From Candidatus Thalassospirochaeta sargassi (GTDB taxonomy: Bacteria > Spirochaetota > Spirochaetia > UBA9216): 64,000 nt of DNA. Below, piece after piece: positions 1 to 64,000 of the stretch (positions are counted from its first letter, which is position 1; each line of letters starts with the position of its first letter). Both the position numbers and the translations under genes were made by a program. Location: positions 1 to 64,000 of the forward strand of contig JAQQAL010000008.1 of assembly GCA_028532855.1 (NCBI GenBank). The letters are read 5' to 3'. The notes beneath the pieces were generated by a model. It searched no databases. It worked only from the letters and a program-made list of their open reading frames with translations, and was not told where the DNA came from.

Positions 1-41
1 CGCCAGCGTTCGTTCTGAGCCAGGATCAAACTCTCCATAAT
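1..41 (-). rRNA. rrs: 16S ribosomal RNA, 5' end only
   Basis: Read on the minus strand, bases 34 to 1 carry AGAGTTTGATCCTGGCTCAG and the following bases of the 16S 5' terminus, a universally conserved segment. The gene runs off the left edge of the window. By alignment with the known bacterial 5' end, which lies about seven bases before AGAGTTTG, the mature molecule should begin near base 41. Only about 41 bases are present, which is too little for a genus assignment. Confidence 0.95.
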
Positions 42-628
42 ATAATTTGCTAACCATTAAGATTAGCAAGTTTATCCTAACAAAGAATCATTTCACAAAG
101 TGAAATGATTTTGGAGTTCAGCACTTCGTACTGAACATCCACGAATAATACCCTAAGGTATCAACATGAATGTTTTCGTCAGAAAACTCCATACTCAATC
201 GTACACGATTGAGTCGGCGTCTTTAATTAAAAAGACATCCGTATTTGGCTTATCTGACATCCTTCATATTCCAGAAGGCTCATCAGCATCACCCAAACAC
301 AGGCTCTCTCCATCCCTAATTATTCAAAAGAACAACAAAGTACCGTCAAAGACAGACACTTCTATATATCAAACCCAATGGATTGATAACAAATTAAGTG
401 AAACGCTTACGCTGTAAGTATTTCAAATCAAAAAGCAGTAGGCTTTCTAATCATGCCCCGCGATGCGAAGCTTGTCAGCAACAACCGAAGTTGTTGTTGA
501 GCGTGCCGTATTTTTAACAAATACAGGCTTTTGTGTCAAGCGTCTGGTGAAAATAATTTCAAGTATTTTCAGTAGTTGCTTGCTTAATGCTGCCTTCTAA
601 ACTTCCGTATCACCGCTGTTTTTGAAGG
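42..628 (-). other. Long structured pre-16S leader; no gene seen
   Basis: About 590 bases separate the predicted rRNA transcription start from the 16S 5' end. I see no credible protein gene here: the one open frame on the plus strand (166-417) has no ribosome-binding site and no recognisable product. The stretch holds stem-loops that would form in a minus-strand transcript: 86-110 (11 perfect pairs, 3-base loop), 116-136 (9 pairs including one G-U), 193-214 (9 pairs, 4-base loop), 219-236 and 475-500 (10 to 11 pairs around a 4-base loop). Such leaders normally carry processing and antitermination signals. I did not identify a specific boxA. Confidence 0.6.
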
Positions 629-635
629 CTTGATA

Positions 636-664
636 TATATACTTATTTGAGAAAAAAATGTCAA
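636..664 (-). promoter_or_regulatory. Strong rRNA operon promoter
   Basis: On the minus strand there is TTGACA (664-659), a 17-base spacer and TATATA (641-636). The -35 box is perfect and spacing is ideal. The spacer begins with seven T residues followed by C, the same arrangement as in the tRNA promoter at 5094-5122. It reads towards 16S, with a predicted start near base 628 to 630. Confidence 0.8.
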
Positions 665-668
665 CAGC

Positions 669-995
669 TTATTTCAAATTTCTTAATTCTTCTTCTTTCT
701 CCATTATCGTTTTCTCGAGTCCTTCCAATTCGGTCAGGATTTCTTTTACACCCGAGGACGACTGAGTCAGAGATTTTCTCTGATTAACAAGGAAAGCTTC
801 ATATGCCTTAATACCCAGCTCACCAATGAGTTCTTTCTTCCTGGAATTAAGACGCTTTAAATCTATTCTAAGTAATCCGTTTTCTTCTAAATCGCTAGCA
901 GTTTCTCTGGCCTTCTTCAGAAGTTGCTTTGATGATTCTATGCCATAATTCAGACTGTCGTTGAGGCCATCCTGCAGTTTTTCATAAATGGACAT
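669..995 (-). CDS. Small coiled-coil protein of unknown function
   Basis: A 108-residue charged, helical protein starting MSIYEKLQDG. The open frame extends upstream to base 1013, but ATG at 995 is preceded by GGAGG at the right distance, and the upstream extension merely translates that ribosome-binding site, so 995 is the better start. The second half (LTELEGLEKTIMEKEEELRN region) looks like a coiled coil. There is no signal peptide or membrane segment, so it is probably cytoplasmic. I do not recognise the family. It lies just upstream of, and on the same strand as, the rRNA promoter, and diverges from the zinc-ribbon/adk pair. Confidence 0.7.
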   Translation of the reverse strand: MSIYEKLQDGLNDSLNYGIESSKQLLKKARETASDLEENGLLRIDLKRLNSRKKELIGELGIKAYEAFLVNQRKSLTQSSSGVKEILTELEGLEKTIMEKEEELRNLK

Positions 996-1064
996 ATTTT
1001 CCTCCATATGCAATACTATACAGGATAGACCGGCTTTGAATGTAATTCAAGTTTTTTATAGGTT

Positions 1065-1093
1065 TTGTTAAGGTTTTAATAATTGGATAAGAT
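1065..1093 (+). promoter_or_regulatory. Candidate promoter for zinc-ribbon/adk pair
   Basis: TTGTTA (1065-1070), 17 bases, TAAGAT (1088-1093). The predicted start near 1100 gives a leader of about 11 bases before the ATG at 1111, which has only a weak AGGA upstream. Confidence 0.5.
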
Positions 1094-1110
1094 TTACAGG
1101 ATTACAACCG

Positions 1111-1410
1111 ATGACAGATGAGACTGCAAAGTACATCCGCTGCAGAAACTGCGGAAAACATGTAGAGAAAAACCAGAGCATAGCGGAGATCTTCTGTTCT
1201 GAAGAATGTGCCGAGACCTTTACCCGATGTCCCAACTGTGGTAAATTTTTTCCTGCAGTTAACAAAGAACGCTTTGAAGGCTTCTGCTCTAATGAATGCA
1301 AAACAGTTTATGACGACGACGGCATAATATCATCAAACAATAGCCTGACAGAGGATGAAGAGGCTTCTGCTTCTTCACAAGTTGAGAGTCAGGCAATTAA
1401 GGAGGAATAA
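1111..1410 (+). CDS. Double zinc-ribbon (FCS-type) small protein
   Basis: A 99-residue protein with eight cysteines in two repeated units: C11-x2-C14, C29-x3-C33, C40-x2-C43 and C59-x3-C63. Each unit has a CxNCGK knuckle followed by a FCSxEC knuckle, typical of small treble-clef zinc fingers. The C-terminal third is acidic and probably disordered. Its last codons contain the ribosome-binding site of adk, which starts two bases after the stop, so the two genes are almost certainly co-transcribed. What it binds (protein or nucleic acid) cannot be told from sequence. Confidence 0.75.
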   Translation: MTDETAKYIRCRNCGKHVEKNQSIAEIFCSEECAETFTRCPNCGKFFPAVNKERFEGFCSNECKTVYDDDGIISSNNSLTEDEEASASSQVESQAIKEE

Positions 1411-1412
1411 TA

Positions 1413-2045
1413 GTGAAACTCATCTTCCTGGGCCCTCCGGGGGCTGGAAAAGGAACTATCGCTTCAAAAATCTGTGAAAATCTCGGAATACCGCATATTT
1501 CAACCGGTGATCTTTTTCGAAAAGCGATTAAAAACCAGACTGAATTAGGAAAGAAGGTGCAGCAGATTATTGAATCAGGAGATTTGGTTCCCGATGCTTT
1601 AACCGTTGCTTTGGTGAAAGAAAGACTGAATAATCCGGATGTTGAGAAAGGATATATTCTCGATGGATTCCCCAGAACTATAGGTCAGGCAGATTCTCTG
1701 AGCGAGTTCAGTTCTATTGATGCGGTAATAAATTTTACAATTACCGACGATCAGGTCATTAAACGCCTTGCGGGCAGAAGACTCTGCAAAAACTGCGGCG
1801 CGGGCTATCATGTAGATACAGTAAAGCCGAAAGAAGAGGGCATCTGTGACAAATGCGGCGGAGAACTAATAATCCGCCCCGATGATGCGCCTGAGGCCAT
1901 CAAAAACAGGCTTGCAGTCTACTATGAATCAACTGAGCCGCTGATTGACTATTACAGGCAGAAAGGTATTCTAAACGATGTAGACGGGTCCCCAGAGGTT
2001 GCCGCTGTTGTAAAGGATACTGAAACTACCATTTCAGCAATATAG
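1413..2045 (+). CDS. adk: Adenylate kinase, zinc-type lid
   Basis: Catalyses ATP + AMP to 2 ADP in the cytoplasm. The P-loop GPPGAGKGT sits at residues 7-15, the AMP-binding STGDLFR near 30 and DGFPRT near 84. The lid is of the long, zinc-binding type with C125, C128, C145 and C148, unlike the enterobacterial lid. Length of 210 residues is normal for the long form. The start is GTG at 1413, seven bases after AAGGAGG; no ATG fits as well. It is the second gene after the zinc-finger protein and converges with the TPR lipoprotein, only eight bases away. Confidence 0.97.
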   Translation: MKLIFLGPPGAGKGTIASKICENLGIPHISTGDLFRKAIKNQTELGKKVQQIIESGDLVPDALTVALVKERLNNPDVEKGYILDGFPRTIGQADSLSEFSSIDAVINFTITDDQVIKRLAGRRLCKNCGAGYHVDTVKPKEEGICDKCGGELIIRPDDAPEAIKNRLAVYYESTEPLIDYYRQKGILNDVDGSPEVAAVVKDTETTISAI

Positions 2046-2053
2046 AAATTTAT

Positions 2054-3016
2054 TTATTCATTTCCTGCGGTGGAGTCCTCCGCCGTGGGAAGTATTGCAC
2101 TTACATCTCCCCGCCATTCCGTCTTTACCGAATTCAGAAGAACTTCAGACCTTCCCTCATCCTGCCATCCTGAATCGACACTGGCCTGTAAGGCTTCGAG
2201 CCCCCGCTCCAGGTCCTCCATGTACAGAAGCAGGATTTCACCAACTTTAAAACTCACGCGACCGAACAGTTCGACAGGAACGGATTGTTCCTGTGATTCA
2301 TTCTCTCCTCCGCCCTTCTCCGCTGCAAGATCTGTAATCCTGCGGTAGGCTACAACAGCGTCGGCGAAACGTTTTTCGGCGGCGTACCCGTCTGCAAGCA
2401 TCTCGATTGCCTCAAAATCATCCGGCTCGTTCTCCAGATGTTTCTCACACCAGATAATTGATTCCGCATAGTTTCCCAGCTTCGCCTCAAGCAGGGCTAT
2501 CTCAAAGACCGCCTCAGTTTCCTCTTCATACAGCTCTACAAGCCGCCTGAAGCGCTCCAGGGCTGCGCTATAGTCTTCAAGTGACGAAAGCATTAAAGCA
2601 GAATTATAGAGCGAATTCCTGCTGTCGGAAAAGATCGATAATACCTGTTCATAATACTCGAGCGCAGTTGAATCATCACCCTTCAGATGATAAACCCAGG
2701 CCTTCGTTTCCAGCAGCTGTCTGTTTTCCGGGTCAATCTCAAGCAGGGTATCGAGCTGTTCTATTGCAGAATCATAACGCTCCTGAAGTATTCTGACACG
2801 CGCCAGGTTGTACCCGGCGCTAACCAGTTCGGGATCAAGCCGCCGAGCCTTCAGAAAGGCTTTTGCGGCATCTTCATTGCGCCCAAGCTCAGTATAGGCG
2901 TTGCCGAGATTGTACCAGGCTTCAGCTGCCTCATCCGCCGGCACTGTATCTACAGTTGTACAGCTGAGAAATATTATTGCTGATAAAATAAGTACAACGG
3001 AGAGGTTCCGCAGCAT
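2054..3016 (-). CDS. TPR lipoprotein
   Basis: A 320-residue protein with a lipoprotein signal: a hydrophobic N-terminus ending in the lipobox FLSC, so the mature protein should start at the cysteine near residue 19. The rest is built of tetratricopeptide repeats (AWYNLGNAYTELGRNEDAAKA type) from about residue 30 to 210, followed by another helical repeat region to residue 300. A clear AGGAG precedes the ATG. It lies downstream of the UPRT-like gene with a 9-base gap, so the two are probably one transcript. The likely role is an envelope scaffold; the partner is unknown. Confidence 0.8.
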   Translation of the reverse strand: MLRNLSVVLILSAIIFLSCTTVDTVPADEAAEAWYNLGNAYTELGRNEDAAKAFLKARRLDPELVSAGYNLARVRILQERYDSAIEQLDTLLEIDPENRQLLETKAWVYHLKGDDSTALEYYEQVLSIFSDSRNSLYNSALMLSSLEDYSAALERFRRLVELYEEETEAVFEIALLEAKLGNYAESIIWCEKHLENEPDDFEAIEMLADGYAAEKRFADAVVAYRRITDLAAEKGGGENESQEQSVPVELFGRVSFKVGEILLLYMEDLERGLEALQASVDSGWQDEGRSEVLLNSVKTEWRGDVSAILPTAEDSTAGNE

Positions 3017-3025
3017 CTTCTGCTC

Positions 3026-4087
3026 CTATTCCCCAAGAACTGTTTCTTCTATTTTGCGCACCTGTGAACGATAAAGCTGAGAAATTCCTGCACCGTAATC
3101 AGCGATAAGCTGAATAATATTCCTCGGATACTCTTCGGAGTCTTTCCCATTCAGTCTGTCCCCTGCATCGCCTAGTCCGGGCATTATATAAGCCTTATCG
3201 TTAAGAACCGGGTCCATCCAGAGTGTGTAGACCTTCACGTTTTCCAGGGCCCGCACAATGCGCATTGAACCCTTCAGTGCAGATATAACATTAAAAAAAC
3301 TGATAGATTTGGGCTTTACACCGTTATCAAGCAGGTATTTAACTATTGTAACAAGAGAACCGCCGGTTGCGTTCATCGGATCAGCAAAGATAAGGTCTTT
3401 GCCGTTTAGAGATTCAAGGTCAAAATAAGATTTTTCAAGATCAAGAATGTATTCCATATCTTTCTCTTTCTTTGAATCATCCCTGTTTATCTTAAAAAGG
3501 GCAAATGGGGTCTCATAACCCTTTGAGGAGTACTCCTGAATCTCCTTGCTCATAATCATTGACGGAAGCAGCGCCCCCCTGAGCATTACACACATCACTG
3601 AATTTTCAATTTTCTCATCGACATCGGGAATTTTGTGAACAGCGTAATTCTGAACAGGGACATTTACCGGGGTTTTTGTAATAAGATAATTTTTATCTGA
3701 AGATGCACCGCCGTACGCAAGGTTGAAGAGCATCTCGTATGCCCTCTGGATATAATAAAGGAACTCGTGATTTTCCGTTCTAACATCACGAAGCTTTGCA
3801 ATCAGCCTTGAGGCTTCACCATGGCTTTCCCGTGGTGTTTTAAAGGAATAAACATTTATGGCTGGCAGTTCTTCTGTGATCTCCTGCATTAGAACACCCA
3901 TTTTATTATAGATATTAATCAATTCTTTCTTGCTTGCTTCACTTTTATCCGTAAAATTTGAAGAGCTTATTACATTGAAATGTTCCATAGCCTGATCATA
4001 GTAGGCCATCATTTTTGATATATTTTCCTTATCCGCATCGGTTAAATAACCGTCAAGGTCCGTGGCTTTTAGAATTACCTTGCTCAT
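3026..4087 (-). CDS. UPRT-like phosphoribosyltransferase with N-terminal extension
   Basis: The C-terminal half (about residues 145-353) matches uracil phosphoribosyltransferase: a PRPP loop with [10 protein letters not shown], the [11 protein letters not shown] segment, and the family's C-terminal [10 protein letters not shown] stretch. The N-terminal 140 residues are an added helical domain, which makes the protein 353 residues against about 208 for E. coli Upp. If active it would convert uracil and PRPP to UMP. The extension leaves open whether it is the housekeeping enzyme or a regulatory relative. AGGAG lies five bases before the ATG. It is the first gene of the pair with the TPR lipoprotein. 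Confidence 0.8.
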
Positions 4088-4214
4088 TACTACTCCTATT
4101 CTGTTTTGTTAACTTATTCTATAATAAAAAAAAGGTTTATTGGAGAAGAAATTTACTGATAATTCAATAAAGTTGTATTATCTTTTAATTACTAAACCAT
4201 TTTCTGGAGGAAAT

Positions 4215-4688
4215 ATGAAAAAGAAAGTAGTATTATTAATTCTTGTTTTACTGATGACTGCGTCAGTAAGTACATTCGCTGTCGGAATCGGTGCCGGTGG
4301 TACGTTCGGCTGGAGCGCCGACAATGGTCTCTACGGAGGTTTCCTGTCGCTCAAACTTGACGACTGGCCGTTACTTGGAATTGATTTCTCATCAAGCAGC
4401 AGCGGCTTTCGCATTGGCGCGACTGCAGACTGGTGGCAGTTGAATGAAAACCTGTCCGGTGTTGTAAACTGGTACTGGGGCCTTGGCGGATACGGAAGAC
4501 TTGCATTAGGCAGCCCCACATCTTTCGCTCTCGGCGCAAGACTGCCGGTTGGACTTAACGCATATGTACTGGATCCGCTCGAACTATTCATCGAAGCCGC
4601 CCCGTCAGTAGGAGCCAGCGTCAGCAGCGGCGGCGTAGGTCTCGACTGGGGAGTTCAGGGTGCACTTGGATTCAGATTCTGGTTATAA
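4215..4688 (+). CDS. Small secreted, glycine-rich beta-barrel-like protein
   Basis: The start at 4215 follows GGAGG and opens with a classic signal peptide (MKKKVVLLILVLLMTASVS, cleavage after the FA near residue 23). The open frame extends upstream to 4140 but that part has no ribosome-binding site. The mature part of about 134 residues alternates small, aromatic and polar residues with many Gly and Ser, and ends in an aromatic-rich strand (GFRFWL), as in small outer-membrane beta-barrels. I do not recognise a named family. It is a single-gene unit with its own terminator. Confidence 0.7.
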   Translation: MKKKVVLLILVLLMTASVSTFAVGIGAGGTFGWSADNGLYGGFLSLKLDDWPLLGIDFSSSSSGFRIGATADWWQLNENLSGVVNWYWGLGGYGRLALGSPTSFALGARLPVGLNAYVLDPLELFIEAAPSVGASVSSGGVGLDWGVQGALGFRFWL

Positions 4689-4706
4689 TCAACCTTGTTT
4701 TATTTT

Positions 4707-4737
4707 AAAGACCGCCTAAATGGCGGTCTTTTTTTTC
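4707..4737 (+). terminator. Intrinsic terminator after the 4215-4688 gene
   Basis: Perfect stem AAAGACCGCC / GGCGGTCTTT with a 5-base loop, followed by T residues. It lies 18 bases after the stop codon. Confidence 0.9.
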
Positions 4738-4756
4738 TGTAAAATAATCAGGCCAT

Positions 4757-4789
4757 AAAAAAAGGACTGCTTCAACAGAAGCAGTCCTT
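4757..4789 (-). terminator. Intrinsic terminator of the tRNA operon
   Basis: On the minus strand there is a perfect 12-base-pair stem (AAGGACTGCTTC / GAAGCAGTCCTT) with a 4-base loop, then a run of T. It begins three bases after the CCA of tRNA-Glu. Confidence 0.9.
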
Positions 4790-4791
4790 AT

Positions 4792-4866
<75 letters not shown>

Positions 4867-5003
4867 CTGATCTTCCGCTTCGCGGAAGCTCCTGAAGTTT
4901 AACTAACGTAAAACTTCATAAATACAATCCACAGGCGTTACACTCTGTGGATGTTTAACTCGAAGAGTTAAACTCCTAAAAAACTTTTCAAAGAAAAATT
5001 TTC
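4867..5003 (-). other. tRNA-tRNA spacer with three hairpins
   Basis: The 137-base spacer between the two tRNA genes contains three perfect small hairpins: 4872-4888 (7 pairs, 3-base loop, ending about five bases from the 5' end of tRNA-Glu), 4929-4950 (6 pairs) and 4953-4973 (8 pairs, 5-base loop). These are probably processing signals of the precursor. No gene is seen. Confidence 0.5.
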
Positions 5004-5076
5004 TGAGCCGCACAGGGTTCGAACCTGTGACCCACGCCTTAAAAGGGCGTTGCTCTACCAGCTGAGCTAGCGGCCC
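5004..5076 (-). tRNA. tRNA-Lys (anticodon TTT)
   Basis: A cloverleaf of 73 bases on the minus strand. The acceptor GGGCCGC pairs with GCGGCTC, the anticodon stem ACGCC/GGCGT encloses CTTTTAA with anticodon TTT, and the T arm is CACAGG-TTCGAAC-CTGTG. CCA is not encoded after the discriminator A (next bases GAAAA), unlike the neighbouring tRNA-Glu, so CCA must be added by nucleotidyltransferase. Confidence 0.95.
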
Positions 5077-5093
5077 TTGCTGAATGCTCGGTG

Positions 5094-5122
5094 AATATAG
5101 CAACTAAGAAAAAAAATGTCAA
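5094..5122 (-). promoter_or_regulatory. Promoter of the tRNA-Lys/tRNA-Glu operon
   Basis: Minus strand: TTGACA (5122-5117), 17-base spacer, TATATT (5099-5094). The predicted start near 5087 is about ten bases before tRNA-Lys. The spacer starts with eight T and a C, closely matching the rRNA promoter at 636-664. Confidence 0.85.
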
Positions 5123-5147
5123 CATGGTTTAAATTTATTTTTGAACT

Positions 5148-5178
5148 TTTTAACTCCTGATATTATCAGAAGTTAAAA
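5148..5178. repeat. Near-perfect 15-bp palindrome over a stop codon
   Basis: The arms are 5148-5162 (TTTTAACTCCTGATA) and 5164-5178 (TATCAGAAGTTAAAA). They pair over 15 positions with one mismatch, which becomes a G-U pair in the minus-strand transcript. It overlaps the last three codons and stop of the barrel-like gene at 5166-6335. The minus-strand sequence after it is A-rich rather than T-rich, so it is not a classic terminator. It may protect the mRNA 3' end. Confidence 0.6.
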
Positions 5179-6335
5179 CCAAGCGCCAGGTTATAAACAG
5201 GGCTTGTATCAGGCTGACTTGCACGTTCGGTACCGAACATTGCAGCGTTAATTTTAAAGATTTTAAGGTCTAATCCAACACCCGCATTAAGCAACCCATC
5301 AGCAACCCCAACCCTGATATCCAGTATCTCAAGCAGGGTCAACTCAGTACCGGCTTTAAGATGAAGCATCCAGTGTTCGGCCTCACTAGGGTAAAGCCAG
5401 AAATCAAGGATATCGTCATAGGCAGCCATGAGCCTGAAATCAGTAAGAAATTTCTCAAGAAAATCAAAATCCGGATTAAACTCAAAACCAGCATTCAGAT
5501 TCATCGGAACCAGACCAATTTCTGTTGCCGGTTCTTCAGATGCCATGAAACCTGTTATACCGTTTTCGTAGGTGTTTTTCATTGTAGGTGTATAGATATC
5601 CAGTGCTGCAATACCAATCGAACCAATTCCGTCCCAATAATACTGAATACCGGCGTCAACTCCTATCAGAGCAGTAACATCCAGGGGTGAGTCCGTAAGC
5701 AGCTCGAGTCCGAATTCAGTGCCGGCCAGTTCGAGAAATGATTTTTCAATAGTTAAATCACCCTCTACTCCGCCCTTCAGCATGAATCCTATATCTATGG
5801 CGTGCTTTTCATCCCTGGTCAGCGGAATTCTGAATGAATACCCGCCTGCAAGCAGCAGATCTTCAGATACGCCCACAGCAAGCGAGAGCGGACCTGTTCC
5901 TTCTATGAGAACATCGGTTGTATTAAAAAGTCCGAATCCGAAACCTTCACCTATATAGCCGAAGTTTACTGGACCGGTTATTTTAATACCGGTATAAATA
6001 TTAGAGAGCATTTCCTGCACTGTCGAGTCCAGCAGGATATCGGTAAACTCACCTTCACCCGACATTGCTGTTGTCACGATTTCTGCAATATCAAATACAG
6101 GACCCATCATATGAAAGGTCAAATTGCTGAAGGTAAAATCCTCTTCAGCAGTTCTGAAACCCGCCGGATTGGCGAAGATGGTTTCAAGTCCGTCGTTGTC
6201 AGTGGGGTAAGGTCCGCCGAGACCGTAGTCCACAGCTGTACCTACATATATTCCCTCAGCGTAATAGTCCGCCTCGGCAAAGGCTGAGAAACCGATTAAA
6301 ATCATGATTAAAAGTACAATAAGTTTTCTATGCAT
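5166..6335 (-). CDS. Predicted outer-membrane beta-barrel protein
   Basis: 389 residues with a signal peptide (MHRKLIVLLIMILIGFSAFA, cleavage near residue 20-22). The mature part is built of alternating hydrophobic strands and ends in LALGFNF, a terminal phenylalanine typical of proteins folded by the BAM machinery. An N-terminal FANPAGF motif resembles the NPAG/NPA motif of FadL- and TraF-like barrels, so that broad class is my best guess. A GGGGGAG lies before the ATG. It follows the acidic lipoprotein gene by 15 bases and is probably co-transcribed with it. Confidence 0.7.
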   Translation of the reverse strand: MHRKLIVLLIMILIGFSAFAEADYYAEGIYVGTAVDYGLGGPYPTDNDGLETIFANPAGFRTAEEDFTFSNLTFHMMGPVFDIAEIVTTAMSGEGEFTDILLDSTVQEMLSNIYTGIKITGPVNFGYIGEGFGFGLFNTTDVLIEGTGPLSLAVGVSEDLLLAGGYSFRIPLTRDEKHAIDIGFMLKGGVEGDLTIEKSFLELAGTEFGLELLTDSPLDVTALIGVDAGIQYYWDGIGSIGIAALDIYTPTMKNTYENGITGFMASEEPATEIGLVPMNLNAGFEFNPDFDFLEKFLTDFRLMAAYDDILDFWLYPSEAEHWMLHLKAGTELTLLEILDIRVGVADGLLNAGVGLDLKIFKINAAMFGTERASQPDTSPVYNLALGFNF

Positions 6336-6350
6336 TGGTTCTCCCCCGCT

Positions 6351-7061
6351 CTATTCAACTGTATAGTCTATTCCGAAGGTAGAAGCATCAAAACCGCCCG
6401 AATCAGCCCATTCAAGGGCCTGTTCAAGGTCTTCAACTATTGCTGCATGTACTGCATTGTTATCTGGATCAAGGTCGTCATAGCTGGCAACCTCGTCGGC
6501 GGTACCCTCAAGAGCACTGAAGTCTTCCATTACGACAATAAGCTGGGCTGCCGCTGCTGTTGTATACTGTTCATCCGTCAGAGCATCTTCGCCTTCGTCA
6601 GCGTTTGCTTCAAGAGTTTCAAAAAAGCCTACCGCATCTTCAAGATTGCCGGTTTCAAGGGATTCAAAGATTTCCATAATGTCGTCTTCTGCAAACTCTT
6701 CCCCGCTTGCAAAGGTGCCGATGGCATCGGTGACTGCGTCGCCTATTCCTGAGGCTCCGATTGCAAGTTCAGCAGCCAGCTCAACAAGTTCGAGTTCGTC
6801 ATCGGTAAGCTCGGTTGAATCAAGATCGATATCCTCGTCTTCAATTAAATCTGTGATTTCGTCATAGGCTTCTTCAAGCTCTTCAGTACTGCCTGTAGCA
6901 AGAAGATCCTCCGCGTAGGAGATTTTCTGCTCATCAGACATTGTTTCGTAATCAGGTTCATATAAATTTTCAAATACACTTGTTGTAAATACGTCCTGGC
7001 ATGACGACAATGCGAATACAATCGCAATTATCAGAATAAGTAATTTGACGGCATGTTTCAT
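6351..7061 (-). CDS. Acidic lipoprotein of unknown function
   Basis: 236 residues from ATG at 7061. The frame is open four codons further (7073), but those codons spell the GGAGG ribosome-binding site of 7061. A lipoprotein signal ends in FALSSC, giving a lipidated cysteine near residue 21. The mature part is strongly acidic (many Glu and Asp) and helical, with no recognised domain. It is first of two genes with the barrel 5166-6335; the pairing suggests the lipoprotein works at the outer membrane with it. Confidence 0.7.
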   Translation of the reverse strand: MKHAVKLLILIIAIVFALSSCQDVFTTSVFENLYEPDYETMSDEQKISYAEDLLATGSTEELEEAYDEITDLIEDEDIDLDSTELTDDELELVELAAELAIGASGIGDAVTDAIGTFASGEEFAEDDIMEIFESLETGNLEDAVGFFETLEANADEGEDALTDEQYTTAAAAQLIVVMEDFSALEGTADEVASYDDLDPDNNAVHAAIVEDLEQALEWADSGGFDASTFGIDYTVE

Positions 7062-7115
7062 TTCACCCTCCACAAATGGTGCTCTTTTGAATTTTCGTCC
7101 ATTACATCGATTAAA

Positions 7116-8477
7116 TCAAACCCATTTTAAAAATTCACAGCGAATACCGTTTTCCGTTGATAATATCCCGGCGCGGCACAAGCCGCCTTCTCGATTATCA
7201 TCACCGTTGTTATTAAGTATATCACAAACTTCGGTTTTCAAATAATTTCCGCTTGTTCCAAGCCAGTTTTGACCCTTTTTCTGTTCAAGAAGCACCTCAA
7301 TCTCCCGGCCGAGCCACCTTTCAGCATAATCTGCTGAGTTACGGGCTGAGAGCTTGCGCAGGATGTTTGTGCGCTCGCCGGAAATACGCTGAGGGACCTG
7401 GTTCTTCATGGCTGCGGCGGCAGTGCCGGGGCGGGATGAATACGGGAACACGTGAAGAAAGGTGAAGTTGCAATCCTCGAGCAGGCTGCGGGTCTGCTCG
7501 AAATCTTCATCGGTCTCGCCGGGGAAGCCGGCGATGACATCGGCTGCAATGTAGGGGTCGTATTTTGCTTCACGCAGCCTTTCTACTGCTGATATTATTC
7601 TACTGCGGTCATTATGCCGCCGCATGAGGTTTAATATTCTATCACTGCCGGACTGAACCGGAATATGAAAATGCGGACAGACAAAGGGGCTTTCAACCGC
7701 GCGCGCCATACGCTCGTCTATTGTTTCCGGTTCAAGCGAAGAGAGCCGTATTCTTACAGACGGGTTTCCGGCCTTCACGGAACGGGAGGCTTCGGCGGTG
7801 AGTTCGTCCAGGAGAGCTGTAAAATCAATTCCGCCTGAATTGTATGAGGTGAGATTCACCCCGGTAAGAACTACCTCGCGATAGCCCTTCTGCTGCAGTG
7901 CTGTAAACTGTTTCATAACATCATCTACCCCAAGGCTTACGCTGTCTCCGCGGGCAATTGTAACCCTGCAATAGGCACAGCTGTTGTTGCAGCCGTCCTG
8001 GACCTTAAGAAAGGCCCTGGTGTGGTAGTTGAAATCTACCGAATCATACCAGAAGCGGTCCGGGTCGGGGGCTGTTCCTGTATCACCCTCAAAAAACGCT
8101 CTTATCCGTGGAGCGAAATCAATGCCCGGGCTAATCCCCTGCTCTTCCAGGTGGGAGGGCAGCCTGTTGATATCATCTTTATAGTCATGGGGCACGACAA
8201 TAACGTTATCGGCAAGCTTCAGATCAGCCGAATCCAGCTGGGCGTAGCATCCGGTTACGAGTACGGCTGACTCAGGATGTTCACCCGACAGCTTCCGTAT
8301 CATCCGGCGGGCCTTCTGCTCAGCCTTTGTTGTTACGGTGCATGTGTTGATTATATATATGTCCGCATCTTCCGATGCCGGACCGATAAAAAAACCCCGG
8401 CTGTCGAATGATGACGCCAGGGCTTCGCTTTCACACTGATTCAGCTTACAGCCGAGTGTATATACTGCTGCTCTCAC
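7116..8477 (-). CDS. mtaB: tRNA t6A37 methylthiotransferase
   Basis: A radical-SAM methylthiotransferase that adds a methylthio group to threonylcarbamoyl-adenosine 37 of tRNAs. The N-terminal UPF0004 domain carries the first cluster cysteines C10, C46 and C77 (GCKLNQCE, NTCTV, GCYAQ). The radical-SAM motif is C163-x3-C167-x2-C170. A C-terminal TRAM-like segment ends the 453-residue protein. GCKLNQxE is characteristic of the MtaB branch rather than MiaB or RimO. It is the third gene after bactofilin and a TPR protein, only two bases downstream of the latter. Confidence 0.93.
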   Translation of the reverse strand: MRAAVYTLGCKLNQCESEALASSFDSRGFFIGPASEDADIYIINTCTVTTKAEQKARRMIRKLSGEHPESAVLVTGCYAQLDSADLKLADNVIVVPHDYKDDINRLPSHLEEQGISPGIDFAPRIRAFFEGDTGTAPDPDRFWYDSVDFNYHTRAFLKVQDGCNNSCAYCRVTIARGDSVSLGVDDVMKQFTALQQKGYREVVLTGVNLTSYNSGGIDFTALLDELTAEASRSVKAGNPSVRIRLSSLEPETIDERMARAVESPFVCPHFHIPVQSGSDRILNLMRRHNDRSRIISAVERLREAKYDPYIAADVIAGFPGETDEDFEQTRSLLEDCNFTFLHVFPYSSRPGTAAAAMKNQVPQRISGERTNILRKLSARNSADYAERWLGREIEVLLEQKKGQNWLGTSGNYLKTEVCDILNNNGDDNREGGLCRAGILSTENGIRCEFLKWV

Positions 8478-8479
8478 CC

Positions 8480-9109
8480 TTAACCGGCCTCCAGTTGTTT
8501 TTCAACGCGGTCGCGCCCCCTGACAGCCTCGGTAAATGATGAATTAAGCTGCAGAGCTTTTTCATAGGCTTCAAGTGAATACTGCCAGTCCTCAGCCATT
8601 TCACGGGCGTATCCAAGTCTGGACCACCATCTGGCTGAGTTTGGAAAATGATAAACGGCTGTTGTAAAGGCTATATCAGCATGGTTATACTCGCCCAGCC
8701 TGATGAATATTTCCCCCATGAAGAAGTACGCCAGCTCTATGCGGTCTCCCGTAGGAGCAATTACGGTGTATTCTTCAAAGTATTTTAATGATTCCAGGTT
8801 TTTCCCAAGGTAGTAGTTTGCTTCCGCTACTATTTCGATTATTCTTGCATCATAACGGGATATTTTCAGGGCGTCATTGCCGGAATTTAAAGCGGACTGA
8901 AATTCGCCTTTTTTAATGTAGCTCCAGCCGAGCACAACATAGGAATCCATATTCCTGGGCATGCGCTCTATTTCGCTCAGACAGATTTCTATAGCTTTGT
9001 CATAATTCCCGTTTTTATATTCAAGCAGCGCGTCAGCCCTCTCCTGGGCAAAGGCGGCTGTTGATACAAGCAGGATGGCAAGGCTGAGTATAATAATTCT
9101 ATTCTTCAT
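8480..9109 (-). CDS. Exported TPR protein
   Basis: 209 residues with a signal peptide (MKNRIIILSLAILLVSTAAFAQ) and at least four tetratricopeptide repeats through the mature part (for example SYVVLGWSYIKKGEFQSALN and RWWSRLGYAREMAEDWQYSL). Its ATG lies inside the end of the bactofilin gene (11-base overlap), with AGGAAA upstream, indicating translational coupling. It probably acts in the periplasm as an assembly scaffold; its linkage to bactofilin suggests cell-shape or envelope architecture. Confidence 0.8.
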   Translation of the reverse strand: MKNRIIILSLAILLVSTAAFAQERADALLEYKNGNYDKAIEICLSEIERMPRNMDSYVVLGWSYIKKGEFQSALNSGNDALKISRYDARIIEIVAEANYYLGKNLESLKYFEEYTVIAPTGDRIELAYFFMGEIFIRLGEYNHADIAFTTAVYHFPNSARWWSRLGYAREMAEDWQYSLEAYEKALQLNSSFTEAVRGRDRVEKQLEAG

Positions 9110-9476
9110 TTTCCTGTACCTCGTTCGGAGATTTCATTGTACAGATTCCGTTGAACGAACATCCGCTTTCCATAATTATATCGGGAGCGGTTATGTCACC
9201 GTCGACATGACCGCAGGAAAAGATTTCAACTCTGTCGTAGGCGTAGATATTGCCGTGCACCGTACCCTTTACAGATACGATGTTGGCTTCCACCCTTGCT
9301 TCGACAACTGCTGATTCACCGATGTAAAAATCACCTTCGGCTTTAACGTCGCCCTTCATCCGTCCTTTTATCATAAGGGATTTGTCGAATCCCAATTTTC
9401 CTGTAAAATCGATATCCTCTGCAAGTATTGTATCAATTTCAGCTTCATCTATAGTTTGAATTTGAATATCGCTCAT
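9099..9476 (-). CDS. Bactofilin family cytoskeletal protein
   Basis: 125 residues. The central region (about 20-110) is a run of short strands with regular hydrophobic spacing, including GRMKGDVKAEGDFYIGESA and VKGTVHGNIYAYDRVEI. This is the right-handed beta-helix of bactofilins, with short flexible ends and no signal peptide. Such proteins polymerise under the inner membrane and organise cell shape. There is no Shine-Dalgarno sequence, and the promoter at 9485-9513 would start the transcript two bases before ATG. It is first gene of bactofilin-TPR-mtaB. Confidence 0.9.
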   Translation of the reverse strand: MSDIQIQTIDEAEIDTILAEDIDFTGKLGFDKSLMIKGRMKGDVKAEGDFYIGESAVVEARVEANIVSVKGTVHGNIYAYDRVEIFSCGHVDGDITAPDIIMESGCSFNGICTMKSPNEVQENEE

Positions 9477-9484
9477 ATCATCTA

Positions 9485-9513
9485 AATGTACTTACCCTTT
9501 GCCCAGCTGTCAA
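9485..9513 (-). promoter_or_regulatory. Near-consensus promoter giving a near-leaderless bactofilin mRNA
   Basis: Minus strand: TTGACA (9513-9508), 17 bases, TACATT (9490-9485). Counting from the -10 box places +1 at 9478, two bases before the ATG at 9476. Confidence 0.75.
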
Positions 9514-9676
9514 GCGTTCGTCAGCTTTCTTCCTCTTTGCGGCAGGGACGGCAGCGAAAATGCCCGCGCGGGACCGGCGGACCGGAGGAAGCCGGCAAAG
9601 GGCCGCGTGACCGGGCATTGCAGCGCAGGGCCCGGCGCTGTTCGGCGCATGCGACGGGCAGCCGGCCGCCCGAGTG
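9514..9676. other. Very GC-rich intergenic segment
   Basis: By hand count 90 of the 120 bases at 9541-9660 are G or C, far above all neighbours. The segment lies between the end of broken tyrA and the bactofilin promoter. It contains several short palindromes, such as one centred on GCCGGC at about 9660-9667. Open frames exist on both strands (for instance 9478-9699 minus) but none has a ribosome-binding site or sensible composition. I see no gene; a structured RNA or a small acquired fragment are possible. Confidence 0.5.
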
Positions 9677-10405
9677 CTAAAACATCTCCATTGTGTCATT
9701 AAGGGCTTTTTGAAGCCTTACACGCATTTCTTCGGTATGGGGATTGTAACGCTGGAGATCCAGAAACAGCTGCAGGGGATCGTTACAGGTCTGCTCGACT
9801 ATTTCCTGAAGTTTGGTGTAACCGAGGGTTGCAATTACGCTGTCTTTAAGTTCAAGTTCCTTAAGCACCCGGCCTACGAAGTGGGTTATCCCCTGGGTGA
9901 AGGCGGCTTCCTGATCATGTTCATCGGGGGTCATATCGTGGATTACAAGTCCCATTTCATCAAAAACACTGCGCCAGTAATCGCCGCATCCTTTGCCGCT
10001 GCCTTCACAGTCGCGAACGGGATGGAATACCATAGGAAGGCCCTTTACTCCGTTTCGCCCTGAATCCGGCCCGAACATCGGGTGGGTGGCTATTATGCCG
10101 GTACTTTCAGGGAGGAGTTCCTCCATAAGTCTTACGGGTTCTACTTAAACGGAACATGTGTCGAGAACCACTGCCCCGGGTTTCACATACTTTGATATCC
10201 TGTTCAGGACCTCTTCAACCGCGCTGATGGAGCAGCATAGAAAGATTACGTCAAACTCTTTGAATTCTTTTTCTTCTTCAATTGTTTTTATCTGCGAGGG
10301 AAGTTCCCTGCCGCTCCTGCTGTATCCGTATACCTCAAACTTTTCGGCAAGCAAACGGGCCCAGAAGGTTCCGAAACGTCCCATTCCATAAACTGCTGTC
10401 TTCAT
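9677..10405 (-). pseudogene. tyrA: Prephenate/arogenate dehydrogenase broken by one in-frame stop
   Basis: Two open stretches in the same frame make one TyrA-like protein of about 242 codons. The first (10405-10145) has the Rossmann motif YGMGRFG and ends DTCSV. A single TAA (10147-10145) follows, and the frame then continues VEPVRLMEELLP with the THPMFGPDSG motif and the C-terminal helical domain to 9677. Family members read DTCSVK at this point, so TAA stands where AAA or AAG (Lys) is expected: one substitution. TyrA makes the tyrosine precursor hydroxyphenylpyruvate or tyrosine. The rest of the reading frame is intact, so the lesion is recent, an error, or read through. Confidence 0.85.
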
Positions 10406-10479
10406 GTTGTGATAATAGTTGCTTTACTGATTTTTCTCAATATGGGAGCTGAATTTCTGCTTACTGCATCAGATTAACT

Positions 10480-10507
10480 TTGCAAAACATAAGATATATA
10501 TTATTAT
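10480..10507 (+). promoter_or_regulatory. Candidate promoter for pta-dapB-dapA
   Basis: TTGCAA (10480-10485), 16 bases, TATTAT (10502-10507) in an AT-rich region between divergent tyrA and pta. The leader would be about 45 bases and carries AAGGAG before the ATG. Confidence 0.45.
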
Positions 10508-10560
10508 TCCTAAAACTTTTAACATAATTTGATGATTGTAACATAAGGAGAATCACTATA

Positions 10561-11556
10561 ATGGCTTTTAAAGAATTAATGAAAGAAAAAGCAAAAAGAC
10601 TTCAGAAGAAAATTGTTCTTCCGGAGAGCACGGAGTCTAGAACCCTGAAGGCTGCCAGAATTATCATGGACGAAGGACTTGCATCTTCGGTTGTGCTGGT
10701 TGGAAAAACGGGAGATGTTGAGGCAGCTGCTGCCGATGCCGGGGTAAATCTTGACGGTATAACAATTTCCGATCCGACAAATTCAGAAAAAATAAATGCA
10801 TATGCTGCTGAATACTACGAACTTAGAAAGAAAAAGGGCGTTACAGAAGAAGAAGCAAGGGAAGCTATTGTTGATCCTCTCAAATGGGGAGCCATGATGG
10901 TTAGAGTAGGCGATGTTGATGCCATGGTTGCCGGAGCAGAGAATTCTACCGGTAATGTGCTTCGCGCTGCGTTTACTATTATCAAGACTGCACCGGGCGT
11001 TAAGTCCGCTTCAAGCTGTTTTATCATGTATATGCCTGATTCAAAATGGGGTGTAAACGGCAATATGGTCTTCTCTGACTGTGCAACCATTCCTAACCCG
11101 ACTGCTGAGCAGCTTGCGGAAATTGCCATTGCTGCTTCAGAATCATGCAAAAAGTTTCTTGATGCCGAACCTTGCACCGCCATGCTTTCATTCTCCACCA
11201 AGGGATCTGCAAGCCACGAGAATGTAGACAAGGTTGTTGAGGCGACCCGCATTGCGCAGGAGAAACGACCGGACCTTAATATTGACGGCGAGCTCCAGCT
11301 TGATGCTGCTATTGTTCCGGCTATCGGTGACAGCAAGGCTCCCGGTTCAAAGGTTGCCGGTAAGGCGAATGTTCTTGTATTCCCTGATCTTCAGGCAGGA
11401 AATATCGGTTACAAGCTTGTACAGAGACTTGCCGGCGCGGACGCTTACGGTCCTTTCCTTCAGGGTTTTGCGAAACCGGTCAGCGACCTGTCCCGCGGAT
11501 GCAGCATAGAGGATATAGTTACGACCTCGGCTGTGACTATGGCACAGTCCGAATAA
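10561..11556 (+). CDS. pta: Phosphate acetyltransferase
   Basis: Interconverts acetyl-CoA and acetyl phosphate; with acetate kinase (not in this window) it yields ATP from acetyl-CoA. The 331-residue single-domain form shows [16 protein letters not shown] at the start, then [17 protein letters not shown], and the C-terminal [20 protein letters not shown] block. Length matches the short class without the N-terminal DRTGG domain. AAGGAG lies about ten bases before ATG. The Dap genes follow closely (22 bases to dapB), an operon mixing acetate and lysine/peptidoglycan metabolism. Confidence 0.95.
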
Positions 11557-11578
11557 CAGCCTGAATAAGAGAGAAAAT

Positions 11579-12325
11579 ATGAACGTATTGATTGTCGGAT
11601 ACGGCAGAATGGGCCATATGATTGAATCTATTCTTCGGAGCCGCGGACATAATATCGCGGGAAGGGTTGATCCTTCAGGAGCCGGTGATTATGAATCGCT
11701 GCGTCCTGATCTGCTTAAAGACGCCGACGCTGTAATTGAGTTTGCGCTGCCCTCTTCCATCAGGGAGAATGCTGAGATCTATGCTGATGCCGGCGTTGCG
11801 GCAATTGTCGGAACCACAGGCTGGGATGCAAGGCGTGATGAAATTAAGGGCGTTATTGAGGATAGGGGCGGAACCTACATGTGGGGATCCAACTTTTCTA
11901 TCGGCGCCCATATGCTGTTTATTCTGGCCGAAAAGGCTGCGGGCCTTATAAATTCGGCAATTCAATATGATATTATGGTCAATGAATACCATCATAAGCT
12001 GAAGAAGGATTCACCCTCCGGAACAGCCCTGACCATTGCCGAGAAGATTATCAATAAATCGGAATTAAAAAGCGAGATAGTCACCGACCGACTCGACCGT
12101 GCTATTGAGCCGCATGAGCTTCATGTTGGTTCGGTTCGCGGCGGAGCCATACCAGGCACCCATACGGTAACGCTCGATTCGACGGCGGACACGATTGAGA
12201 TCAAACACACTGCGCGGAACCGGGAAGGTTTTGCGCTTGGTTCGGTACTGGCGGCGGAATGGCTTCAAGGTAAAAAAGGTTTCTTCAGGGTTGAAGATTT
12301 TATTTCAGAGTCTTTAGGAGTATAG
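11579..12325 (+). CDS. dapB: 4-hydroxy-tetrahydrodipicolinate reductase
   Basis: The second step of the diaminopimelate pathway from aspartate semialdehyde, using NAD(P)H. The Rossmann motif GYGRMG lies at residues 7-12. The catalytic block reads EYHHKLKKDSPSGTAL around residues 138-153, and the GTTGW loop near 79. The 248 residues are typical. GAGAG precedes the ATG. dapA begins two bases after its stop codon, so these sequential enzymes are made from one message. Products serve lysine and peptidoglycan synthesis; spirochaetes often use ornithine in peptidoglycan, so lysine supply may be the main use. Confidence 0.95.
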   Translation: MNVLIVGYGRMGHMIESILRSRGHNIAGRVDPSGAGDYESLRPDLLKDADAVIEFALPSSIRENAEIYADAGVAAIVGTTGWDARRDEIKGVIEDRGGTYMWGSNFSIGAHMLFILAEKAAGLINSAIQYDIMVNEYHHKLKKDSPSGTALTIAEKIINKSELKSEIVTDRLDRAIEPHELHVGSVRGGAIPGTHTVTLDSTADTIEIKHTARNREGFALGSVLAAEWLQGKKGFFRVEDFISESLGV

Positions 12326-12327
12326 TT

Positions 12328-13206
12328 ATGAAATTAGAAGGTGTATTTACGGCGCTGGTTACGCCGTTCAACGAAGACGGCTCGGTTGATGAGCAGAGCC
12401 TCAGAGATCTTGTTGATTTCCAGATTGAAAAGGGCATCTCCGGGCTTGTACCGGTTGGAACTACAGGTGAAAGCCCCACCCTTGATCATCATGAACACGA
12501 TAAGGTTATTGAAACTGTAATAGAGCAGACCGCGAAAAGAGTTCCGATTATTGCCGGAACCGGATCAAACTCGACCGCTGAGGCTATACGACTCACGAAG
12601 CATGCCAGGGATGCCGGGGCTGATTACAGCCTTCAGGTTGCCCCTTATTACAACAAACCCTCACAGGAAGGTTTCTACCGCCACTTCATGGCTGTTGCTG
12701 ATGCGGTGGACATGCCTATGGTTGTTTACAATATTCCGGGCCGAAGCGGCAAGAATATTGAAAACAGCACAATGCTGAGGCTTGCTGAGCACCCGAACGT
12801 GGTTGCTGTAAAGGAAGCAAGCGGCAGTATTCCACAGGTTATGGATCTTGCCCATAAGAAACCGGATGATTTCACCATTCTTTCAGGCGACGACAACCTG
12901 GGGCTTCCCATGATTGCATGCGGCGGACGCGGTATTGTTTCGGTTGCATCAAATATAATTCCTGCAGAGATGGAAGAGCTTGTCCGTACCGCAAACGCAG
13001 GTAATTTTGAGCGGGCGAGAGAACTGCACTATGCGCTGTTCCCCTTCTTTAAAGCGATGTTCATGGACACAAACCCGATTCCCGTTAAATACGCTTGTTT
13101 CCTTAAGGGAATGATGAAGGATGTTTACAGGCTTCCGCTCTGCGAAATGACGGACGAAAACAAGAAAATGCTTGAATCCATCATGAGGGATGCTGGTATT
13201 CTTTAA
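12328..13206 (+). CDS. dapA: 4-hydroxy-tetrahydrodipicolinate synthase
   Basis: Condenses pyruvate with aspartate semialdehyde through a Schiff base on a lysine. The TIM-barrel aldolase signatures are present: GTTGESPTL near residue 44, YYNKPSQEGFYRHF with the catalytic tyrosine near 130-145, and VAVKEAS with the Schiff-base lysine near 161. Length of 292 residues is standard. It is the last gene of the pta-dapB-dapA unit and is followed by a terminator. TTTAGGAG lies before the ATG, inside the end of dapB. Confidence 0.96.
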   Translation: MKLEGVFTALVTPFNEDGSVDEQSLRDLVDFQIEKGISGLVPVGTTGESPTLDHHEHDKVIETVIEQTAKRVPIIAGTGSNSTAEAIRLTKHARDAGADYSLQVAPYYNKPSQEGFYRHFMAVADAVDMPMVVYNIPGRSGKNIENSTMLRLAEHPNVVAVKEASGSIPQVMDLAHKKPDDFTILSGDDNLGLPMIACGGRGIVSVASNIIPAEMEELVRTANAGNFERARELHYALFPFFKAMFMDTNPIPVKYACFLKGMMKDVYRLPLCEMTDENKKMLESIMRDAGIL

Positions 13207-13230
13207 AACTGCTGACGTATAAAAAAAGCA

Positions 13231-13272
13231 GAAAAAAGGCTCAGTCCGTGATGAACGGAACTGAGCCCTTTT
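13231..13272. terminator. Bidirectional terminator between dapA and the convergent gene
   Basis: Stem GGCTCAGTCCGT (13238-13249) pairs with ACGGAACTGAGCC (13255-13267) with one bulged A. T residues follow on the plus strand, and A residues precede it, which become T on the minus strand. It can serve dapA and the convergent gene ending at 13296. Confidence 0.8.
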
Positions 13273-13295
13273 AATATTAATTAAGTCAGACTGAA

Positions 13296-14471
13296 TTACA
13301 TATTTTTTAATGCGTTCTTTGCCATTCTGATGGTCTGGCTGCTCCAGTTAGAGTATTCGACCATCATCAGTGCAGTTTTACCATTGGGGTTACCAGTGTT
13401 CGCAATGGCGTTTATACACTCACGTATTGCCCGCTCATCCTTATACTGAATCCCCGCTACCCTTCTGTCGCTGTGATAAGCGAGATAGGTTGACAGAATA
13501 GTCACGGCATTATTGGAGGAATATGTACCTAAGGCCTGAAGACTGATTACAAGCTCATTTACATTGGTACTGCTGTTGAGCATTACCCCCAGCCATTCGA
13601 CTGCATCTTCATTTTCAGTTCCAAGATCACGAATCATTTCTGCGGCCTTAACCTTGGTCCGGGTTTGATATTCCCTGTCGGTGGGCGTCACCGCGTTATA
13701 AACCAGACTTACCTCAATTGCCGCCGTTGCAGCTTCGGTCTGTCTTTCGGCAGTTGCCTTACTGCGCTCTTCTACACCCAGGGCTGCAAGACGCACCTCA
13801 AAGCTGTTATCAGCTTTGATTATATCAACAACAAGATCGGTTGGATCTTCAACCATGTTCTGAAGCGCCCGTTCGGCCTTCATAACGCTCTCACGTGCAT
13901 AGCGACCGATTGAAGCAAAGAAAACAGGCTCAAAGCCCGCAGGATGTTTCAGTCTTTCAAGGGAGAGAATACAGGCATCTACAACCGAATTTCTCTGTTC
14001 ATTATTTTCTATAGTCAGGATGCCTGTATTAAGATATCGGAGGTGTTCGGCTATCTCGTCCGCGTAGTCGCGTGCACCGGCGTTACCCATTCCCGCTATT
14101 GCGATTGCACGCAGAAACTCATCTTCAGTTGTCTGCATAACCTTATACATTTCCGGTGCCGAATCAACGGCTTTCAGACTTCCGAGCTCACGAATCATCA
14201 TTTTCATTAAATCATCAAGCTGCTGTCTCTCGTTGAAACTCATTGATTCATCGAGAGAATATACTATCTCTTTAAGAGCTTCATTGATGACAGGCTCCAT
14301 ATCCCTGTCATGAAGATCAACGATGTTCTGCATAACCGATAGCCTTGCTTCAAGATTATCCGTTGTGTTATATATCCTCGACCAGACTGCCGACATTTCA
14401 TTGCTGAAAACAGGTGCAGCCGATAAAAGAAGGCAGCCTGCCGCAACAAGGGTAAATATTCTTTTGTTCAT
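13296..14471 (-). CDS. Exported HEAT-like repeat protein, copy 1
   Basis: 391 residues: signal peptide to about residue 23 (ends VFSN), then alpha-helical repeats of the HEAT/armadillo kind. It is a paralogue of the gene at 17810-19009: both have VFSN at the cleavage site, a DMxP segment near residue 55, the same overall length and nearly the same end (RMAKNALKNM here, RAAREALKNLKN there). Probably periplasmic. No enzymatic motif is seen. It is the last gene of a minus-strand run, eight bases after the lipoprotein gene. Confidence 0.75.
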   Translation of the reverse strand: MNKRIFTLVAAGCLLLSAAPVFSNEMSAVWSRIYNTTDNLEARLSVMQNIVDLHDRDMEPVINEALKEIVYSLDESMSFNERQQLDDLMKMMIRELGSLKAVDSAPEMYKVMQTTEDEFLRAIAIAGMGNAGARDYADEIAEHLRYLNTGILTIENNEQRNSVVDACILSLERLKHPAGFEPVFFASIGRYARESVMKAERALQNMVEDPTDLVVDIIKADNSFEVRLAALGVEERSKATAERQTEAATAAIEVSLVYNAVTPTDREYQTRTKVKAAEMIRDLGTENEDAVEWLGVMLNSSTNVNELVISLQALGTYSSNNAVTILSTYLAYHSDRRVAGIQYKDERAIRECINAIANTGNPNGKTALMMVEYSNWSSQTIRMAKNALKNM

Positions 14472-14479
14472 CTTATTTC

Positions 14480-15361
14480 CTATTTCCAGACCGTCACTTC
14501 TTCTGATACATATTCATATTCAGTTTCAGTCCAGTCTTTCAGTTTTCCATTGCCGTCAAAATACTCGGCTTTGAGATGCGAGCCTTCTGCGTCATTAATG
14601 TACGAAACAGTTCTTGATGTGGAACCGTTAGCCCGGAGATATTTTTCTGCTGATACTGCGCCTTCTGTGTAAACATATTCAATTGCCGCTTTCAGCTTGC
14701 CGTCAGCATCAAAATGGCTGTTTTTCACCCTCCGGCCGTCTTCATATTCATTTACAAAATATTCGTAAAGAGTCATTGAGGCGTCATAGATATCGATTCT
14801 GGTATTCAGACCGTCCTCGTAAAGATATCTGGTTTCAGAGATAACTATTCCATCAGCATCAAGGACCCTCCAGAGGGTTTTCCCGCCGATTTCATTATAG
14901 CTGTACTCGGATACTGTCTGAAGCTCGTCGTCGGCACTGTATGACTCTATCCGGATCGGGTTTTCGTTGCCGTCATTAACTGTTTTTCTCCAGGACTTGA
15001 GAATGCCGCGTGAATCAAAAAGTTCCCGCTTAACCGAACCGTCTTCAAGGACTTCAGAAACTGCCGATTCAATAATTTCATCGAACGAGTCAAACAGATC
15101 CTCACGGACTACCTTCATATTTTCATCATAGGTATAGACCATATAGCTTTCTATGTAACCATCGCTGAAGTAATTTGTGTTCTTCAATACATAGGGTATT
15201 TTCACTATTTCCTTAACGGCAGTCTTGCCTTCCGTATCAGCACTGCCACCGTCATTGCCTGCGAGGCGTTCCGGCGAATCGGCAGACCCTGCAGATGATG
15301 TCGCACATCCTGCGACAATCAGAAGACTGACCAGCAGAACTGCTATAATTATTTTTTTCAT
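14480..15361 (-). CDS. Lipoprotein with repeated tyrosine-rich strands
   Basis: 293 residues. A signal ends in LIVAGC, giving a lipidated cysteine near residue 19. The mature part has repeated short units of the form Y-x-ED/DG followed by a charged strand (TRYLYEDGLNTRIDIYD, NEYEDGRRVKNSHFDADGKL). These resemble the repeats of YwqK/MORN- or RHS-like surface proteins but are too diverged to name. AGGAG lies before the ATG. It sits between rsmA (82 bases away) and the HEAT-like gene (8 bases), so likely belongs with the latter in the envelope. Confidence 0.65.
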   Translation of the reverse strand: MKKIIIAVLLVSLLIVAGCATSSAGSADSPERLAGNDGGSADTEGKTAVKEIVKIPYVLKNTNYFSDGYIESYMVYTYDENMKVVREDLFDSFDEIIESAVSEVLEDGSVKRELFDSRGILKSWRKTVNDGNENPIRIESYSADDELQTVSEYSYNEIGGKTLWRVLDADGIVISETRYLYEDGLNTRIDIYDASMTLYEYFVNEYEDGRRVKNSHFDADGKLKAAIEYVYTEGAVSAEKYLRANGSTSRTVSYINDAEGSHLKAEYFDGNGKLKDWTETEYEYVSEEVTVWK

Positions 15362-15443
15362 CGTTATTCTCCTAAACTCTGATTATTCCATCTATTACCT
15401 GATTATATTTATATGTTCTTTAATAGTCAAAACCATGTTAGAT

Positions 15444-16313
15444 TTATTTTGCGAATTCTGCGAAAGTTCTGCTGAGAAGCTCAACGTCAGCAACCGACAG
15501 AGTCTCAGCCCTTCTTCCTCCGTCTATACCGCTGCTTTTCAGTGCTTCGGAAGCCGCTTGCTTACCTATTTTTGATGCAAGTTTGCCTGAAACAAGATTG
15601 TTTGATATTTTTTTTCGCCTTGAAAGAAAGAGATCATCGATAAGGTCATAATAAATATTCGCATCCTCCGGCTCAAATCTGTTGTGAGGACGCATTTCAA
15701 CAATAACAGACTGTACGGCCGGCCTTGGATAAAAAGAACCGGGTTTTAATTCGCCGCGAAGAAATACATCATATTTAGACTGACATACGAGAGAAAAACC
15801 CGAATACTCCTTTCCGCCTGGTTCTGCCGCCATCCTGTGCCCTACCTCTTTCTGCAGAGTAAAGACCATACCGGAAGGTTTTATAGCTGATCTAACGATT
15901 TCGGCTATCATCACCGAACCGGATACATAGGGTAGATTTCCCAGGATGTAATCAGGGGAAGCACTGGCATCGTCACGCATTTTTTTAAAATTCTTCAGAA
16001 AATCGCCTTCTGTCAGGCTGAAATTCGGTATTTCACCGTAAAACTCTTTTAACTGTCCAATGAAGCCATGATCAATCTCAAAAGCTCTCACGTCGGCCCC
16101 ACCCTCCAGCAGATGCCATGTCATGGCGCCGAGACCGGGTCCTATCTCCCATACGGAATCATCAGCGGAAAATCTAAGAAATGATATAATTTTTTCTCTA
16201 CCGCCTTTGTTGACCAGAAAGTTCTGTCCGAATCTTTTCTTCATACTCAAATTTGCTGATTCTAAAAATTCCCTCAGCTCGGCAGGCGAGTCATAATTTA
16301 TGGGATATTCCAT
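15444..16313 (-). CDS. rsmA: 16S rRNA dimethyladenosine transferase
   Basis: RsmA/KsgA dimethylates two adjacent adenosines in the 3' hairpin of 16S rRNA, using SAM. The N-terminal KKRFGQNFLVN and the SAM motif WEIGPGLGAMTWHLL (about residues 56-70) are clear, as is the catalytic NLPY motif near 125. The C-terminal helical domain completes the 289 residues. AGGAG precedes the ATG, which lies within the end of the ComEC gene (23-base overlap), so translation is coupled. Confidence 0.95.
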   Translation of the reverse strand: MEYPINYDSPAELREFLESANLSMKKRFGQNFLVNKGGREKIISFLRFSADDSVWEIGPGLGAMTWHLLEGGADVRAFEIDHGFIGQLKEFYGEIPNFSLTEGDFLKNFKKMRDDASASPDYILGNLPYVSGSVMIAEIVRSAIKPSGMVFTLQKEVGHRMAAEPGGKEYSGFSLVCQSKYDVFLRGELKPGSFYPRPAVQSVIVEMRPHNRFEPEDANIYYDLIDDLFLSRRKKISNNLVSGKLASKIGKQAASEALKSSGIDGGRRAETLSVADVELLSRTFAEFAK

Positions 16314-17757
16314 CTGTTTTTCTCCTGTGAAGGCTGTAGATATATAACAAAGTCAAGACAAAGGCGCAGATGGCAAGTACCGCAGGCATCCTACCCGCAG
16401 CAGCGATTGCGGGCAGTTTCGCTGCCTTCCCGGCGATAGAAAATACAATCCGGTATAATATGCCCTCAACAAAAGCGGCCGCCCCCAAGTCTGAAATCAG
16501 GTAGATTATACCCGTCCAGATAAAAACAGTCACTAAGGGGGCAATAATAATTGCAGAGAGAATTCCCGCAGGGTATAGTTCACCGAACAGCTGAACAAGC
16601 AAAGGCGTTACAAATAACTGCGCACCTATGGATACAGAAAGCACAGTACTGAGAGGCAGAGGTAAAAAAGAACGCAGGATCCTGTTAACTGTCGGCGATA
16701 CGAGTAAAATTCCTGCGACAGCCAGAAAGGACAGCCTGAAAGCTGGTGAATAAAAGGAAGAAGGATTGATTAAAACAAGGGAAATGAACGACAGCAACAA
16801 TACGTCGCCCCCCCTGAATCTCCGGTAGAAAATCATTGCGTAACCGCAGAAAAAATACATAACAGCAGCCCGTACAAGCGATATTCCGAACCCTGTAAGA
16901 TAAAGATATGCAAGAATGAAAACACAGCTTATGCAGAAGGCCGGCTTACGGCCCGGAAGCGGTTTTAACAGGAGCAGAATGATCCCTGAGATTATTCCGA
17001 GGTGCATGCCTGAAAGCGCAAGGATGTGCGAACATCCTGCGCGGCGGAAAATACGCGATTCTTCAGATGTCAGTCCATCCCGATTACCGGTAAAAAGCGC
17101 GGAAAAAAGCCCGCCCGCTTCGGGCCCCATATCCAGGCATTTCTCTGCAATACCTGCAGCCAGCTTTGAACGCCATCGCGCCGCAGGACTATGCCAGCCG
17201 CCGCGGGAGACGGCCCCCGGTTCCGGGCAGGAGGTTAGGACGGCGGGATTTTTCAGGATTGATGCCGATGAAAGCCTCTGCCGTCCGGCAAGCGCGCGCC
17301 ACTCTTCAGATGCAATCACTTCCGCCTCTACGCTGAGTATGCACCCCCTGAACAGTTTAGGATTATTATTAAAAAAGAGAAGTATCCTTCCGCCCGCACC
17401 GGCCTCCGCGTTGCTCATTGTTCTGCAGGAATGAAGCTCTGCTTCAAGAATGTAGCCCCCGGAGCTTAACCTTCGGCTGTCGGATACTGCCGAGCATTCA
17501 AAACCGGTTACCCTGCTTACCGGGAGTCCGAGCCATGACGGGGCGGAATTACTGAAAAACAGCGAGAGGAACATGCCAGCAGCAAAGCCCGTCATCAGAA
17601 TAATAAATCGCGGTTCTGTTTTTTTTCTTTTTTTGACTGAGATTAATCCTGAAATCAGCGCTAAAGATAATGCAGCTATGACGGCAACAACTGATAAAAC
17701 AAATCTTGCTGACGTTTGAAATGCTTCCATCAAAGCCAGCCTTAAAAACAAAGACAC
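16291..17757 (-). CDS. ComEC/Rec2-type competence channel without nuclease domain
   Basis: A polytopic membrane protein, 488 residues. The N-terminal part (about 1-190) has two membrane segments and the extracytoplasmic OB-like domain. The core Competence domain follows (about 210-470), with the family motif ALSGMHLGI and further membrane helices. The C-terminal metallo-beta-lactamase domain of full ComEC is absent: the protein ends shortly after the last membrane helix. The longest frame starts at GTG 17757; ATG at 17730 with AAGG upstream is an alternative. In known systems ComEC passes DNA across the inner membrane. No other competence gene is in the window. Confidence 0.8.
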   Translation of the reverse strand: MSLFLRLALMEAFQTSARFVLSVVAVIAALSLALISGLISVKKRKKTEPRFIILMTGFAAGMFLSLFFSNSAPSWLGLPVSRVTGFECSAVSDSRRLSSGGYILEAELHSCRTMSNAEAGAGGRILLFFNNNPKLFRGCILSVEAEVIASEEWRALAGRQRLSSASILKNPAVLTSCPEPGAVSRGGWHSPAARWRSKLAAGIAEKCLDMGPEAGGLFSALFTGNRDGLTSEESRIFRRAGCSHILALSGMHLGIISGIILLLLKPLPGRKPAFCISCVFILAYLYLTGFGISLVRAAVMYFFCGYAMIFYRRFRGGDVLLLSFISLVLINPSSFYSPAFRLSFLAVAGILLVSPTVNRILRSFLPLPLSTVLSVSIGAQLFVTPLLVQLFGELYPAGILSAIIIAPLVTVFIWTGIIYLISDLGAAAFVEGILYRIVFSIAGKAAKLPAIAAAGRMPAVLAICAFVLTLLYIYSLHRRKTDGISHKL

Positions 17758-17809
17758 AGATAGTCCGTAGATTAATGGATTTTCTGATAATTTTAGATTA
17801 ATCTTTTCT

Positions 17810-19009
17810 TTAAATGTTCTTAAGATTTTTCAGGGCCTCCCTGGCTGCACGCTGAACCGTACCTGAATAATTCAGATAGCCGGTATACAGCAGATAATCG
17901 AATGCGGTATTATCCCCGAGTTCTCCAAGATTTCTGATTACACTTAGAATAACCTGTTCGTCCACAATCTGACCGTTTTCGGTATATGAATTGAGTACTT
18001 CCAGATATAGCGTCAGCCTAATGGCTGCGTCATGGGTGCCGGCATTACCGAGTGCATCGATTGCCTCAATTAGACTAACCTTTCTGCAGAGCCCCTGTTC
18101 AAGCTCAAAAACAGTCGAGTCAAAGTGTTTTACAAGATTATCAGTAGCTCCGGCCCAGTTAAGGGCTGTGAGCTGCCTTACTGCTTCATAACGCAGTTCA
18201 CGCAGAATCCCTTCTTCAGCCGAATCATAAGCCTCTGAATAAAGACCTATATCGAGTCCGACAAGGGCAATTGACGCCTTATCGTCTCTTGTGAGGTTGG
18301 ACTGACCATAGGCCGCTTTCAGGGCCGCAAGTTTTTCTTCCGGAACGCTTGAACGTATTACTTCGATTATATGATCAGTAAAATATCCGTCTATTTTCCC
18401 AAGGGCTTCATTTGCGCTAAGATTTACAGTCTCTGAATACCCGATTGTACCGGTTGTGAACACAATCGGAAAGGAGGTCGGATCCCCGAGCTTACCGAGT
18501 GTTGCAACGGCTTCTGCCACGAGCTTGCTATCGGGAGTCTTCCCCGCCTTGAAAGCGGTATTGTAATCCCTGAGCCAGGCATTTATTCCGTAGATTATAT
18601 TCTGTTTGCCTGCGGCCGTATCACCGAGAGCATTCATTATTTCAATCATAAGGGCTGAGTCGTCTACCGATTTAAAAAACAGCCAGAGGTTATCAGCTGC
18701 CTCGGTTATCCCGTTAGTTCCAAGGAGACGTATTGTAAAAAACATCAGATCGCGTCCGATGGTATCACTCTGGAGCATCCATGTATTACTGATAATGAAA
18801 TCCAGAGATAGAGTATAAAGCGGGGACATATCCGCATCCTTGTACTCTAACGAATCCTGCAGAACCCTGACTTTGGTAGAGAGGCTCCCCCTGGTAAAAT
18901 TCTTCCTGAAGGCTTCTACAACCCCCGGATTATCGTTGCTGAAAACAGGCTGTACAGCGGAAAGAACGAGCACAATCAACACTGCAGCCGTAATTGAAAT
19001 CTTCCTCAT
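17810..19009 (-). CDS. Exported HEAT-like repeat protein, copy 2
   Basis: 399 residues with a signal peptide ending VFSN near residue 25, and helical repeats to the end. It is a paralogue of 13296-14471 (see there), and the two flank comEC, rsmA and a lipoprotein gene. AGAGGA precedes the ATG; the stop of the PilZ gene is nine bases upstream. Probably periplasmic and acting as a binding scaffold; partner unknown. Confidence 0.75.
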   Translation of the reverse strand: MRKISITAAVLIVLVLSAVQPVFSNDNPGVVEAFRKNFTRGSLSTKVRVLQDSLEYKDADMSPLYTLSLDFIISNTWMLQSDTIGRDLMFFTIRLLGTNGITEAADNLWLFFKSVDDSALMIEIMNALGDTAAGKQNIIYGINAWLRDYNTAFKAGKTPDSKLVAEAVATLGKLGDPTSFPIVFTTGTIGYSETVNLSANEALGKIDGYFTDHIIEVIRSSVPEEKLAALKAAYGQSNLTRDDKASIALVGLDIGLYSEAYDSAEEGILRELRYEAVRQLTALNWAGATDNLVKHFDSTVFELEQGLCRKVSLIEAIDALGNAGTHDAAIRLTLYLEVLNSYTENGQIVDEQVILSVIRNLGELGDNTAFDYLLYTGYLNYSGTVQRAAREALKNLKNI

Positions 19010-19018
19010 CGGGTCCTC

Positions 19019-20053
19019 TTAATAGCTTGTCACACGGCTTTTGCCTGTGCGCTGCTCACGTTCTCCAAAAATATTGTATACATAGGAGAGAAGCTGGTTA
19101 CGAATAATGGGATGCAGAGGCGCTGCCTGCATATGCAGAACCGACTGATTCTTCTTTGGATTAAAATTTACCCCACGGACAGTACCGGACATCCTGATTT
19201 TATAGGGTCCGAGCGAAAACTGCAGCTTTATTGCAATTCCTACTCTTGCCTTTCCTCCGATTATCAGCGCAGCTCCACCCTCGGATACATCTACAATCCG
19301 GCATCGAAGTCCTGAAGATTTCTCCTCTACATCGCTTGCCTCGACAACGCTCTTCAGAAGATACAGCTGAGCTGGTCTGTTTACGTCAATTCTGACCGAT
19401 GAACGTTTCTGACTTCGCACCAGGTTATCCGAATGCGTAATATGCAATATGGCATAATTCTTTTCTGAATAATCTTCAATAACAGTCGAATCAAAAACAT
19501 AACCGGCATCATCGCCGCGCCAGAAAAAAACATTTATTTCCTGCCCCTTCCAATCGAAACCTTCCGGCAGTACCGGGCCTTCAGGATAGGAAATAGCGAG
19601 ATAGCGCCTTAAGTTTTCAACTACGCTTGCGGTATATGTTCCGGCTCCCGGCAGATTTAACTTAATCTTCTGATGAGTGGCTATCTTGCGACTTGTCTTT
19701 AAACCGAGCTTGTATTTGGGCAGATTGAGTTCAACCCGGCGCCTGAAATCATACAGCTTACCGATAAAACTCACGTTAGTCTCTTCAGAGTATGTTCCCT
19801 CATTCCTGAATTTCATAATTGTTCCGCGAATGGAGCGGTCAAGCTGCTTTATTGACCAGAACAGCGAGGTCGGGTTTTCCAACCTGTTTTCGACAGCTAC
19901 CTTTCGAAGCAGATGAATCTCTTTCATACTGAAGCCGGATTCACGCCCCTTTGCATAGAACTGCATCCACGGAAAGTTGCCACCGCCCATCCTGCGAAGC
20001 ACAAAAATGAGAATAACCAGAAGAATAAAAATTACGCCAAGAATAATCCACAT
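19019..20053 (-). CDS. Membrane-anchored PilZ-domain protein
   Basis: 344 residues. One N-terminal membrane helix (MWIILGVIFILLVILIFVL) is followed by a spirochaete-type N-terminal domain, then a C-terminal PilZ domain from about residue 215. The cyclic-di-GMP signature is complete: R-S-S-V-R (RxxxR) and about 50 residues later D-V-S-E-G-G (DxSxGG). It should therefore bind c-di-GMP; in spirochaetes such proteins affect motility and host or surface association. There is no convincing Shine-Dalgarno sequence. It is first of a long minus-strand run and diverges from the CPBP protease gene. Confidence 0.85.
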   Translation of the reverse strand: MWIILGVIFILLVILIFVLRRMGGGNFPWMQFYAKGRESGFSMKEIHLLRKVAVENRLENPTSLFWSIKQLDRSIRGTIMKFRNEGTYSEETNVSFIGKLYDFRRRVELNLPKYKLGLKTSRKIATHQKIKLNLPGAGTYTASVVENLRRYLAISYPEGPVLPEGFDWKGQEINVFFWRGDDAGYVFDSTVIEDYSEKNYAILHITHSDNLVRSQKRSSVRIDVNRPAQLYLLKSVVEASDVEEKSSGLRCRIVDVSEGGAALIIGGKARVGIAIKLQFSLGPYKIRMSGTVRGVNFNPKKNQSVLHMQAAPLHPIIRNQLLSYVYNIFGEREQRTGKSRVTSY

Positions 20054-20103
20054 AATATTAGTATCGATCCATTACCTTATTAACTGTAACTGCCTGATTC
20101 TTC

Positions 20104-20131
20104 TTGCAATTAACATAAATATTAGTAATAT
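20104..20131 (+). promoter_or_regulatory. Candidate promoter for CPBP protease-dsbD
   Basis: TTGCAA (20104-20109), 16 bases, TAATAT (20126-20131). The predicted start near 20138 is two bases before a GTG codon at 20140, so the transcript may be near leaderless. An overlapping TATTCT at 20129-20134 is an alternative -10. Confidence 0.4.
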
Positions 20132-20139
20132 TCTACTGT

Positions 20140-20847
20140 GTGAACGAGTTTTTTTCCAGTACAAACAATAAAAAAATTAAGATCGCCCTGATGGAGCCTT
20201 TCCTGCTGTTTTCTGTGCTGTTTTTACCCGGTTTTATATCACAGGGAGTGCAGGAAATTGCTCCTGATATGTTCGAAAGCCTTTTTTTTAATATTTTCTA
20301 CATTATTACAGCGGTTCCCCAGCTTCTGCTTATACTTTATATCATTAGTATAAAACCGGAAAGAAGCCTAGCCGACTTCGATATCGGAAAAATAAGTAAG
20401 ATTGATGTCCCAAGATCACTGCTTGCCCTTATAGGGATTTATCTCTGTATTATTCCCATAGGTTTAATTACGATGCTTCTTGAACCGGAAATTGATAACC
20501 AGCTTGTCTACGGCAGCGGATGGAGTTTCTCGGATTACAGGCTTCTGCCCATTGTCTTCATATCGTGCATGGCTACGGGATATCTGGAGGAGATATTCTT
20601 TCGCGCCTATCTGTTTAAATCGCTGCAGAAAACAGGTGCTGGACTCATTCCCTCTGCAATCGCGGTCAACGTTCTTTTCGGTTCAGGACATATTTATGAG
20701 GGGTATTACGCCTTTGCCGCTACGGCAGCCATTGGTTTTTTCCTAACCTGGCTTTTTGTAAAAACAAAATCTATTCATACAATTTCCATAGGACATGGTT
20801 TATATAATTTTTCAGTATTACTGATAGCAATGACGGGGGCACTATGA
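20140..20847 (+). CDS. CPBP-family intramembrane metalloprotease
   Basis: 235 residues with about six to seven membrane helices. The family motifs are present: EEIFFR (glutamate pair and arginine) near residue 150, the FGSGH histidine near 187, and a final histidine in SIGHGLYNF. These glutamates and histidines bind the catalytic zinc in CAAX/Abi proteases. The start is unsure: GTG at 20140, or ATG at about 20190 (MEPFLLFSVLF), which begins at the first membrane segment. Its end overlaps dsbD by four bases (ATGA), so the two are co-translated. Confidence 0.8.
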   Translation: MNEFFSSTNNKKIKIALMEPFLLFSVLFLPGFISQGVQEIAPDMFESLFFNIFYIITAVPQLLLILYIISIKPERSLADFDIGKISKIDVPRSLLALIGIYLCIIPIGLITMLLEPEIDNQLVYGSGWSFSDYRLLPIVFISCMATGYLEEIFFRAYLFKSLQKTGAGLIPSAIAVNVLFGSGHIYEGYYAFAATAAIGFFLTWLFVKTKSIHTISIGHGLYNFSVLLIAMTGAL

Positions 20848-22562
20848 AAAAATCAAGGATCTTACTTCTCGCGGCAGCAATTCTGATAATCCTCATAGAA
20901 TCGGTTTCAGCACAGGTTGACAATCCTTCAGTGACAATAGAAGCCGGGGTCATCAACGGCACCGACGGAGGATACATTCTACAGGTTGAATATGACTTCC
21001 CCGAAGGGTTTCATCAGACCTTCCAGGAAAACTTCTTTAAGTTTGAAATACTCTCGCCGGGCAGTGTAACAGCAGGAGCGATATCCTACCCCGAGGGACT
21101 GAAAGAAGGTGAGGTTATCAACTATTATGGTAAAACCGTCATAAAAGCAGACTTGTCGGGTTACCGGCCCGGCTCCGGGGAGGACTTGACTGTAAAAGCT
21201 TCATGGCAACTCTGCAACGAAGACGGCATGTGTCTCTTCCCGCAGTCAAAAGAGATTACCGCTGCCGAAAACTTTTCTGTTAGCACTGCCGACACCCCAT
21301 CTCAAGCCGGAGCTTCCGGAGCTGTTCCCAACATCCTATTCTTTCTGCTTCTTTCATTCCTGGGTGGACTGCTTCTGAACGTCATGCCCTGCGTACTACC
21401 GGTTCTTTCAATAAAGGCCCTGAGTCTCGTAAAACAGGGGGGTGAAAACAGAAAACAGATTCTTGCATCGTCACTTCTATACACAGCGGGAGTAATAATC
21501 TCTCTGTTGGCGCTTGCCGTCGTAATCATAATAATCAAGGCATCGGGCGAGCAGGTCGGATGGGGCTTTCAGTTTCAAAACAGGAGCTTCGTTATAGCTC
21601 TGCTTACAATAATATTTGTATTCGCCCTTTCACTTTTCGATGTATTCTCCATCTCTGCCCCCGTCATGAAGACAGGAGCGCCGGTTGGAGGCAAAAGCAG
21701 TGCAGGCTCACATTTTTTCAGCGGCGTTATTGCCGTGCTGCTCGCAACCCCCTGCACAGCCCCTTTTCTCGGAACTGCCGCGGGATTCGCATTTTCCCAG
21801 CCTGCACCGGTCATTCTGGCGGTATTTTTCATGGTGGGACTGGGGCTTGCGTTCCCCTTCATTATCATTGGTTTTGTGCCGAAGGTCGTTTCCAGGCTGC
21901 CGAAACCCGGAGCCTGGATGGATACTTTCCGGGAGATAATGGGTTTTCTGCTGATTGGAACATCTGTCTGGCTTATAGACGTTCTGCTTTATCAGAGTAC
22001 TCAGGGCTTTCTCACGAAACTGCTGATTTACCTGACCGCAGTAAGTATCGCAGCCTGGCTTTACGGGAAATTCACCGCGCCCGGAGCCTCAAGAAGGAAG
22101 GGTTTAACTGGTCTGGCTGTTGCAGTAGTTATTATAGCAGCCAGCGCTACCTTCCTGTTCAGCGGAAGCAACGATACAGGAAATTCTGATTCCGCAGGCG
22201 TTGAAAACATAAAAAATGCGAAATATGAAGGATGGCTTGAATTTACCCCGGAAACAGTTTATGAGAGCATTGGAGGCGACAGACCAGTTTTTGTCGCTTT
22301 TGGAGCAAAGTGGTGTATGACCTGCAGAACCAACGAATCCACCGTGTTATTTACTGATGAGGTTGACAGATTTTTTGAGGAGAACGAGGCAATTCTAATT
22401 CACGGAGACTATACAAATGAAAGCCCTGAGATCACCGAATGGATGAAGGAGTTCGGTCGCGCCGGAGTGCCCTTCTACACATGGTACCCGGCAGGCTCAT
22501 TCGAAGCGGAACTGCTTCCCGAGATTATCAGCCGGAGAATGATAACAAATCTTGTAGAATAA
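20844..22562 (+). CDS. dsbD: Thiol:disulfide interchange protein DsbD
   Basis: 572 residues in the three-domain DsbD layout. There is a signal peptide, then a periplasmic alpha domain (about 25-145), eight membrane helices (about 165-430) with the redox cysteines in NVMPCVLPVLS and ATPCTAPFLG, and a thioredoxin-fold gamma domain with WCMTC near residue 490. It carries electrons from cytoplasmic thioredoxin to periplasmic thiols, which keeps exported cysteine proteins and cytochrome-assembly factors reduced. It overlaps the CPBP protease gene by four bases. Confidence 0.93.
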   Translation: MKKSRILLLAAAILIILIESVSAQVDNPSVTIEAGVINGTDGGYILQVEYDFPEGFHQTFQENFFKFEILSPGSVTAGAISYPEGLKEGEVINYYGKTVIKADLSGYRPGSGEDLTVKASWQLCNEDGMCLFPQSKEITAAENFSVSTADTPSQAGASGAVPNILFFLLLSFLGGLLLNVMPCVLPVLSIKALSLVKQGGENRKQILASSLLYTAGVIISLLALAVVIIIIKASGEQVGWGFQFQNRSFVIALLTIIFVFALSLFDVFSISAPVMKTGAPVGGKSSAGSHFFSGVIAVLLATPCTAPFLGTAAGFAFSQPAPVILAVFFMVGLGLAFPFIIIGFVPKVVSRLPKPGAWMDTFREIMGFLLIGTSVWLIDVLLYQSTQGFLTKLLIYLTAVSIAAWLYGKFTAPGASRRKGLTGLAVAVVIIAASATFLFSGSNDTGNSDSAGVENIKNAKYEGWLEFTPETVYESIGGDRPVFVAFGAKWCMTCRTNESTVLFTDEVDRFFEENEAILIHGDYTNESPEITEWMKEFGRAGVPFYTWYPAGSFEAELLPEIISRRMITNLVE

Positions 22563-22570
22563 ACTAGAAA

Positions 22571-22599
22571 TGGACAACGTCGTATTGATCTGTTATTCT
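22571..22599 (+). promoter_or_regulatory. Promoter of the acyl-CoA ligase gene
   Basis: TGGACA (22571-22576), 17 bases, TATTCT (22594-22599), with TGT directly before the -10 box (extended -10). The predicted start near 22606 gives a 22-base leader with AGGAGGAG. Confidence 0.65.
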
Positions 22600-22627
22600 A
22601 AAAAAATCCCGTTTTAGGAGGAGAAGA

Positions 22628-24535
22628 TTGAGAAGCAGTACGGACACTCTCCCGCAGAGACTGAAACTCATAAGCTCAAAATATGCTGATATGAACGTCT
22701 TTCTGATTAAGGACGTGAATAAGGACTTTCAGCCGCTTAAACATAAAGATTTCTGGGAAGAACTCAAGGCCTATGGTACCGGACTTCATGAAATAGGAGT
22801 TAAGCGCGGAGATCATATTGGAATTATCTCGGAAAATCGCAAAGAGTGGATATTGACCGATTTCGGTGTTATGGGACTCGGGGCAATCGACGTCCCCCGG
22901 GGCTGCGATTCCACTGCAGATGAGATTCAATATATTCTCGCGCATGCAGATTGCCCGATAACCTTTGCTGAAAATGCAACACAGGCTGAAAAGATTCTTT
23001 CAAAGATCAAGGATATTCCTCTGCTGAAAAAAATTATCCTCTTTGACTACGACGGAATTGAGAAAATCAAATCTCCCGCAGATGTAGAGTTGATGAGTTA
23101 TGAAAAACTTGTCAGCATAGGAAATGACGCCTATGAAAAAGATCCAGATTTCTTCGAAAATGAGATTACAATCGGCAATTGTGAAGATATTGCCACAATT
23201 ATATACACCTCTGGAACGACTGGAAACCCGAAGGGTGTTATGCTCACACACAAGGCCTTCCTGTTTCAGGTAGACAGGATTAAACCGCATCTGAATCTGC
23301 TCCCCGGTGAAGTAATGCTGTCGGTACTTCCTATCTGGCATTCTTTTGAACGTGCCTGTATGTACATTTCAGTATTCCTGGGCCTTGCAACGGCATTCTC
23401 CAAACCTGTTGGCGCCGTCATGATGCCTGATATGGAAAAGGTAAAACCGCAGTGGCTTACATCGGTTCCGAGAATATGGGAAAGCGTACATGCATCAGTC
23501 CTGCGAAGTATTAATGCCGGCAGCGCTACTAAACGAACACTTTTTTTCTTTTTTCTTTCCGTGGGCGAGATACAGACCTACCTCTATGACATGTTCAAGG
23601 GCCTTCTCCCTCAATTTTCTAAACGAAACCGTATAGTTGAATCAGTCATAAGCATCATTCCACTGATTCTTTTCACACCGCTTAAAAAACTGGGCGATAT
23701 ACTTGTTTTTAGTAAATTGAAAGACAAACTCGGCGGACGTTTCAAGGCCGGTATTTCCGGAGGCGGAGCCCTGCCCTCTCATATAGATAAATTTTTCCGA
23801 ACAGTCGGCATTTCTGTTCTAGAAGGCTACGGACTGACGGAAACAGCACCGGTACTTGCAGTAAGAGTTGATTCACATCCGGTGCCGAATACAGTAGGAC
23901 CACTTCTCGAGGACATCGACTACCGTGTTATCGATAAGGACGGGGCCATTATGCCGGTCGGCGTAAAGGGTGAACTTCATGTAAAAAGCGAGCAGGTCAT
24001 GAAAGGGTATTACAAGGAGCCGGAACTCACTGCTGCAATACTAAAAAACGGATGGCTCAACACCGGCGATCTCGCTGTTTTTACTCACGGAGGAGAGTTC
24101 AAGATTATCGGTCGCTCAAAAGAGACCATAGTGCTTAGAGGTGGAGAAAATATAGAGCCCGTGCCTATTGAAGAACGACTTATGCAATCAAAATATATTT
24201 CTCAGGTAATGATTGTCGGCCAGGATCAGAAGTTCCTCGGCGCACTGATAATACCCGAAACGGAAGCAATTGAAAAACTGGCAATTGAAAAGGGCATCTC
24301 TTATCTTGAAAAAGAAGAGCTTATCAATAACCCCTTTATTCAGGAACTTGTAAATAATGAAATTCAGGAACTTGTAAATGCTAAAACCGGATTCAAGGCG
24401 TTTGAACGTATTTTCAGATTCAAACTTCTACCGAAGGAATTTGAAGTCGGAGTAGAGTTGACTCAGTCCCTTAAAATTAAAAGAAATGTTGTCGCCAGGA
24501 TTTATAAGAATGAGATAAAAGACATTTTTAAATAG
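22628..24535 (+). CDS. Long-chain acyl-CoA synthetase (AMP-forming)
   Basis: 635 residues, ANL superfamily. The phosphate-binding loop YTSGTTGNPKGVMLTHK lies near residue 195, followed by the GYGLTETAP motif near 400 and the adenylate-binding TGD and GRSKE motifs near 480-498. It activates a fatty acid to acyl-CoA; spirochaetes rely on such enzymes to use host or environmental fatty acids for lipids. The start is TTG at 22628, seven bases after AGGAGGAG. It is a single-gene unit with its own promoter and converges with the response regulator. Confidence 0.9.
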   Translation: MRSSTDTLPQRLKLISSKYADMNVFLIKDVNKDFQPLKHKDFWEELKAYGTGLHEIGVKRGDHIGIISENRKEWILTDFGVMGLGAIDVPRGCDSTADEIQYILAHADCPITFAENATQAEKILSKIKDIPLLKKIILFDYDGIEKIKSPADVELMSYEKLVSIGNDAYEKDPDFFENEITIGNCEDIATIIYTSGTTGNPKGVMLTHKAFLFQVDRIKPHLNLLPGEVMLSVLPIWHSFERACMYISVFLGLATAFSKPVGAVMMPDMEKVKPQWLTSVPRIWESVHASVLRSINAGSATKRTLFFFFLSVGEIQTYLYDMFKGLLPQFSKRNRIVESVISIIPLILFTPLKKLGDILVFSKLKDKLGGRFKAGISGGGALPSHIDKFFRTVGISVLEGYGLTETAPVLAVRVDSHPVPNTVGPLLEDIDYRVIDKDGAIMPVGVKGELHVKSEQVMKGYYKEPELTAAILKNGWLNTGDLAVFTHGGEFKIIGRSKETIVLRGGENIEPVPIEERLMQSKYISQVMIVGQDQKFLGALIIPETEAIEKLAIEKGISYLEKEELINNPFIQELVNNEIQELVNAKTGFKAFERIFRFKLLPKEFEVGVELTQSLKIKRNVVARIYKNEIKDIFK

Positions 24536-24550
24536 AATTCAGACATAGTT

Positions 24551-24937
24551 TCAGATATGTTCAGATAAAAGCTCTGCCATCACTTTACGACGGTAGGGCT
24601 TTTTCATTACTGCTACAGCTCCGCCATCAATAAAAGCCTCAAAGCGATCCTCTCGGGGAAAACCCGAGGTTACAATAACCTTCACATCGGGATCTATTTT
24701 TTTTATTTTTTCAAAGGCTTCTAAACCACCCATACGCGGCATGATTATATCCATAATTACAAGATTAATATCTTTGCGATTGACTTTAAATATCTCAACT
24801 CCCCGTTCACCATCTTCGGCAATCAGAGCTTTATAACCGAGATCCATGAGCATCGCACTTGTCGATGCTCTTATTATGTCCTCATCATCAATGATGAGGA
24901 CTGTCTTTTCCTCGATATCTGGATCCTGTTTATTCAT
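24551..24937 (-). CDS. Single-domain response regulator (CheY-like)
   Basis: 128 residues, only a receiver domain. Acidic pocket D17/D18, phosphorylation site D63 in LVIMDIIMPRMGG, conserved T/S in VIVTSGF and lysine in MKKPY. There is no output domain, so it acts by protein contact or phosphotransfer. It starts two bases after the stop of the barrel gene 24940-26073 with no separate ribosome-binding site, which points to translational coupling. No histidine kinase is nearby. Confidence 0.9.
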   Translation of the reverse strand: MNKQDPDIEEKTVLIIDDEDIIRASTSAMLMDLGYKALIAEDGERGVEIFKVNRKDINLVIMDIIMPRMGGLEAFEKIKKIDPDVKVIVTSGFPREDRFEAFIDGGAVAVMKKPYRRKVMAELLSEHI

Positions 24938-24939
24938 GT

Positions 24940-26073
24940 TTAGAACTGGTACATGAACATAATACCGGACTGCATTGATTCCTGCTGGAGGTTCTCACCT
25001 ATCAGAGGAAACCCGAATCTGTAACCAACCTGAGCAAAATCTACAATATTCAGGGCGAGTTCAAAGCCCGTAGACATTCGTAATCCCGCTTCATTATAGT
25101 CAGTATTATAGAAATCTCCTGCATAATAGCCTGTATCCCAGAACAGAACTGCAACAGGATTGATATTATCTACAAATTCTATCCCGTATAACCTGATATC
25201 AAAATTATTTACGATTGTAAATTCGGTTCCCATTGACATCCGCTCGAATCCGCGCATCTTGGTACCAAGGGCAGGATTCTCCTGGTAATACTGCGGTACG
25301 GCATCACCAATCAGATAGTCTACCTGAACACGGTCGGCAAGATAGATACCGAGACCAGTTAATTCACTGTCTTTCCGTTTAAGCTCTAAGAGTGAATAAT
25401 ATCCCTTTGCTGTTAGATCTAACTGCATGAAATTACTGTCTCCGTACAGGCTGTTTGCCAGCCAGCGAGGGGCTGCCTGTATTGAAGCGTCGACATTGAA
25501 ACCGTCGTATACATCACCCTTGTCCAACCTGTCAAGTTCAATTCCAGCCTGCAGAAGGTTTGTAACCGTTCCGTCCTGATCGGGATATGCCGAAGCCAAT
25601 CCGTCAAGAAAGTTTGAGCTTGTGCCGCCGCCCCAGTTTTCATGCGGGGATGTAAAAGTAATCGCGTATTTTCCATATGCTGCAAGGAGTGCTTTTTCCC
25701 GTCCCTCCTCATGAATGAAGCCCTGCTTCAACTTCATAGAAAAGTCGGTCTGCCATCTGCTGTAACTGTTTTCATCATCAAAATCATCGGTATTATTTGC
25801 AACTGCATCGGCAAGAAAGGGTAATCCATCTAAACCGGTCCAGATACTTTCACTGACAAGAGCCCCACCGCCGATAACATACAGGTCAGTACGCTGACTG
25901 TCGATTAATTCAAGCCCTGTATAATCTATGCCGGCGCGGATATAAACCGGTGCAAAACCTCCCAGCAGATCGCTGTGAAATCTTGCATCTTCAAAGGCAA
26001 AGCTGATATCTCCGGCAAAACCTGCAGAGCCTGCTGCTGTTAAAATAATCAGAATTAAAAATAATTTTTTCAT
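24940..26073 (-). CDS. Predicted outer-membrane beta-barrel protein
   Basis: 377 residues. A signal peptide (MKKLFLILIILTAAGSAGFAG) is followed by alternating strands rich in Tyr, Gly and Asp, ending SGIMFMYQF with a terminal phenylalanine, as for BAM-dependent barrels. The family is not recognised. GGAGG precedes the ATG. It is first of a two-gene unit with the CheY-like protein, an unusual partner for a barrel. Confidence 0.7.
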   Translation of the reverse strand: MKKLFLILIILTAAGSAGFAGDISFAFEDARFHSDLLGGFAPVYIRAGIDYTGLELIDSQRTDLYVIGGGALVSESIWTGLDGLPFLADAVANNTDDFDDENSYSRWQTDFSMKLKQGFIHEEGREKALLAAYGKYAITFTSPHENWGGGTSSNFLDGLASAYPDQDGTVTNLLQAGIELDRLDKGDVYDGFNVDASIQAAPRWLANSLYGDSNFMQLDLTAKGYYSLLELKRKDSELTGLGIYLADRVQVDYLIGDAVPQYYQENPALGTKMRGFERMSMGTEFTIVNNFDIRLYGIEFVDNINPVAVLFWDTGYYAGDFYNTDYNEAGLRMSTGFELALNIVDFAQVGYRFGFPLIGENLQQESMQSGIMFMYQF

Positions 26074-26167
26074 TATTCCTCCAAAAACAAACTAATTGTA
26101 CGGGCACCGGGTGTATTTGTAAATAGTAGTTGTTGACTTTTTATTCTTTTACAATGAAACTCTGCCT

Positions 26168-26836
26168 ATGCATATATTTTCCGACGACGATATAATTATA
26201 GTAAATAAAAGATGCGGGCAGGCTGTACAGCCGGGACCGGGGGTTACAGATTCTCTGATAGAGAGTCTTGAAAAGGATTTCGGGAAGCTTTACCTTGTGC
26301 ACAGGCTCGATACACCTGTCAGCGGGATCATTGTATTTGCAAGGAGTAAAAAATCCGCCGCATCACTCAGCAGACAGTTCAGTAACGCCGAAGTGAAAAA
26401 AAAATATGTATGTGCCGTAGATAATCCACCCCCGGTGGAAAACGGGACCCTTGAAAACCTTATCCACATCCCCTCTGGAAAAAAAGCAAATAAGGTTTAC
26501 ATCCGAACAGAAGACGGCCGGAATACAAAAAAAGCTGTGCTCGACTATCGAACAATATTCAGAACCGATCGTTATTATATTCTTGAGATTATCCTTCACA
26601 CAGGCCGAAGACATCAGATAAGAGCCCAGCTGTCCAATATAGGCTGTCATATAAAAGGTGATGTTAAATACGGAGCAAGAAGGACCAACCGGGCCGGCGG
26701 TATACATCTGCATGCCCTTTCACTTTCATTTGTCCATCCGCGGACAGGTACACAGCTTGAGTTCAGCGCACCGCTTCCGGACGAACCGCTTTGGAATGCA
26801 GTTTGTGAGGGCGTCGATTTACCACCCAGTTCTTAA
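26168..26836 (+). CDS. RluA-family RNA pseudouridine synthase
   Basis: 222 residues, the catalytic domain only (no S4 domain). The active-site motif HRLDTPVSG is near residue 45 with the catalytic aspartate; KKYVCAV and GRRHQIRAQL are the other conserved blocks. It isomerises a uridine in rRNA or tRNA; which site cannot be told. It starts at ATG 26168 without a clear ribosome-binding site. The 3' end overlaps the convergent zinc-ribbon gene by 18 bases. Confidence 0.9.
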   Translation: MHIFSDDDIIIVNKRCGQAVQPGPGVTDSLIESLEKDFGKLYLVHRLDTPVSGIIVFARSKKSAASLSRQFSNAEVKKKYVCAVDNPPPVENGTLENLIHIPSGKKANKVYIRTEDGRNTKKAVLDYRTIFRTDRYYILEIILHTGRRHQIRAQLSNIGCHIKGDVKYGARRTNRAGGIHLHALSLSFVHPRTGTQLEFSAPLPDEPLWNAVCEGVDLPPSS

Positions 26837-27163
26837 AAGAAGAATTACAAGGAGAATTATTATAATAAACAGAATGGGAATAGCCCGCAGGTAGAACTTA
26901 TCTGAAAAAAACCGGCGGGTTTCCTTTTTATTTTTAACAGTCTTCCGGCGCCCGCCTTCTTCTAGTTCGTAGAAATCAACATCTTCCCTGAATTTCTCGG
27001 CAGCATATCCGCAGGATGGGCATCCGTCAAGAAAAAGATCAGCAGGACCGGTCAGACCGCAGGACGGACAGCGGACCGATTTGAAAAACCGACCGCAATG
27101 TGGACATTTCGCGGCATTCCGGCTGACCTTTGTGCCGCAGTTATCACAATAGAACTTCTGCAT
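26819..27163 (-). CDS. Zinc-ribbon protein with one C-terminal membrane helix
   Basis: 114 residues. Three CxxC knuckles at the N-terminus (CDNCG, CPHCG, CPSCG) and a fourth (CPSCGY near 52) form two zinc ribbons. A charged linker and one C-terminal membrane helix (AIPILFIIIILLVILLL) follow, so the zinc domain faces the cytoplasm if the tail is anchored. It shares a base with the stop of the large phosphatase gene and is translated with it. A role as an adaptor of that protein is inferred only from the coupling. Confidence 0.75.
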   Translation of the reverse strand: MQKFYCDNCGTKVSRNAAKCPHCGRFFKSVRCPSCGLTGPADLFLDGCPSCGYAAEKFREDVDFYELEEGGRRKTVKNKKETRRFFSDKFYLRAIPILFIIIILLVILLLRTGW

Positions 27164-30100
27164 TACTTTTTATTTATACCTAGAATCGTAAGGTCATCAT
27201 ACTGCTCATCCTGGCGCAGGTGGCTGAAAGCTATAAACGGATCTTCCGGCTTGCCCTCGAGGGGATGAGAAAAATAATCATTATAGCTTTCAAAGTGCGT
27301 TTTAAGAAACGCTACAATCGCCTTGTCTATCTCAACGCGGTCATCCGGCCCGGCAGTCGGATCAGGATAAAGCCTGAAAACCCGCTCTACTGAGACAGCT
27401 GCCATTACAACCTCTTCAATACTTCCCTCAGTTTCAGTGAAATCAAAATACAGATATTCTTCACCCAGCGGGTTATGATATTTATACAGGGCATATCTTT
27501 CTTTTGCCATTAGAGTATTGATCAGTGTCTGTATACGGGGAACTCCAAACTCTTCATTGTCATTACCAACCGGATGCGTATCGTGCTCTGCTCCACGTTC
27601 CAACCCCTTCCAGTTACATTTAATGATATTGAAATCTTCATCCCTGAATTTACGCTGAGCTTCTTCAAGACCGTCTGTAAAAAGCAGGAGGCTGTCGCCG
27701 GGATTAAGTTTATCTTTAACCTGAACAAATCCGGTACCCATTCTAACCATATCGGAGGCGAATACACCTGACGCGGGTGATTCGGGGAGTTCTTTAATGA
27801 TCATCTTCTGCTGTGATGCATCAAAAACATGAAGGAGTTTATCTCCTGCATTACAAAGATATATTTCTCCGGTTTCAGAGTTAACTATAACTATTGTAAA
27901 TGCTGCAAATCGACCTTTAAATCCCCGCTCCTCAAGCATGTCGTTGATGCTGTAGGTAAGCTCTACGATATTAGGAGGCAGGGGTTTACCGCTCTTTGTT
28001 TTTACAACTTTACGATTCTTGAAGAAACTCAGAAATATCGTTGCCACCTCGACCATAATCAGTGAGGCCGGAACACCTTTACCGGCAACGTCACACTTAA
28101 TTGCCGCGTAGTGGACCTCATCAATCTTCCGGAAATCAAAATAGTCACCGGAAACACCCTTCGCACCCTCATAATAACCGAAAAATGCGATATCATCATT
28201 TTCTTCTTTTCCGGTAGAGATTTTATTTCCGGTAAAATCCTTTTCAAGCGGAATAAACATCTTCTGCACTTCCTTACCTACAGTAAGATCTTTATTGGCA
28301 ACAGCAGCTTTTACCAGACCGTGCGTCATCTGATTCACCGTTTCTGCAAGAACCGACAATTCGTCTCTGGTATTTATCTTAATTTCATGGCTCGATAAAT
28401 CTTCTTTATCCTCCGTATCTCTGATAACCTCAACACCGCGCACCAGTTTATTGATAGGACTAATCATCATAGCAGCAAGGAGAAGAGCTCCTACAAGACC
28501 CAGAACAAGGGCTGCCGCAGCTATCATGATAATCAGCCTGAACAGCGCATCGGTGGAATCAGAAATTGACTGCAATATTCCTTCGGTTGATATTCCCAGC
28601 CTTACGATACCCCTGAAGTATGAACTATCGTTCTGGCTTCTGAATACAATGGGCTTGTAAAATGTATAATCGGTTATTTCAGCTGAAAGTTCTTCAGAAT
28701 TATATACTGGATAACTTGCCACCCTGTCGCCTATTTCATACAACCTTGCATTAAGTTCAGTATCCAGGGTCCGCAGTTCATCCTGTATCTGATCTATTGC
28801 TTCACCAGCCTCAGGATCACTGGTTCTTATATACTGTTCAACAAGAGGCTCAACCTGTTCATTCAACCTCTGAATATCATCAACAATTACATCTACCCTT
28901 GCCGCAGCCTGTTCGTTCACAAGAATTGATAGCTCATTCGCAATCTCAGACACCGGGTCCGACATCCTATAACTTCCGGCAGAGCCTGCTGCATCACTTA
29001 TCGTTTCATCATTAGTAGCCCAGACATAGTCATAAATTCCCGGATCATAATTCCCGGCCCCTTCTATCCCCTTTGATGTTATTGTGACATAAACTGCATC
29101 TTCACCGAGGGCGGACATCTGTGCAGGCAGTGTATTAAGCTCAATAATATTCTCAGAAGGCAGAAAGGTTCTGGCACCGGATGCAATACTCTCTAACATA
29201 ACCTCAGCTCGCTCCTCCAGCCCTGAAGCCAGAATACTTCGCTGGTTTTCACTTGTAATAAACGCCATCGGGATGGAAACCATGGCTACAATCAGCATAA
29301 CAAGAATTGTTATAAGAAGTGTAAATTTCAACCTGAGTCCCATTCGTATCTTCGCCATTTCAGCTACCCTCTTCTTTCTTTCTTCTAATGTAACCGGTCC
29401 GCCCTCAATAAGGGCTTTAGCCTGCTTCTGCAGAGTCCGTGCCTCAACAACCAGCCGGGAGGTTCTTCTGATCGTAAATATAAATAAACAGATCAGGAAG
29501 AGCATGAGGATTCCCAGCAGAATATACCGGAACGGCAGGGTTAGCCTGCGCTGCGGTATCACCGACATCTCGGGTGTTGGAACTGCGGAGAAATCTCCGA
29601 GTTTTACAGTTCCCGAGGATTCTATCCCTATCGCGGAGTTTGTAAAGTACAATCCGCGGGTCGGATGTATAAGGCCTATCCGGTAATTCCCGGTGTCGAT
29701 ATTCTCAATTACTGGTCCTTTAATAAACCGATCGCTTCCGACATCGTATAGTTCATCCTCAATATTATAAACATAGTCATATGGTTCGGCTCCATCTCTG
29801 TCCAGGATTATCTGCTCAATAACACCGCCTACGGAAAACCCCCGGCCAGTGATCTCCAGCGTTACAGCGCCAAGCGCATCACGCTCGCTGTCTATACTAG
29901 TAATATAGGTTACAGGAATGTATTTATTCAGCCTGAACAGATAACTGCCGAGCTCCCCCGTATTACCTACATGGTCAACTGCCCGCACATTCAGCACCCA
30001 GAGTCCGTTATCTATGTTCTGAAATCTATAAGATGTTTCTTCAGTCATAATCCTGGATGCGGGGGTGTTGTAATTTATAAGCTCAGGATCACCGGCCCAG

Positions 30101-31785
30101 GTCCACCAGCCCACATACTGCAGACTGTAGCTGTAACCTGCTACGTCATCATCGTCAGGCGGAAGCCAGCTTATTGAGGATGTGTTAGACAGCATTGTTC
30201 CGTTTTCATCCAGAGGCGGCTCTTCGAAACTCACAATCCCCGGAGGTGTGGTATCGCGAACCATCTCAATTGAGGCAACATCCGACCAGTTTCCCGCATA
30301 ATCCTGCGCGATAACCTGGAAATACCAGCTACCGTCGCCATCCAAATCTACTGTAATGCTTCGATTCCGGTCCAGCATCTGAAGCTTCTTTTCGGGAATT
30401 TCTTCACTGTCGCGAGTCAGCAGATATGAATAACCGGCTATTCCAGATGAATCCGTCGGAGAATTCCACCTGATTGTGTAGCTGTCGCGACGGGAAGCCC
30501 TTCCGTCGGCGAAATCAGCGCCACGCAGTACCGGTGCCGTAACTGTTTTATCCGGGGCGAGCAGCATCAACCTTTTCCGACCCGCAAATTCGTTTTCCCA
30601 GAGCACGAAAAGATCCCCGCTGCTTACAAGCAGGTTTCCAAAAATAGACGAGCCGTCTGTAATATAGTTAAGATCATCATCGGACCAGAAAAGACCATCC
30701 TTGCTCGCAATAATATTGTGATAGTCACCGACCCTGTTATCAAACCAGATGATGTAGTCGTTTCCCTTATAATAGGTGAGCCTTGGAGATCGACATTCAG
30801 CAGCACCAGAGCTTACCTGTTCAGGAGTTGTCGTTATATTTCCACTATAGCCAATCCGACTGTAGTAGATCTGCGGGTTTCCGCCGGCAATACCGCGCTC
30901 CCAGACCATACTTACACCTGAAGGCGTCCCGAGTAGAAACGGGCGCTGGTTATCAAAAATGTAGGGATCGCCGTCCCACATATCGTTGTCCGAATCTTCG
31001 AACCCTGTCAGGTGTCTGGGGTCGGACCAGCTTCGACCCCCGTCGCTGCTGTATTTAAGATAAAGCTGGAAGGTAGAGGTTGCTCCTACATTAAAAGCCT
31101 GAAAGACTACGAACTCCCGTCCATTATACGAGGTGTGAGAAGGCAGAAAATTACCTTTCAACTCCGGCTCAGGTGCAAGGAGTTCGTATTCCGTCCAGCT
31201 GCTTCCGTCGTCGGAAACCGAATAATAGATTCCGAGCGAGCCGAAATCATCCTGAACCGACTCCTGGGTAACAAACAGTATAAGACCGCCGTCATCTCTT
31301 TGCGATAGCCTTGGACTGATTCTTACAGGAAATGGTGTAGAGCGGTATATTTCACGGAAGGATTTGCCGGCGTCGGTAGAGCGGTATATGCCCACTGTAT
31401 TATCATTGTTGGAGACTGCCAGTGTTATAAAGCCGTCGTTATCAATGGTGAAGGTGAAAAAGTAACTTGCATTTCCGGTATATTCAAAGGGGCCAAGGAA
31501 CCGTTCATTAGACTGCCACTGAGCACCGTCAAACGAGGTTACAGCTGACAGGTAGAACTCACCGCCGTCATCGTCCGAGCGAACCTCATCCTGCCATATA
31601 GACGCTATAAGGTTTCCTCCTGCCGCCGACTGAGAGAAACCCGCGCCGCTATCTACGAGAGGTGTTTCAGCCTCCCAGTAAAAATTCTGAGCTGACGCAG
31701 GAATACAGAAAAAAAAGAACATCAGCACTGCCGCCAGAACGGCAGGGGGAAGGACGGATAATCTGTGTGCAGGTTTAAATATCAT
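27163..31785 (-). CDS. Giant sensor phosphatase: BNR/sialidase-like ectodomain, HAMP, SpoIIE/PP2C
   Basis: 1540 residues. A signal peptide comes first, then an ectodomain of BNR-type repeats (about 35-420; repeated S-x-D-x-G-x-x-W or F, e.g. YRSTDAGKSF, KYSSDGGRSW). Fibronectin-III-like segments (about 430-640) and a beta-rich domain lie before the first membrane helix (near 755-777). A cytoplasmic linker and a second helix (near 830) lead to an extracytoplasmic Cache-like segment with a long coiled coil. A third helix, HAMP and a C-terminal PP2C/SpoIIE phosphatase end the protein. The metal-binding aspartates are present (SGDYFD, CDVAGKG, FTDGLEEA, YDDLTIL). It is predicted to dephosphorylate a Ser/Thr target, classically a STAS anti-anti-sigma factor, in response to an outside ligand. 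Confidence 0.85.
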   Translation of the reverse strand: MIFKPAHRLSVLPPAVLAAVLMFFFFCIPASAQNFYWEAETPLVDSGAGFSQSAAGGNLIASIWQDEVRSDDDGGEFYLSAVTSFDGAQWQSNERFLGPFEYTGNASYFFTFTIDNDGFITLAVSNNDNTVGIYRSTDAGKSFREIYRSTPFPVRISPRLSQRDDGGLILFVTQESVQDDFGSLGIYYSVSDDGSSWTEYELLAPEPELKGNFLPSHTSYNGREFVVFQAFNVGATSTFQLYLKYSSDGGRSWSDPRHLTGFEDSDNDMWDGDPYIFDNQRPFLLGTPSGVSMVWERGIAGGNPQIYYSRIGYSGNITTTPEQVSSGAAECRSPRLTYYKGNDYIIWFDNRVGDYHNIIASKDGLFWSDDDLNYITDGSSIFGNLLVSSGDLFVLWENEFAGRKRLMLLAPDKTVTAPVLRGADFADGRASRRDSYTIRWNSPTDSSGIAGYSYLLTRDSEEIPEKKLQMLDRNRSITVDLDGDGSWYFQVIAQDYAGNWSDVASIEMVRDTTPPGIVSFEEPPLDENGTMLSNTSSISWLPPDDDDVAGYSYSLQYVGWWTWAGDPELINYNTPASRIMTEETSYRFQNIDNGLWVLNVRAVDHVGNTGELGSYLFRLNKYIPVTYITSIDSERDALGAVTLEITGRGFSVGGVIEQIILDRDGAEPYDYVYNIEDELYDVGSDRFIKGPVIENIDTGNYRIGLIHPTRGLYFTNSAIGIESSGTVKLGDFSAVPTPEMSVIPQRRLTLPFRYILLGILMLFLICLFIFTIRRTSRLVVEARTLQKQAKALIEGGPVTLEERKKRVAEMAKIRMGLRLKFTLLITILVMLIVAMVSIPMAFITSENQRSILASGLEERAEVMLESIASGARTFLPSENIIELNTLPAQMSALGEDAVYVTITSKGIEGAGNYDPGIYDYVWATNDETISDAAGSAGSYRMSDPVSEIANELSILVNEQAAARVDVIVDDIQRLNEQVEPLVEQYIRTSDPEAGEAIDQIQDELRTLDTELNARLYEIGDRVASYPVYNSEELSAEITDYTFYKPIVFRSQNDSSYFRGIVRLGISTEGILQSISDSTDALFRLIIMIAAAALVLGLVGALLLAAMMISPINKLVRGVEVIRDTEDKEDLSSHEIKINTRDELSVLAETVNQMTHGLVKAAVANKDLTVGKEVQKMFIPLEKDFTGNKISTGKEENDDIAFFGYYEGAKGVSGDYFDFRKIDEVHYAAIKCDVAGKGVPASLIMVEVATIFLSFFKNRKVVKTKSGKPLPPNIVELTYSINDMLEERGFKGRFAAFTIVIVNSETGEIYLCNAGDKLLHVFDASQQKMIIKELPESPASGVFASDMVRMGTGFVQVKDKLNPGDSLLLFTDGLEEAQRKFRDEDFNIIKCNWKGLERGAEHDTHPVGNDNEEFGVPRIQTLINTLMAKERYALYKYHNPLGEEYLYFDFTETEGSIEEVVMAAVSVERVFRLYPDPTAGPDDRVEIDKAIVAFLKTHFESYNDYFSHPLEGKPEDPFIAFSHLRQDEQYDDLTILGINKK

Positions 31786-34700
31786 CGTGTTCTCTCTATC
31801 CTTTCCTGAAGATCAAGCAGTTTCGGGTTCCGGCTGTTATCCGGATCCTTCAGCAGGTTCTCAACTATAATTCGTGCCTTCAAATAGTTACCTGAAGTAT
31901 ACTCGCTTACAGCTTCATTATACAGCTGTTGATCGGTATTAGACAGAACGGCAGTGGCCGTACCGCCGACATCGGTTGAAATTCTATCCTTAAGCCTTAT
32001 TGCTTCATCATTATTCGGGTTAAGACTGATAGCTTCATCAAGATAACTCAGAGCTACGGTAAATTCCGAGCGAATATTGCGGCTTACTATATCATATGCA
32101 AGATCATATAGCTCACTGCTTCTAGCAAGTTTTGCAGGATCCGGCGGACGAACCTTGATTCCGGAAGCATATTCCGCTTCAGTAATGGCAGACTGAAGAC
32201 CGGGATAATCGGAGTTGATTACTTCAAGGTCCTTCAGGTCAATATACGCTTTCTGCGGATTGGACGAGATTAAGCCCCTGGCTGTCCTGAATTCATCACC
32301 GAAAATTTCTTCAAACTGCTCAGGATCACGATACTGACTTATACGCAGATTCAAGACCCTTGCCTCTTCATTGAATGGGAAAAACTGCTGAACATAAAGA
32401 ATACTCTGTTCCGCCCTGGCAAAGTAGACATCAGCCTCCGAACCGTCCCCATCGTCATAGAGATTCCTTGCCTGCTGAAAATCCTCCTGCGCCTGATTAA
32501 GGAACTGGTTCATTTCTGTGTATAGGGGATCGGTAGCGGCAATTACCCGTCCGGAGGTAACAGACAGAGCCGTCTGGGTAAGGGTCAACCAGTATTCAAC
32601 CTCAGGGTTTGGTTCGACATTAGTATCGGACCATCTGCTCTGCGCCCTGATGAGTACGGATTGTGCCGCTGGGAAGTTACCCTGTGAGTAGCTTGCTTTT
32701 CCTGAGGTCAGATATTCACGAACCTGCTTAACGACAAGATTGTTTTCGGCAACCTGAATCTCTTCATACAGCCGGGGAATCTCATTATCCCGATATGTTC
32801 GAAGAACAGTATCTTCAAGATAGGAAAGCGATTCGTCGAATTTTGCGGCGGCCTGCTCAAGGCGCTCTTTTGCCGCGGTAAACTGGGCCCTTTGAGTCAG
32901 CAGACGAGATTCCTCAATTCTTCGTTCTCCTTCCTGTTTCAGTTTTTCAGCAGTAAAAATCTGATCTCGCGCATCGTCCGCCATCCCGAGAGTTGTATCA
33001 AGAAGCGACAGGGCCTTTTTCATAAGGTCTTCAGAAGCGGCAGTAACAGTCTGAAGTTCAGAGCTCAGCCTAATCTCCGGACGCTCATCCTGAATCTGAA
33101 TATCAAGGGTGTTTATGCCGTTGATAAGGTTTTCAATTACATTTTCTGTAGCCGACAGCCGGGCGAGAGCCTGATCGGGATATTTATACAGCACGGTAAA
33201 ATCGACTTCATCCACTTCCGGTGCTGCCTCATCATCGGCCACGCCCTCTATAAGACTTATACTTTCTTCAACTTCGGCTGCTACTGTTTCATATTCGCTT
33301 CTAAGGCTGTCAAGATCGATGTTTCCGACTGATGCTGCAAGTATAATCTCGGATCTCAGCAGACCTTCCTCTATTGCTCCATATTCCTCAACAGGTATTT
33401 TAGCAGCAGCTATGCTCTTCTCCGATATCTCATTGCCTTCAACTGAATTGGCACTTATTTCACTGAGATTTACCTCCCACTCAGTTAGCAGCGAGCTTAT
33501 TTCAAGACTTTCCACTGAAAGCTCGCTCTTTATTTCTGCAGCAATATCACGGTAACCGTCAACTTCTCCATTGATTTCTGATATTCTCTGCTCAAAACCA
33601 GAAAGAGCCAGTCTCTTTTCCATAATTAATGGAAATTCTTCAGAAACACCGGACGCCTGAGCCAGATAATTCTTTTTAATTTCATATTCATCGATATCGG
33701 CGGATAGAATGCCGTCCCGGACAAATTGTGCATCGGATTCAAAATAATTTTCTCCGAATTCATAACTGCCGATACTGCTTTCAGCTGTCTTTAGAACGTC
33801 AGCAAAAACATCTCCTGCGGCCTCATAATCCCCGGTATTGTAAAGCCCTAATCCATCACTGAAAACCTCTTCTGTGTAGGCAAAAGATTCATCAAGCATG
33901 TTTTTAAATATGCTGTTCCAGAAAAGTTCTATGGCACCTGATATCCCCTCAGCCTCTTCCACTGTCGTTCGGCCATTGAGCAGTCTGTCCATATAAATCA
34001 AATAATGAATCTGTTTATCATCACCGACCAAATTGCGTATGTTCTCTTCCTGCACTATGAAATAATCAGCGGTATCCTTCAGACTTTCTCTGATCTCAGC
34101 CGTCCGGGCAAGAGCTCCATAAGAATCCTGAACAGCAGCCCCGTAGGCATCAACATTTCTGAGATTAAAGAAATTGCTCATTTCACTGCTTTTTTCAATC
34201 AGCTCCTGATACAGTTCAAGAAATTCAAGCGATTCTTTATTCATTACATCAGCCCGCTCAAAAACTTCATTGACAACGATATTACCATATCCGGCATCCC
34301 TGAAAATCAGACGGCTTAGATCAAACCCGCTCATATAGGTTTCGACCGCTGAGGAATAATCCGCAGCAGAGAGCTGCGCAGACGCATCTTCCATAATCTG
34401 AACCCAGCGGTTATTATTGAAAACAAAGCCGGCGGTTTCACGGGCAAGAACTAATGAAATCCTCGTAGCATCATTAGGATTCGGATCCATAGCCTCAAGT
34501 TCTGCTATCATTGGATAGGCGGCTTCAACGTCATCTCCTCCGTAAACCTCGATCAGTTCTTCGTATTTATCGTTATAAAGCTCCTTCTCAATTCTTATCC
34601 TCGAAAGCAGTGCCTGGACATCGTCCATCCGATTCGGATTTGTTCGCAGCAGCTCTGTTAGAACAAGAAGAGCCTGGTTATATTCGCGCTGTTCAACAAG

Positions 34701-34814
34701 AGCTTCAGCAGTTGCATAACTGTCTTCCTGAGCTCCCGATGCCGTAACTGACGCCGGCAGCAGTATAAGAAAGAGTATGATTAAAAATATTACCGCAAAT
34801 GCGTTTTTATGCAA
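31782..34814 (-). CDS. Large periplasmic TPR and coiled-coil protein
   Basis: 1010 residues from TTG at 34814 (AGAGG eight bases upstream). A signal peptide with a long hydrophobic core ends near VTA-SG (about residue 26). Tetratricopeptide-like repeats occur at the start (EALVEQREYNQALLVLTEL) and end (YNEAVSEYTSGNYLKARIIV), separated by about 600 residues of mostly coiled coil. It overlaps the phosphatase gene by four bases (ATGA), so the two proteins are made together. Probable role: a periplasmic partner or load sensor for the phosphatase ectodomain, by inference. Confidence 0.75.
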   Translation of the reverse strand: MHKNAFAVIFLIILFLILLPASVTASGAQEDSYATAEALVEQREYNQALLVLTELLRTNPNRMDDVQALLSRIRIEKELYNDKYEELIEVYGGDDVEAAYPMIAELEAMDPNPNDATRISLVLARETAGFVFNNNRWVQIMEDASAQLSAADYSSAVETYMSGFDLSRLIFRDAGYGNIVVNEVFERADVMNKESLEFLELYQELIEKSSEMSNFFNLRNVDAYGAAVQDSYGALARTAEIRESLKDTADYFIVQEENIRNLVGDDKQIHYLIYMDRLLNGRTTVEEAEGISGAIELFWNSIFKNMLDESFAYTEEVFSDGLGLYNTGDYEAAGDVFADVLKTAESSIGSYEFGENYFESDAQFVRDGILSADIDEYEIKKNYLAQASGVSEEFPLIMEKRLALSGFEQRISEINGEVDGYRDIAAEIKSELSVESLEISSLLTEWEVNLSEISANSVEGNEISEKSIAAAKIPVEEYGAIEEGLLRSEIILAASVGNIDLDSLRSEYETVAAEVEESISLIEGVADDEAAPEVDEVDFTVLYKYPDQALARLSATENVIENLINGINTLDIQIQDERPEIRLSSELQTVTAASEDLMKKALSLLDTTLGMADDARDQIFTAEKLKQEGERRIEESRLLTQRAQFTAAKERLEQAAAKFDESLSYLEDTVLRTYRDNEIPRLYEEIQVAENNLVVKQVREYLTSGKASYSQGNFPAAQSVLIRAQSRWSDTNVEPNPEVEYWLTLTQTALSVTSGRVIAATDPLYTEMNQFLNQAQEDFQQARNLYDDGDGSEADVYFARAEQSILYVQQFFPFNEEARVLNLRISQYRDPEQFEEIFGDEFRTARGLISSNPQKAYIDLKDLEVINSDYPGLQSAITEAEYASGIKVRPPDPAKLARSSELYDLAYDIVSRNIRSEFTVALSYLDEAISLNPNNDEAIRLKDRISTDVGGTATAVLSNTDQQLYNEAVSEYTSGNYLKARIIVENLLKDPDNSRNPKLLDLQERIERTR

Positions 34815-35053
34815 CTAACAGCCTCTAATTTTATATCCCAAAAGCATTTCGATGTTTTCCAACTTTCTTTCAGGGCGGAATACACCTGTTCCAATTCTCG
34901 GCATAAATTCAACCTCTAATGAGCTGTCATTAGAGGTTAATCCATATAACTTTATCACAGTTTAAGATTATTTTCGTCGTGTAAAGAGCTTCACCCGCCG
35001 TTAATAAAACTGTGATAGATAAGAAGAAGGAATTGTTGTATATTGTATAATTG

Positions 35054-36280
35054 ATGAGACGAAAATTTTTGTTCGCACTATTATTGATTCTCACGGCAAC
35101 AGGCCTGTTTGCGTCTGATTATTCCGATTATTACGGCAGCATTACCGATTCGGATTTTTTCACCGGCGATATCAATACAGGAACAACGGTCTTTCAGCTT
35201 TTACGCATTCCCGCAGGCGGTATTGCAGAAGCAATGGGAACAGCTCAGACCGCCGTGGCTGCTGACACCTCGTCAATTATGTACAACCCGGCCGTAACAT
35301 CACTGCTTGACCTCACTGAACTCACGTTCGGACATAACAACTGGATATCGGATTCAAGTATCGAGAGCGTAAATTTCACAACCAGGTTTGATGATCTTGG
35401 GATATCCGCCGGATTCAAGATGCTGTACCTGCCCTTTACCGGCCGTGACGATTGGGGCGAATCATATGTCAGGGGATACCCTCTTGAAGCTGTGTTATCA
35501 ATGAATGCCGCTTACAATTTCTTTAGAAATTACTATTTTAACGGAATATCGGCAGGTCTATCACTGAAAACCGGATACCGCTATATATCTGATGATTTTT
35601 ATGAAGACCAGTCTTCATTTGCTGTCATGGGAGATTTCGGCCTGTATACCAGCTTCAACTTTCTAAAGTTTTATGATTCAAGGGATAAAAACTTTTCTCT
35701 TGGTACTGTATTCAGAAATGCAGGAATTGAAACGCTGGGAGAAGCTCTGCCCACCGAATTTGCCGCGGGCTTTGCATATTCACCGATACATCCATTGAAT
35801 TTAGCCTTCGACTTCGTACTTCCGGTCAACCTGCTTGGAGAAGAGTCTGAAGAATGGTACATGGCCGGCGGATTTAATGCGATAATGACTGACTTTTTCT
35901 CTATACAAGGTGGTTTTAACTGGCGCGGCTCTAACCCAAGGCTCTCACTCGGAACAACCATCGATCTTGCCGAGGTAGCCTTCAACATCAACTATATGCA
36001 GGATCTCGCAACATCAACCGATGCTCTCGACAGGTTCAGCATCGAAGCCAGAATCAAATTAGGAGATGAAGGCCGTTATGAAAGACAGCACATGGTTGAC
36101 GAGCTCTATATTGCAGGCCTTGGTGCGTATGCTAATGGTGATCTGCAGAAGGCTATAGCCTACTGGGAAGCAGCGCTTGAACTGGACAACAGCTTCACAC
36201 CTGCTGAAGAATTTATTGCAAGTGCGGCCCGATCAATCGATCTTCTGAACCGGATGGAAGAACTTAATCGCGTTGAATAA
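35054..36280 (+). CDS. UPF0164/FadL-like outer-membrane protein with TPR tail
   Basis: 408 residues with a signal peptide (RRKFLFALLLILTATGLFAS). The mature N-terminus has the family pattern LLRIPAGGIAEAMGTAQTA, then MYNPA, as in the treponemal UPF0164 proteins, which are FadL-type barrels for hydrophobic substrates. The barrel spans about residues 60-340, followed by a short TPR-like tail (YIAGLGAYANGDLQKAIAYW). TTG at 35051 would also fit, but ATG at 35054 is preferred. There is no Shine-Dalgarno sequence, while TATATT lies just upstream, so the leader may be very short. It diverges from the large TPR/phosphatase operon. Confidence 0.75.
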   Translation: MRRKFLFALLLILTATGLFASDYSDYYGSITDSDFFTGDINTGTTVFQLLRIPAGGIAEAMGTAQTAVAADTSSIMYNPAVTSLLDLTELTFGHNNWISDSSIESVNFTTRFDDLGISAGFKMLYLPFTGRDDWGESYVRGYPLEAVLSMNAAYNFFRNYYFNGISAGLSLKTGYRYISDDFYEDQSSFAVMGDFGLYTSFNFLKFYDSRDKNFSLGTVFRNAGIETLGEALPTEFAAGFAYSPIHPLNLAFDFVLPVNLLGEESEEWYMAGGFNAIMTDFFSIQGGFNWRGSNPRLSLGTTIDLAEVAFNINYMQDLATSTDALDRFSIEARIKLGDEGRYERQHMVDELYIAGLGAYANGDLQKAIAYWEAALELDNSFTPAEEFIASAARSIDLLNRMEELNRVE

Positions 36281-37037
36281 TCTTTGTATAGACAGCAAAC
36301 AGGAATGGATCAACCTTTCTGCTTGACATCCACTTGAGCATCCTGGTTTTTCCAACAGCTGAATCGTCGCCCAACGTCAGCTTTCTGAACATTTTTTCAT
36401 GTTTTTTGATATCACTGTCATCGAACATCATCCTGATACTGTCCATCAACTCATTTACCTTCTGCCTATCGGAATAATCAAACATTATCCCGCTTTCATC
36501 CTTCGTCATATTCCTGAGCAGATGCTCCATATCAGTACTGGTTTCACAGACCTGCAGATACTGTTCAACATCTTTGGTGAAATTATCTTCATTGAAGACT
36601 ATCTCATCAACCTTTGTCCGCAGCCTCACTTTCATTGCAGTTGCTGTTTTTGAATCTGAATCACGTTTGGCAAGAATTATATAGCTTGCAACCGCGCCGG
36701 CAAACCCTACTATAATCTCATCAATCATGGGAATAGGATCCCGGATGACGACCGACATAATAAAATATAGAAGAAGAAATACAGCCGTAGACAGGAGAAA
36801 TCTGGGAATGAACTTCTTTTCGGAGCTCCAGTCCCTAACAGACTGCTCTATCAGCCTGTAAAGTTCATTGCGGAGCATAGTCAGCGATTCAACTCGCGGT
36901 TCCCGCCCGTATACACCGGCAATCTCATTTGAATCAAGAATATCGATCAAATTCTGCTTTGGTGTAAAAGGATACAGGAATATAGAACTTCCGTCCTTTC
37001 TGTAGATATGAAATATGGTTATCTTGCCTTCACTCAT
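36264..37037 (-). CDS. Two-helix membrane protein of unknown function
   Basis: 257 residues from ATG at 37037. The frame is open to TTG 37073, but that TTG is the -35 box of the promoter at 37045-37073, so the longer form is unlikely. A soluble N-terminal domain (about 75 residues) precedes two adjacent membrane helices (FLLSTAVFLLLYFIMSVV and IIVGFAGAVASYIILA). A charged C-terminal domain of about 130 residues follows. Both soluble parts should be cytoplasmic. No family recognised. The 3' end overlaps the convergent UPF0164 gene by 17 bases. Confidence 0.7.
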   Translation of the reverse strand: MSEGKITIFHIYRKDGSSIFLYPFTPKQNLIDILDSNEIAGVYGREPRVESLTMLRNELYRLIEQSVRDWSSEKKFIPRFLLSTAVFLLLYFIMSVVIRDPIPMIDEIIVGFAGAVASYIILAKRDSDSKTATAMKVRLRTKVDEIVFNEDNFTKDVEQYLQVCETSTDMEHLLRNMTKDESGIMFDYSDRQKVNELMDSIRMMFDDSDIKKHEKMFRKLTLGDDSAVGKTRMLKWMSSRKVDPFLFAVYTKIIQRD

Positions 37038-37044
37038 CAGGTTA

Positions 37045-37073
37045 AAAATACAGCCGTCCGTGGAAACCGTCAA
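37045..37073 (-). promoter_or_regulatory. Promoter giving a leaderless mRNA for the 36264-37037 gene
   Basis: Minus strand: TTGACG (37073-37068), 17 bases, TATTTT (37050-37045). The predicted +1 at 37038 is one base before the ATG at 37037. No Shine-Dalgarno sequence is present. Confidence 0.65.
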
Positions 37074-37107
37074 GCCGGTTTTCTAACGCAATCAAAAAAA
37101 TTGCATA

Positions 37108-38034
37108 CTAAGATCCGGATTCTAGCTTTTCATAGATCTCAGTCATCGAAAACAGTTTAGCATACTGTGCAGCTGTCATACCGAGACTGTCTTTGAGGGT
37201 AATATCAGCACCTTTTTCAATCAGGAGTTTGGCTACATCCTCCATTCTTGCGCCTATTGCAACAACAAGAGCTGATTGACCGTTTCGGTTTTTAAAATTT
37301 AGATCTGCTCCTCCGTCAATCAGAACCTCGGCAATTTCTGGTTTTACCGCCGTAACAGCATCCATAACCGGACTTGAACATCTGTCGCGGGCTATGATAT
37401 TCAGAGAAGCCCTGTAGCTCATAAGGATACGGCACATTTGAAGATCTCCGTTTCGTACGGCGATATTCAAAATCGGTACACCGTCCTTGGTTTCTGTTTC
37501 AGTTGAGAATCCGGCATCAAGAAAAGCCTGTACCTCCTTATACATCCCGTTCTCAACTGCTTCAATTAACCCTCTTCCGCTGAAACTTAAATCCGCATCA
37601 GAGATTATTCTGCGTGCATCAAGCAGCATTTTATTACTTTCAAAAACTTTCTTTTCCCTGCGGAAATAACCTAAAGCCTCCCCTATGCTGCCTACCACCG
37701 GTTCTCCGTAAAAAATCTCATTAAATTTTCCAATATCGCAGGAATAAAACAGTATCCGCCCCTTCTTCGCCAGCATATATCCTGCCGCTATCGATTCAAG
37801 CATACATTCAGAACAATTTTGAGCCCTTCCGGACCCACCCTCAAAACTTTTTTCCGTTAGACTACCTGGTATCATGAAATAAAGCTCTGAATCACGCAGA
37901 CAGGTACTCAGAGTTTTTTCCGAAACTTCATCAAAGTAGAGTATTTCACAATGCACCTTTTCAAGCTCAAGGAGTCTTTCGAGCGTCTCAAAGATGCTGC
38001 TGTGTTCTTTTCTTCCAAGCATTAATAATTTCAA
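37108..38034 (-). CDS. Ankyrin-repeat protein with Rossmann-like N-terminal domain
   Basis: 308 residues, no signal peptide, so cytoplasmic. The C-terminal half (about 165-300) is four or more ankyrin repeats (GVPILNIAVRNGDLQMCRIL, GQSALVVAIGARMEDVAKLL). The N-terminal 130 residues start with a strand-helix unit (MKLLMLGRK). A later segment, MLESIAAGYMLAKKGRILFY, resembles the nucleotide-binding core of TIR-like and nucleoside deoxyribosyltransferase-like domains, but the resemblance is loose. The fused arrangement suggests a regulated enzyme or signalling protein; no function is assigned. Confidence 0.7.
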   Translation of the reverse strand: MKLLMLGRKEHSSIFETLERLLELEKVHCEILYFDEVSEKTLSTCLRDSELYFMIPGSLTEKSFEGGSGRAQNCSECMLESIAAGYMLAKKGRILFYSCDIGKFNEIFYGEPVVGSIGEALGYFRREKKVFESNKMLLDARRIISDADLSFSGRGLIEAVENGMYKEVQAFLDAGFSTETETKDGVPILNIAVRNGDLQMCRILMSYRASLNIIARDRCSSPVMDAVTAVKPEIAEVLIDGGADLNFKNRNGQSALVVAIGARMEDVAKLLIEKGADITLKDSLGMTAAQYAKLFSMTEIYEKLESGS

Positions 38035-38112
38035 ATCAGACCTCTAATATATTTTCGGCCATCATGTCCATAATTTCAATAGGCAGGAATAAAAGTCTGC
38101 ATAATCAGGCGT

Positions 38113-41100
38113 TCAGCCTACAGTCCTCATCCGGTTAAGACAGATAAGTCTGCTCACGTTTATATATTCAGCCCCTTGATCTGATTCCACCGTCCCGCTG
38201 ATAAGAAATGCGAAACCGGAGGAAATAACGGGCTCAAATGCATTCCACGCGGCCGGAAAGAACACCGTCTCGAAAATAGACCAGCTGTCTTCAAAACTGA
38301 TAAAGCTCATGGGTTTTTTCGCCGAGGTCAAAACCTCTTTCTCGGCGGCAAGAGTCCCGGTGATAGATATTTGCCGCCCTATCCTTTCGGCAAGCAGCCT
38401 CGAATCAATCATCTCGCCCCCCCCCGAAACGGCCCCGGAAGCCGCCCTTTCTGCAAACAGCTCAACCGGGTGTTTTGAAAAAAACAGATCTAGGGTATCA
38501 ACCTCATCACGCAGACAGACGGCCCGGCTGTAGCCTCTCAACACCGGAACAGGCAGCTCCCCCATACCGCCTAAGCCCGGATTCCCCGATTCGACCCGCC
38601 GGCGCGAATGGTAATACCTCCAGAACAGCTGCGGTCTGTTGCATCCGTCCGCAATACTGTCGAGGCTGCCGCTTTTGATCATCATCCTAATGTGGCGGTA
38701 GGACGGTTCAATCCGCGAGATGAAGTCGTTGAAATCCCGGAACTCCCCGGCGGCTTCGCGTTCGTCGAGAATTCTGCCTGCAAGCTCGGATGAAAGCTCC
38801 CGAATCTGGAACAGACCGGCCCTGAGGCTGCGGATCCCGTTCACGGTTTCAATCGTGTACCGCCCGCTGCTTCGGTTAATATCCGGCTTCAGCACTGGAA
38901 AGCCCATCCGGCGGACAATATTAAGGTAAACCTGTCTGGCATAGAATCCGCCGCCGTTGTTGATTACCGAAACCATAAACTCCAGCGGGTAACGCAGTTT
39001 CAGCCAGGCGAGGCGGTATGAGACCAGGGCATAGGACGCGCTGTGCGACTTACAGAAGGAATAGCCGTCAAAAGACAGAATTCCGTCCCACAACAGCTCG
39101 GCATCTTCCGGAGCAGTGCCGCAGGCCGCTGCGCCCTGCATGAAGCGTTCACGCCAGCGGACAAGCTTTTCAGCGCGGTTTTTCTTCGACAGTGTCTTGC
39201 GCAGCCTGTCCGCCTCGCCGGGATTAAAACCTGCGGCGGCCATTGAGACCCGTGCCACATCCTCCTGATAAACCATTATTCCGTAGGTTTCGTCCAGAAC
39301 CCCCTCAAGTGCCGGACTAAGCGGCTTATATCCACCGCCTTTCATCCTCCGGATATATTCGTTTATCCATTTATTAGCCGCGGGCCTGATAATTGAACTG
39401 GCCGAAACAACGTGTTCAAAATCAGCACAGCCCATCTTCTTCAGCAGCTGTCGCGTTGCCGGAGACTCAATATAGAAGATTCCGGCCGTGTCTCCCGACT
39501 CGATGAATTTTCTTGTGCGGCTGTCTGAATATGGCTGAAAGCTTTCCCAGTCGAGCTTATCTGAACGGCCGGGATTCACCAGGTTTATTGTGTCTCGCAG
39601 AACAGCAAGCGAGCGGTTGCCGAGAAGATCAATCTTTATCAGACCGCATGCTTCGGCGCCGTCCTTTTCCCAGGCTATAACAGGAATCCCCGAAACCTGC
39701 GGCTGAACGTGTGTGTACGCAGTGATAGGACCCGGGGTTATTATCACTCCGCCTGGGTGGGTGCCTATGTAACGGGGCCGACCGTACAGAAGGGCCGCGG
39801 CTTCGGCTATTTCCAGCGGAAGCTCGTCTCCCCGCCCGCCGCGCCATTTTTTCATAAGTTCATTCGCCTGCATGTCCGTCATACCACAGGCCTTTGCGGC
39901 TTCGCGGGCTGCACCGCGGCGCTTGAAATGAACGTGATCGGCAACCATTGCCGATGAGCCCTGATATTTGCTGAAAACATAGTTAAGGGCCTTTTCTCTT
40001 TCATCCCAGGGAAAGTCGACATCAATATCGGGAGGATCAACACGGTACATATTCAGAAAACGCTCGAAAAAGAGATTGTACGCAAGCGGATCCACGTGAG
40101 TGATGCCCAGCAGATACGAAACAATGCTTGAGGCTGCGCTGCCCCGGCCGCAGGTTCTGGGCGCGCTGTTTACAATATCGCGAACCACGAGAAAGTAGGA
40201 CGCAAAACCCTTTCTGCAGATAATATTCAGCTCATATTCAAGCCTTTTCCCGATTGCGGCTGTCTTCTCAGCCCCGGGGTTGTCTCCGTAGCGCCGCCGT
40301 ATTCCCTCACGGCACAGCCTCCGCAGTTCATCACCTGCCCCGTCGTCGGAGAGTCCGTTGAACTCGGGAAAAACCCAGCCCCGGGGCAGCAGGTCGGCAG
40401 CGGCCGCTGCATCGGCTATCTCCATTGTGCCGCGAAGAGCCTCTGGGGCCGCGGAAAAATAATCCTGCAGGGGAATATCCTCCCGCGGAAATGGTTTCAC
40501 GCTATCGCCGAGGGCTGAACAGGCAACCACGTCCTGCAGCCTGGCTGCGGGAACTCCGCGTTCAACAGCCTGCAGCAGTCTCAGGGTTCTCTCGCCCTGC
40601 TCGTCAAGGCAGACAATCTCGCGCATGGCGGCAGTCTTTATGCCAAGCCCTGCTGCGGTGCGGCGAAGCTCATCAAACGAACTGCCACGGAACAGTCCGG
40701 TATACAAACCCGAGGGCCCTGCTTCCCTGAGGCGGGACAGAACTTCGGGCCTGCTGCTGACGATTAAAAGACCTTCGCGCCCCTGTTCGAGCAGATCCGA
40801 TACGGGATCATATGAATATCCGCTTTCACGGTAAGGGGAGAAATCATTATTCAGCCGGGAGATTATTGTATTAAGGGTTTGAAAACCTGTTCGGTTCAGA
40901 CAGTAGGCGGTAAAGAGATACCGGCGCTCATCAAGCGGAGCCGAATCGGTAATAACCGAGCCGACAACGGGTTTTATACTGTGCTTCTCCGCCGCATCAA
41001 GAAAAGCGGGCAGAGCGTATAGATTATTTATATCAGTAATACCGGCGAAACGCTCTCCGGCAGATGCGGCCCGGCGACAAATGTCGTCAACGGAAAGCAC

Positions 41101-41166
41101 CCCGCGAAGAAGGCTGTATTCAGAGCGGCTGTGTATGTAATTGCAGACTTCAGTAATATTCTTCAT
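38113..41166 (-). CDS. DnaE-type DNA polymerase III alpha subunit, short second-type form
   Basis: 1017 residues. The N-terminal PHP domain is degenerate: H12 and R14 stand at the HxH motif and the usual TDHGN is TDINN, so its metal site is probably lost. The polymerase core is intact, with PDIDVDF (D382 and D384) and IKIDLLGNRS supplying the third aspartate, then a helix-hairpin-helix and an OB fold. The length and missing long C-terminal tail fit the DnaE2/ImuC class or a minor DnaE rather than a full replicative subunit (about 1160). No imuA or imuB is adjacent. It has no Shine-Dalgarno sequence, and the promoter lies inside a perfect inverted repeat. Confidence 0.85.
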   Translation of the reverse strand: MKNITEVCNYIHSRSEYSLLRGVLSVDDICRRAASAGERFAGITDINNLYALPAFLDAAEKHSIKPVVGSVITDSAPLDERRYLFTAYCLNRTGFQTLNTIISRLNNDFSPYRESGYSYDPVSDLLEQGREGLLIVSSRPEVLSRLREAGPSGLYTGLFRGSSFDELRRTAAGLGIKTAAMREIVCLDEQGERTLRLLQAVERGVPAARLQDVVACSALGDSVKPFPREDIPLQDYFSAAPEALRGTMEIADAAAAADLLPRGWVFPEFNGLSDDGAGDELRRLCREGIRRRYGDNPGAEKTAAIGKRLEYELNIICRKGFASYFLVVRDIVNSAPRTCGRGSAASSIVSYLLGITHVDPLAYNLFFERFLNMYRVDPPDIDVDFPWDEREKALNYVFSKYQGSSAMVADHVHFKRRGAAREAAKACGMTDMQANELMKKWRGGRGDELPLEIAEAAALLYGRPRYIGTHPGGVIITPGPITAYTHVQPQVSGIPVIAWEKDGAEACGLIKIDLLGNRSLAVLRDTINLVNPGRSDKLDWESFQPYSDSRTRKFIESGDTAGIFYIESPATRQLLKKMGCADFEHVVSASSIIRPAANKWINEYIRRMKGGGYKPLSPALEGVLDETYGIMVYQEDVARVSMAAAGFNPGEADRLRKTLSKKNRAEKLVRWRERFMQGAAACGTAPEDAELLWDGILSFDGYSFCKSHSASYALVSYRLAWLKLRYPLEFMVSVINNGGGFYARQVYLNIVRRMGFPVLKPDINRSSGRYTIETVNGIRSLRAGLFQIRELSSELAGRILDEREAAGEFRDFNDFISRIEPSYRHIRMMIKSGSLDSIADGCNRPQLFWRYYHSRRRVESGNPGLGGMGELPVPVLRGYSRAVCLRDEVDTLDLFFSKHPVELFAERAASGAVSGGGEMIDSRLLAERIGRQISITGTLAAEKEVLTSAKKPMSFISFEDSWSIFETVFFPAAWNAFEPVISSGFAFLISGTVESDQGAEYINVSRLICLNRMRTVG

Positions 41167-41198
41167 AATGCTAAACTACTATACATATGTTTAGCATT
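41167..41198. promoter_or_regulatory. Perfect inverted repeat over the dnaE-like promoter; candidate operator
   Basis: AATGCTAAAC (41167-41176), 12 bases, GTTTAGCATT (41189-41198). The repeat abuts the ATG at 41166. On the minus strand, TATAGT at 41183-41178 lies in its centre and would start transcription near 41171. A dimeric repressor bound here would block the promoter. For a probable error-prone polymerase, a LexA-type SOS repressor is the natural guess, but the sequence matches no LexA box I know. Confidence 0.65.
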
Positions 41199-41241
41199 AA
41201 TACAGAGAGGCATCAAGCTGAAAAAAAAATATACTTAGTCG

Positions 41242-41520
41242 TTACAGATCAATCATCTTCTTGAAAGCAGATTCTTCTTTCTGAAGTTCTTTTGACCCCC
41301 TTGTAATCTTGCACAGACTCAATCCCAGCTGCGCTGCAATATTCCTCTGGCTGATTCCCTGATCAAGCATCTTCACAAGCGCCCAGCGGCTTGCAACCTC
41401 ACTCATTTCATTCTGAGTAAGCAGACATTCGAGAAATCTGTAAATAAGATCCGGATCGTCTGCACGTGAAAATGCGATGCTGAGTTCTTTTAGACTGTCG
41501 GTAATATCCTTACTTTCCAT
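41242..41520 (-). CDS. trpR: Trp repressor family protein
   Basis: 92 residues from ATG at 41520; the longer frame to 41577 has no support. It is all helical with the TrpR helix-turn-helix: GISQRNIAAQLGLSLCKITR followed by GSKEL, matching the E. coli pattern SQRELKNELG...ITRGS. TrpR binds tryptophan and represses trp operons; no trp gene is in the window, so the target is unknown, and an amino-acid-independent YerC-like regulator is the alternative. The mRNA appears leaderless (see 41527-41535). It lies 75 bases upstream of the dnaE-like gene on the same strand. Confidence 0.85.
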   Translation of the reverse strand: MESKDITDSLKELSIAFSRADDPDLIYRFLECLLTQNEMSEVASRWALVKMLDQGISQRNIAAQLGLSLCKITRGSKELQKEESAFKKMIDL

Positions 41521-41526
41521 GTGATA

Positions 41527-41535
41527 AATATAACA
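41527..41535 (-). promoter_or_regulatory. Extended -10 promoter giving a leaderless trpR mRNA
   Basis: Minus strand TGT (41535-41533) directly followed by TATATT (41532-41527). Counting places +1 at the A of the ATG (41520). No good -35 is present, as is usual for extended -10 promoters. No Shine-Dalgarno sequence exists. Confidence 0.55.
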
Positions 41536-41614
41536 GTTTTTTCTACATATAGAAACACCAAATAATATAAAATGCATGCTTGATTAATTCCGTAGAAAAA
41601 TAGAGATTGTAGGT

Positions 41615-42457
41615 ATGAAAGAGAAAATAGAATCAGTGCAGAAATATAATCTGCATACCCATACATATAGATGCAAGCATGCCGAGGGCGATGTAATGGA
41701 ATATGCTGCTGAAGCCTCTGAGCGGGGCATCGAAGTTCTGGGATTCAGCGAACATCCGCCCCTGCATCCGGAAGATATCTGGACGCCGTTTCGAATGGAG
41801 GAAGATGAGCTTGACGACTATTTCCAGGCTATCAGTGATGCCCGGGAACAGTTTCCACAGATGAAAATTCTTGCAGGCTTTGAGATGGATCTCTACCCCG
41901 GATTTAAATCATACTACGAGGACACCTTCCTCCACCGGGAAGACCTCGACTATCTCATCGGCGGTGTACACTGGATAAAATACCGTGGAGAATGGATGTG
42001 GATTCAGAAGGCTGATACCGCCGGACATCTTATAGAATACGTTAAAGAAATCACAGGACTCATTGAAAGCGGTCTGATGAGCTTCATAACACATCCGGAC
42101 AGTTTTGCCTACGGTTATCTTGAATGGGATGCCGATGCTGAAGCCTGCTCAAGAGACATTCTGTCGGCGGCCGAAGAATACAACGTACCGCTTGAAATAA
42201 ACGGCTATGGCCTTCGCAAACCCGACATTGACACCCCCGCAGGCCCACGCAAAGCATATCCGCTGAATAAATTCTGGGAGCTTGCTTCAGGTTACGATGT
42301 GACAGTAGTCTGCAACTCTGATGCCCACCGCCCCGGAGACGTTGCGGGCGGACTGGATGGATGTCATAGAATAATTGAACAGTTCCATCTTAAACATCAT
42401 CCTGTTGCAGAAGCGATGAAAGAAGTTTCTTCACCATATAAAGTCCTGAATCGATAG
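41615..42457 (+). CDS. PHP-family histidinol-phosphatase
   Basis: 280 residues. The PHP metal-binding motifs are complete: NLHTHTYRCKHAEG at the N-terminus, GFSEHPP near 48, a metal-binding glutamate in GFEMDLYP, GVHW near 112, THPD near 148, and NSDAHRP near 233. This matches the HisJ/HisK histidinol-phosphate phosphatase branch of histidine synthesis, though related PHP phosphoesterases cannot be excluded. It diverges from trpR. The 3' end overlaps the convergent sigma-like gene by 68 bases. Confidence 0.85.
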   Translation: MKEKIESVQKYNLHTHTYRCKHAEGDVMEYAAEASERGIEVLGFSEHPPLHPEDIWTPFRMEEDELDDYFQAISDAREQFPQMKILAGFEMDLYPGFKSYYEDTFLHREDLDYLIGGVHWIKYRGEWMWIQKADTAGHLIEYVKEITGLIESGLMSFITHPDSFAYGYLEWDADAEACSRDILSAAEEYNVPLEINGYGLRKPDIDTPAGPRKAYPLNKFWELASGYDVTVVCNSDAHRPGDVAGGLDGCHRIIEQFHLKHHPVAEAMKEVSSPYKVLNR

Positions 42458-43265
42458 ACCCCTTGGGGAGTCCCATAACCTCGGCTACCTCGAGGTTTGT
42501 GGGACCGAGGTGGACCGACTTCCGCCCCCTGCTTGCATTACGCATGCGTTTTTGCACTGTATCAATTTTTTTATCAATCAGTTCCCTGCCTGCGTCATCA
42601 CAACAATATTCCTTTTCACGCTGAAGGCGGCATAATTCAATATAAGCCTTATTCTCCCGCTTCCGGTAAATATCCACCCTGCTGCGGCGGAGCTCTCCCG
42701 TGACTCTCAGCTGCTGCAATGTCTCAAAAAGCGTGCAGCATTCACAGCCAGTAATCTCCGCAATTTTGTTAACATGATTTTCATCAACGTAATGTGCATT
42801 TTTATATGTCAGCATCAGAAGCCTTCTGCGCAGCCTCTCATTATGTATGATACCGTTATCATCAAAATTAAGGGTTTGACGAGCTTCCTCAGTAATCTTA
42901 AGCTCATGGACGGGAGCAGAATCACAGGCTGATTCCGCCTGAATCATACAATCGTACCGTACACAGTATTTAATATTTGATTTGACCTGAATACGGTTAC
43001 GGAAAGAACTCATCTGCCAGAGAATCGTATTTTTCAAAATAGCCTTGAACGACATTCCGCGATACTCAAATTTCTCAATTAGCTTTAACATCCTCGGATA
43101 GAAGAACAGATAGAACTCGCTGCATTTGTCGCAGTCCCAGCCCCTGTTTTTCTCCGGAAATTCAATCACAAAACATGAAACCTCTGTCAGAAGTTCCGTC
43201 CAGCCATCACCGGTCTTCTGCCAGTTAAGGATAAGGCTGGTAATTTGATCTGTTTCTTTGTTCAT
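42390..43265 (-). CDS. Cysteine-rich sigma-factor-like protein
   Basis: 291 residues with no signal peptide. Residues about 49-95 (FYLFFYPRMLKLIEKF and the following Arg/Ser-rich helix) resemble sigma region 2. Residues about 255-285 (PTNLEVAEVMGLPKGSIDSG) form a helix-turn-helix like sigma region 4. The middle resembles no known domain. Twelve cysteines stand out, including C45-x2-C48, C101/C106, C174-x-C176-C177 and C221-C222, suggesting metal or redox sensing. This call is tentative: it could be another DNA-binding protein. A sigma-54-type promoter sits directly upstream. Confidence 0.5.
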   Translation of the reverse strand: MNKETDQITSLILNWQKTGDGWTELLTEVSCFVIEFPEKNRGWDCDKCSEFYLFFYPRMLKLIEKFEYRGMSFKAILKNTILWQMSSFRNRIQVKSNIKYCVRYDCMIQAESACDSAPVHELKITEEARQTLNFDDNGIIHNERLRRRLLMLTYKNAHYVDENHVNKIAEITGCECCTLFETLQQLRVTGELRRSRVDIYRKRENKAYIELCRLQREKEYCCDDAGRELIDKKIDTVQKRMRNASRGRKSVHLGPTNLEVAEVMGLPKGSIDSGLYMVKKLLSSLLQQDDV

Positions 43266-43276
43266 AAAAAACAGAA

Positions 43277-43292
43277 TGCAATTATCATGCCA
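43277..43292 (-). promoter_or_regulatory. Candidate sigma-54 promoter for the sigma-like gene
   Basis: Minus strand TGGCATGATAATTGCA: the -24 GG (43291-43290) and -12 GC (43279-43278) are separated by exactly ten bases, as the RpoN consensus requires. The predicted +1 near 43266 touches the ATG at 43265. An alternative sigma-70 -10 (GATAAT) overlaps it without a good -35. Confidence 0.5.
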
Positions 43293-43339
43293 GAAAAAAT
43301 GACCCGGATACGGGACTTTTTGTTACAATTTGTTACAAA

Positions 43340-45832
43340 TTATATATTCATCATCTCGTTCAACCTGCGGTACACCCGCCCAATCTGCTTCTGAGAAGAT
43401 TTATCCGTCAATTCGTCTGCAATAACCTCAAGACTCGACAGGCTCTCTTCGAGCGAGACAAGAAAATTGCTGCCGGATGTAAACCAGTATGATCCGTTTC
43501 CATCGGTGTGGAGGGTTATGAACCCAAGCTGCTTTTTGCTCTTCGGCTTGCGATAGAGATGCATGATCATATTTATCCCGTTAAATACAGCATTGCTGTC
43601 AAACTCAGCCTGGGTATAGAATGCTGCAGGCATTTTTCCGGTCACATGATTCACCGGGTCAATGACCTTGCATATTCGAATAATGTTATTCAGTTTTACA
43701 CCGCTTAAAAATTCTCCATCCTTCAGGATAACAGTTCCGCGCATTTTCTTGAATCTTGAAAGCTCCCCGGTCTGAATCTTGTCTACAACCTGTCTGAACT
43801 CTCCCCATGGCAGACTGACTATCTTTCTACCGCCCTTGTATGGTTTAACAGTAAAAGATTTGCCGCCGATGCGAACACGGTTTTCCTCACGCTTGTCCCG
43901 CGGCTCCTGCCTGTCCTTATCTTTTACGTAGGAGCCGGTGTCGATAAGTTCGTAATATAGATCTTCAGAAATGATTTTAAGCCATTCCCGCCGCAGCGGC
44001 GAAACAGAACGGGCAAACATGCGGGAAGTACGAACAACCTCGCCCGCCACAATGTACTTCGGTGTTTCTCGAAACATTACCGACCCCGGATGTATTGATA
44101 TCTGTTCAGCTGTAAGGCTCCGGTAGACTCCGCGCCCTGAGCGGCAGCAGACAAACTGCATCAAACCGGCGGAGACAGCGCAGAGATAGTCCGGTACACG
44201 CCCGCCCCCGGAGATGGGAATACCCTGCTCTCGTACAATATCCTCAAGCTGAACCTTGATATTAGCTATCTCGCCCATTATTCTGTCGTCAAGATAGTAT
44301 TTTCGGCAGAATGCTTGCTTATCATCTGCGTCCATATATGATTCATAAAGCTTCAGGTATGAGACGAAATCTCCATCAGCATCCCTGAACGCATGGTGTG
44401 CGTTTCGTGCCGCCATCTCCTCACCCTGAGGTAATACATAGGGTGAGTGAGCCGTCAGGAATGATGCGGCAGTAATTGTCTCTTCAAGAACATCCGGAAA
44501 CCTGTTTATAGCCTCTACTATCATCCGTGAGTGACGCGGAAGCATCGGAAAAGCCGCCATCAGGTTTCCAACTGAGGTCAGCCCGTTCTCATCGTCAATT
44601 GCACCGAACATCCGAAGGGTTTCTACTGCTGCTATCAGGCCCTCCTTTCCCGGAGGAGAGATAAACTCGAAACTGTTGAAATCGCTGATACCTAATTCGG
44701 CCATTCGCAGAACAACCTCCGAGAGGTCGGTTCGATATATTTCCTCAATAGTAAAAAGATCACGCTCCTTGAAATCATCCTTTGAATAAAGTCTGTAGCA
44801 GTCTCCGGCCTGTGTTCTACCCGCACGGCCCTTACGCTGATTACAAGATGCCTTTGATATAGGTTTTTCCACAAGCGAGGATGTATAATTTCTGGGGCTG
44901 TAAAAATTAATCTTGGCGTAACCTGAGTCAATTACAGCGGTTATTCCGTCAATGGTAACGCTTGTTTCTGCAATATTTGTTGCTACAACTACCTTGATTT
45001 TTCCCGGAGGGGTTTCAATGAAGACCCTTTCCTGCTCTTCACGACTCAACCTGCCGTAAAGCGGCAGCAAAAAGAGCTTTTTTCTGACCGAAGATTCAGA
45101 GAGCATTTTCACGCAATCTTTGATAACCTTCTCACCCTGAAGAAAAACCAGGACATCACCTGTTTTATTTCGGGCATGATTTTCAGTTATTTCAACTATC
45201 TTCCTAAGCATTGATTCTTCAGAATGTTCGAGCAAAGGCGGCTGATAACTGATTTCAACCGGGAAGGTTTCGGTATCAATATGAATAACCGGACAGTGAT
45301 TAAAATATTCAGAAAAAATAGCTGTATTAATCGTTGCTGAAGATATAATTACCTTCAGGTCACTCCGGGATTCAAGGAGCTTTTTCAGAAGCCCCAGAAT
45401 AAAGTCGATATTAAGACTTCGTTCGTGAGCTTCATCTATCATAATAACGCTGTACCGGCTAAGGTATGGATCGGCTTTCAGTTCCTGCAGAAGGATACCA
45501 TCCGTCATAATTTTTATTCTGGTTTCAGGTGATGTAATATCTTCAAAGCGCATCTTGTAGCCGGCAAAACCTCCGACTTTAACCTTCAGCTGATTGGATA
45601 TATAGTCGCAGACCGACAATGTAGCGATTCTGCGCGGCTGTGTAACGCCGATAAGACCCGACTGATCATATCCGGCTTCATGCAGGATTAGCGGCAGCTG
45701 GGTTGTCTTACCCGAACCGGTCGGGCTTTCTACTACAACTATCTGATTTTTTTCAAGAACTTCAAGGATTCTTGCTTTTTCTCTATAGACCGGCAGGTCT
45801 TCAGGATTTATAGGTTTTCGTGTATTCGTCAA
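43340..45832 (-). CDS. hrpA: DEAH-box ATP-dependent helicase, HrpA-like
   Basis: 830 residues, superfamily 2. Motif I SPTGSGKTTQLP is near residue 38, motif II DEAH near 133, motif III SAT, and motif VI QRKGRAGRTQAG near 333. The helicase-associated (HA2) and OB-fold domains follow to about 640. It is shorter than E. coli HrpA (about 1300) and lacks its long C-terminal extension; the motifs fit HrpA better than HrpB. It is likely an RNA helicase acting on mRNA or ribosomes. It is last in aroB-nudC-hrpA, overlapping nudC by 32 bases. Confidence 0.88.
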   Translation of the reverse strand: MTNTRKPINPEDLPVYREKARILEVLEKNQIVVVESPTGSGKTTQLPLILHEAGYDQSGLIGVTQPRRIATLSVCDYISNQLKVKVGGFAGYKMRFEDITSPETRIKIMTDGILLQELKADPYLSRYSVIMIDEAHERSLNIDFILGLLKKLLESRSDLKVIISSATINTAIFSEYFNHCPVIHIDTETFPVEISYQPPLLEHSEESMLRKIVEITENHARNKTGDVLVFLQGEKVIKDCVKMLSESSVRKKLFLLPLYGRLSREEQERVFIETPPGKIKVVVATNIAETSVTIDGITAVIDSGYAKINFYSPRNYTSSLVEKPISKASCNQRKGRAGRTQAGDCYRLYSKDDFKERDLFTIEEIYRTDLSEVVLRMAELGISDFNSFEFISPPGKEGLIAAVETLRMFGAIDDENGLTSVGNLMAAFPMLPRHSRMIVEAINRFPDVLEETITAASFLTAHSPYVLPQGEEMAARNAHHAFRDADGDFVSYLKLYESYMDADDKQAFCRKYYLDDRIMGEIANIKVQLEDIVREQGIPISGGGRVPDYLCAVSAGLMQFVCCRSGRGVYRSLTAEQISIHPGSVMFRETPKYIVAGEVVRTSRMFARSVSPLRREWLKIISEDLYYELIDTGSYVKDKDRQEPRDKREENRVRIGGKSFTVKPYKGGRKIVSLPWGEFRQVVDKIQTGELSRFKKMRGTVILKDGEFLSGVKLNNIIRICKVIDPVNHVTGKMPAAFYTQAEFDSNAVFNGINMIMHLYRKPKSKKQLGFITLHTDGNGSYWFTSGSNFLVSLEESLSSLEVIADELTDKSSQKQIGRVYRRLNEMMNI

Positions 45833-46655
45833 TTATTTTTCTCGCTATTGTTCCGTGCCCTGGTATAGACGGAAATGTTTCCGGACTGTACCAGTCAGCA
45901 TGAACTATCTCTATTCCATCCGGTGTAATTTCACCGGAAACGTAATCGGCCCTCAGACCGAGCATAAGTGAATCAGGAAACGGCCAGCTCTGGCTTGAAA
46001 TATACCGCAGATTGCCTATCTCTATTCCAACCTCTTCACGCACCTCGCGCACAGCAGTTTCTTCGATTGTCTCCCCTATCTCCATAAATCCGGCAAGAAG
46101 GCTGTATCGCCCCTCGGGGAAACGCCGGTTATGACCAAGCAGTATTTTATTGTCTTTCTGAATCATAATGATAATGGCCGGTGAGATCTTGGGGTACTGC
46201 ATATTCCCGCAGGACGGACAACGTTTGGCGCGTTCCTTCTCATACCAGTTATTTTCAGTCCCGCAGCGCCCGCAGAAACGGCTGTGTTTATGCCAGTGCA
46301 GAAGATGCGATGCGTAGCCTGCGGCAGTATTGATGTTTTTTTCAAACTCACCTACCCAGCGTCTGAGCAATACAAACTGATTTACTCCAAAACTGTCCCC
46401 GGCGGAAATCTCCCATTCCTCGGAAACAAAGGTTTCAGGCAGATCATAGGCGTAACAGTTAAGCTCTTCTATCGAACCGAAAAACATTCCGTCCGATTCG
46501 GGATCAAGCCCGGCTTCAGTAAGCAGGCTCACTGTATCTTCAACACTCGGAACCCTGTCTTCATTCACAAGGATGTCGGCGCCGGCAAAAATGAAAGTGA
46601 GGTCATTCGGCTGCTGTGCCCTGACGCTTTTATATGCAGGCTTGAATTTTATCAT
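45801..46655 (-). CDS. nudC: NAD+ diphosphatase / RNA deNADding enzyme NudC
   Basis: 284 residues. A zinc ribbon (CGRCG and CPSCG, near 128-153) is followed by the Nudix box GFMEIGETIEETAVREVREE with the GX5EX7REUXEE pattern. The NudC-specific SQSWPFPDSLMLG near 225 corresponds to the SQPWPFPxS motif that selects NADH. It cleaves NAD(H) and removes NAD caps from RNA. It overlaps aroB by four bases upstream and hrpA by 32 bases downstream. Confidence 0.93.
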   Translation of the reverse strand: MIKFKPAYKSVRAQQPNDLTFIFAGADILVNEDRVPSVEDTVSLLTEAGLDPESDGMFFGSIEELNCYAYDLPETFVSEEWEISAGDSFGVNQFVLLRRWVGEFEKNINTAAGYASHLLHWHKHSRFCGRCGTENNWYEKERAKRCPSCGNMQYPKISPAIIIMIQKDNKILLGHNRRFPEGRYSLLAGFMEIGETIEETAVREVREEVGIEIGNLRYISSQSWPFPDSLMLGLRADYVSGEITPDGIEIVHADWYSPETFPSIPGHGTIARKIIDEYTKTYKS

Positions 46656-47692
46656 TTAATAACCTCTTCAACTATCGCAGGGTCCAGTGGTAAAATCTCG
46701 GTATTCCCGGCTGAGTGCTGAAGAATAAAGCGAAGCTTTCCGTCCTTCTTCTTCTTATCTGAAGATATTGCCTGCAGATACAGTTCACTGTCAAAATCAT
46801 TAAAATCAATATTATAGCTGTAATCACGGAGAATGGTCTCAACCCTTTCCGCATAGGAAAGATCAGTAATACCCAGGATAAGACCGGCCTTCATTGCCCT
46901 GTATATTCCCCAGGCTACAGCCTCTCCGTGTGTAAATTTCCCGAGCCCTGCAGCAGTCTCAAGAGCATGACCGAAGGTATGCCCCAGATTCAGATGAGCT
47001 CTGATTCCTGTCTCGCGGAAATCCTTTTCAATATGTTCGGCCTTCACCCTCAGGCTTCGATATACTGCATCAATAGAAGCATCAGGCTCCCGTGCAGTAA
47101 TGGCTGCTCGATTTTCTTCAATATACCTCAGCAGCTCATCTCCGGCTAGAAATCCATGTTTAATAAGCTCGGCAAGCCCGCTTTTAAACTCATCATCAGA
47201 CAGTGTCAGCAGAAAATCTGTATAAATTAACACCTTCTGCGCAGGATAAAAACTGCCTATCAGATTCTTGCGTTCTAGAAAGTCCACCCCTGATTTACCG
47301 CCTATTGACGCGTCGACCATTGCAAGCAGGCTTGTAGGAACCAGAATGAGACCGCATCCGCGCATATACACTGAAGCAGCAAAGGCCGCCATATCGCAGA
47401 TAACCCCTCCGCCGAGACCAATAATCACTGCACCGCGATCCAGCCCCTTGTGCACGGCGGCTTCCGCTATCGTTTCAATGGAGGAAAGTGTTTTAAATCT
47501 TTCTCCCGAACCGAGTACAACCGTCGTAATACCTGCTTCAGTGAAACTGCGTGCAGCAGCGCTTTTACACATAGTATCATCAGTTACAAGCAGACTGTTT
47601 TCGGGGTTCAGTTTTAATCCGGAAAAATGAGCCGATTTATCAATAATAATCTCTGTTTGTCTATTTTCGAGACTAACTGTGAATGTTTTCAT
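46652..47692 (-). CDS. aroB: 3-dehydroquinate synthase
   Basis: Second step of the shikimate pathway: DAHP to 3-dehydroquinate, with NAD+ and a divalent metal. The NAD-binding GLGGGVICDMAAF near residue 90 and the PTSLLAMVDASIGGKSGVD block near 120-138 are typical. The metal-binding HTFGHALE is near 237. Length 346 is normal. It is first gene of a unit with nudC and hrpA (ATGA overlap) and diverges from the SLBB gene. Confidence 0.96.
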   Translation of the reverse strand: MKTFTVSLENRQTEIIIDKSAHFSGLKLNPENSLLVTDDTMCKSAAARSFTEAGITTVVLGSGERFKTLSSIETIAEAAVHKGLDRGAVIIGLGGGVICDMAAFAASVYMRGCGLILVPTSLLAMVDASIGGKSGVDFLERKNLIGSFYPAQKVLIYTDFLLTLSDDEFKSGLAELIKHGFLAGDELLRYIEENRAAITAREPDASIDAVYRSLRVKAEHIEKDFRETGIRAHLNLGHTFGHALETAAGLGKFTHGEAVAWGIYRAMKAGLILGITDLSYAERVETILRDYSYNIDFNDFDSELYLQAISSDKKKKDGKLRFILQHSAGNTEILPLDPAIVEEVIK

Positions 47693-47722
47693 TGTTCTAC
47701 ATTATACAGAAATGCTGAATCA

Positions 47723-47751
47723 TTGACTACGGCTGTTTTGACTGCTATTAT
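47723..47751 (+). promoter_or_regulatory. Promoter giving a leaderless SLBB-protein mRNA
   Basis: TTGACT (47723-47728), 17 bases, TATTAT (47746-47751). Counting seven bases on places +1 at 47758, the A of the start codon. A second TTGACT occurs at 47738-47743 inside the spacer. No Shine-Dalgarno sequence is present. Confidence 0.75.
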
Positions 47752-47757
47752 TCGTGC

Positions 47758-49347
47758 ATGAAAAAGATTTTTATTATCGGTCTTTCAATGCTAATGATTA
47801 TTACACCTGTGTTCGCCGTAACAGACGGTGCCGGATCTGAGGGTGACGCAGGATTCGGACTTCAGGCAAGCATTTTCAGGTATGTTCTTACAAGCTCCAA
47901 CGACATGCTCAATACAGCAACCGGTGTTCCGACTAATTTTGAAGAATTAAATAACTACCCGCTCACACCGGGAGACATTTTCACCCTGCTTATAAACTAC
48001 GGAGCAAATTCCGAACGCAGCGCAGATTATATAACCAATTACAACATCCAGCTACTGCCGGACTATACAATGGTATTTCCTTTTATCGGAAAAACTGATG
48101 TCAGGGACATGAATATTACAGAACTGCAGACCTTCATTTCAGACAGAATTTCAAAAATGATGCCTGTTCAGTACGTTTCTTTCAATTTAACTACACCTGC
48201 AAACTTCAATGTATTCATCTACGGAGGAGTAAACACCTCCGGCTATATAAATGCTACCCCGGTTACAACCGTAATTGATGCAATCGCCATGTGCAAGGGG
48301 TTTAAGAGTAATGCTTCCTACAGGGATGTTAAAATTCTCCGGGGAGATGAGGTGATAAGCGTCGATATCTCAAGGTTCTACCAGAATGCTGATTTCGATT
48401 CCAACCCAAGACTCAAACCGGGAGACAAACTCTACATTCCAACTGCAGAAACAGTAGTCACTGTAACAGGCATGATCCAATTTCCCGGAGCATACGAACT
48501 TCTGCCGGGAGAAACACTTGAAACCCTGCTTAAGCTTGCCGGCGGACCTAAATCTGGAGCGCAGGCTGAACGTATCGAAATTGCCCGAATAGACAACATG
48601 GGTAAAACCGTGAGACTCGAAGTACCCGCCTCCGAGGCGGCATCAACAGTCATGCAAAACGGCGATACCGTATCAATTCCGTCTATTTCCGATAACGCCG
48701 AAACTATTACGGTAGAAGGAGCCATCTACGGTCAGATTGTAAAGGGGACAGCGCCGTTCAAGGCCCCTACAACATCTGTAAAACTCGAGGTACCCTATTA
48801 TCCGGGTATAAGCCTGCTGAACGTCCTGGACCAGGTCGGCGGTCCTACCCCATATGCGATTATGGACAGGGCCCAGATAAGAAGACCAGACAACGGAGAG
48901 TTTATTTCTCTTGATATCGAGCAGTTATGGAAAACCAGAAACATCGACAGCGATGTAGAGCTGGAACCGGGTGATCATATTCTCATCCCCATAGAAAAAA
49001 CCTTTGTAGGTATTTTCGGTGCGGTTAATGCTACTGATTCTGATACCTACTATCAGTCGCATGTAAACGGGTATACCGTTATGGATTACATTGTCGCGGC
49101 CGGAGGCATCGATTACGAGACGGCCAATCCTAATAATATCGAGCTGATCGATCGTGAAGGAAACAGGATTGACGTGGAACTGACCGACGAGGTTCCGCCG
49201 GGCTCGATAATCTATGTGAACGAAAACATTCTGCAGCAGGCAGATAACGGTTTTGACAATGTGATACTGGTTACAGCCTGGCTCACAGCAATTGTGTCAG
49301 CTGTAAGTGCCGTAACATCAATTATAGAAATGTTCCAAACTGATTAA
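47758..49347 (+). CDS. SLBB-domain polysaccharide-export-type protein
   Basis: 529 residues. A signal peptide (MKKIFIIGLSMLMIITPVFA) lacks a lipobox. A poly-export domain (about 60-150, opening YPLTPGDIF) precedes three or four SLBB ligand-binding repeats, visible as the recurring GxxxxPG(E/D)...L(x)LAGG pattern (for example LLPGETLETLLKLAGGPKSG) up to about 480. A C-terminal hydrophobic helix (VILVTAWLTAIVSAVSAVTS) may anchor it. It resembles Wza-type outer-membrane channels for capsule or exopolysaccharide, but no glycosyltransferase or Wzc partner is nearby, so its substrate is unclear. Confidence 0.85.
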   Translation: MKKIFIIGLSMLMIITPVFAVTDGAGSEGDAGFGLQASIFRYVLTSSNDMLNTATGVPTNFEELNNYPLTPGDIFTLLINYGANSERSADYITNYNIQLLPDYTMVFPFIGKTDVRDMNITELQTFISDRISKMMPVQYVSFNLTTPANFNVFIYGGVNTSGYINATPVTTVIDAIAMCKGFKSNASYRDVKILRGDEVISVDISRFYQNADFDSNPRLKPGDKLYIPTAETVVTVTGMIQFPGAYELLPGETLETLLKLAGGPKSGAQAERIEIARIDNMGKTVRLEVPASEAASTVMQNGDTVSIPSISDNAETITVEGAIYGQIVKGTAPFKAPTTSVKLEVPYYPGISLLNVLDQVGGPTPYAIMDRAQIRRPDNGEFISLDIEQLWKTRNIDSDVELEPGDHILIPIEKTFVGIFGAVNATDSDTYYQSHVNGYTVMDYIVAAGGIDYETANPNNIELIDREGNRIDVELTDEVPPGSIIYVNENILQQADNGFDNVILVTAWLTAIVSAVSAVTSIIEMFQTD

Positions 49348-49372
49348 GCTGATTATTCAATTGCAGAGCAAT

Positions 49373-49403
49373 AAAAAAACCGCCGTTTAAGGCGGTTTTT
49401 TTT
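49373..49403. terminator. Bidirectional terminator
   Basis: Stem of A/C residues ending CCGCC (to 49384), loop GTTTAA, then GGCGG and eight T. The A run before and T run after make it work for both the SLBB gene and the convergent ArsR gene. Confidence 0.85.
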
Positions 49404-49420
49404 ATGTTTGCTGAGGGCTG

Positions 49421-49732
49421 CTATTCGGCATCAGAACCAATTTTGGGGAGAAATGAAAAAGACTGAACCATGTTCTTTATAAAAGGGTCGGAGATTGAAT
49501 AAATTCTTCTGTTTCCCTGAACATCGGACTCGACTATTTCTTTATCTTTAAGTACAGCAAGATGCTGTGAGATAACCGGCTGAGACTGGTCAAGACACTG
49601 CCAGAGCTCAGTAACGCATGAATCCTGCTTTTCAATAAGGCACAGGATTTTCAATCGGACAGGGTGTCCGCAAACCTTCAACTTTTCTGATAATGTTTTT
49701 ATTTCATCATCTGCACAACAATTATTATTCAT
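49421..49732 (-). CDS. ArsR-family winged-helix regulator
   Basis: 103 residues starting MNNNCCADDE at 49732. A longer frame begins at 49759, but that extra segment lies inside the promoter spacer and the predicted transcript starts at 49734, so the shorter form is preferred. A winged helix-turn-helix is clear (CVTELWQCLDQSQPVISQHL, wing ESDVQGNRRIYSI). Cysteines include a CC pair at residues 5-6, one in LKVCGHPVR, one in ILCLIEK, and CVTELWQC, which may bind a metal or persulfide. It is divergent from the cysteine desulfurase, so control of sulfur or metal genes is plausible. Confidence 0.82.
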   Translation of the reverse strand: MNNNCCADDEIKTLSEKLKVCGHPVRLKILCLIEKQDSCVTELWQCLDQSQPVISQHLAVLKDKEIVESDVQGNRRIYSISDPFIKNMVQSFSFLPKIGSDAE

Positions 49733-49740
49733 ACGTAGAA

Positions 49741-49769
49741 AGAATAACTTGTTTTTCATAATTCATCAA
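49741..49769 (-). promoter_or_regulatory. Promoter of the arsR-type gene (near-leaderless)
   Basis: Minus strand: TTGATG (49769-49764), 17 bases, TATTCT (49746-49741). The predicted +1 at 49734 is two bases before ATG 49732. Short arms ACTTG (49747-49751) and CAAGT (49767-49771) flank the spacer and could be part of an autoregulatory operator. Confidence 0.6.
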
Positions 49770-49808
49770 GTAATACTATATATAATTTTTCTATAACCCT
49801 GCAGCTAC

Positions 49809-49837
49809 TTGAAAAAATTGCCCATCGTTAATATTAT
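49809..49837 (+). promoter_or_regulatory. Promoter of the cysteine desulfurase operon
   Basis: TTGAAA (49809-49814), 17 bases, TATTAT (49832-49837). The predicted +1 at about 49844 leaves at most three bases before the ATG at 49847; no Shine-Dalgarno sequence is present. Confidence 0.65.
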
Positions 49838-49846
49838 CTCGGAATC

Positions 49847-51016
49847 ATGAAGCGAATTTACCTTGACTGGGCCGCAACCGCTCTGCCTGATGAAACAATA
49901 GTCAACAATGCCGCAGCTTCCGCTCTTGAACATTTCGGCAACCCATCATCTCCGCATGGTACCGGGCGGGAAGCGAACACTTACATTGCCGCTGAACGCT
50001 TGAAAATCGCGGCATCTATAGGGACTGATCCAGCAAAACTGATTTTGACCTCAGGCGGAACCGAATCAAACAATATCGTACTGACTTCGCTTCTGAACAA
50101 GCCGCGCAAGGGTAATATTGTTATATCCGGAATAGAGCATGCGGCGGTTTACGAACCCGCAATGATGCTTGAAAAGCACGGGTGGGAGGTGAGAACAGTG
50201 AATCCCGGCTCCGACGGCAGAATCACAGCCAAGCGATTCTGCAGCCGCATAGATGAGAATACCCGTATGGCTGCGGTTATTATGGTAAACAATGAAACCG
50301 GCGCTGTTCAGCCTGTTACTGAAATAGGAGCTACCGTAAGGGCCGCGGACACAAAAAATCTCATTCACTTCCATGTGGATGCTGTTCAGGCTGCCGGCAA
50401 ATATCCTCTAAACCTGGATAAAATGCCTATCGACTCCGCAGCACTAAGCAGCCACAAGTTCAGAGGCCCCCGCGGTACGGGGCTTTTATACCTTAACAGG
50501 CAGATTGTCCCGCTGTATGCCGGCGGAGGACAGGAGCAGGGGCTGAGGCACGGCACTGAGAACACCTTCGGGCTTGCAGGCACTGCGGCAGCGCTGCGGG
50601 GGGCAGTATCAGCAATGGATGAAAACCTTGCGCACGCGCTTAAGCTCAAAACTATTCTGATAGACAGGCTGTCGGAAATCCGAGGTGTGCGGTTCAATAC
50701 AGCCGACCGCAGTCTTCTGCTGAATCCTGAAATCTATTCGCCCTACATCCTTTCAGTCAGCATCAAACCCGTTCCGGGAGAAATTCTCGTACGGGTAATC
50801 AGCGACAGGGGCTTTGATATTGCAACGGGATCTGCCTGTGCAACAGGCAAGAAAAAGAAATCGAGGGTGATGGAAGCGATGGGAATAAATTCTGAAGACG
50901 CTTTTTCCACCGTAAGAATATCAACCGGACCAACAAATACAATTGAAGAAATCAACCGATTCTGTGATACATTCGTTCGTGAATCATCTATACTTATTAA
51001 GAATCTTCGCAGATAG
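49847..51016 (+). CDS. Cysteine desulfurase (NifS/IscS type)
   Basis: 389 residues, pyridoxal-phosphate enzyme that removes sulfur from cysteine. The PLP lysine lies in SSHKFRGPRGTG near residue 205, the histidine in EHAAVYEP near 98, and the catalytic cysteine in GSACATGKKK near 330 with a short loop. The next gene is thiI, 14 bases downstream, so the likely job is donating sulfur for 4-thiouridine and perhaps thiamine, as with the NifZ-ThiI pair of Bacillus. General Fe-S cluster supply is the alternative; no IscU or SufU is adjacent. Confidence 0.9.
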   Translation: MKRIYLDWAATALPDETIVNNAAASALEHFGNPSSPHGTGREANTYIAAERLKIAASIGTDPAKLILTSGGTESNNIVLTSLLNKPRKGNIVISGIEHAAVYEPAMMLEKHGWEVRTVNPGSDGRITAKRFCSRIDENTRMAAVIMVNNETGAVQPVTEIGATVRAADTKNLIHFHVDAVQAAGKYPLNLDKMPIDSAALSSHKFRGPRGTGLLYLNRQIVPLYAGGGQEQGLRHGTENTFGLAGTAAALRGAVSAMDENLAHALKLKTILIDRLSEIRGVRFNTADRSLLLNPEIYSPYILSVSIKPVPGEILVRVISDRGFDIATGSACATGKKKKSRVMEAMGINSEDAFSTVRISTGPTNTIEEINRFCDTFVRESSILIKNLRR

Positions 51017-51030
51017 GACAGGGAGTTTTT

Positions 51031-52206
51031 TTGAAAAGATTATACCTAATAAAAATCGGTGAAATTGCCCTGAAGGGCGGAAACCGTAACTTTTTTGAGA
51101 AACGTCTAAAAAAGAATATAAAATTCGCTCTACGCGGTATCAAATGCACAGTATGGGGCAGCCGTGGACGTTTTTTTATTGAAGCACCGGAAGAATCAGC
51201 ATCCAGGGTAGAAGATGTTCTTGGAAGAACCTTTGGTATCAAAGGCTATTCAAAGGTACAGAGGCTTCCGAAAGAACTGGAACAAATTACTGAAGAAGCC
51301 GTAAGAATGGCGAAACAGAACATCAGCGACGGCCGTGGTCTTCGTTTTAAAATACAGACAAGGCGCGCAGACAAGGGTTTCCCTATGAACTCCTACGAGA
51401 TATCCTGCGCACTCGGCGAGGCTGTGCTGAAAGAGGTTAAAGGGACTGTCGTAGACTTAAAAAATCCGGATTGGACAATCAATGTGGAGATGCGTGAAAC
51501 GGCCTACCTCTACGGCCGTGTAGAAAAAGGCCCCGGCGGCCTTCCTGTAAGCTGTGCCGGCTCAGGACTCCTGCTGCTTTCAGGAGGTATAGACTCACCG
51601 GTTGCAGGCTGGCTGATGGCTAAAAGAGGGCTCAAGCTCGATGCAATCTACTTTCATACCTATCCCTACACCTCTGACGAGGCAAGACAGAAGGTTATAG
51701 ATCTGGCCGAGATCCTCTCAAAGTACACATGCGGCCTTAACCTGCACATTGTACCTTTTACCGATGTACAGCTTGCAATAAAAGAAAGAGGTTTTGAAAA
51801 GGCAACAACCCTGCTGATGCGCTATGCGATGGTGAAGATTGCGGATCGCATTGCGAAAGAAAATAACGGCCTTGCCCTTGTCACAGGAGAGGCACTTTCC
51901 CAGGTTGCAAGTCAAACTCCAGAAAGCATAAGATATACAGGAAGCGGAACCGACCTGCCTATATTCAGACCGCTTATCGGAATGGACAAGGAAGAGATTA
52001 TCCGGATTGCTGAGAACATCGATACTTACAGGACATCAATCCTCCCCTATGAGGACTGCTGCACCCTTTTTGCACCTGAACACCCCATTACCCACCCTGA
52101 TTTTGACAGACTTACAGCTGAATTCAGTGAACTGGGAATCGAGGATATGATGGACAAGGCAGCAGATGAAACAGAAAAAATATACTTGAACGGAGCAGAT
52201 AAATGA
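51031..52206 (+). CDS. thiI: tRNA 4-thiouridine synthetase ThiI, no rhodanese domain
   Basis: 391 residues. A ferredoxin-like N-terminal part and THUMP domain (about 60-165) precede the PP-loop ATPase with SGGIDSPVAG near 188. It adenylates U8 of tRNA and replaces the oxygen with sulfur. The rhodanese domain of the E. coli protein is missing, which is normal outside enterobacteria and means sulfur must come directly from the partner desulfurase encoded just upstream. The start is TTG at 51031 with GGGAG before it. It overlaps the ACT gene by four bases. Confidence 0.94.
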   Translation: MKRLYLIKIGEIALKGGNRNFFEKRLKKNIKFALRGIKCTVWGSRGRFFIEAPEESASRVEDVLGRTFGIKGYSKVQRLPKELEQITEEAVRMAKQNISDGRGLRFKIQTRRADKGFPMNSYEISCALGEAVLKEVKGTVVDLKNPDWTINVEMRETAYLYGRVEKGPGGLPVSCAGSGLLLLSGGIDSPVAGWLMAKRGLKLDAIYFHTYPYTSDEARQKVIDLAEILSKYTCGLNLHIVPFTDVQLAIKERGFEKATTLLMRYAMVKIADRIAKENNGLALVTGEALSQVASQTPESIRYTGSGTDLPIFRPLIGMDKEEIIRIAENIDTYRTSILPYEDCCTLFAPEHPITHPDFDRLTAEFSELGIEDMMDKAADETEKIYLNGADK

Positions 52207-52472
52207 AATCTTTTATCACAGTAATCGGTAAAGACACAGTTGGGATTATTGCCTCAATATCTCAAATTCTTGCCGAACAGAACGTCAATATCCTTGACAT
52301 CAACCAGACAGTCATGCAGGAGATGTTCACAATGATAATGATGGTTGATACAGCAGAACCAAAATGCAGTTTTTCCGAACTTTCTGAAATGCTGACTGAA
52401 TACGGTAAGAACGCCGGGCTTTCAGTCAGAATCCAGCGTGAAGAAATCTTCAACAAGATGCACAGGATATAA
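52203..52472 (+). CDS. ACT-domain regulatory protein (UPF0237)
   Basis: 89 residues, one ACT domain: [20 protein letters not shown] at the start, then [20 protein letters not shown]. The family is usually encoded next to the UPF0210 protein, as here (two-base gap), and is thought to sense a small ligand, probably an amino acid. Its start overlaps the thiI stop (ATGA), so it is translated with thiI. Confidence 0.9.
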
Positions 52473-52474
52473 AG

Positions 52475-53839
52475 ATGAGCATGATCAGACCAGATGAGGT
52501 TCTTGAAACTATAGAAATGATCGATCGGGAAAACCTCGATATCCGGACGATTACAATGGGAATATCGCTGCGCGACTGCGCGTCGGAGAGTGCTGAGAAA
52601 TCCTGCACAAAGATCTACGACAAGATAACAAAGCTTGCAGGAAGTCTTGTAGACACGGCAACGGACATTCAGACCGAGTTCGGAATACCAATAATCAACA
52701 AGAGAATATCTGTAACACCTGTTGCAATGATTGCCGAATCATCCGATGCCGAAAACTACACGATGTTCGCCGAAGCCCTCGACAGGGCAGCAGCAGAGAC
52801 GGGGGTCGACTTTATCGGCGGCTTCTCAGCTCTTGTCCACAAGGGATATACAACAGGGGATCATAAACTGATCAATTCAATACCTGAGGCGCTTTCTTCG
52901 ACAAAGAAGGTATGCTCGTCGGTAAACATCGCCACAACACGCGCAGGACTGAACATGGATGCGGTTGCCGAGATGGGCAGAATAATCAAGGACACGGCTC
53001 AAAGGACAGCGGACAGCGGCGGCCTCGGCTGCGCAAAACTTGTAGTGTTCTCCAATGTACCTGAAGACAACCCCTTCATGGCCGGAGCCTTTCACGGCGT
53101 AGGCGAACCGGAATCAGTTATCAATGTCGGCATCAGCGGCCCGGGGGTTGTTCAGAGCGCCGTCAAAAAGGTTCCCGGCGATGATTTCGGCGCAGTAGCT
53201 GAAAACATTAAAAAAGCCGCTTTCAAGATTACCCGTATAGGTGAGCTTGTAGCACGCGAGGCCTCACGCCGTCTGGATACGAGGTTCGGCATAGTCGATC
53301 TTTCACTTGCCCCCACCCCCGCTATGGGCGACAGCGTTGCCCACATCCTGGAAGAGATGGGTCTTGAAAAATGCGGAGCGCCGGGAACAACGGCAGCCCT
53401 GGCGCTTCTTAACGATGCTGTTAAAAAAGGCGGTGCAATGGCATCCTCCTATGTAGGTGGCTTAAGCGGTTCCTTCATTCCCGTCAGCGAAGACGCCGGG
53501 ATGATTGACGCAGTAAGATGCGGCAGCCTGACAATCGAAAAACTCGAAGCGATGACCTGCGTTTGCTCGGTCGGACTCGACATGATAGTAGTACCCGGAG
53601 ACACAAGTGCTGAAACAATATCAGGCATTATTGCCGACGAGGCTGCAATCGGCATGGTCAACAATAAGACGACGGCGGTTCGAGTGATTCCCGCACCCGG
53701 TATGAAGCTGGGCGACACCGTTGAATTCGGCGGCCTTCTCGGCAGCGGACCTGTAATGAAAGTTAACAGCTTCAGCAATGCTGACTTTATAGCCCGCGGG
53801 GGTCGAATACCTGCGCCTGTTAACGGTATGAAAAACTAA
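52475..53839 (+). CDS. UPF0210 (PFL/DUF711-like) protein
   Basis: 454 residues, the conserved UPF0210 family. Recognisable blocks are [10 protein letters not shown] near residue 23, [14 protein letters not shown] near 110, and the C-terminal [13 protein letters not shown] and GGRIPAPVN. It is always cytoplasmic and distantly related to the glycyl-radical/PFL superfamily, but no enzyme activity is established. It follows the ACT protein by two bases without its own ribosome-binding site, and its stop overlaps the next start as TAATG. Confidence 0.9.
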
Positions 53840-54813
53840 TGACGAATATTGTTGTTTTTACTAACGAGGAAACCGAGTTTATTCAATCGGTTCTCGAAAG
53901 CATTAAGCAAAAGAAACCTGATGAGGCGGATTACATAGTAAAGCGCATGATGTCGCTTCAGGAGCTTGCCAACACCGTATCAAGCTATCCGTCTTTTCAG
54001 AGTACACGAACAATTGGTAATTCAACATTCTCAATGGAGTCGCTTATAGAGATGATCTGTAGAATGGATTTTGCAGATCAGGTAATGTATGTGCCGACAA
54101 AGGTTATCCTGGGCCGCAGCTATGTTGTGGCCAAGATAAACTTTCTGCTGATGCTTAAATACGAATCTGAATCAATCCGCAAGCTGAAGAAGCACGCCCC
54201 CCGGATAGAAGAACTTGTAACCATGAATATTTTCGCCCTGATGAGTGAAGAGGTCTACCTGTCTCTTATTCAGGAGAAGGACATAGAACTGGAAATAAAA
54301 ACGCGTGCGGCTGTAAGACTGATGAATATCTGGGAATACCGGCTCAGCCAGTCTGCGGAAGATTATGCTCCAATGCTCAGCTCTCTGTGGAAATCACGCA
54401 AGCATCTCACTCCCATCTACGGAACCATGATGGGAATGACCGAGATGCTACAGATGGCAAAAAATATTAATCCTGTCTGGTTCGACTTTATCGGAAGCTC
54501 GGAGAACGATGACGGGGTATTTGAGGCCCTCGAAGAGTTTCTCTTCAACCTCACCTATGAAGAACTGCTTCAGATCCGTGAATCGATGAAAAAAAACAAC
54601 ATTGCATGTATCAATAAAAAGAACATAGAATCCCTTCTTCATATCGAGCACTTCTACTCAACCTTCCAGGCTGCTGACCCGCGCGAAATGCTTCGATTTT
54701 TCAAACAGCGAAAAAAGAATGCTGTGTACCGCGAGCGTTCAAGAACTCCGGGGCCCGTAAAAACTATCGAAGAGTATATTCTTCTTTTCATGCTGAAAAA
54801 AGAACTGCAATGA
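53839..54813 (+). CDS. Helical protein of unknown function
   Basis: 324 residues, predicted all-helical, no signal peptide or membrane segment, rich in Lys, Glu and Met. It starts with TAATG overlap to the UPF0210 gene, so it is a coupled last gene of the desulfurase-thiI-ACT-UPF0210 unit. No motif is recognised; the C-terminus is basic (FFKQRKKNAVYRERSR). Its consistent coupling is the only hint: a partner in the same pathway. Confidence 0.65.
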   Translation: MTNIVVFTNEETEFIQSVLESIKQKKPDEADYIVKRMMSLQELANTVSSYPSFQSTRTIGNSTFSMESLIEMICRMDFADQVMYVPTKVILGRSYVVAKINFLLMLKYESESIRKLKKHAPRIEELVTMNIFALMSEEVYLSLIQEKDIELEIKTRAAVRLMNIWEYRLSQSAEDYAPMLSSLWKSRKHLTPIYGTMMGMTEMLQMAKNINPVWFDFIGSSENDDGVFEALEEFLFNLTYEELLQIRESMKKNNIACINKKNIESLLHIEHFYSTFQAADPREMLRFFKQRKKNAVYRERSRTPGPVKTIEEYILLFMLKKELQ

Positions 54814-54867
54814 ATAAGATGTGGTTTATTCTTCCAAAAACTTCTGGTAGTCTGTTTTTTCTCATTA

Positions 54868-54876
54868 TGATATTCT
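54868..54876 (+). promoter_or_regulatory. Extended -10 promoter giving a leaderless mRNA
   Basis: TGA (54868-54870) directly followed by TATTCT (54871-54876). The predicted +1 is 54883, the A of the ATG of the next gene. There is no good -35 and no Shine-Dalgarno sequence. Confidence 0.55.
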
Positions 54877-54882
54877 CTGTTT

Positions 54883-55347
54883 ATGAGAAGAAGCAAACAG
54901 GAAATTACCGATTCAACTGAAATTCAGAATATTATCAGCCGCGCCCGCACCGCCCGCCTGGGAATAAACAGAGAGGGTGCACCCTATGTCCTTCCAATGA
55001 ATTTCGGCTTTGCCGACAACACCTTCTACTTTCACTGTGCAGATTCCGGATTAAAACTTGATCTGCTGCAGGCGGATCCGAGGGTTTGTATAGAAATTGA
55101 CGAATCTTCCGAATTACAGACAGGAGAGGTCTCGAATCCCTGTAAATGGGGCGTTAATTATCGCTCCGTTATTGCGATTGGAACAGCCGAAATACTGACG
55201 GATATCGATCTTAAAAGAACCGCACTAAAGATTATTATTTCACAGTTTGCAGGCAATAATGCGCCCGAAATGCCGGAAGCATCGATAAAGGCCACAACAG
55301 TTTTCCGCGTGAAATCTGAAAACCTTACAGCCAAACATTCATCCTGA
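54883..55347 (+). CDS. Pyridoxamine 5'-phosphate oxidase-like flavin protein
   Basis: 154 residues, split-barrel FMN-binding fold. The typical opening ARTARLGINREGAPYVLPMN leads to YFHCADSGLKLDLL and VCIEIDES, closest to the NimA-like branch (nitroimidazole reductase-related). Function may be flavin- or heme-linked reduction; the substrate is unknown. It is followed by trmL nine bases downstream. Confidence 0.85.
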   Translation: MRRSKQEITDSTEIQNIISRARTARLGINREGAPYVLPMNFGFADNTFYFHCADSGLKLDLLQADPRVCIEIDESSELQTGEVSNPCKWGVNYRSVIAIGTAEILTDIDLKRTALKIIISQFAGNNAPEMPEASIKATTVFRVKSENLTAKHSS

Positions 55348-55356
55348 GGAGCCCCA

Positions 55357-55878
55357 GTGAATATTGCGCTAATTCATCCGCAGATACCACAGAATACAGG
55401 AAATATTGCCCGAACCTGCGCTGCAACAGGAGCCGCCCTGCATCTTGTAAAGCCGCTCGGTTTTTCAACCGATGACAAAAGCCTTAAACGGGCCGGTCTT
55501 GATTACTGGCATCTGCTTGATGTGTTTTATTACGATAGTATTAACGACTTTATGACCCGTTCAGGTTGTCTGTCGGAGACAGGAACCCTTGGAGATATGT
55601 ATTTCTTCACAACGAAGGCCCGCAATACCCATACAGATATAAGCTATACCCCGGACAGCTGGCTGGTATTCGGCAGTGAGACAACAGGTCTGCCGGAAGA
55701 GCTTCTTATAGAACATCCTGAAAACTGCTGCCGTATTCCAATGATCGATGAATCACGCTCACTGAATCTATCAAATTCAGCAGCAATAGCAGTTTACGAA
55801 GCCCTGCGCCAGACCAGCTACCGGGGGCTTGCGCGCAAAGGAAACCTGCACAGACTCGAATGGCCTGAAGAAAAATAG
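55357..55878 (+). CDS. trmL: tRNA (cytidine/uridine-34-2'-O-)-methyltransferase
   Basis: 173 residues, SPOUT fold. The three knot motifs are present: HPQIPQNTGNIARTCAATGA near residues 7-26, FGSETTGLP near 107, and SLNLSNSAAIAVYE near 129. It methylates the wobble ribose of leucine tRNAs. The start is GTG at 55357 with GAGGAG before it. Length is normal. Confidence 0.94.
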   Translation: MNIALIHPQIPQNTGNIARTCAATGAALHLVKPLGFSTDDKSLKRAGLDYWHLLDVFYYDSINDFMTRSGCLSETGTLGDMYFFTTKARNTHTDISYTPDSWLVFGSETTGLPEELLIEHPENCCRIPMIDESRSLNLSNSAAIAVYEALRQTSYRGLARKGNLHRLEWPEEK

Positions 55879-55900
55879 TCTGAAGGCCGATTATCACAGT

Positions 55901-56740
55901 ATGAGCATTAAGATTTTTCTAAGAATTACCACATTTACAATAACAATCACCACAATCCTGTTTTTTGCATCATGCGCCGGGTTTGACAACCGGCAGGGAG
56001 ATGACAGCCCCGGAGCTGATTATGAAAGGATCGGGACCGTCAACGCAGATTTAACTCATTGGAACTGGTTTTACCGCCTGAGCATAGATGAACGCAGAGA
56101 AGCCCTTGTAGAGCTGGCCGCTGAAAAAGCCCGGGAGCAATTCGGATATGATGTTATCATCAGAACTGAAACCCTGGAAGGGCGCTGGAACCCGAAGTCC
56201 CTTCTGATGCTGCTTGGTGCAATCGGCAATGTGGAAGATTCAGCGATTGAAGCATCAGTATGGAAAAAACGTGCTGAACCTGAACACGAATACGGCTACC
56301 GCTACGCTGTCATCCCTGCAGCTGATTATAAGGGTGATTGGGGATTCATGCAGGTTGAGTATAAAACCAGAGAACAGCTTATTGCCGACCTTGATAAAAA
56401 ACTTGCCGCCGGCGAAATTACCGAAGAATCATATAATTACAGGCTATCGAGACTTCCGGACACCGGAAAAATTTTCATAACCCTTGCCCGGGAAGAAATA
56501 ACCAACGCAATCTCCAGATGGTTCACATTTACCTGCACATGGAAAGGGAAAAGTATTTTCAGAAAAAGAGGAATTGAAGATATTCCCTATGTCTACGGCA
56601 CAGATAAACTCTGGTGGAACGATATGAGCTACAACGTCGGTCCGGCCTGGGACGGAGAATTAAAGCTTGAAATCTATGACAGTTTCCGAGAAGAACTGTT
56701 CAGCTTCAGGGTTGTAAAAGAGCGTTATACAATTGATTAA
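55901..56740 (+). CDS. Lipoprotein of unknown function
   Basis: 279 residues from ATG 55901. A lipoprotein signal ends in FFASC, giving a lipidated cysteine near residue 23. The mature part has a helical segment (ERREALVELAAEKAREQFG) resembling the start of DUF-type peptidyl modules, and a mixed region to the end. No family is recognised. An upstream frame start (55829) lies inside trmL and is not credible. Confidence 0.65.
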   Translation: MSIKIFLRITTFTITITTILFFASCAGFDNRQGDDSPGADYERIGTVNADLTHWNWFYRLSIDERREALVELAAEKAREQFGYDVIIRTETLEGRWNPKSLLMLLGAIGNVEDSAIEASVWKKRAEPEHEYGYRYAVIPAADYKGDWGFMQVEYKTREQLIADLDKKLAAGEITEESYNYRLSRLPDTGKIFITLAREEITNAISRWFTFTCTWKGKSIFRKRGIEDIPYVYGTDKLWWNDMSYNVGPAWDGELKLEIYDSFREELFSFRVVKERYTID

Positions 56741-56754
56741 ACCCCAGTTGCTCT

Positions 56755-56766
56755 TTCAAGCTTGAA
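56755..56766. repeat. Perfect 12-bp palindrome overlapping a -35 box
   Basis: TTCAAGCTTGAA is a perfect palindrome at 56755-56766. It overlaps the -35 box (56762-56767) of the promoter before the kelch gene, the usual place for a repressor operator. Confidence 0.4.
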
Positions 56767-56789
56767 TCAGTTTTTTCACCTGTTATATT
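56762..56789 (+). promoter_or_regulatory. Promoter for the leader ORF/kelch/barrel unit
   Basis: TTGAAT (56762-56767), 16 bases, TATATT (56784-56789), preceded by TGT (extended -10). The predicted +1 near 56796 lies two bases before the ATG of the leader ORF at 56798. Confidence 0.6.
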
Positions 56790-56797
56790 ATTCCGGT

Positions 56798-56851
56798 ATG
56801 CAAATTAACACTCAGGCATACAATCCTACAATATTGGTGTTTTTGAAATAA
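56798..56851 (+). CDS. 17-codon leader ORF coupled to the kelch gene
   Basis: ATG 56798 to TAA 56849-56851 encodes MQINTQAYNPTILVFLK. The stop overlaps the next ATG as TAATG, and the kelch gene has no Shine-Dalgarno sequence of its own. A ribosome ending this ORF could restart on the kelch ATG. The predicted transcript start is two bases before its ATG. The same TAATG layout joins UPF0210 and its neighbour at 53839. Too short for homology searches, so it rests on position alone. Confidence 0.5.
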   Translation: MQINTQAYNPTILVFLK

Positions 56852-57954
56852 TGAAAATAATAATATACCTATTAAGCGTTTTATTAGTATCATGTGAATT
56901 TGTGTCTTATTCAGACTGGGCCATTGCCCCCTATGACGGTGATTTAGACTGGGAGCTTATAAATGAAAATCCATCATTTTCAAATAGGATTGACCATGCT
57001 CTGGTTTCATTTGACAATAAGCTATGGGTCCTGGGGGGATATGATCAGGGAGCAAGGGACCATGATCCGTACATGGAAGACGTATGGGCATCCTCCGACG
57101 GCGTGATATGGACCTGCATAACTGAAGATGCTCCATGGAAGGGCCGCAGAGGTCATGAAGTTATCATCTTCAAAGATGAAATGTATCTAATCGGCGGATT
57201 CGCTGTTGATGAAGACTCAGGAATAAGAAATTATCAGAATGATGTCTGGAAAACAATCGACGGGGAAAACTGGAGCGAGGTTACAGCTGAGGCATCCTGG
57301 CCTGCAAGATTCAAACATCAAGTTGTCCAGGCTAATCATGGTGGGACAGATTATCTCTATCTTCTTACCGGGATGGGTATGAATGAGGAAGGATATGGTC
57401 AGTATGCCGTTGTTTACTATAATGATGTCTGGAGATCTACTGATGGTGAAACCTGGACTGAAATGACAAGTTCGCAGGATATTGGACAACGCAGCACAGC
57501 GGCAGCCTTCGTGAATCCCGAATCAAATCGTCTGTATATTGTCGGAGGTTTGTATCTCGTCATATTCGATGACGGAGCCGACAGCAGTTACGATGGGAAA
57601 CCCAGTGCAAACTGGGATAAGATGTGGTATACGGATGATGGAAGCACATGGAACTATACCGGCTTTGGAACCTCTACAAGAGCAGACAATCAGATTGAAT
57701 ACTATGAGGATCGGTTTTGGGTTCTTCCCGGACGCAGTAATTCAATAGCCCACATCAATTATAACAGTGGTCCGGAATACTACAGCACATATACCTATAA
57801 CGGCTCCTCCTGGACAAAAGACTCCGAAAGCTCAGGTGTTGGAGCCCGATACGGCTACGCAGCTGCAGTTCACAATAACAAACTCTGGGTTATCGGAGGC
57901 AGAACAGCTGATGATGGTCCGGATAATGATGTCTGGGCGGGTGAACTCCAATGA
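56851..57954 (+). CDS. Kelch-repeat lipoprotein
   Basis: 367 residues. A short lipoprotein signal ends in LLVSC (cysteine near residue 15). The mature part is kelch repeats forming a beta-propeller: repeating units with R-x-x-H/S, a GG pair and DVW (for example LWVLGGYDQG, DVWASSDG, MYLIGGFAVD, DVWKTIDG, LWVIGGRTAD) spaced about 50-60 residues. Such propellers mediate binding. It overlaps the barrel gene by four bases (ATGA), so the two are translated together. Confidence 0.85.
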   Translation: MKIIIYLLSVLLVSCEFVSYSDWAIAPYDGDLDWELINENPSFSNRIDHALVSFDNKLWVLGGYDQGARDHDPYMEDVWASSDGVIWTCITEDAPWKGRRGHEVIIFKDEMYLIGGFAVDEDSGIRNYQNDVWKTIDGENWSEVTAEASWPARFKHQVVQANHGGTDYLYLLTGMGMNEEGYGQYAVVYYNDVWRSTDGETWTEMTSSQDIGQRSTAAAFVNPESNRLYIVGGLYLVIFDDGADSSYDGKPSANWDKMWYTDDGSTWNYTGFGTSTRADNQIEYYEDRFWVLPGRSNSIAHINYNSGPEYYSTYTYNGSSWTKDSESSGVGARYGYAAAVHNNKLWVIGGRTADDGPDNDVWAGELQ

Positions 57955-58931
57955 AAAATGCGGCCGGAAAAATATCTATACTGATTCTGTTTTTATTTCT
58001 GAATATCCGACTTTTCGCTTCGGACACAAGTTTTCATATTCCAGTTGGAGAAGACTGGGAATTCAGGCCTTTTTCTCTCGAGCATCTTTACCCGAACTAC
58101 CTTGCTGATCCATTATCAATTCGTGTTGAGGCTGCAGTGCAGACTGTATATTATGCGGATTATGATTATGCAGATACAGTAAATGAATCCGGCAGTTATA
58201 CAGGGCGACTGGCAATCTTTCCGGGGTTTCGACTGTCACTCCTGCAATTTGTTCATGCAAAAACCGGATTCGGAATAGAAGGAGAAATCGGTGCGGTAAT
58301 TCCAACCTATATGCGCTCTACTAACAATGATGTTATCGCTTTAGACGGAATTTACTATTTTAGAGTTAATTCAAAAATTACTCCCTGGTGGAATATAAAC
58401 TTCTCGAAACATCACAACTGTACCCATCTCGGGGATGAATATCCTGTTGATAAGGTTGAATCTCCTATTGATTATGATCCTAACAGACTGGAGCTTCCTG
58501 TACTTGATGATTTCAGGCTGGCGAATGCTTTTCGTCCACTCCATTTCCTGACAGCCCGTAATCTCGATATCCTGACACTATACGGCGAAATAGGCTTCTT
58601 TCTTCCCGGCACCGATTTCCTGGGTGAGCGGCAGAACAAACCTGATCGATGGGCCTTCATGAATTATCTCTGGGGAGTGGAACTGGAATACTATCTGCCC
58701 GACTGGGGGGAAAATATTGGAGGATTTTACGCAGCTTTGAATGTCAGCTACTATCAGCAGAACGGATATTCTCCGAATCTTTCGGTAAAATCCGGCTGGA
58801 TTCTACCTCAGGATCGCGACGGTTTCCGGTTCAGGATAGGGTTTCAGTATTATAACGGGCGCAGCACAATGAATCATTTTTATGACAGAAAAGAAATATT
58901 TACTGCGATATATCTGTCCACTGATTTTTAG
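57951..58931 (+). CDS. Predicted outer-membrane protein partnered with the kelch lipoprotein
   Basis: 326 residues. A signal peptide (KISILILFLFLNIRLFAS) is followed by alternating strands rich in Tyr, Phe and Asp, ending IYLSTDF with a terminal phenylalanine, as in outer-membrane barrels. The C-terminal pattern (FYDRKEIFTAIYLS) is reminiscent of the DUF1207 family, from memory and unchecked. Its ATGA overlap with the kelch lipoprotein suggests a two-part surface assembly. Confidence 0.7.
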   Translation: MKNAAGKISILILFLFLNIRLFASDTSFHIPVGEDWEFRPFSLEHLYPNYLADPLSIRVEAAVQTVYYADYDYADTVNESGSYTGRLAIFPGFRLSLLQFVHAKTGFGIEGEIGAVIPTYMRSTNNDVIALDGIYYFRVNSKITPWWNINFSKHHNCTHLGDEYPVDKVESPIDYDPNRLELPVLDDFRLANAFRPLHFLTARNLDILTLYGEIGFFLPGTDFLGERQNKPDRWAFMNYLWGVELEYYLPDWGENIGGFYAALNVSYYQQNGYSPNLSVKSGWILPQDRDGFRFRIGFQYYNGRSTMNHFYDRKEIFTAIYLSTDF

Positions 58932-58967
58932 AAAAATAAAAAAAGGTCCGCCTATAAAAAGCAGACC
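58932..58967 (-). terminator. Terminator of the 2-oxoacid oxidoreductase operon
   Basis: On the minus strand GGTCTGC (58967-58961) pairs with GCGGACC (58951-58945) including one G-U, followed by a long T run (complement of 58944-58932). On the plus strand the same position would be a C-A mismatch, so it favours minus-strand termination. Confidence 0.7.
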
Positions 58968-58993
58968 GTAATTTATCAGATCTTCTTCATCTG

Positions 58994-59533
58994 TCAGACG
59001 AGCGTCGCACCCGCTGCAACAGCCTTCTCATTAAGCGGGAGCAGATTCTTCTTTGCCTCTCCAAAAACCTTTAAAAAAGCACCGAGCAGATCATTCTCTT
59101 CCAGGAAACTTCTGTGTTTGATATATGCACCGAGCATAACCATATTTGCGGCTTTAAGATTCCCGCATTCAGCTGCAACCTCGTTAACCGGATAATAGAA
59201 GGCTTCCACATCATCTCTCGTGACCTTTATATCTATAAGAGATGAATTGACAAGAATCTTGCCTCCGGGCCTAACCCAGCTTTCGAATTTATCCAGCGAG
59301 GGTCTGTTCATTACAATCAGCGTATCAGCATCCGCGACAACCGGACTGCCGATCAGACCATCTGAAACTATTACATTACAGTTGGCAGTACCGCCGCGCA
59401 TCTCCGGTCCGTAGGAAGGAAGCCAGCTGACGTTCATACCCTTCAGCATTCCTGCATAGGCTACCATCCTGCCCATGGACAGAACACCCTGCCCTCCGAA
59501 TCCTGCAAAAATAACTTCTTCAGTGAATGCCAT
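58994..59533 (-). CDS. korC: 2-oxoacid:acceptor oxidoreductase, gamma subunit
   Basis: 179 residues. The family opening EEVIFAGFGGQGVLSMGRM and the central RGGTANCNVIVSD identify the POR gamma domain. With the alpha, beta and ferredoxin subunits it oxidatively decarboxylates a 2-oxoacid to an acyl-CoA, passing electrons to ferredoxin; here the exact acid (2-oxoglutarate, 2-oxoisovalerate or similar) is uncertain. Last gene of the operon, one base after the beta subunit. Confidence 0.88.
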   Translation of the reverse strand: MAFTEEVIFAGFGGQGVLSMGRMVAYAGMLKGMNVSWLPSYGPEMRGGTANCNVIVSDGLIGSPVVADADTLIVMNRPSLDKFESWVRPGGKILVNSSLIDIKVTRDDVEAFYYPVNEVAAECGNLKAANMVMLGAYIKHRSFLEENDLLGAFLKVFGEAKKNLLPLNEKAVAAGATLV

Positions 59534-59534
59534 A

Positions 59535-60278
59535 TCAGTTTTCCTCCGGAGTCTTGAAATTACCCAGCGGGTAATAAGGAATCATATTATCTTCAAGCCA
59601 TTTCAGAGAATCAGTCGGATTTAGACCCCAGTTAGTGGAACAGGTTGAAAGAATTTCAACAATACTGAAACCCTGTTTTGCAGTCTGAACCTCAAAGGCC
59701 TTTTTAATAGCCTTCTTGGCCTTACGGACATTTGCCGGATTATGTACCGAAACACGCTCGGCAAAAGCTGTGCCGTCGAGGGTTGAGAGCATCTCACAGA
59801 CACGGATGGGATACCCCTGTAGTTCCGCAGAACGGCCATTTGGGGATGTTGTAGCCTTCTGGCCTACAAGCGTCGTGGGGGCCATCTGGCCGCCGGTCAT
59901 TCCGTAAATAGCATTATTAACGTATATAATTGTGACGTTTTCACCTCGAGCAGCTGCGTGGACGGTTTCGGCTGTACCGATAGCCGCCAGGTCGCCATCG
60001 CCCTGATAAGTGAACACCGTACGGTCTTTTAGTACACGTTTGCTTCCCGTTGCTACCGCTGCGGCACGACCGTGTGAAGCTTGATATGCATCGCAGTCAA
60101 AATAATTATATGTGAAAACCGAACATCCTACAGATGAAACACATACTGCATCATCCATCAGCCCGAGCTCAACAAGCGATTCAGCCACAAGTCTGTGGAT
60201 AATACCGTGCGTACAGCCGGGACAGTAGTGAAGCGGCATATCTACCATGCCTCTGGTTCGTTCAAATACTATGCTCAT
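59535..60278 (-). CDS. korB: 2-oxoacid:acceptor oxidoreductase, beta (thiamine diphosphate) subunit
   Basis: 247 residues. It binds thiamine diphosphate: the PGCTHGIIHR opening and the GDGD...NNAIYGMTGGQ motif near residues 100-130 (TPP-binding GDG...NN). It forms the active site with the alpha subunit. Its start overlaps the alpha-subunit stop by four bases. Confidence 0.9.
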   Translation of the reverse strand: MSIVFERTRGMVDMPLHYCPGCTHGIIHRLVAESLVELGLMDDAVCVSSVGCSVFTYNYFDCDAYQASHGRAAAVATGSKRVLKDRTVFTYQGDGDLAAIGTAETVHAAARGENVTIIYVNNAIYGMTGGQMAPTTLVGQKATTSPNGRSAELQGYPIRVCEMLSTLDGTAFAERVSVHNPANVRKAKKAIKKAFEVQTAKQGFSIVEILSTCSTNWGLNPTDSLKWLEDNMIPYYPLGNFKTPEEN

Positions 60279-61336
60279 TTTGCACCTCCGAGAATTTCCT
60301 TCACCTTATCAACAACCTCAATCGGCTTTGGTACAATCCCGCCCGGGCGGCCGTAAAACTCAACCGGAAGACGGCCTGCATTTGCAATTTTGACATCGTC
60401 TATCATCTGGCCCATACTCATTTCAACGGACAGAAAAGCCTTTGTCTCAGGACTGATTTCATCAAATGCCTCAAAAGGAAAGGGCCAGAGAGTGATTGGA
60501 CGGATAAGACCAAGTTTGATACCGTCCTCTTCGAGCTTCTTTATTGCGTTTCGGACAATTCTGGAAACCGTTCCGTACGCAACGGCGACTACATCCGCAC
60601 CCTCGCAGTTAAATTTTTCGTATCGGACTTCTTCCTTTTTAATTACATCATATTTTCCGAATATCTTCTGAAGATGAGGCTCCATTTCCTCGGGTTTTAT
60701 ATAGAGTGAGTTTATCAGCTTCTTGCTGCCCTTTTCGACATGTTCTTTCAGAGCCCAGTCTTTCTGAGGAAGCCTGCGTTTCTGAATATCCTTAAACTCA
60801 ACTGATTCCATCATCTGGCCAATCATCCCGTCGCCTAGAATAATTACCGGCGTGCGATAAGTATCTGCAACATCAAAGGCTTCCTGAACAAGGTCTACAG
60901 TTTCCTGAATACTTGCCGGAGCATAAACCGGTGTATAATAATCACCGTTTCCGCCGCCCCGGGTAGCCTGAAAATAATCACCCTGTGCAGGCTGTATCCC
61001 GCCGAGGCCTGGACCTGAGCGGCTCATATTAACTATCACACAGGGCAGTTCCGCTCCGCATAGATACGAGATACCTTCCTGTTTCAAGGCAATTCCGGGG
61101 CTGGACGAAGACGTCATTACCCTTGCACCGGCTCCGGCAGCACCGAATACCATATTGATGGCGCCTATTTCACTCTCGGCCTGAAGGTAGGTTCCACCGT
61201 TTTTAGGCAGTTCCCGGGACATATATTCCGGCAATTCATTCTGCGGAGTTATTGGGTACCCGAAGAAGTATTTGCATCCGGCCTTGATTGCCGCGGCACC
61301 TACTGCTTCATTGCCCTTCATAAGCATTTTTTCCAT
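60275..61336 (-). CDS. korA: 2-oxoacid:acceptor oxidoreductase, alpha subunit (KorA/VorB-like)
   Basis: 353 residues. The N-terminal GNEAVGAAAIKAGCKYFFGYPITPQNEL and the SSSPGIALKQEGISY region identify the alpha subunit of 2-oxoglutarate or branched-chain (VorB) 2-oxoacid:ferredoxin oxidoreductases. The C-terminal domain II ends at about residue 350. Which acid it prefers cannot be told from the sequence. It lies 13 bases after the ferredoxin gene. Confidence 0.9.
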   Translation of the reverse strand: MEKMLMKGNEAVGAAAIKAGCKYFFGYPITPQNELPEYMSRELPKNGGTYLQAESEIGAINMVFGAAGAGARVMTSSSSPGIALKQEGISYLCGAELPCVIVNMSRSGPGLGGIQPAQGDYFQATRGGGNGDYYTPVYAPASIQETVDLVQEAFDVADTYRTPVIILGDGMIGQMMESVEFKDIQKRRLPQKDWALKEHVEKGSKKLINSLYIKPEEMEPHLQKIFGKYDVIKKEEVRYEKFNCEGADVVAVAYGTVSRIVRNAIKKLEEDGIKLGLIRPITLWPFPFEAFDEISPETKAFLSVEMSMGQMIDDVKIANAGRLPVEFYGRPGGIVPKPIEVVDKVKEILGGAK

Positions 61337-61349
61337 ATAAAATCCCCCC

Positions 61350-61565
61350 TTAGAACCTTTCTACTGTAATTATCAGATCTGGACACATAAGTGCGCAGTT
61401 TCCGCACCCAATGCATTCTTCCATCTTTTCTACAGTTGCAGGGTTATACCCCTGTATGTTGATCTTATTTTTATCTAGAAAAATAATCTGTTTCGGACAG
61501 GCTGTAATACAGAGTCCGCAGCCTTTACATCTGTCTTCTCTGAAAGTCACTTTTCCTTGAGCCAT
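61350..61565 (-). CDS. korD: 4Fe-4S ferredoxin, delta subunit of the oxidoreductase
   Basis: 71 residues, a two-cluster bacterial ferredoxin: CKGCGLCITACP and CIGCGNCALMCP, each four cysteines. It is the electron-transfer delta subunit of the complex encoded just downstream (13-base gap). The end is short, as in dedicated subunits. Confidence 0.93.
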   Translation of the reverse strand: MAQGKVTFREDRCKGCGLCITACPKQIIFLDKNKINIQGYNPATVEKMEECIGCGNCALMCPDLIITVERF

Positions 61566-61573
61566 AGTTCCTC

Positions 61574-62260
61574 CTAACTCATCCAGTCATCACGCATGAA
61601 AAGTTCCATCGGGAAAAATCTACTCTTAATTTCTTCAGGGAGTTTTTCGTATAGACCAGACATGCCTGAATTATATCTTAAAGGTATTCCTGTTTTTTCG
61701 GAAACCTTAAAAGCAAGGCGATATCCGTTTATTATATCGTCTGCAACAGTTGATTTTAACATATGAGTGTTATTAATTAAACCTGAAACTTTCAGGCCGC
61801 AGGTGTTTTCGAAAATATCAATATAATCAGTGATTTGAGAGGCATTCTTAGTTGCTTCACGATATGCATTGATTATAAAAAAAAGGTCATACTCGGCCGG
61901 GCTGCTGAAGTGATCGGAAAACCTGTTCAATACGGTAATTCCGCCCTTGTCCCCGCCTATATCGATTACCGCATCAGTACTGTGATCATCGAAGGCGGAA
62001 TAGACTCCTGCTGATATTGAGGGAAGATCAAGAGAAGTAGCACTTGTCGAGCTTGCAGCCACCCTAACCCCCAGCTTTTCAAGTTCGGCAGATCTTTCCC
62101 TGCTTCTGAAATACGGATTTATAACATCTATATCGGCCAGCATGGGGTGCCCCCCCTCAGCGGCCAGTTTAACAGCATAATTTACAGCAAATTCAGTCTT
62201 ACCGCTGCCGTAATGCCCGCATATTATGCGGACACGTCTGTCTTCTTTTAACAAGTACAC
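61574..62260 (-). CDS. P-loop ATPase of the oxidoreductase operon
   Basis: 228 residues, MinD/CobQ-like. Walker A GHYGSGKTEFAVN near residue 14, a DIDVINPYFRSRE switch near 40 and DIGGDKGG near 95. It is first in the operon and eight bases before the ferredoxin gene. Similar ATPases are found with KorABCD/VorB clusters, where a role in maturation or cluster insertion has been guessed but is not established. The start is GTG at 62260 with AAGG upstream. Confidence 0.8.
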   Translation of the reverse strand: MYLLKEDRRVRIICGHYGSGKTEFAVNYAVKLAAEGGHPMLADIDVINPYFRSRERSAELEKLGVRVAASSTSATSLDLPSISAGVYSAFDDHSTDAVIDIGGDKGGITVLNRFSDHFSSPAEYDLFFIINAYREATKNASQITDYIDIFENTCGLKVSGLINNTHMLKSTVADDIINGYRLAFKVSEKTGIPLRYNSGMSGLYEKLPEEIKSRFFPMELFMRDDWMS

Positions 62261-62315
62261 AACCTTGAATTTTTATTGGGATACGGACCATACTATCAGC
62301 CGCCGCCCGATATAC

Positions 62316-62344
62316 ATTGTAGCAGCAGCTGCAGAAAATTGCAA
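62316..62344 (-). promoter_or_regulatory. Promoter of the 2-oxoacid oxidoreductase operon
   Basis: Minus strand: TTGCAA (62344-62339), 17 bases, TACAAT (62321-62316). The predicted start near 62309 gives a leader of about 48 bases. The rest of the 335-base gap 62261-62595 holds only this promoter and the leader of the RRM gene. Confidence 0.6.
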
Positions 62345-62422
62345 ATGGTAGTATTAGTACACAAAATTTTTGTTAAAAAAGCCGGATATTGTCCGAATCC
62401 TTGTATGTTAAGATTTTCGTGC

Positions 62423-62595
62423 TTGACTAGTAAGAGTAAATGCTCTACGCTTGTATAAGAAAATCTGTTCTGTATTATCTTTTATTTTTCTTGTCGTATT
62501 TGTTTTTCAGTCCTACAGTTAAGCATATCAATTATCACAAGATTTAAAAAAGCAGTAAGACTGAATCAGGTTAAAGAAACTTATAGAGGATTTAA
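62423..62595 (+). promoter_or_regulatory. Long 5' leader with a weak promoter before the RRM gene
   Basis: TTGACT (62423-62428), 17 bases, TACGCT (62446-62451): good -35, poor -10. It would make a leader of about 140 bases, typical of cold-inducible RNA-binding protein genes. A second weak -10 (TATAAG at 62454) is possible. No other gene is seen here. Confidence 0.35.
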
Positions 62596-62862
62596 ATGGC
62601 AAAGACAATCTACGTGGGTAATCTCAATTACTCTACCACTGAAGAGGATCTTAACGAACTCTTCTCACAGTATGGCGAAGTTGAAAGCGTAAAGCTTATC
62701 ATGGATCGCGAGACAAACAGACCAAGAGGCTTTGGCTTCGTTGAAATGGTTGAAGAAGATGCAGCTACTGCAGCAGTATCTATGCTCAACGACAAAGACT
62801 TCAAAGGCAGAAACCTCAGAGTTAATGAGGCTCGTGAACGCCGTCCAAGAAGAGAGTTCTAA
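62596..62862 (+). CDS. RNA-binding protein, single RRM
   Basis: 88 residues, one RRM domain of the cold-inducible glycine-poor type. RNP2 IYVGNL is at residues 5-10 and RNP1 RGFGFVEM near 44-51. The arginine-rich tail ends RRPRREF. The ribosome-binding site AGAGGA precedes the ATG. Such proteins act as RNA chaperones, often at low temperature. Confidence 0.93.
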   Translation: MAKTIYVGNLNYSTTEEDLNELFSQYGEVESVKLIMDRETNRPRGFGFVEMVEEDAATAAVSMLNDKDFKGRNLRVNEARERRPRREF

Positions 62863-62895
62863 TTATATTTTTACATCTGAATTGGAGAATTATGA

Positions 62896-62930
62896 GGGAA
62901 TCAGCCTGGAAGGGCTGATTCCCTTTTTTT
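62896..62930 (+). terminator. Intrinsic terminator after the RRM gene
   Basis: Perfect 11-bp stem GGGAATCAGCC / GGCTGATTCCC with a 6-base loop and seven T. Confidence 0.93.
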
Positions 62931-62955
62931 GATCAAAATTAAAAAACATTTCAGC

Positions 62956-63333
62956 TTAAACAAGCTTCTCAGAACCGGAATAAACAGCTTCAATTTTGAT
63001 TTCCGCTGCTCCGTGTCCGGGATGCTGTTCAGGGTTCCAGCTCTTCATGAAATCGAAAACAGGACCGTTGTCATGATATTCGATACTTCCCTTCACCTGA
63101 TAGGCTTTCTTTTCATCAGTGATAAAAACAACAGAGGCCTTGCTGCCGTTTTTTATGTTCTTCATTGTTTTGTCAAAATAATTATTGGCTACAACAACAG
63201 CGCGGTCTTCAAACAACCCTACGCAGGTAGCATAGATTGAGTTAGGGGTTCCGTCAGGGTCAACAGTTGAAAAAACAACTGCTCCTGCACGTTTTTCCCA
63301 GTCTGCTTTAACATTTTCGGGTAATTTAGGCAT
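62956..63333 (-). CDS. Pyridoxamine 5'-phosphate oxidase-like protein
   Basis: 125 residues, split-barrel flavin-binding fold: AGAVVFSTVDPDGTPNSIYA, then VVVANNYFDKTMKNIKNG and ASVVFITDEKKAYQVKG. It is a different branch from the 54883 protein. Substrate unknown; family members reduce flavins or bind heme. It converges with the RRM terminator. Confidence 0.85.
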   Translation of the reverse strand: MPKLPENVKADWEKRAGAVVFSTVDPDGTPNSIYATCVGLFEDRAVVVANNYFDKTMKNIKNGSKASVVFITDEKKAYQVKGSIEYHDNGPVFDFMKSWNPEQHPGHGAAEIKIEAVYSGSEKLV

Positions 63334-63394
63334 ATATTCTCCTGAGATACTTAATTTAACTCAGATTATCTCATTTTGCACATAAGCTCAATAT

Positions 63395-64000
63395 CTACTT
63401 ACGTTTCTGATCAACTTTACGATCCTGAGCAGATAGGATTTTCTTTCTCAGCCTTATAGATTCCGGAGTAATCTCAACCATCTCGTCTTCTTTTATATAC
63501 TGAATTGCACGCTCAATTGTAAGCGGTATGACGGGAGTAAGAATAACAGCTTCATCCTTCCCGGATGCCCGCATGTTCGACAGCTTTTTAGTTTTAATCG
63601 GGTTTACATTCAGATCATTGTCGCGTGAGTGCTCACCTACAATCATTCCTTCATATACCACATCGCCTGGAACGACAAACATGTTACCGCGTGGCTCAAG
63701 ATTGAAAATAGCATACGGCACACATTCTCCCGCCCTGTCCGCTACAAGAGAGCCTGTATGTCGTTCTGGAAAATCGCCCCGGTATGCTTCGTATCCGCTG
63801 ATGTAGCTGCTCATGATACCGGTACCGCGGGTGTCGGTTAGAAACTCATCTCTATAGCCAATCAAAGCCCTTGATGGCACGGAGAACTCAAGTCTTGCAC
63901 GACCGTTTTCATGGGTTATAAAATTGGTCATCCGGCCTTTTCGCTGGGACAACTTCTCGGTAACAACACCGGTATAAATCTCTTCACAGTCAACAAAGAG
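63395..64000 (-). CDS. typA: TypA/BipA translational GTPase, C-terminal part
   Basis: About 202 codons, open to the window edge, so the N-terminal GTPase part is missing. The visible part is family-specific: VTEKLSQRKGRMTN, SRALIGYRDEFLTDTRGTG and IMSSYISGY, the C-terminal ribosome-binding domains. TypA binds ribosomes under stress and low temperature. The frame continues unbroken to base 64000. Confidence 0.93.
   Translation of the reverse strand, partial: LFVDCEEIYTGVVTEKLSQRKGRMTNFITHENGRARLEFSVPSRALIGYRDEFLTDTRGTGIMSSYISGYEAYRGDFPERHTGSLVADRAGECVPYAIFNLEPRGNMFVVPGDVVYEGMIVGEHSRDNDLNVNPIKTKKLSNMRASGKDEAVILTPVIPLTIERAIQYIKEDEMVEITPESIRLRKKILSAQDRKVDQKRK

Follow-up and report, generated by a model that had tools for sequence, protein, structure and literature searches.

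The window, the whole stretch of 64,000 nt analysed, carries a locus for a giant membrane phosphatase, whose probable task is to inform a cytoplasmic regulator of the condition of the cell envelope. The reading that is modestly favoured is a periplasmic and inner-membrane sensor phosphatase with a dedicated helical periplasmic partner, which would feed a switch of the RsbU/RsbV type. All four genes described in an earlier note on this DNA are found at exactly the coordinates given there, and the locus has the following features.

26819..27163, minus strand: 114-aa double zinc-ribbon protein with C-terminal TM, overlapping the phosphatase stop (ORF, profile)
27163..31785, minus strand: 1540-aa sensor phosphatase (ORF, Pfam, model)
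31782..34814, minus strand: 1010-aa all-alpha periplasmic TPR/long-helix protein, TTG start (ORF, Pfam, model)
34815..35050, no strand: divergent intergenic region between the TPR and barrel genes
34911..34938, no strand: perfect 12-bp inverted repeat with 4-nt loop, in the divergent intergenic region
35051..36280, plus strand: 409-aa UPF0164 (FadL/PorV-like) outer-membrane barrel with C-terminal TPR, divergent (ORF, Pfam)
36264..37073, minus strand: 269-aa membrane protein, function unassigned, frequent neighbour beyond the barrel
37108..38034, minus strand: 308-aa ankyrin-repeat protein, frequent neighbour beyond the barrel

As the earlier note had described, the TPR gene lies upstream of the phosphatase gene, and the barrel gene diverges from this pair. 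The TPR and phosphatase genes overlap by 4 nt. UPF0164 (PF03687) was recognized in the barrel at 2.5e-34 (119 bits, cut-off 21.4), and TPR at its C-terminus (both Pfam). The phosphatase is laid out as follows.

Residues ~1-33: signal peptide
Residues ~35-410: 7-bladed propeller
Residues ~415-722: Ig/FN3-like domains and a third Ig/IPT-like domain
Residues 747-776: TM1, followed by a cytoplasmic loop
Residues 813-846: TM2
Residues 847-1076: periplasmic alpha/beta sensor
Residues 1077-1112: TM3
Residues 1102-1157: HAMP
Residues 1225-1540: SpoIIE/PP2C, with an insert of ~100 aa ahead of the last DD

By charge pattern, the part up to ~746 and residues 847-1076 are periplasmic and the remainder is cytoplasmic. 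SpoIIE (PF07228) was matched at 2e-19 (70.7 bits, curated cut-off 25), HAMP at 2.9e-6, and BNR_2 at 4e-5, the last below its own cut-off (all Pfam). Metal-site residues D1214, D1232, D1371, and D1530/D1531 do not vary among 15 diverse orthologs. Residues 1-1200, modelled with AlphaFold2 from 76 sequences (mean pLDDT 83.9, pTM 0.50), show a long run of beta-strands, followed by helices and by the periplasmic alpha/beta sensor, which contains a long helical hairpin. The BNR/fibronectin-like ectodomain, HAMP, and SpoIIE/PP2C phosphatase proposed earlier were all recovered, but the Cache-like segment is confirmed only in part: no Pfam Cache model matched the 1540-aa protein at E <= 1, and residues 847-1076 were modelled as an alpha/beta domain.

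TP0854 of T. pallidum, the agent of syphilis, is annotated as sialidase-like and TP0855 is a predicted outer-membrane protein (PMC10600179, PMC5015957); TPANIC_0854 is listed as sialidase-like in PMC10600179. The structural label on TP0854 would suggest a functional sialidase fused to a phosphatase, a reading of the ectodomain that is extremely improbable. The propeller does match sialidases by sequence profile and fold, but Foldseek with the first ~400 residues, which returned beta-propellers, scored seven-bladed lyases and lectins best (target-normalised TM 0.61-0.68), against 0.43-0.45 for six-bladed sialidases. The ectodomain has 0-3 Asp-box-like motifs, mostly 1-2, where a GH33 sialidase would have a six-bladed propeller and several Asp boxes, and it is anchored behind a TM. 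Blade number and motif counts were the grounds for rejecting the sialidase reading.

The 1010-aa protein matches TPR_14 at 4.5e-7 (Pfam) and was modelled as all-alpha, with helices of 40-59 residues (pLDDT 87.6 locally; pTM 0.50, overall shape unreliable). Foldseek returned generic TPR solenoids only, with whole-chain TM of about 0.1 or less by query. A lipobox-like motif is present in 2 of 98 orthologs. The T. pallidum ortholog TP0855 (L046:12187-15570), placed in the outer membrane by the literature, belongs to this family modelled as all-alpha; on that model an outer-membrane barrel was ruled out for the family, and the annotation probably needs correcting.

Gene order was compared by tblastn and profile searches of neighbourhoods, using the full-length loci whose upstream flank was 5.6 kb or longer (n=77). 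A barrel gene diverging from a TPR gene that precedes the phosphatase gene was found in 74 of the 77, across Spirochaetia. Loci L098 and L137 have the TPR gene and no adjacent barrel; L126 has only a TPR remnant of 129 aa and no barrel. An exact 4-nt overlap of the TPR and phosphatase genes was found in 65 of 95 loci. Products and order of the T. pallidum locus match TP0854, TP0855, and TP0856, described as SpoIIE phosphatase, hypothetical protein, and UPF0164 protein, respectively (PMC10600179). The earlier note had pointed to a similar neighbourhood in Treponema and named loss of gene order in related spirochaetes, together with a lack of interaction between the products, as grounds against its proposal; the likeness is borne out, and the order is kept both there and in the 74 loci.

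Co-occurrence was scored in 295 genomes of the phylum, 179 in class Spirochaetia and 116 outside it. Of the class genomes, 88 encode both an ectodomain-bearing phosphatase and the TPR protein, 91 encode neither, and none encodes just one of the two; these counts are not phylogenetically independent. Eight genomes have a short form of the phosphatase (TM2-sensor-TM3-HAMP-PP2C) starting near TM2; all eight are without the TPR gene, and no adjacent barrel was found in any of the seven short-form loci fetched. In a tree of the shared TM2-PP2C part (31 sequences), there are six changes between short and full form, at least five of them on well-supported branches. Five independent pairs, compared for ectodomain and TPR protein, were all concordant (sign test p = 0.0625, the minimum possible for five pairs). 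Because of these counts, the short forms without TPR gene, and the five concordant pairs, the ectodomain and the TPR protein come and go together as a single unit, as expected of a physical pair, and a complex between them is likely. Outside the class, a phosphatase match below 1e-60 was obtained in two of the 116 genomes only (G001 and G014), both with a TPR-like gene immediately upstream (loci L058 and L050); no barrel was found beside these two loci. A role linked to the flagellum was set aside: group f5, which we take to be Borreliaceae, is motile yet without the module.

The barrel was scored by adjacency to the locus, and its family has paralogs; its direct part in signalling, for which conserved adjacency is the basis, is put forward tentatively. 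It resembles the PorV/PorQ family at 1.5e-19, below cut-off, and fails the NCBIfam models of type IX secretion PorV/PorQ (70.7 bits against 90, and 47.9 against 220). The 114-aa protein has a double zinc ribbon (7.5e-7); its gene is listed in 41 loci, two of which have it about 6 kb further away, and none was seen in Treponema-type loci. It was counted in the set by the earlier note and does overlap the phosphatase stop in the window, but it is not fixed and is regarded as a facultative operon member. The single outer-membrane-to-cytoplasm system proposed there thus holds in part: the link between TPR protein and phosphatase, which stands on the co-occurrence counts and on joint losses in at least five lineages, has the strongest backing that comparing genomes can give, the barrel is tied to them by adjacency only, and the zinc-ribbon protein drops out as a constant member.

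An unknown target and no STAS gene nearby were also reported in the earlier note, with a search for co-occurring STAS proteins as a check. For the window this is correct: no STAS match was obtained in the 64 kb, which belong to contig C8; contigs C11 and C28 carry the STAS matches of this genome. Outside the window, a strong candidate follows the phosphatase through the class. It is a TP0233-like protein of 183 aa (G000:C11:226946-227494) that has both a STAS domain (1.1e-23) and, at the C-terminus, a four-cysteine ribbon, and its gene is unlinked to the phosphatase locus. Among the 179 class genomes, 96 have both this STAS-zinc-ribbon protein and the phosphatase (short or long), none the phosphatase only, eight the STAS-zinc-ribbon protein only, and 75 neither; it is present in 96/96 phosphatase-positive and 8/83 phosphatase-negative genomes (Fisher 9e-42, kinship ignored). 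Identity to the query is at least 64% (median 72%) in phosphatase-positive genomes; in the eight phosphatase-less genomes it is 52-56% in seven and 69% in one, the seven behaving as if released from constraint, or through lineage effects. Among the 116 genomes outside the class, a match below 1e-50 was obtained only in G001 and G014, the same two that have the phosphatase. G236 and G147, which have the full-length phosphatase, contain no other STAS protein, and G238 contains only one other, of SulP length. Mean column identity is 83% (11 rows), and Thr76, invariant in these rows, aligns with Ser58 of SpoIIAA, a phosphosite (PMC11418112). The STAS-zinc-ribbon protein is a reasonably likely substrate of the phosphatase, its place in the pathway being deduced from co-occurrence.

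A kinase candidate, weaker than the STAS candidate, is a protein with HATPase_c_2 and a cyclic-nucleotide-binding domain. In G236, the sole HATPase_c_2 protein over threshold has 438 aa and a C-terminal domain of this kind. Matches at E < 1e-50 were obtained in 72/96 phosphatase-positive and 3/83 phosphatase-negative class genomes. T. pallidum carries it (G041:C1:1081207-1082412), and no classical RsbW-type kinase was found above cut-off there. Missing from 24 of the 96 phosphatase-positive genomes, it was ruled out as a universal kinase. Conserved spirochaete proteins of about 440 aa with this domain pair were also seen at L145:1000-2316 and L219:979-2286, and the family may link cyclic nucleotides to partner switching.

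In the proposed mechanism, the TPR protein would bind or present an envelope signal to the propeller/Ig ectodomain; it probably forms a bridge in the direction of the outer membrane, possibly also of the barrel, which has a C-terminal TPR of its own. From the ectodomain the signal would pass through TM1/TM2, the periplasmic sensor, and then TM3; a change in the PP2C dimer would be brought about by the HAMP/helical linker. The phosphatase would then dephosphorylate the soluble STAS-zinc-ribbon protein, as RsbU does RsbV, and the dephosphorylated protein would shift a partner-switching pathway. Which proteins touch, which way the reaction runs, and what the signal and the output are is inferred. 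PPM phosphatases are known to be driven by sensor domains, including HAMP, via dimeric helical linkers, with STAS proteins as substrates (PMC12143880, PMC11418112).

SpoIIE phosphatases with periplasmic sensors are an already known kind, and the T. pallidum products have been annotated singly. With RsbU/SpoIIE and RsbV/SpoIIAA of Bacillus subtilis, the system shares a SpoIIE/PPM phosphatase with metal-site aspartates, a sensor region joined to it by a HAMP/helical linker, and a threonine at the Ser58 position of the STAS protein. It differs in the very large periplasmic ectodomain with dedicated helical partner, in the insert of ~100 aa in the phosphatase domain, and in a STAS protein that carries a zinc ribbon and is encoded at an unlinked site. 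T. pallidum TP0854-TP0855-TP0856 and TP0233 are the closest counterpart, with an orthologous phosphatase (6.5e-214), the TPR protein, a STAS protein of 68% identity, and the same order; unlike the window, T. pallidum has three tandem barrel genes, the nearest 23% identical to the barrel here, and no zinc-ribbon gene beside the locus. The FadL-like proteins TP0548, TP0856, TP0858, TP0859, and TP0865 are also PF03687 barrels, some with a C-terminal TPR-type helical extension, but the barrel here is fixed beside a sensor operon. The hybrid two-component system BT4663 (a weak fold match) likewise joins a large periplasmic beta-propeller/Ig ectodomain across the membrane to a signalling enzyme; here the propeller is different, the output is a PP2C phosphatase and not a histidine kinase, and an extra periplasmic sensor lies between TM2 and TM3.

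The phosphatase could instead act on another STAS protein or on a substrate of a Hanks kinase, the STAS-zinc-ribbon protein being a general regulator merely retained in the same lineages. The unlinked gene and the eight phosphatase-less genomes that keep it favour this; SpoIIE matches number 2-7 per checked genome, and since other PP2Cs are present in every one of these, the STAS-zinc-ribbon protein may serve several phosphatases. Such a reading is unlikely in view of the 96/96 co-occurrence, its replication outside the class in G001 and G014, and the genomes in which no other STAS protein exists; many out-of-class genomes, moreover, have STAS proteins and phosphatase-domain matches without the STAS-zinc-ribbon ortholog.

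Two further explanations concern the envelope side. The barrel and TPR protein may mainly be a transport or outer-membrane assembly device, with FadL/PorV-like uptake and a periplasmic TPR carrier, of which the phosphatase reads load or flux. In line with this are the UPF0164 membership and sub-threshold PorV/PorQ likeness of the barrel, the run of three barrel genes in T. pallidum, and the modelling of T. pallidum FadL-like proteins as channels for hydrophobic substrates, some with TPR-type periplasmic extensions (PMC8407342). The TPR protein, however, follows the ectodomain without exception, even at loci lacking an adjacent barrel (L050, L058, L098, L137), and we hold this explanation somewhat unlikely. 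Improbable, too, is that the TPR protein ties the two membranes together as a structural tether and that the phosphatase senses periplasm spacing or tension: the long helices of the all-alpha model and the conserved pairing with a membrane-anchored ectodomain would suit it, but the overall shape of that model is unreliable and a lipid anchor is lacking in the family, apart from the two lipobox-like motifs.

Under the favoured sensor-phosphatase reading, a named substrate candidate, an obligatory periplasmic partner, and natural joint-loss variants make a pathway open to experiment out of a locus that had no explanation. To our knowledge, few regulators are known in spirochaetes, above all in T. 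pallidum. Despite its reduction, the T. pallidum genome has kept the module, whose barrel neighbours are candidates for vaccines. Its products were detected in T. pallidum proteomes (PMC10600179). In the open-access literature, subscription papers being outside the scope, no account of the module, the obligatory pair, or the STAS-zinc-ribbon link was found, and nothing functional on T. pallidum TP0854-TP0856 or TP0233. A full phospho-signalling route from outer membrane to cytoplasm, peculiar to spirochaetes and running from FadL-like barrel through giant TPR protein, propeller sensor phosphatase, and STAS/zinc-ribbon switch to cyclic-nucleotide-binding kinase, kept down to T. pallidum, is a rather doubtful extension; if true, this minimal genome would have in it one of its main transcriptional responses to the envelope.

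The inverted repeat at 34911-34938 reads AACCTCTAATGA-GCTG-TCATTAGAGGTT, and two relatives (L062 and L063) share its core. The palindrome is a single copy in the whole genome, so a regulon operator was ruled out and its role is at most local, possibly as an operator or hairpin. A second inverted pair of 11 bp (34953-34963 and 35007-35017) lies 5' of the barrel gene. No RNA element was found at the locus by Rfam search. The 269-aa membrane protein and 308-aa ankyrin protein (36264-38034) are kept at the locus in many non-Treponema genomes; these frequent neighbours are candidate members at most.

Further SpoIIE phosphatases were observed next to STAS genes elsewhere. In the genome of the window, a separate SpoIIE phosphatase with adjacent STAS gene (G000:C28:34190-35744, L215) forms a second partner-switching module. 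In T. pallidum, two further SpoIIE phosphatases in a row are followed by a 108-aa STAS gene (L211:3354-7329), presumably the TP0218-TP0220 region.
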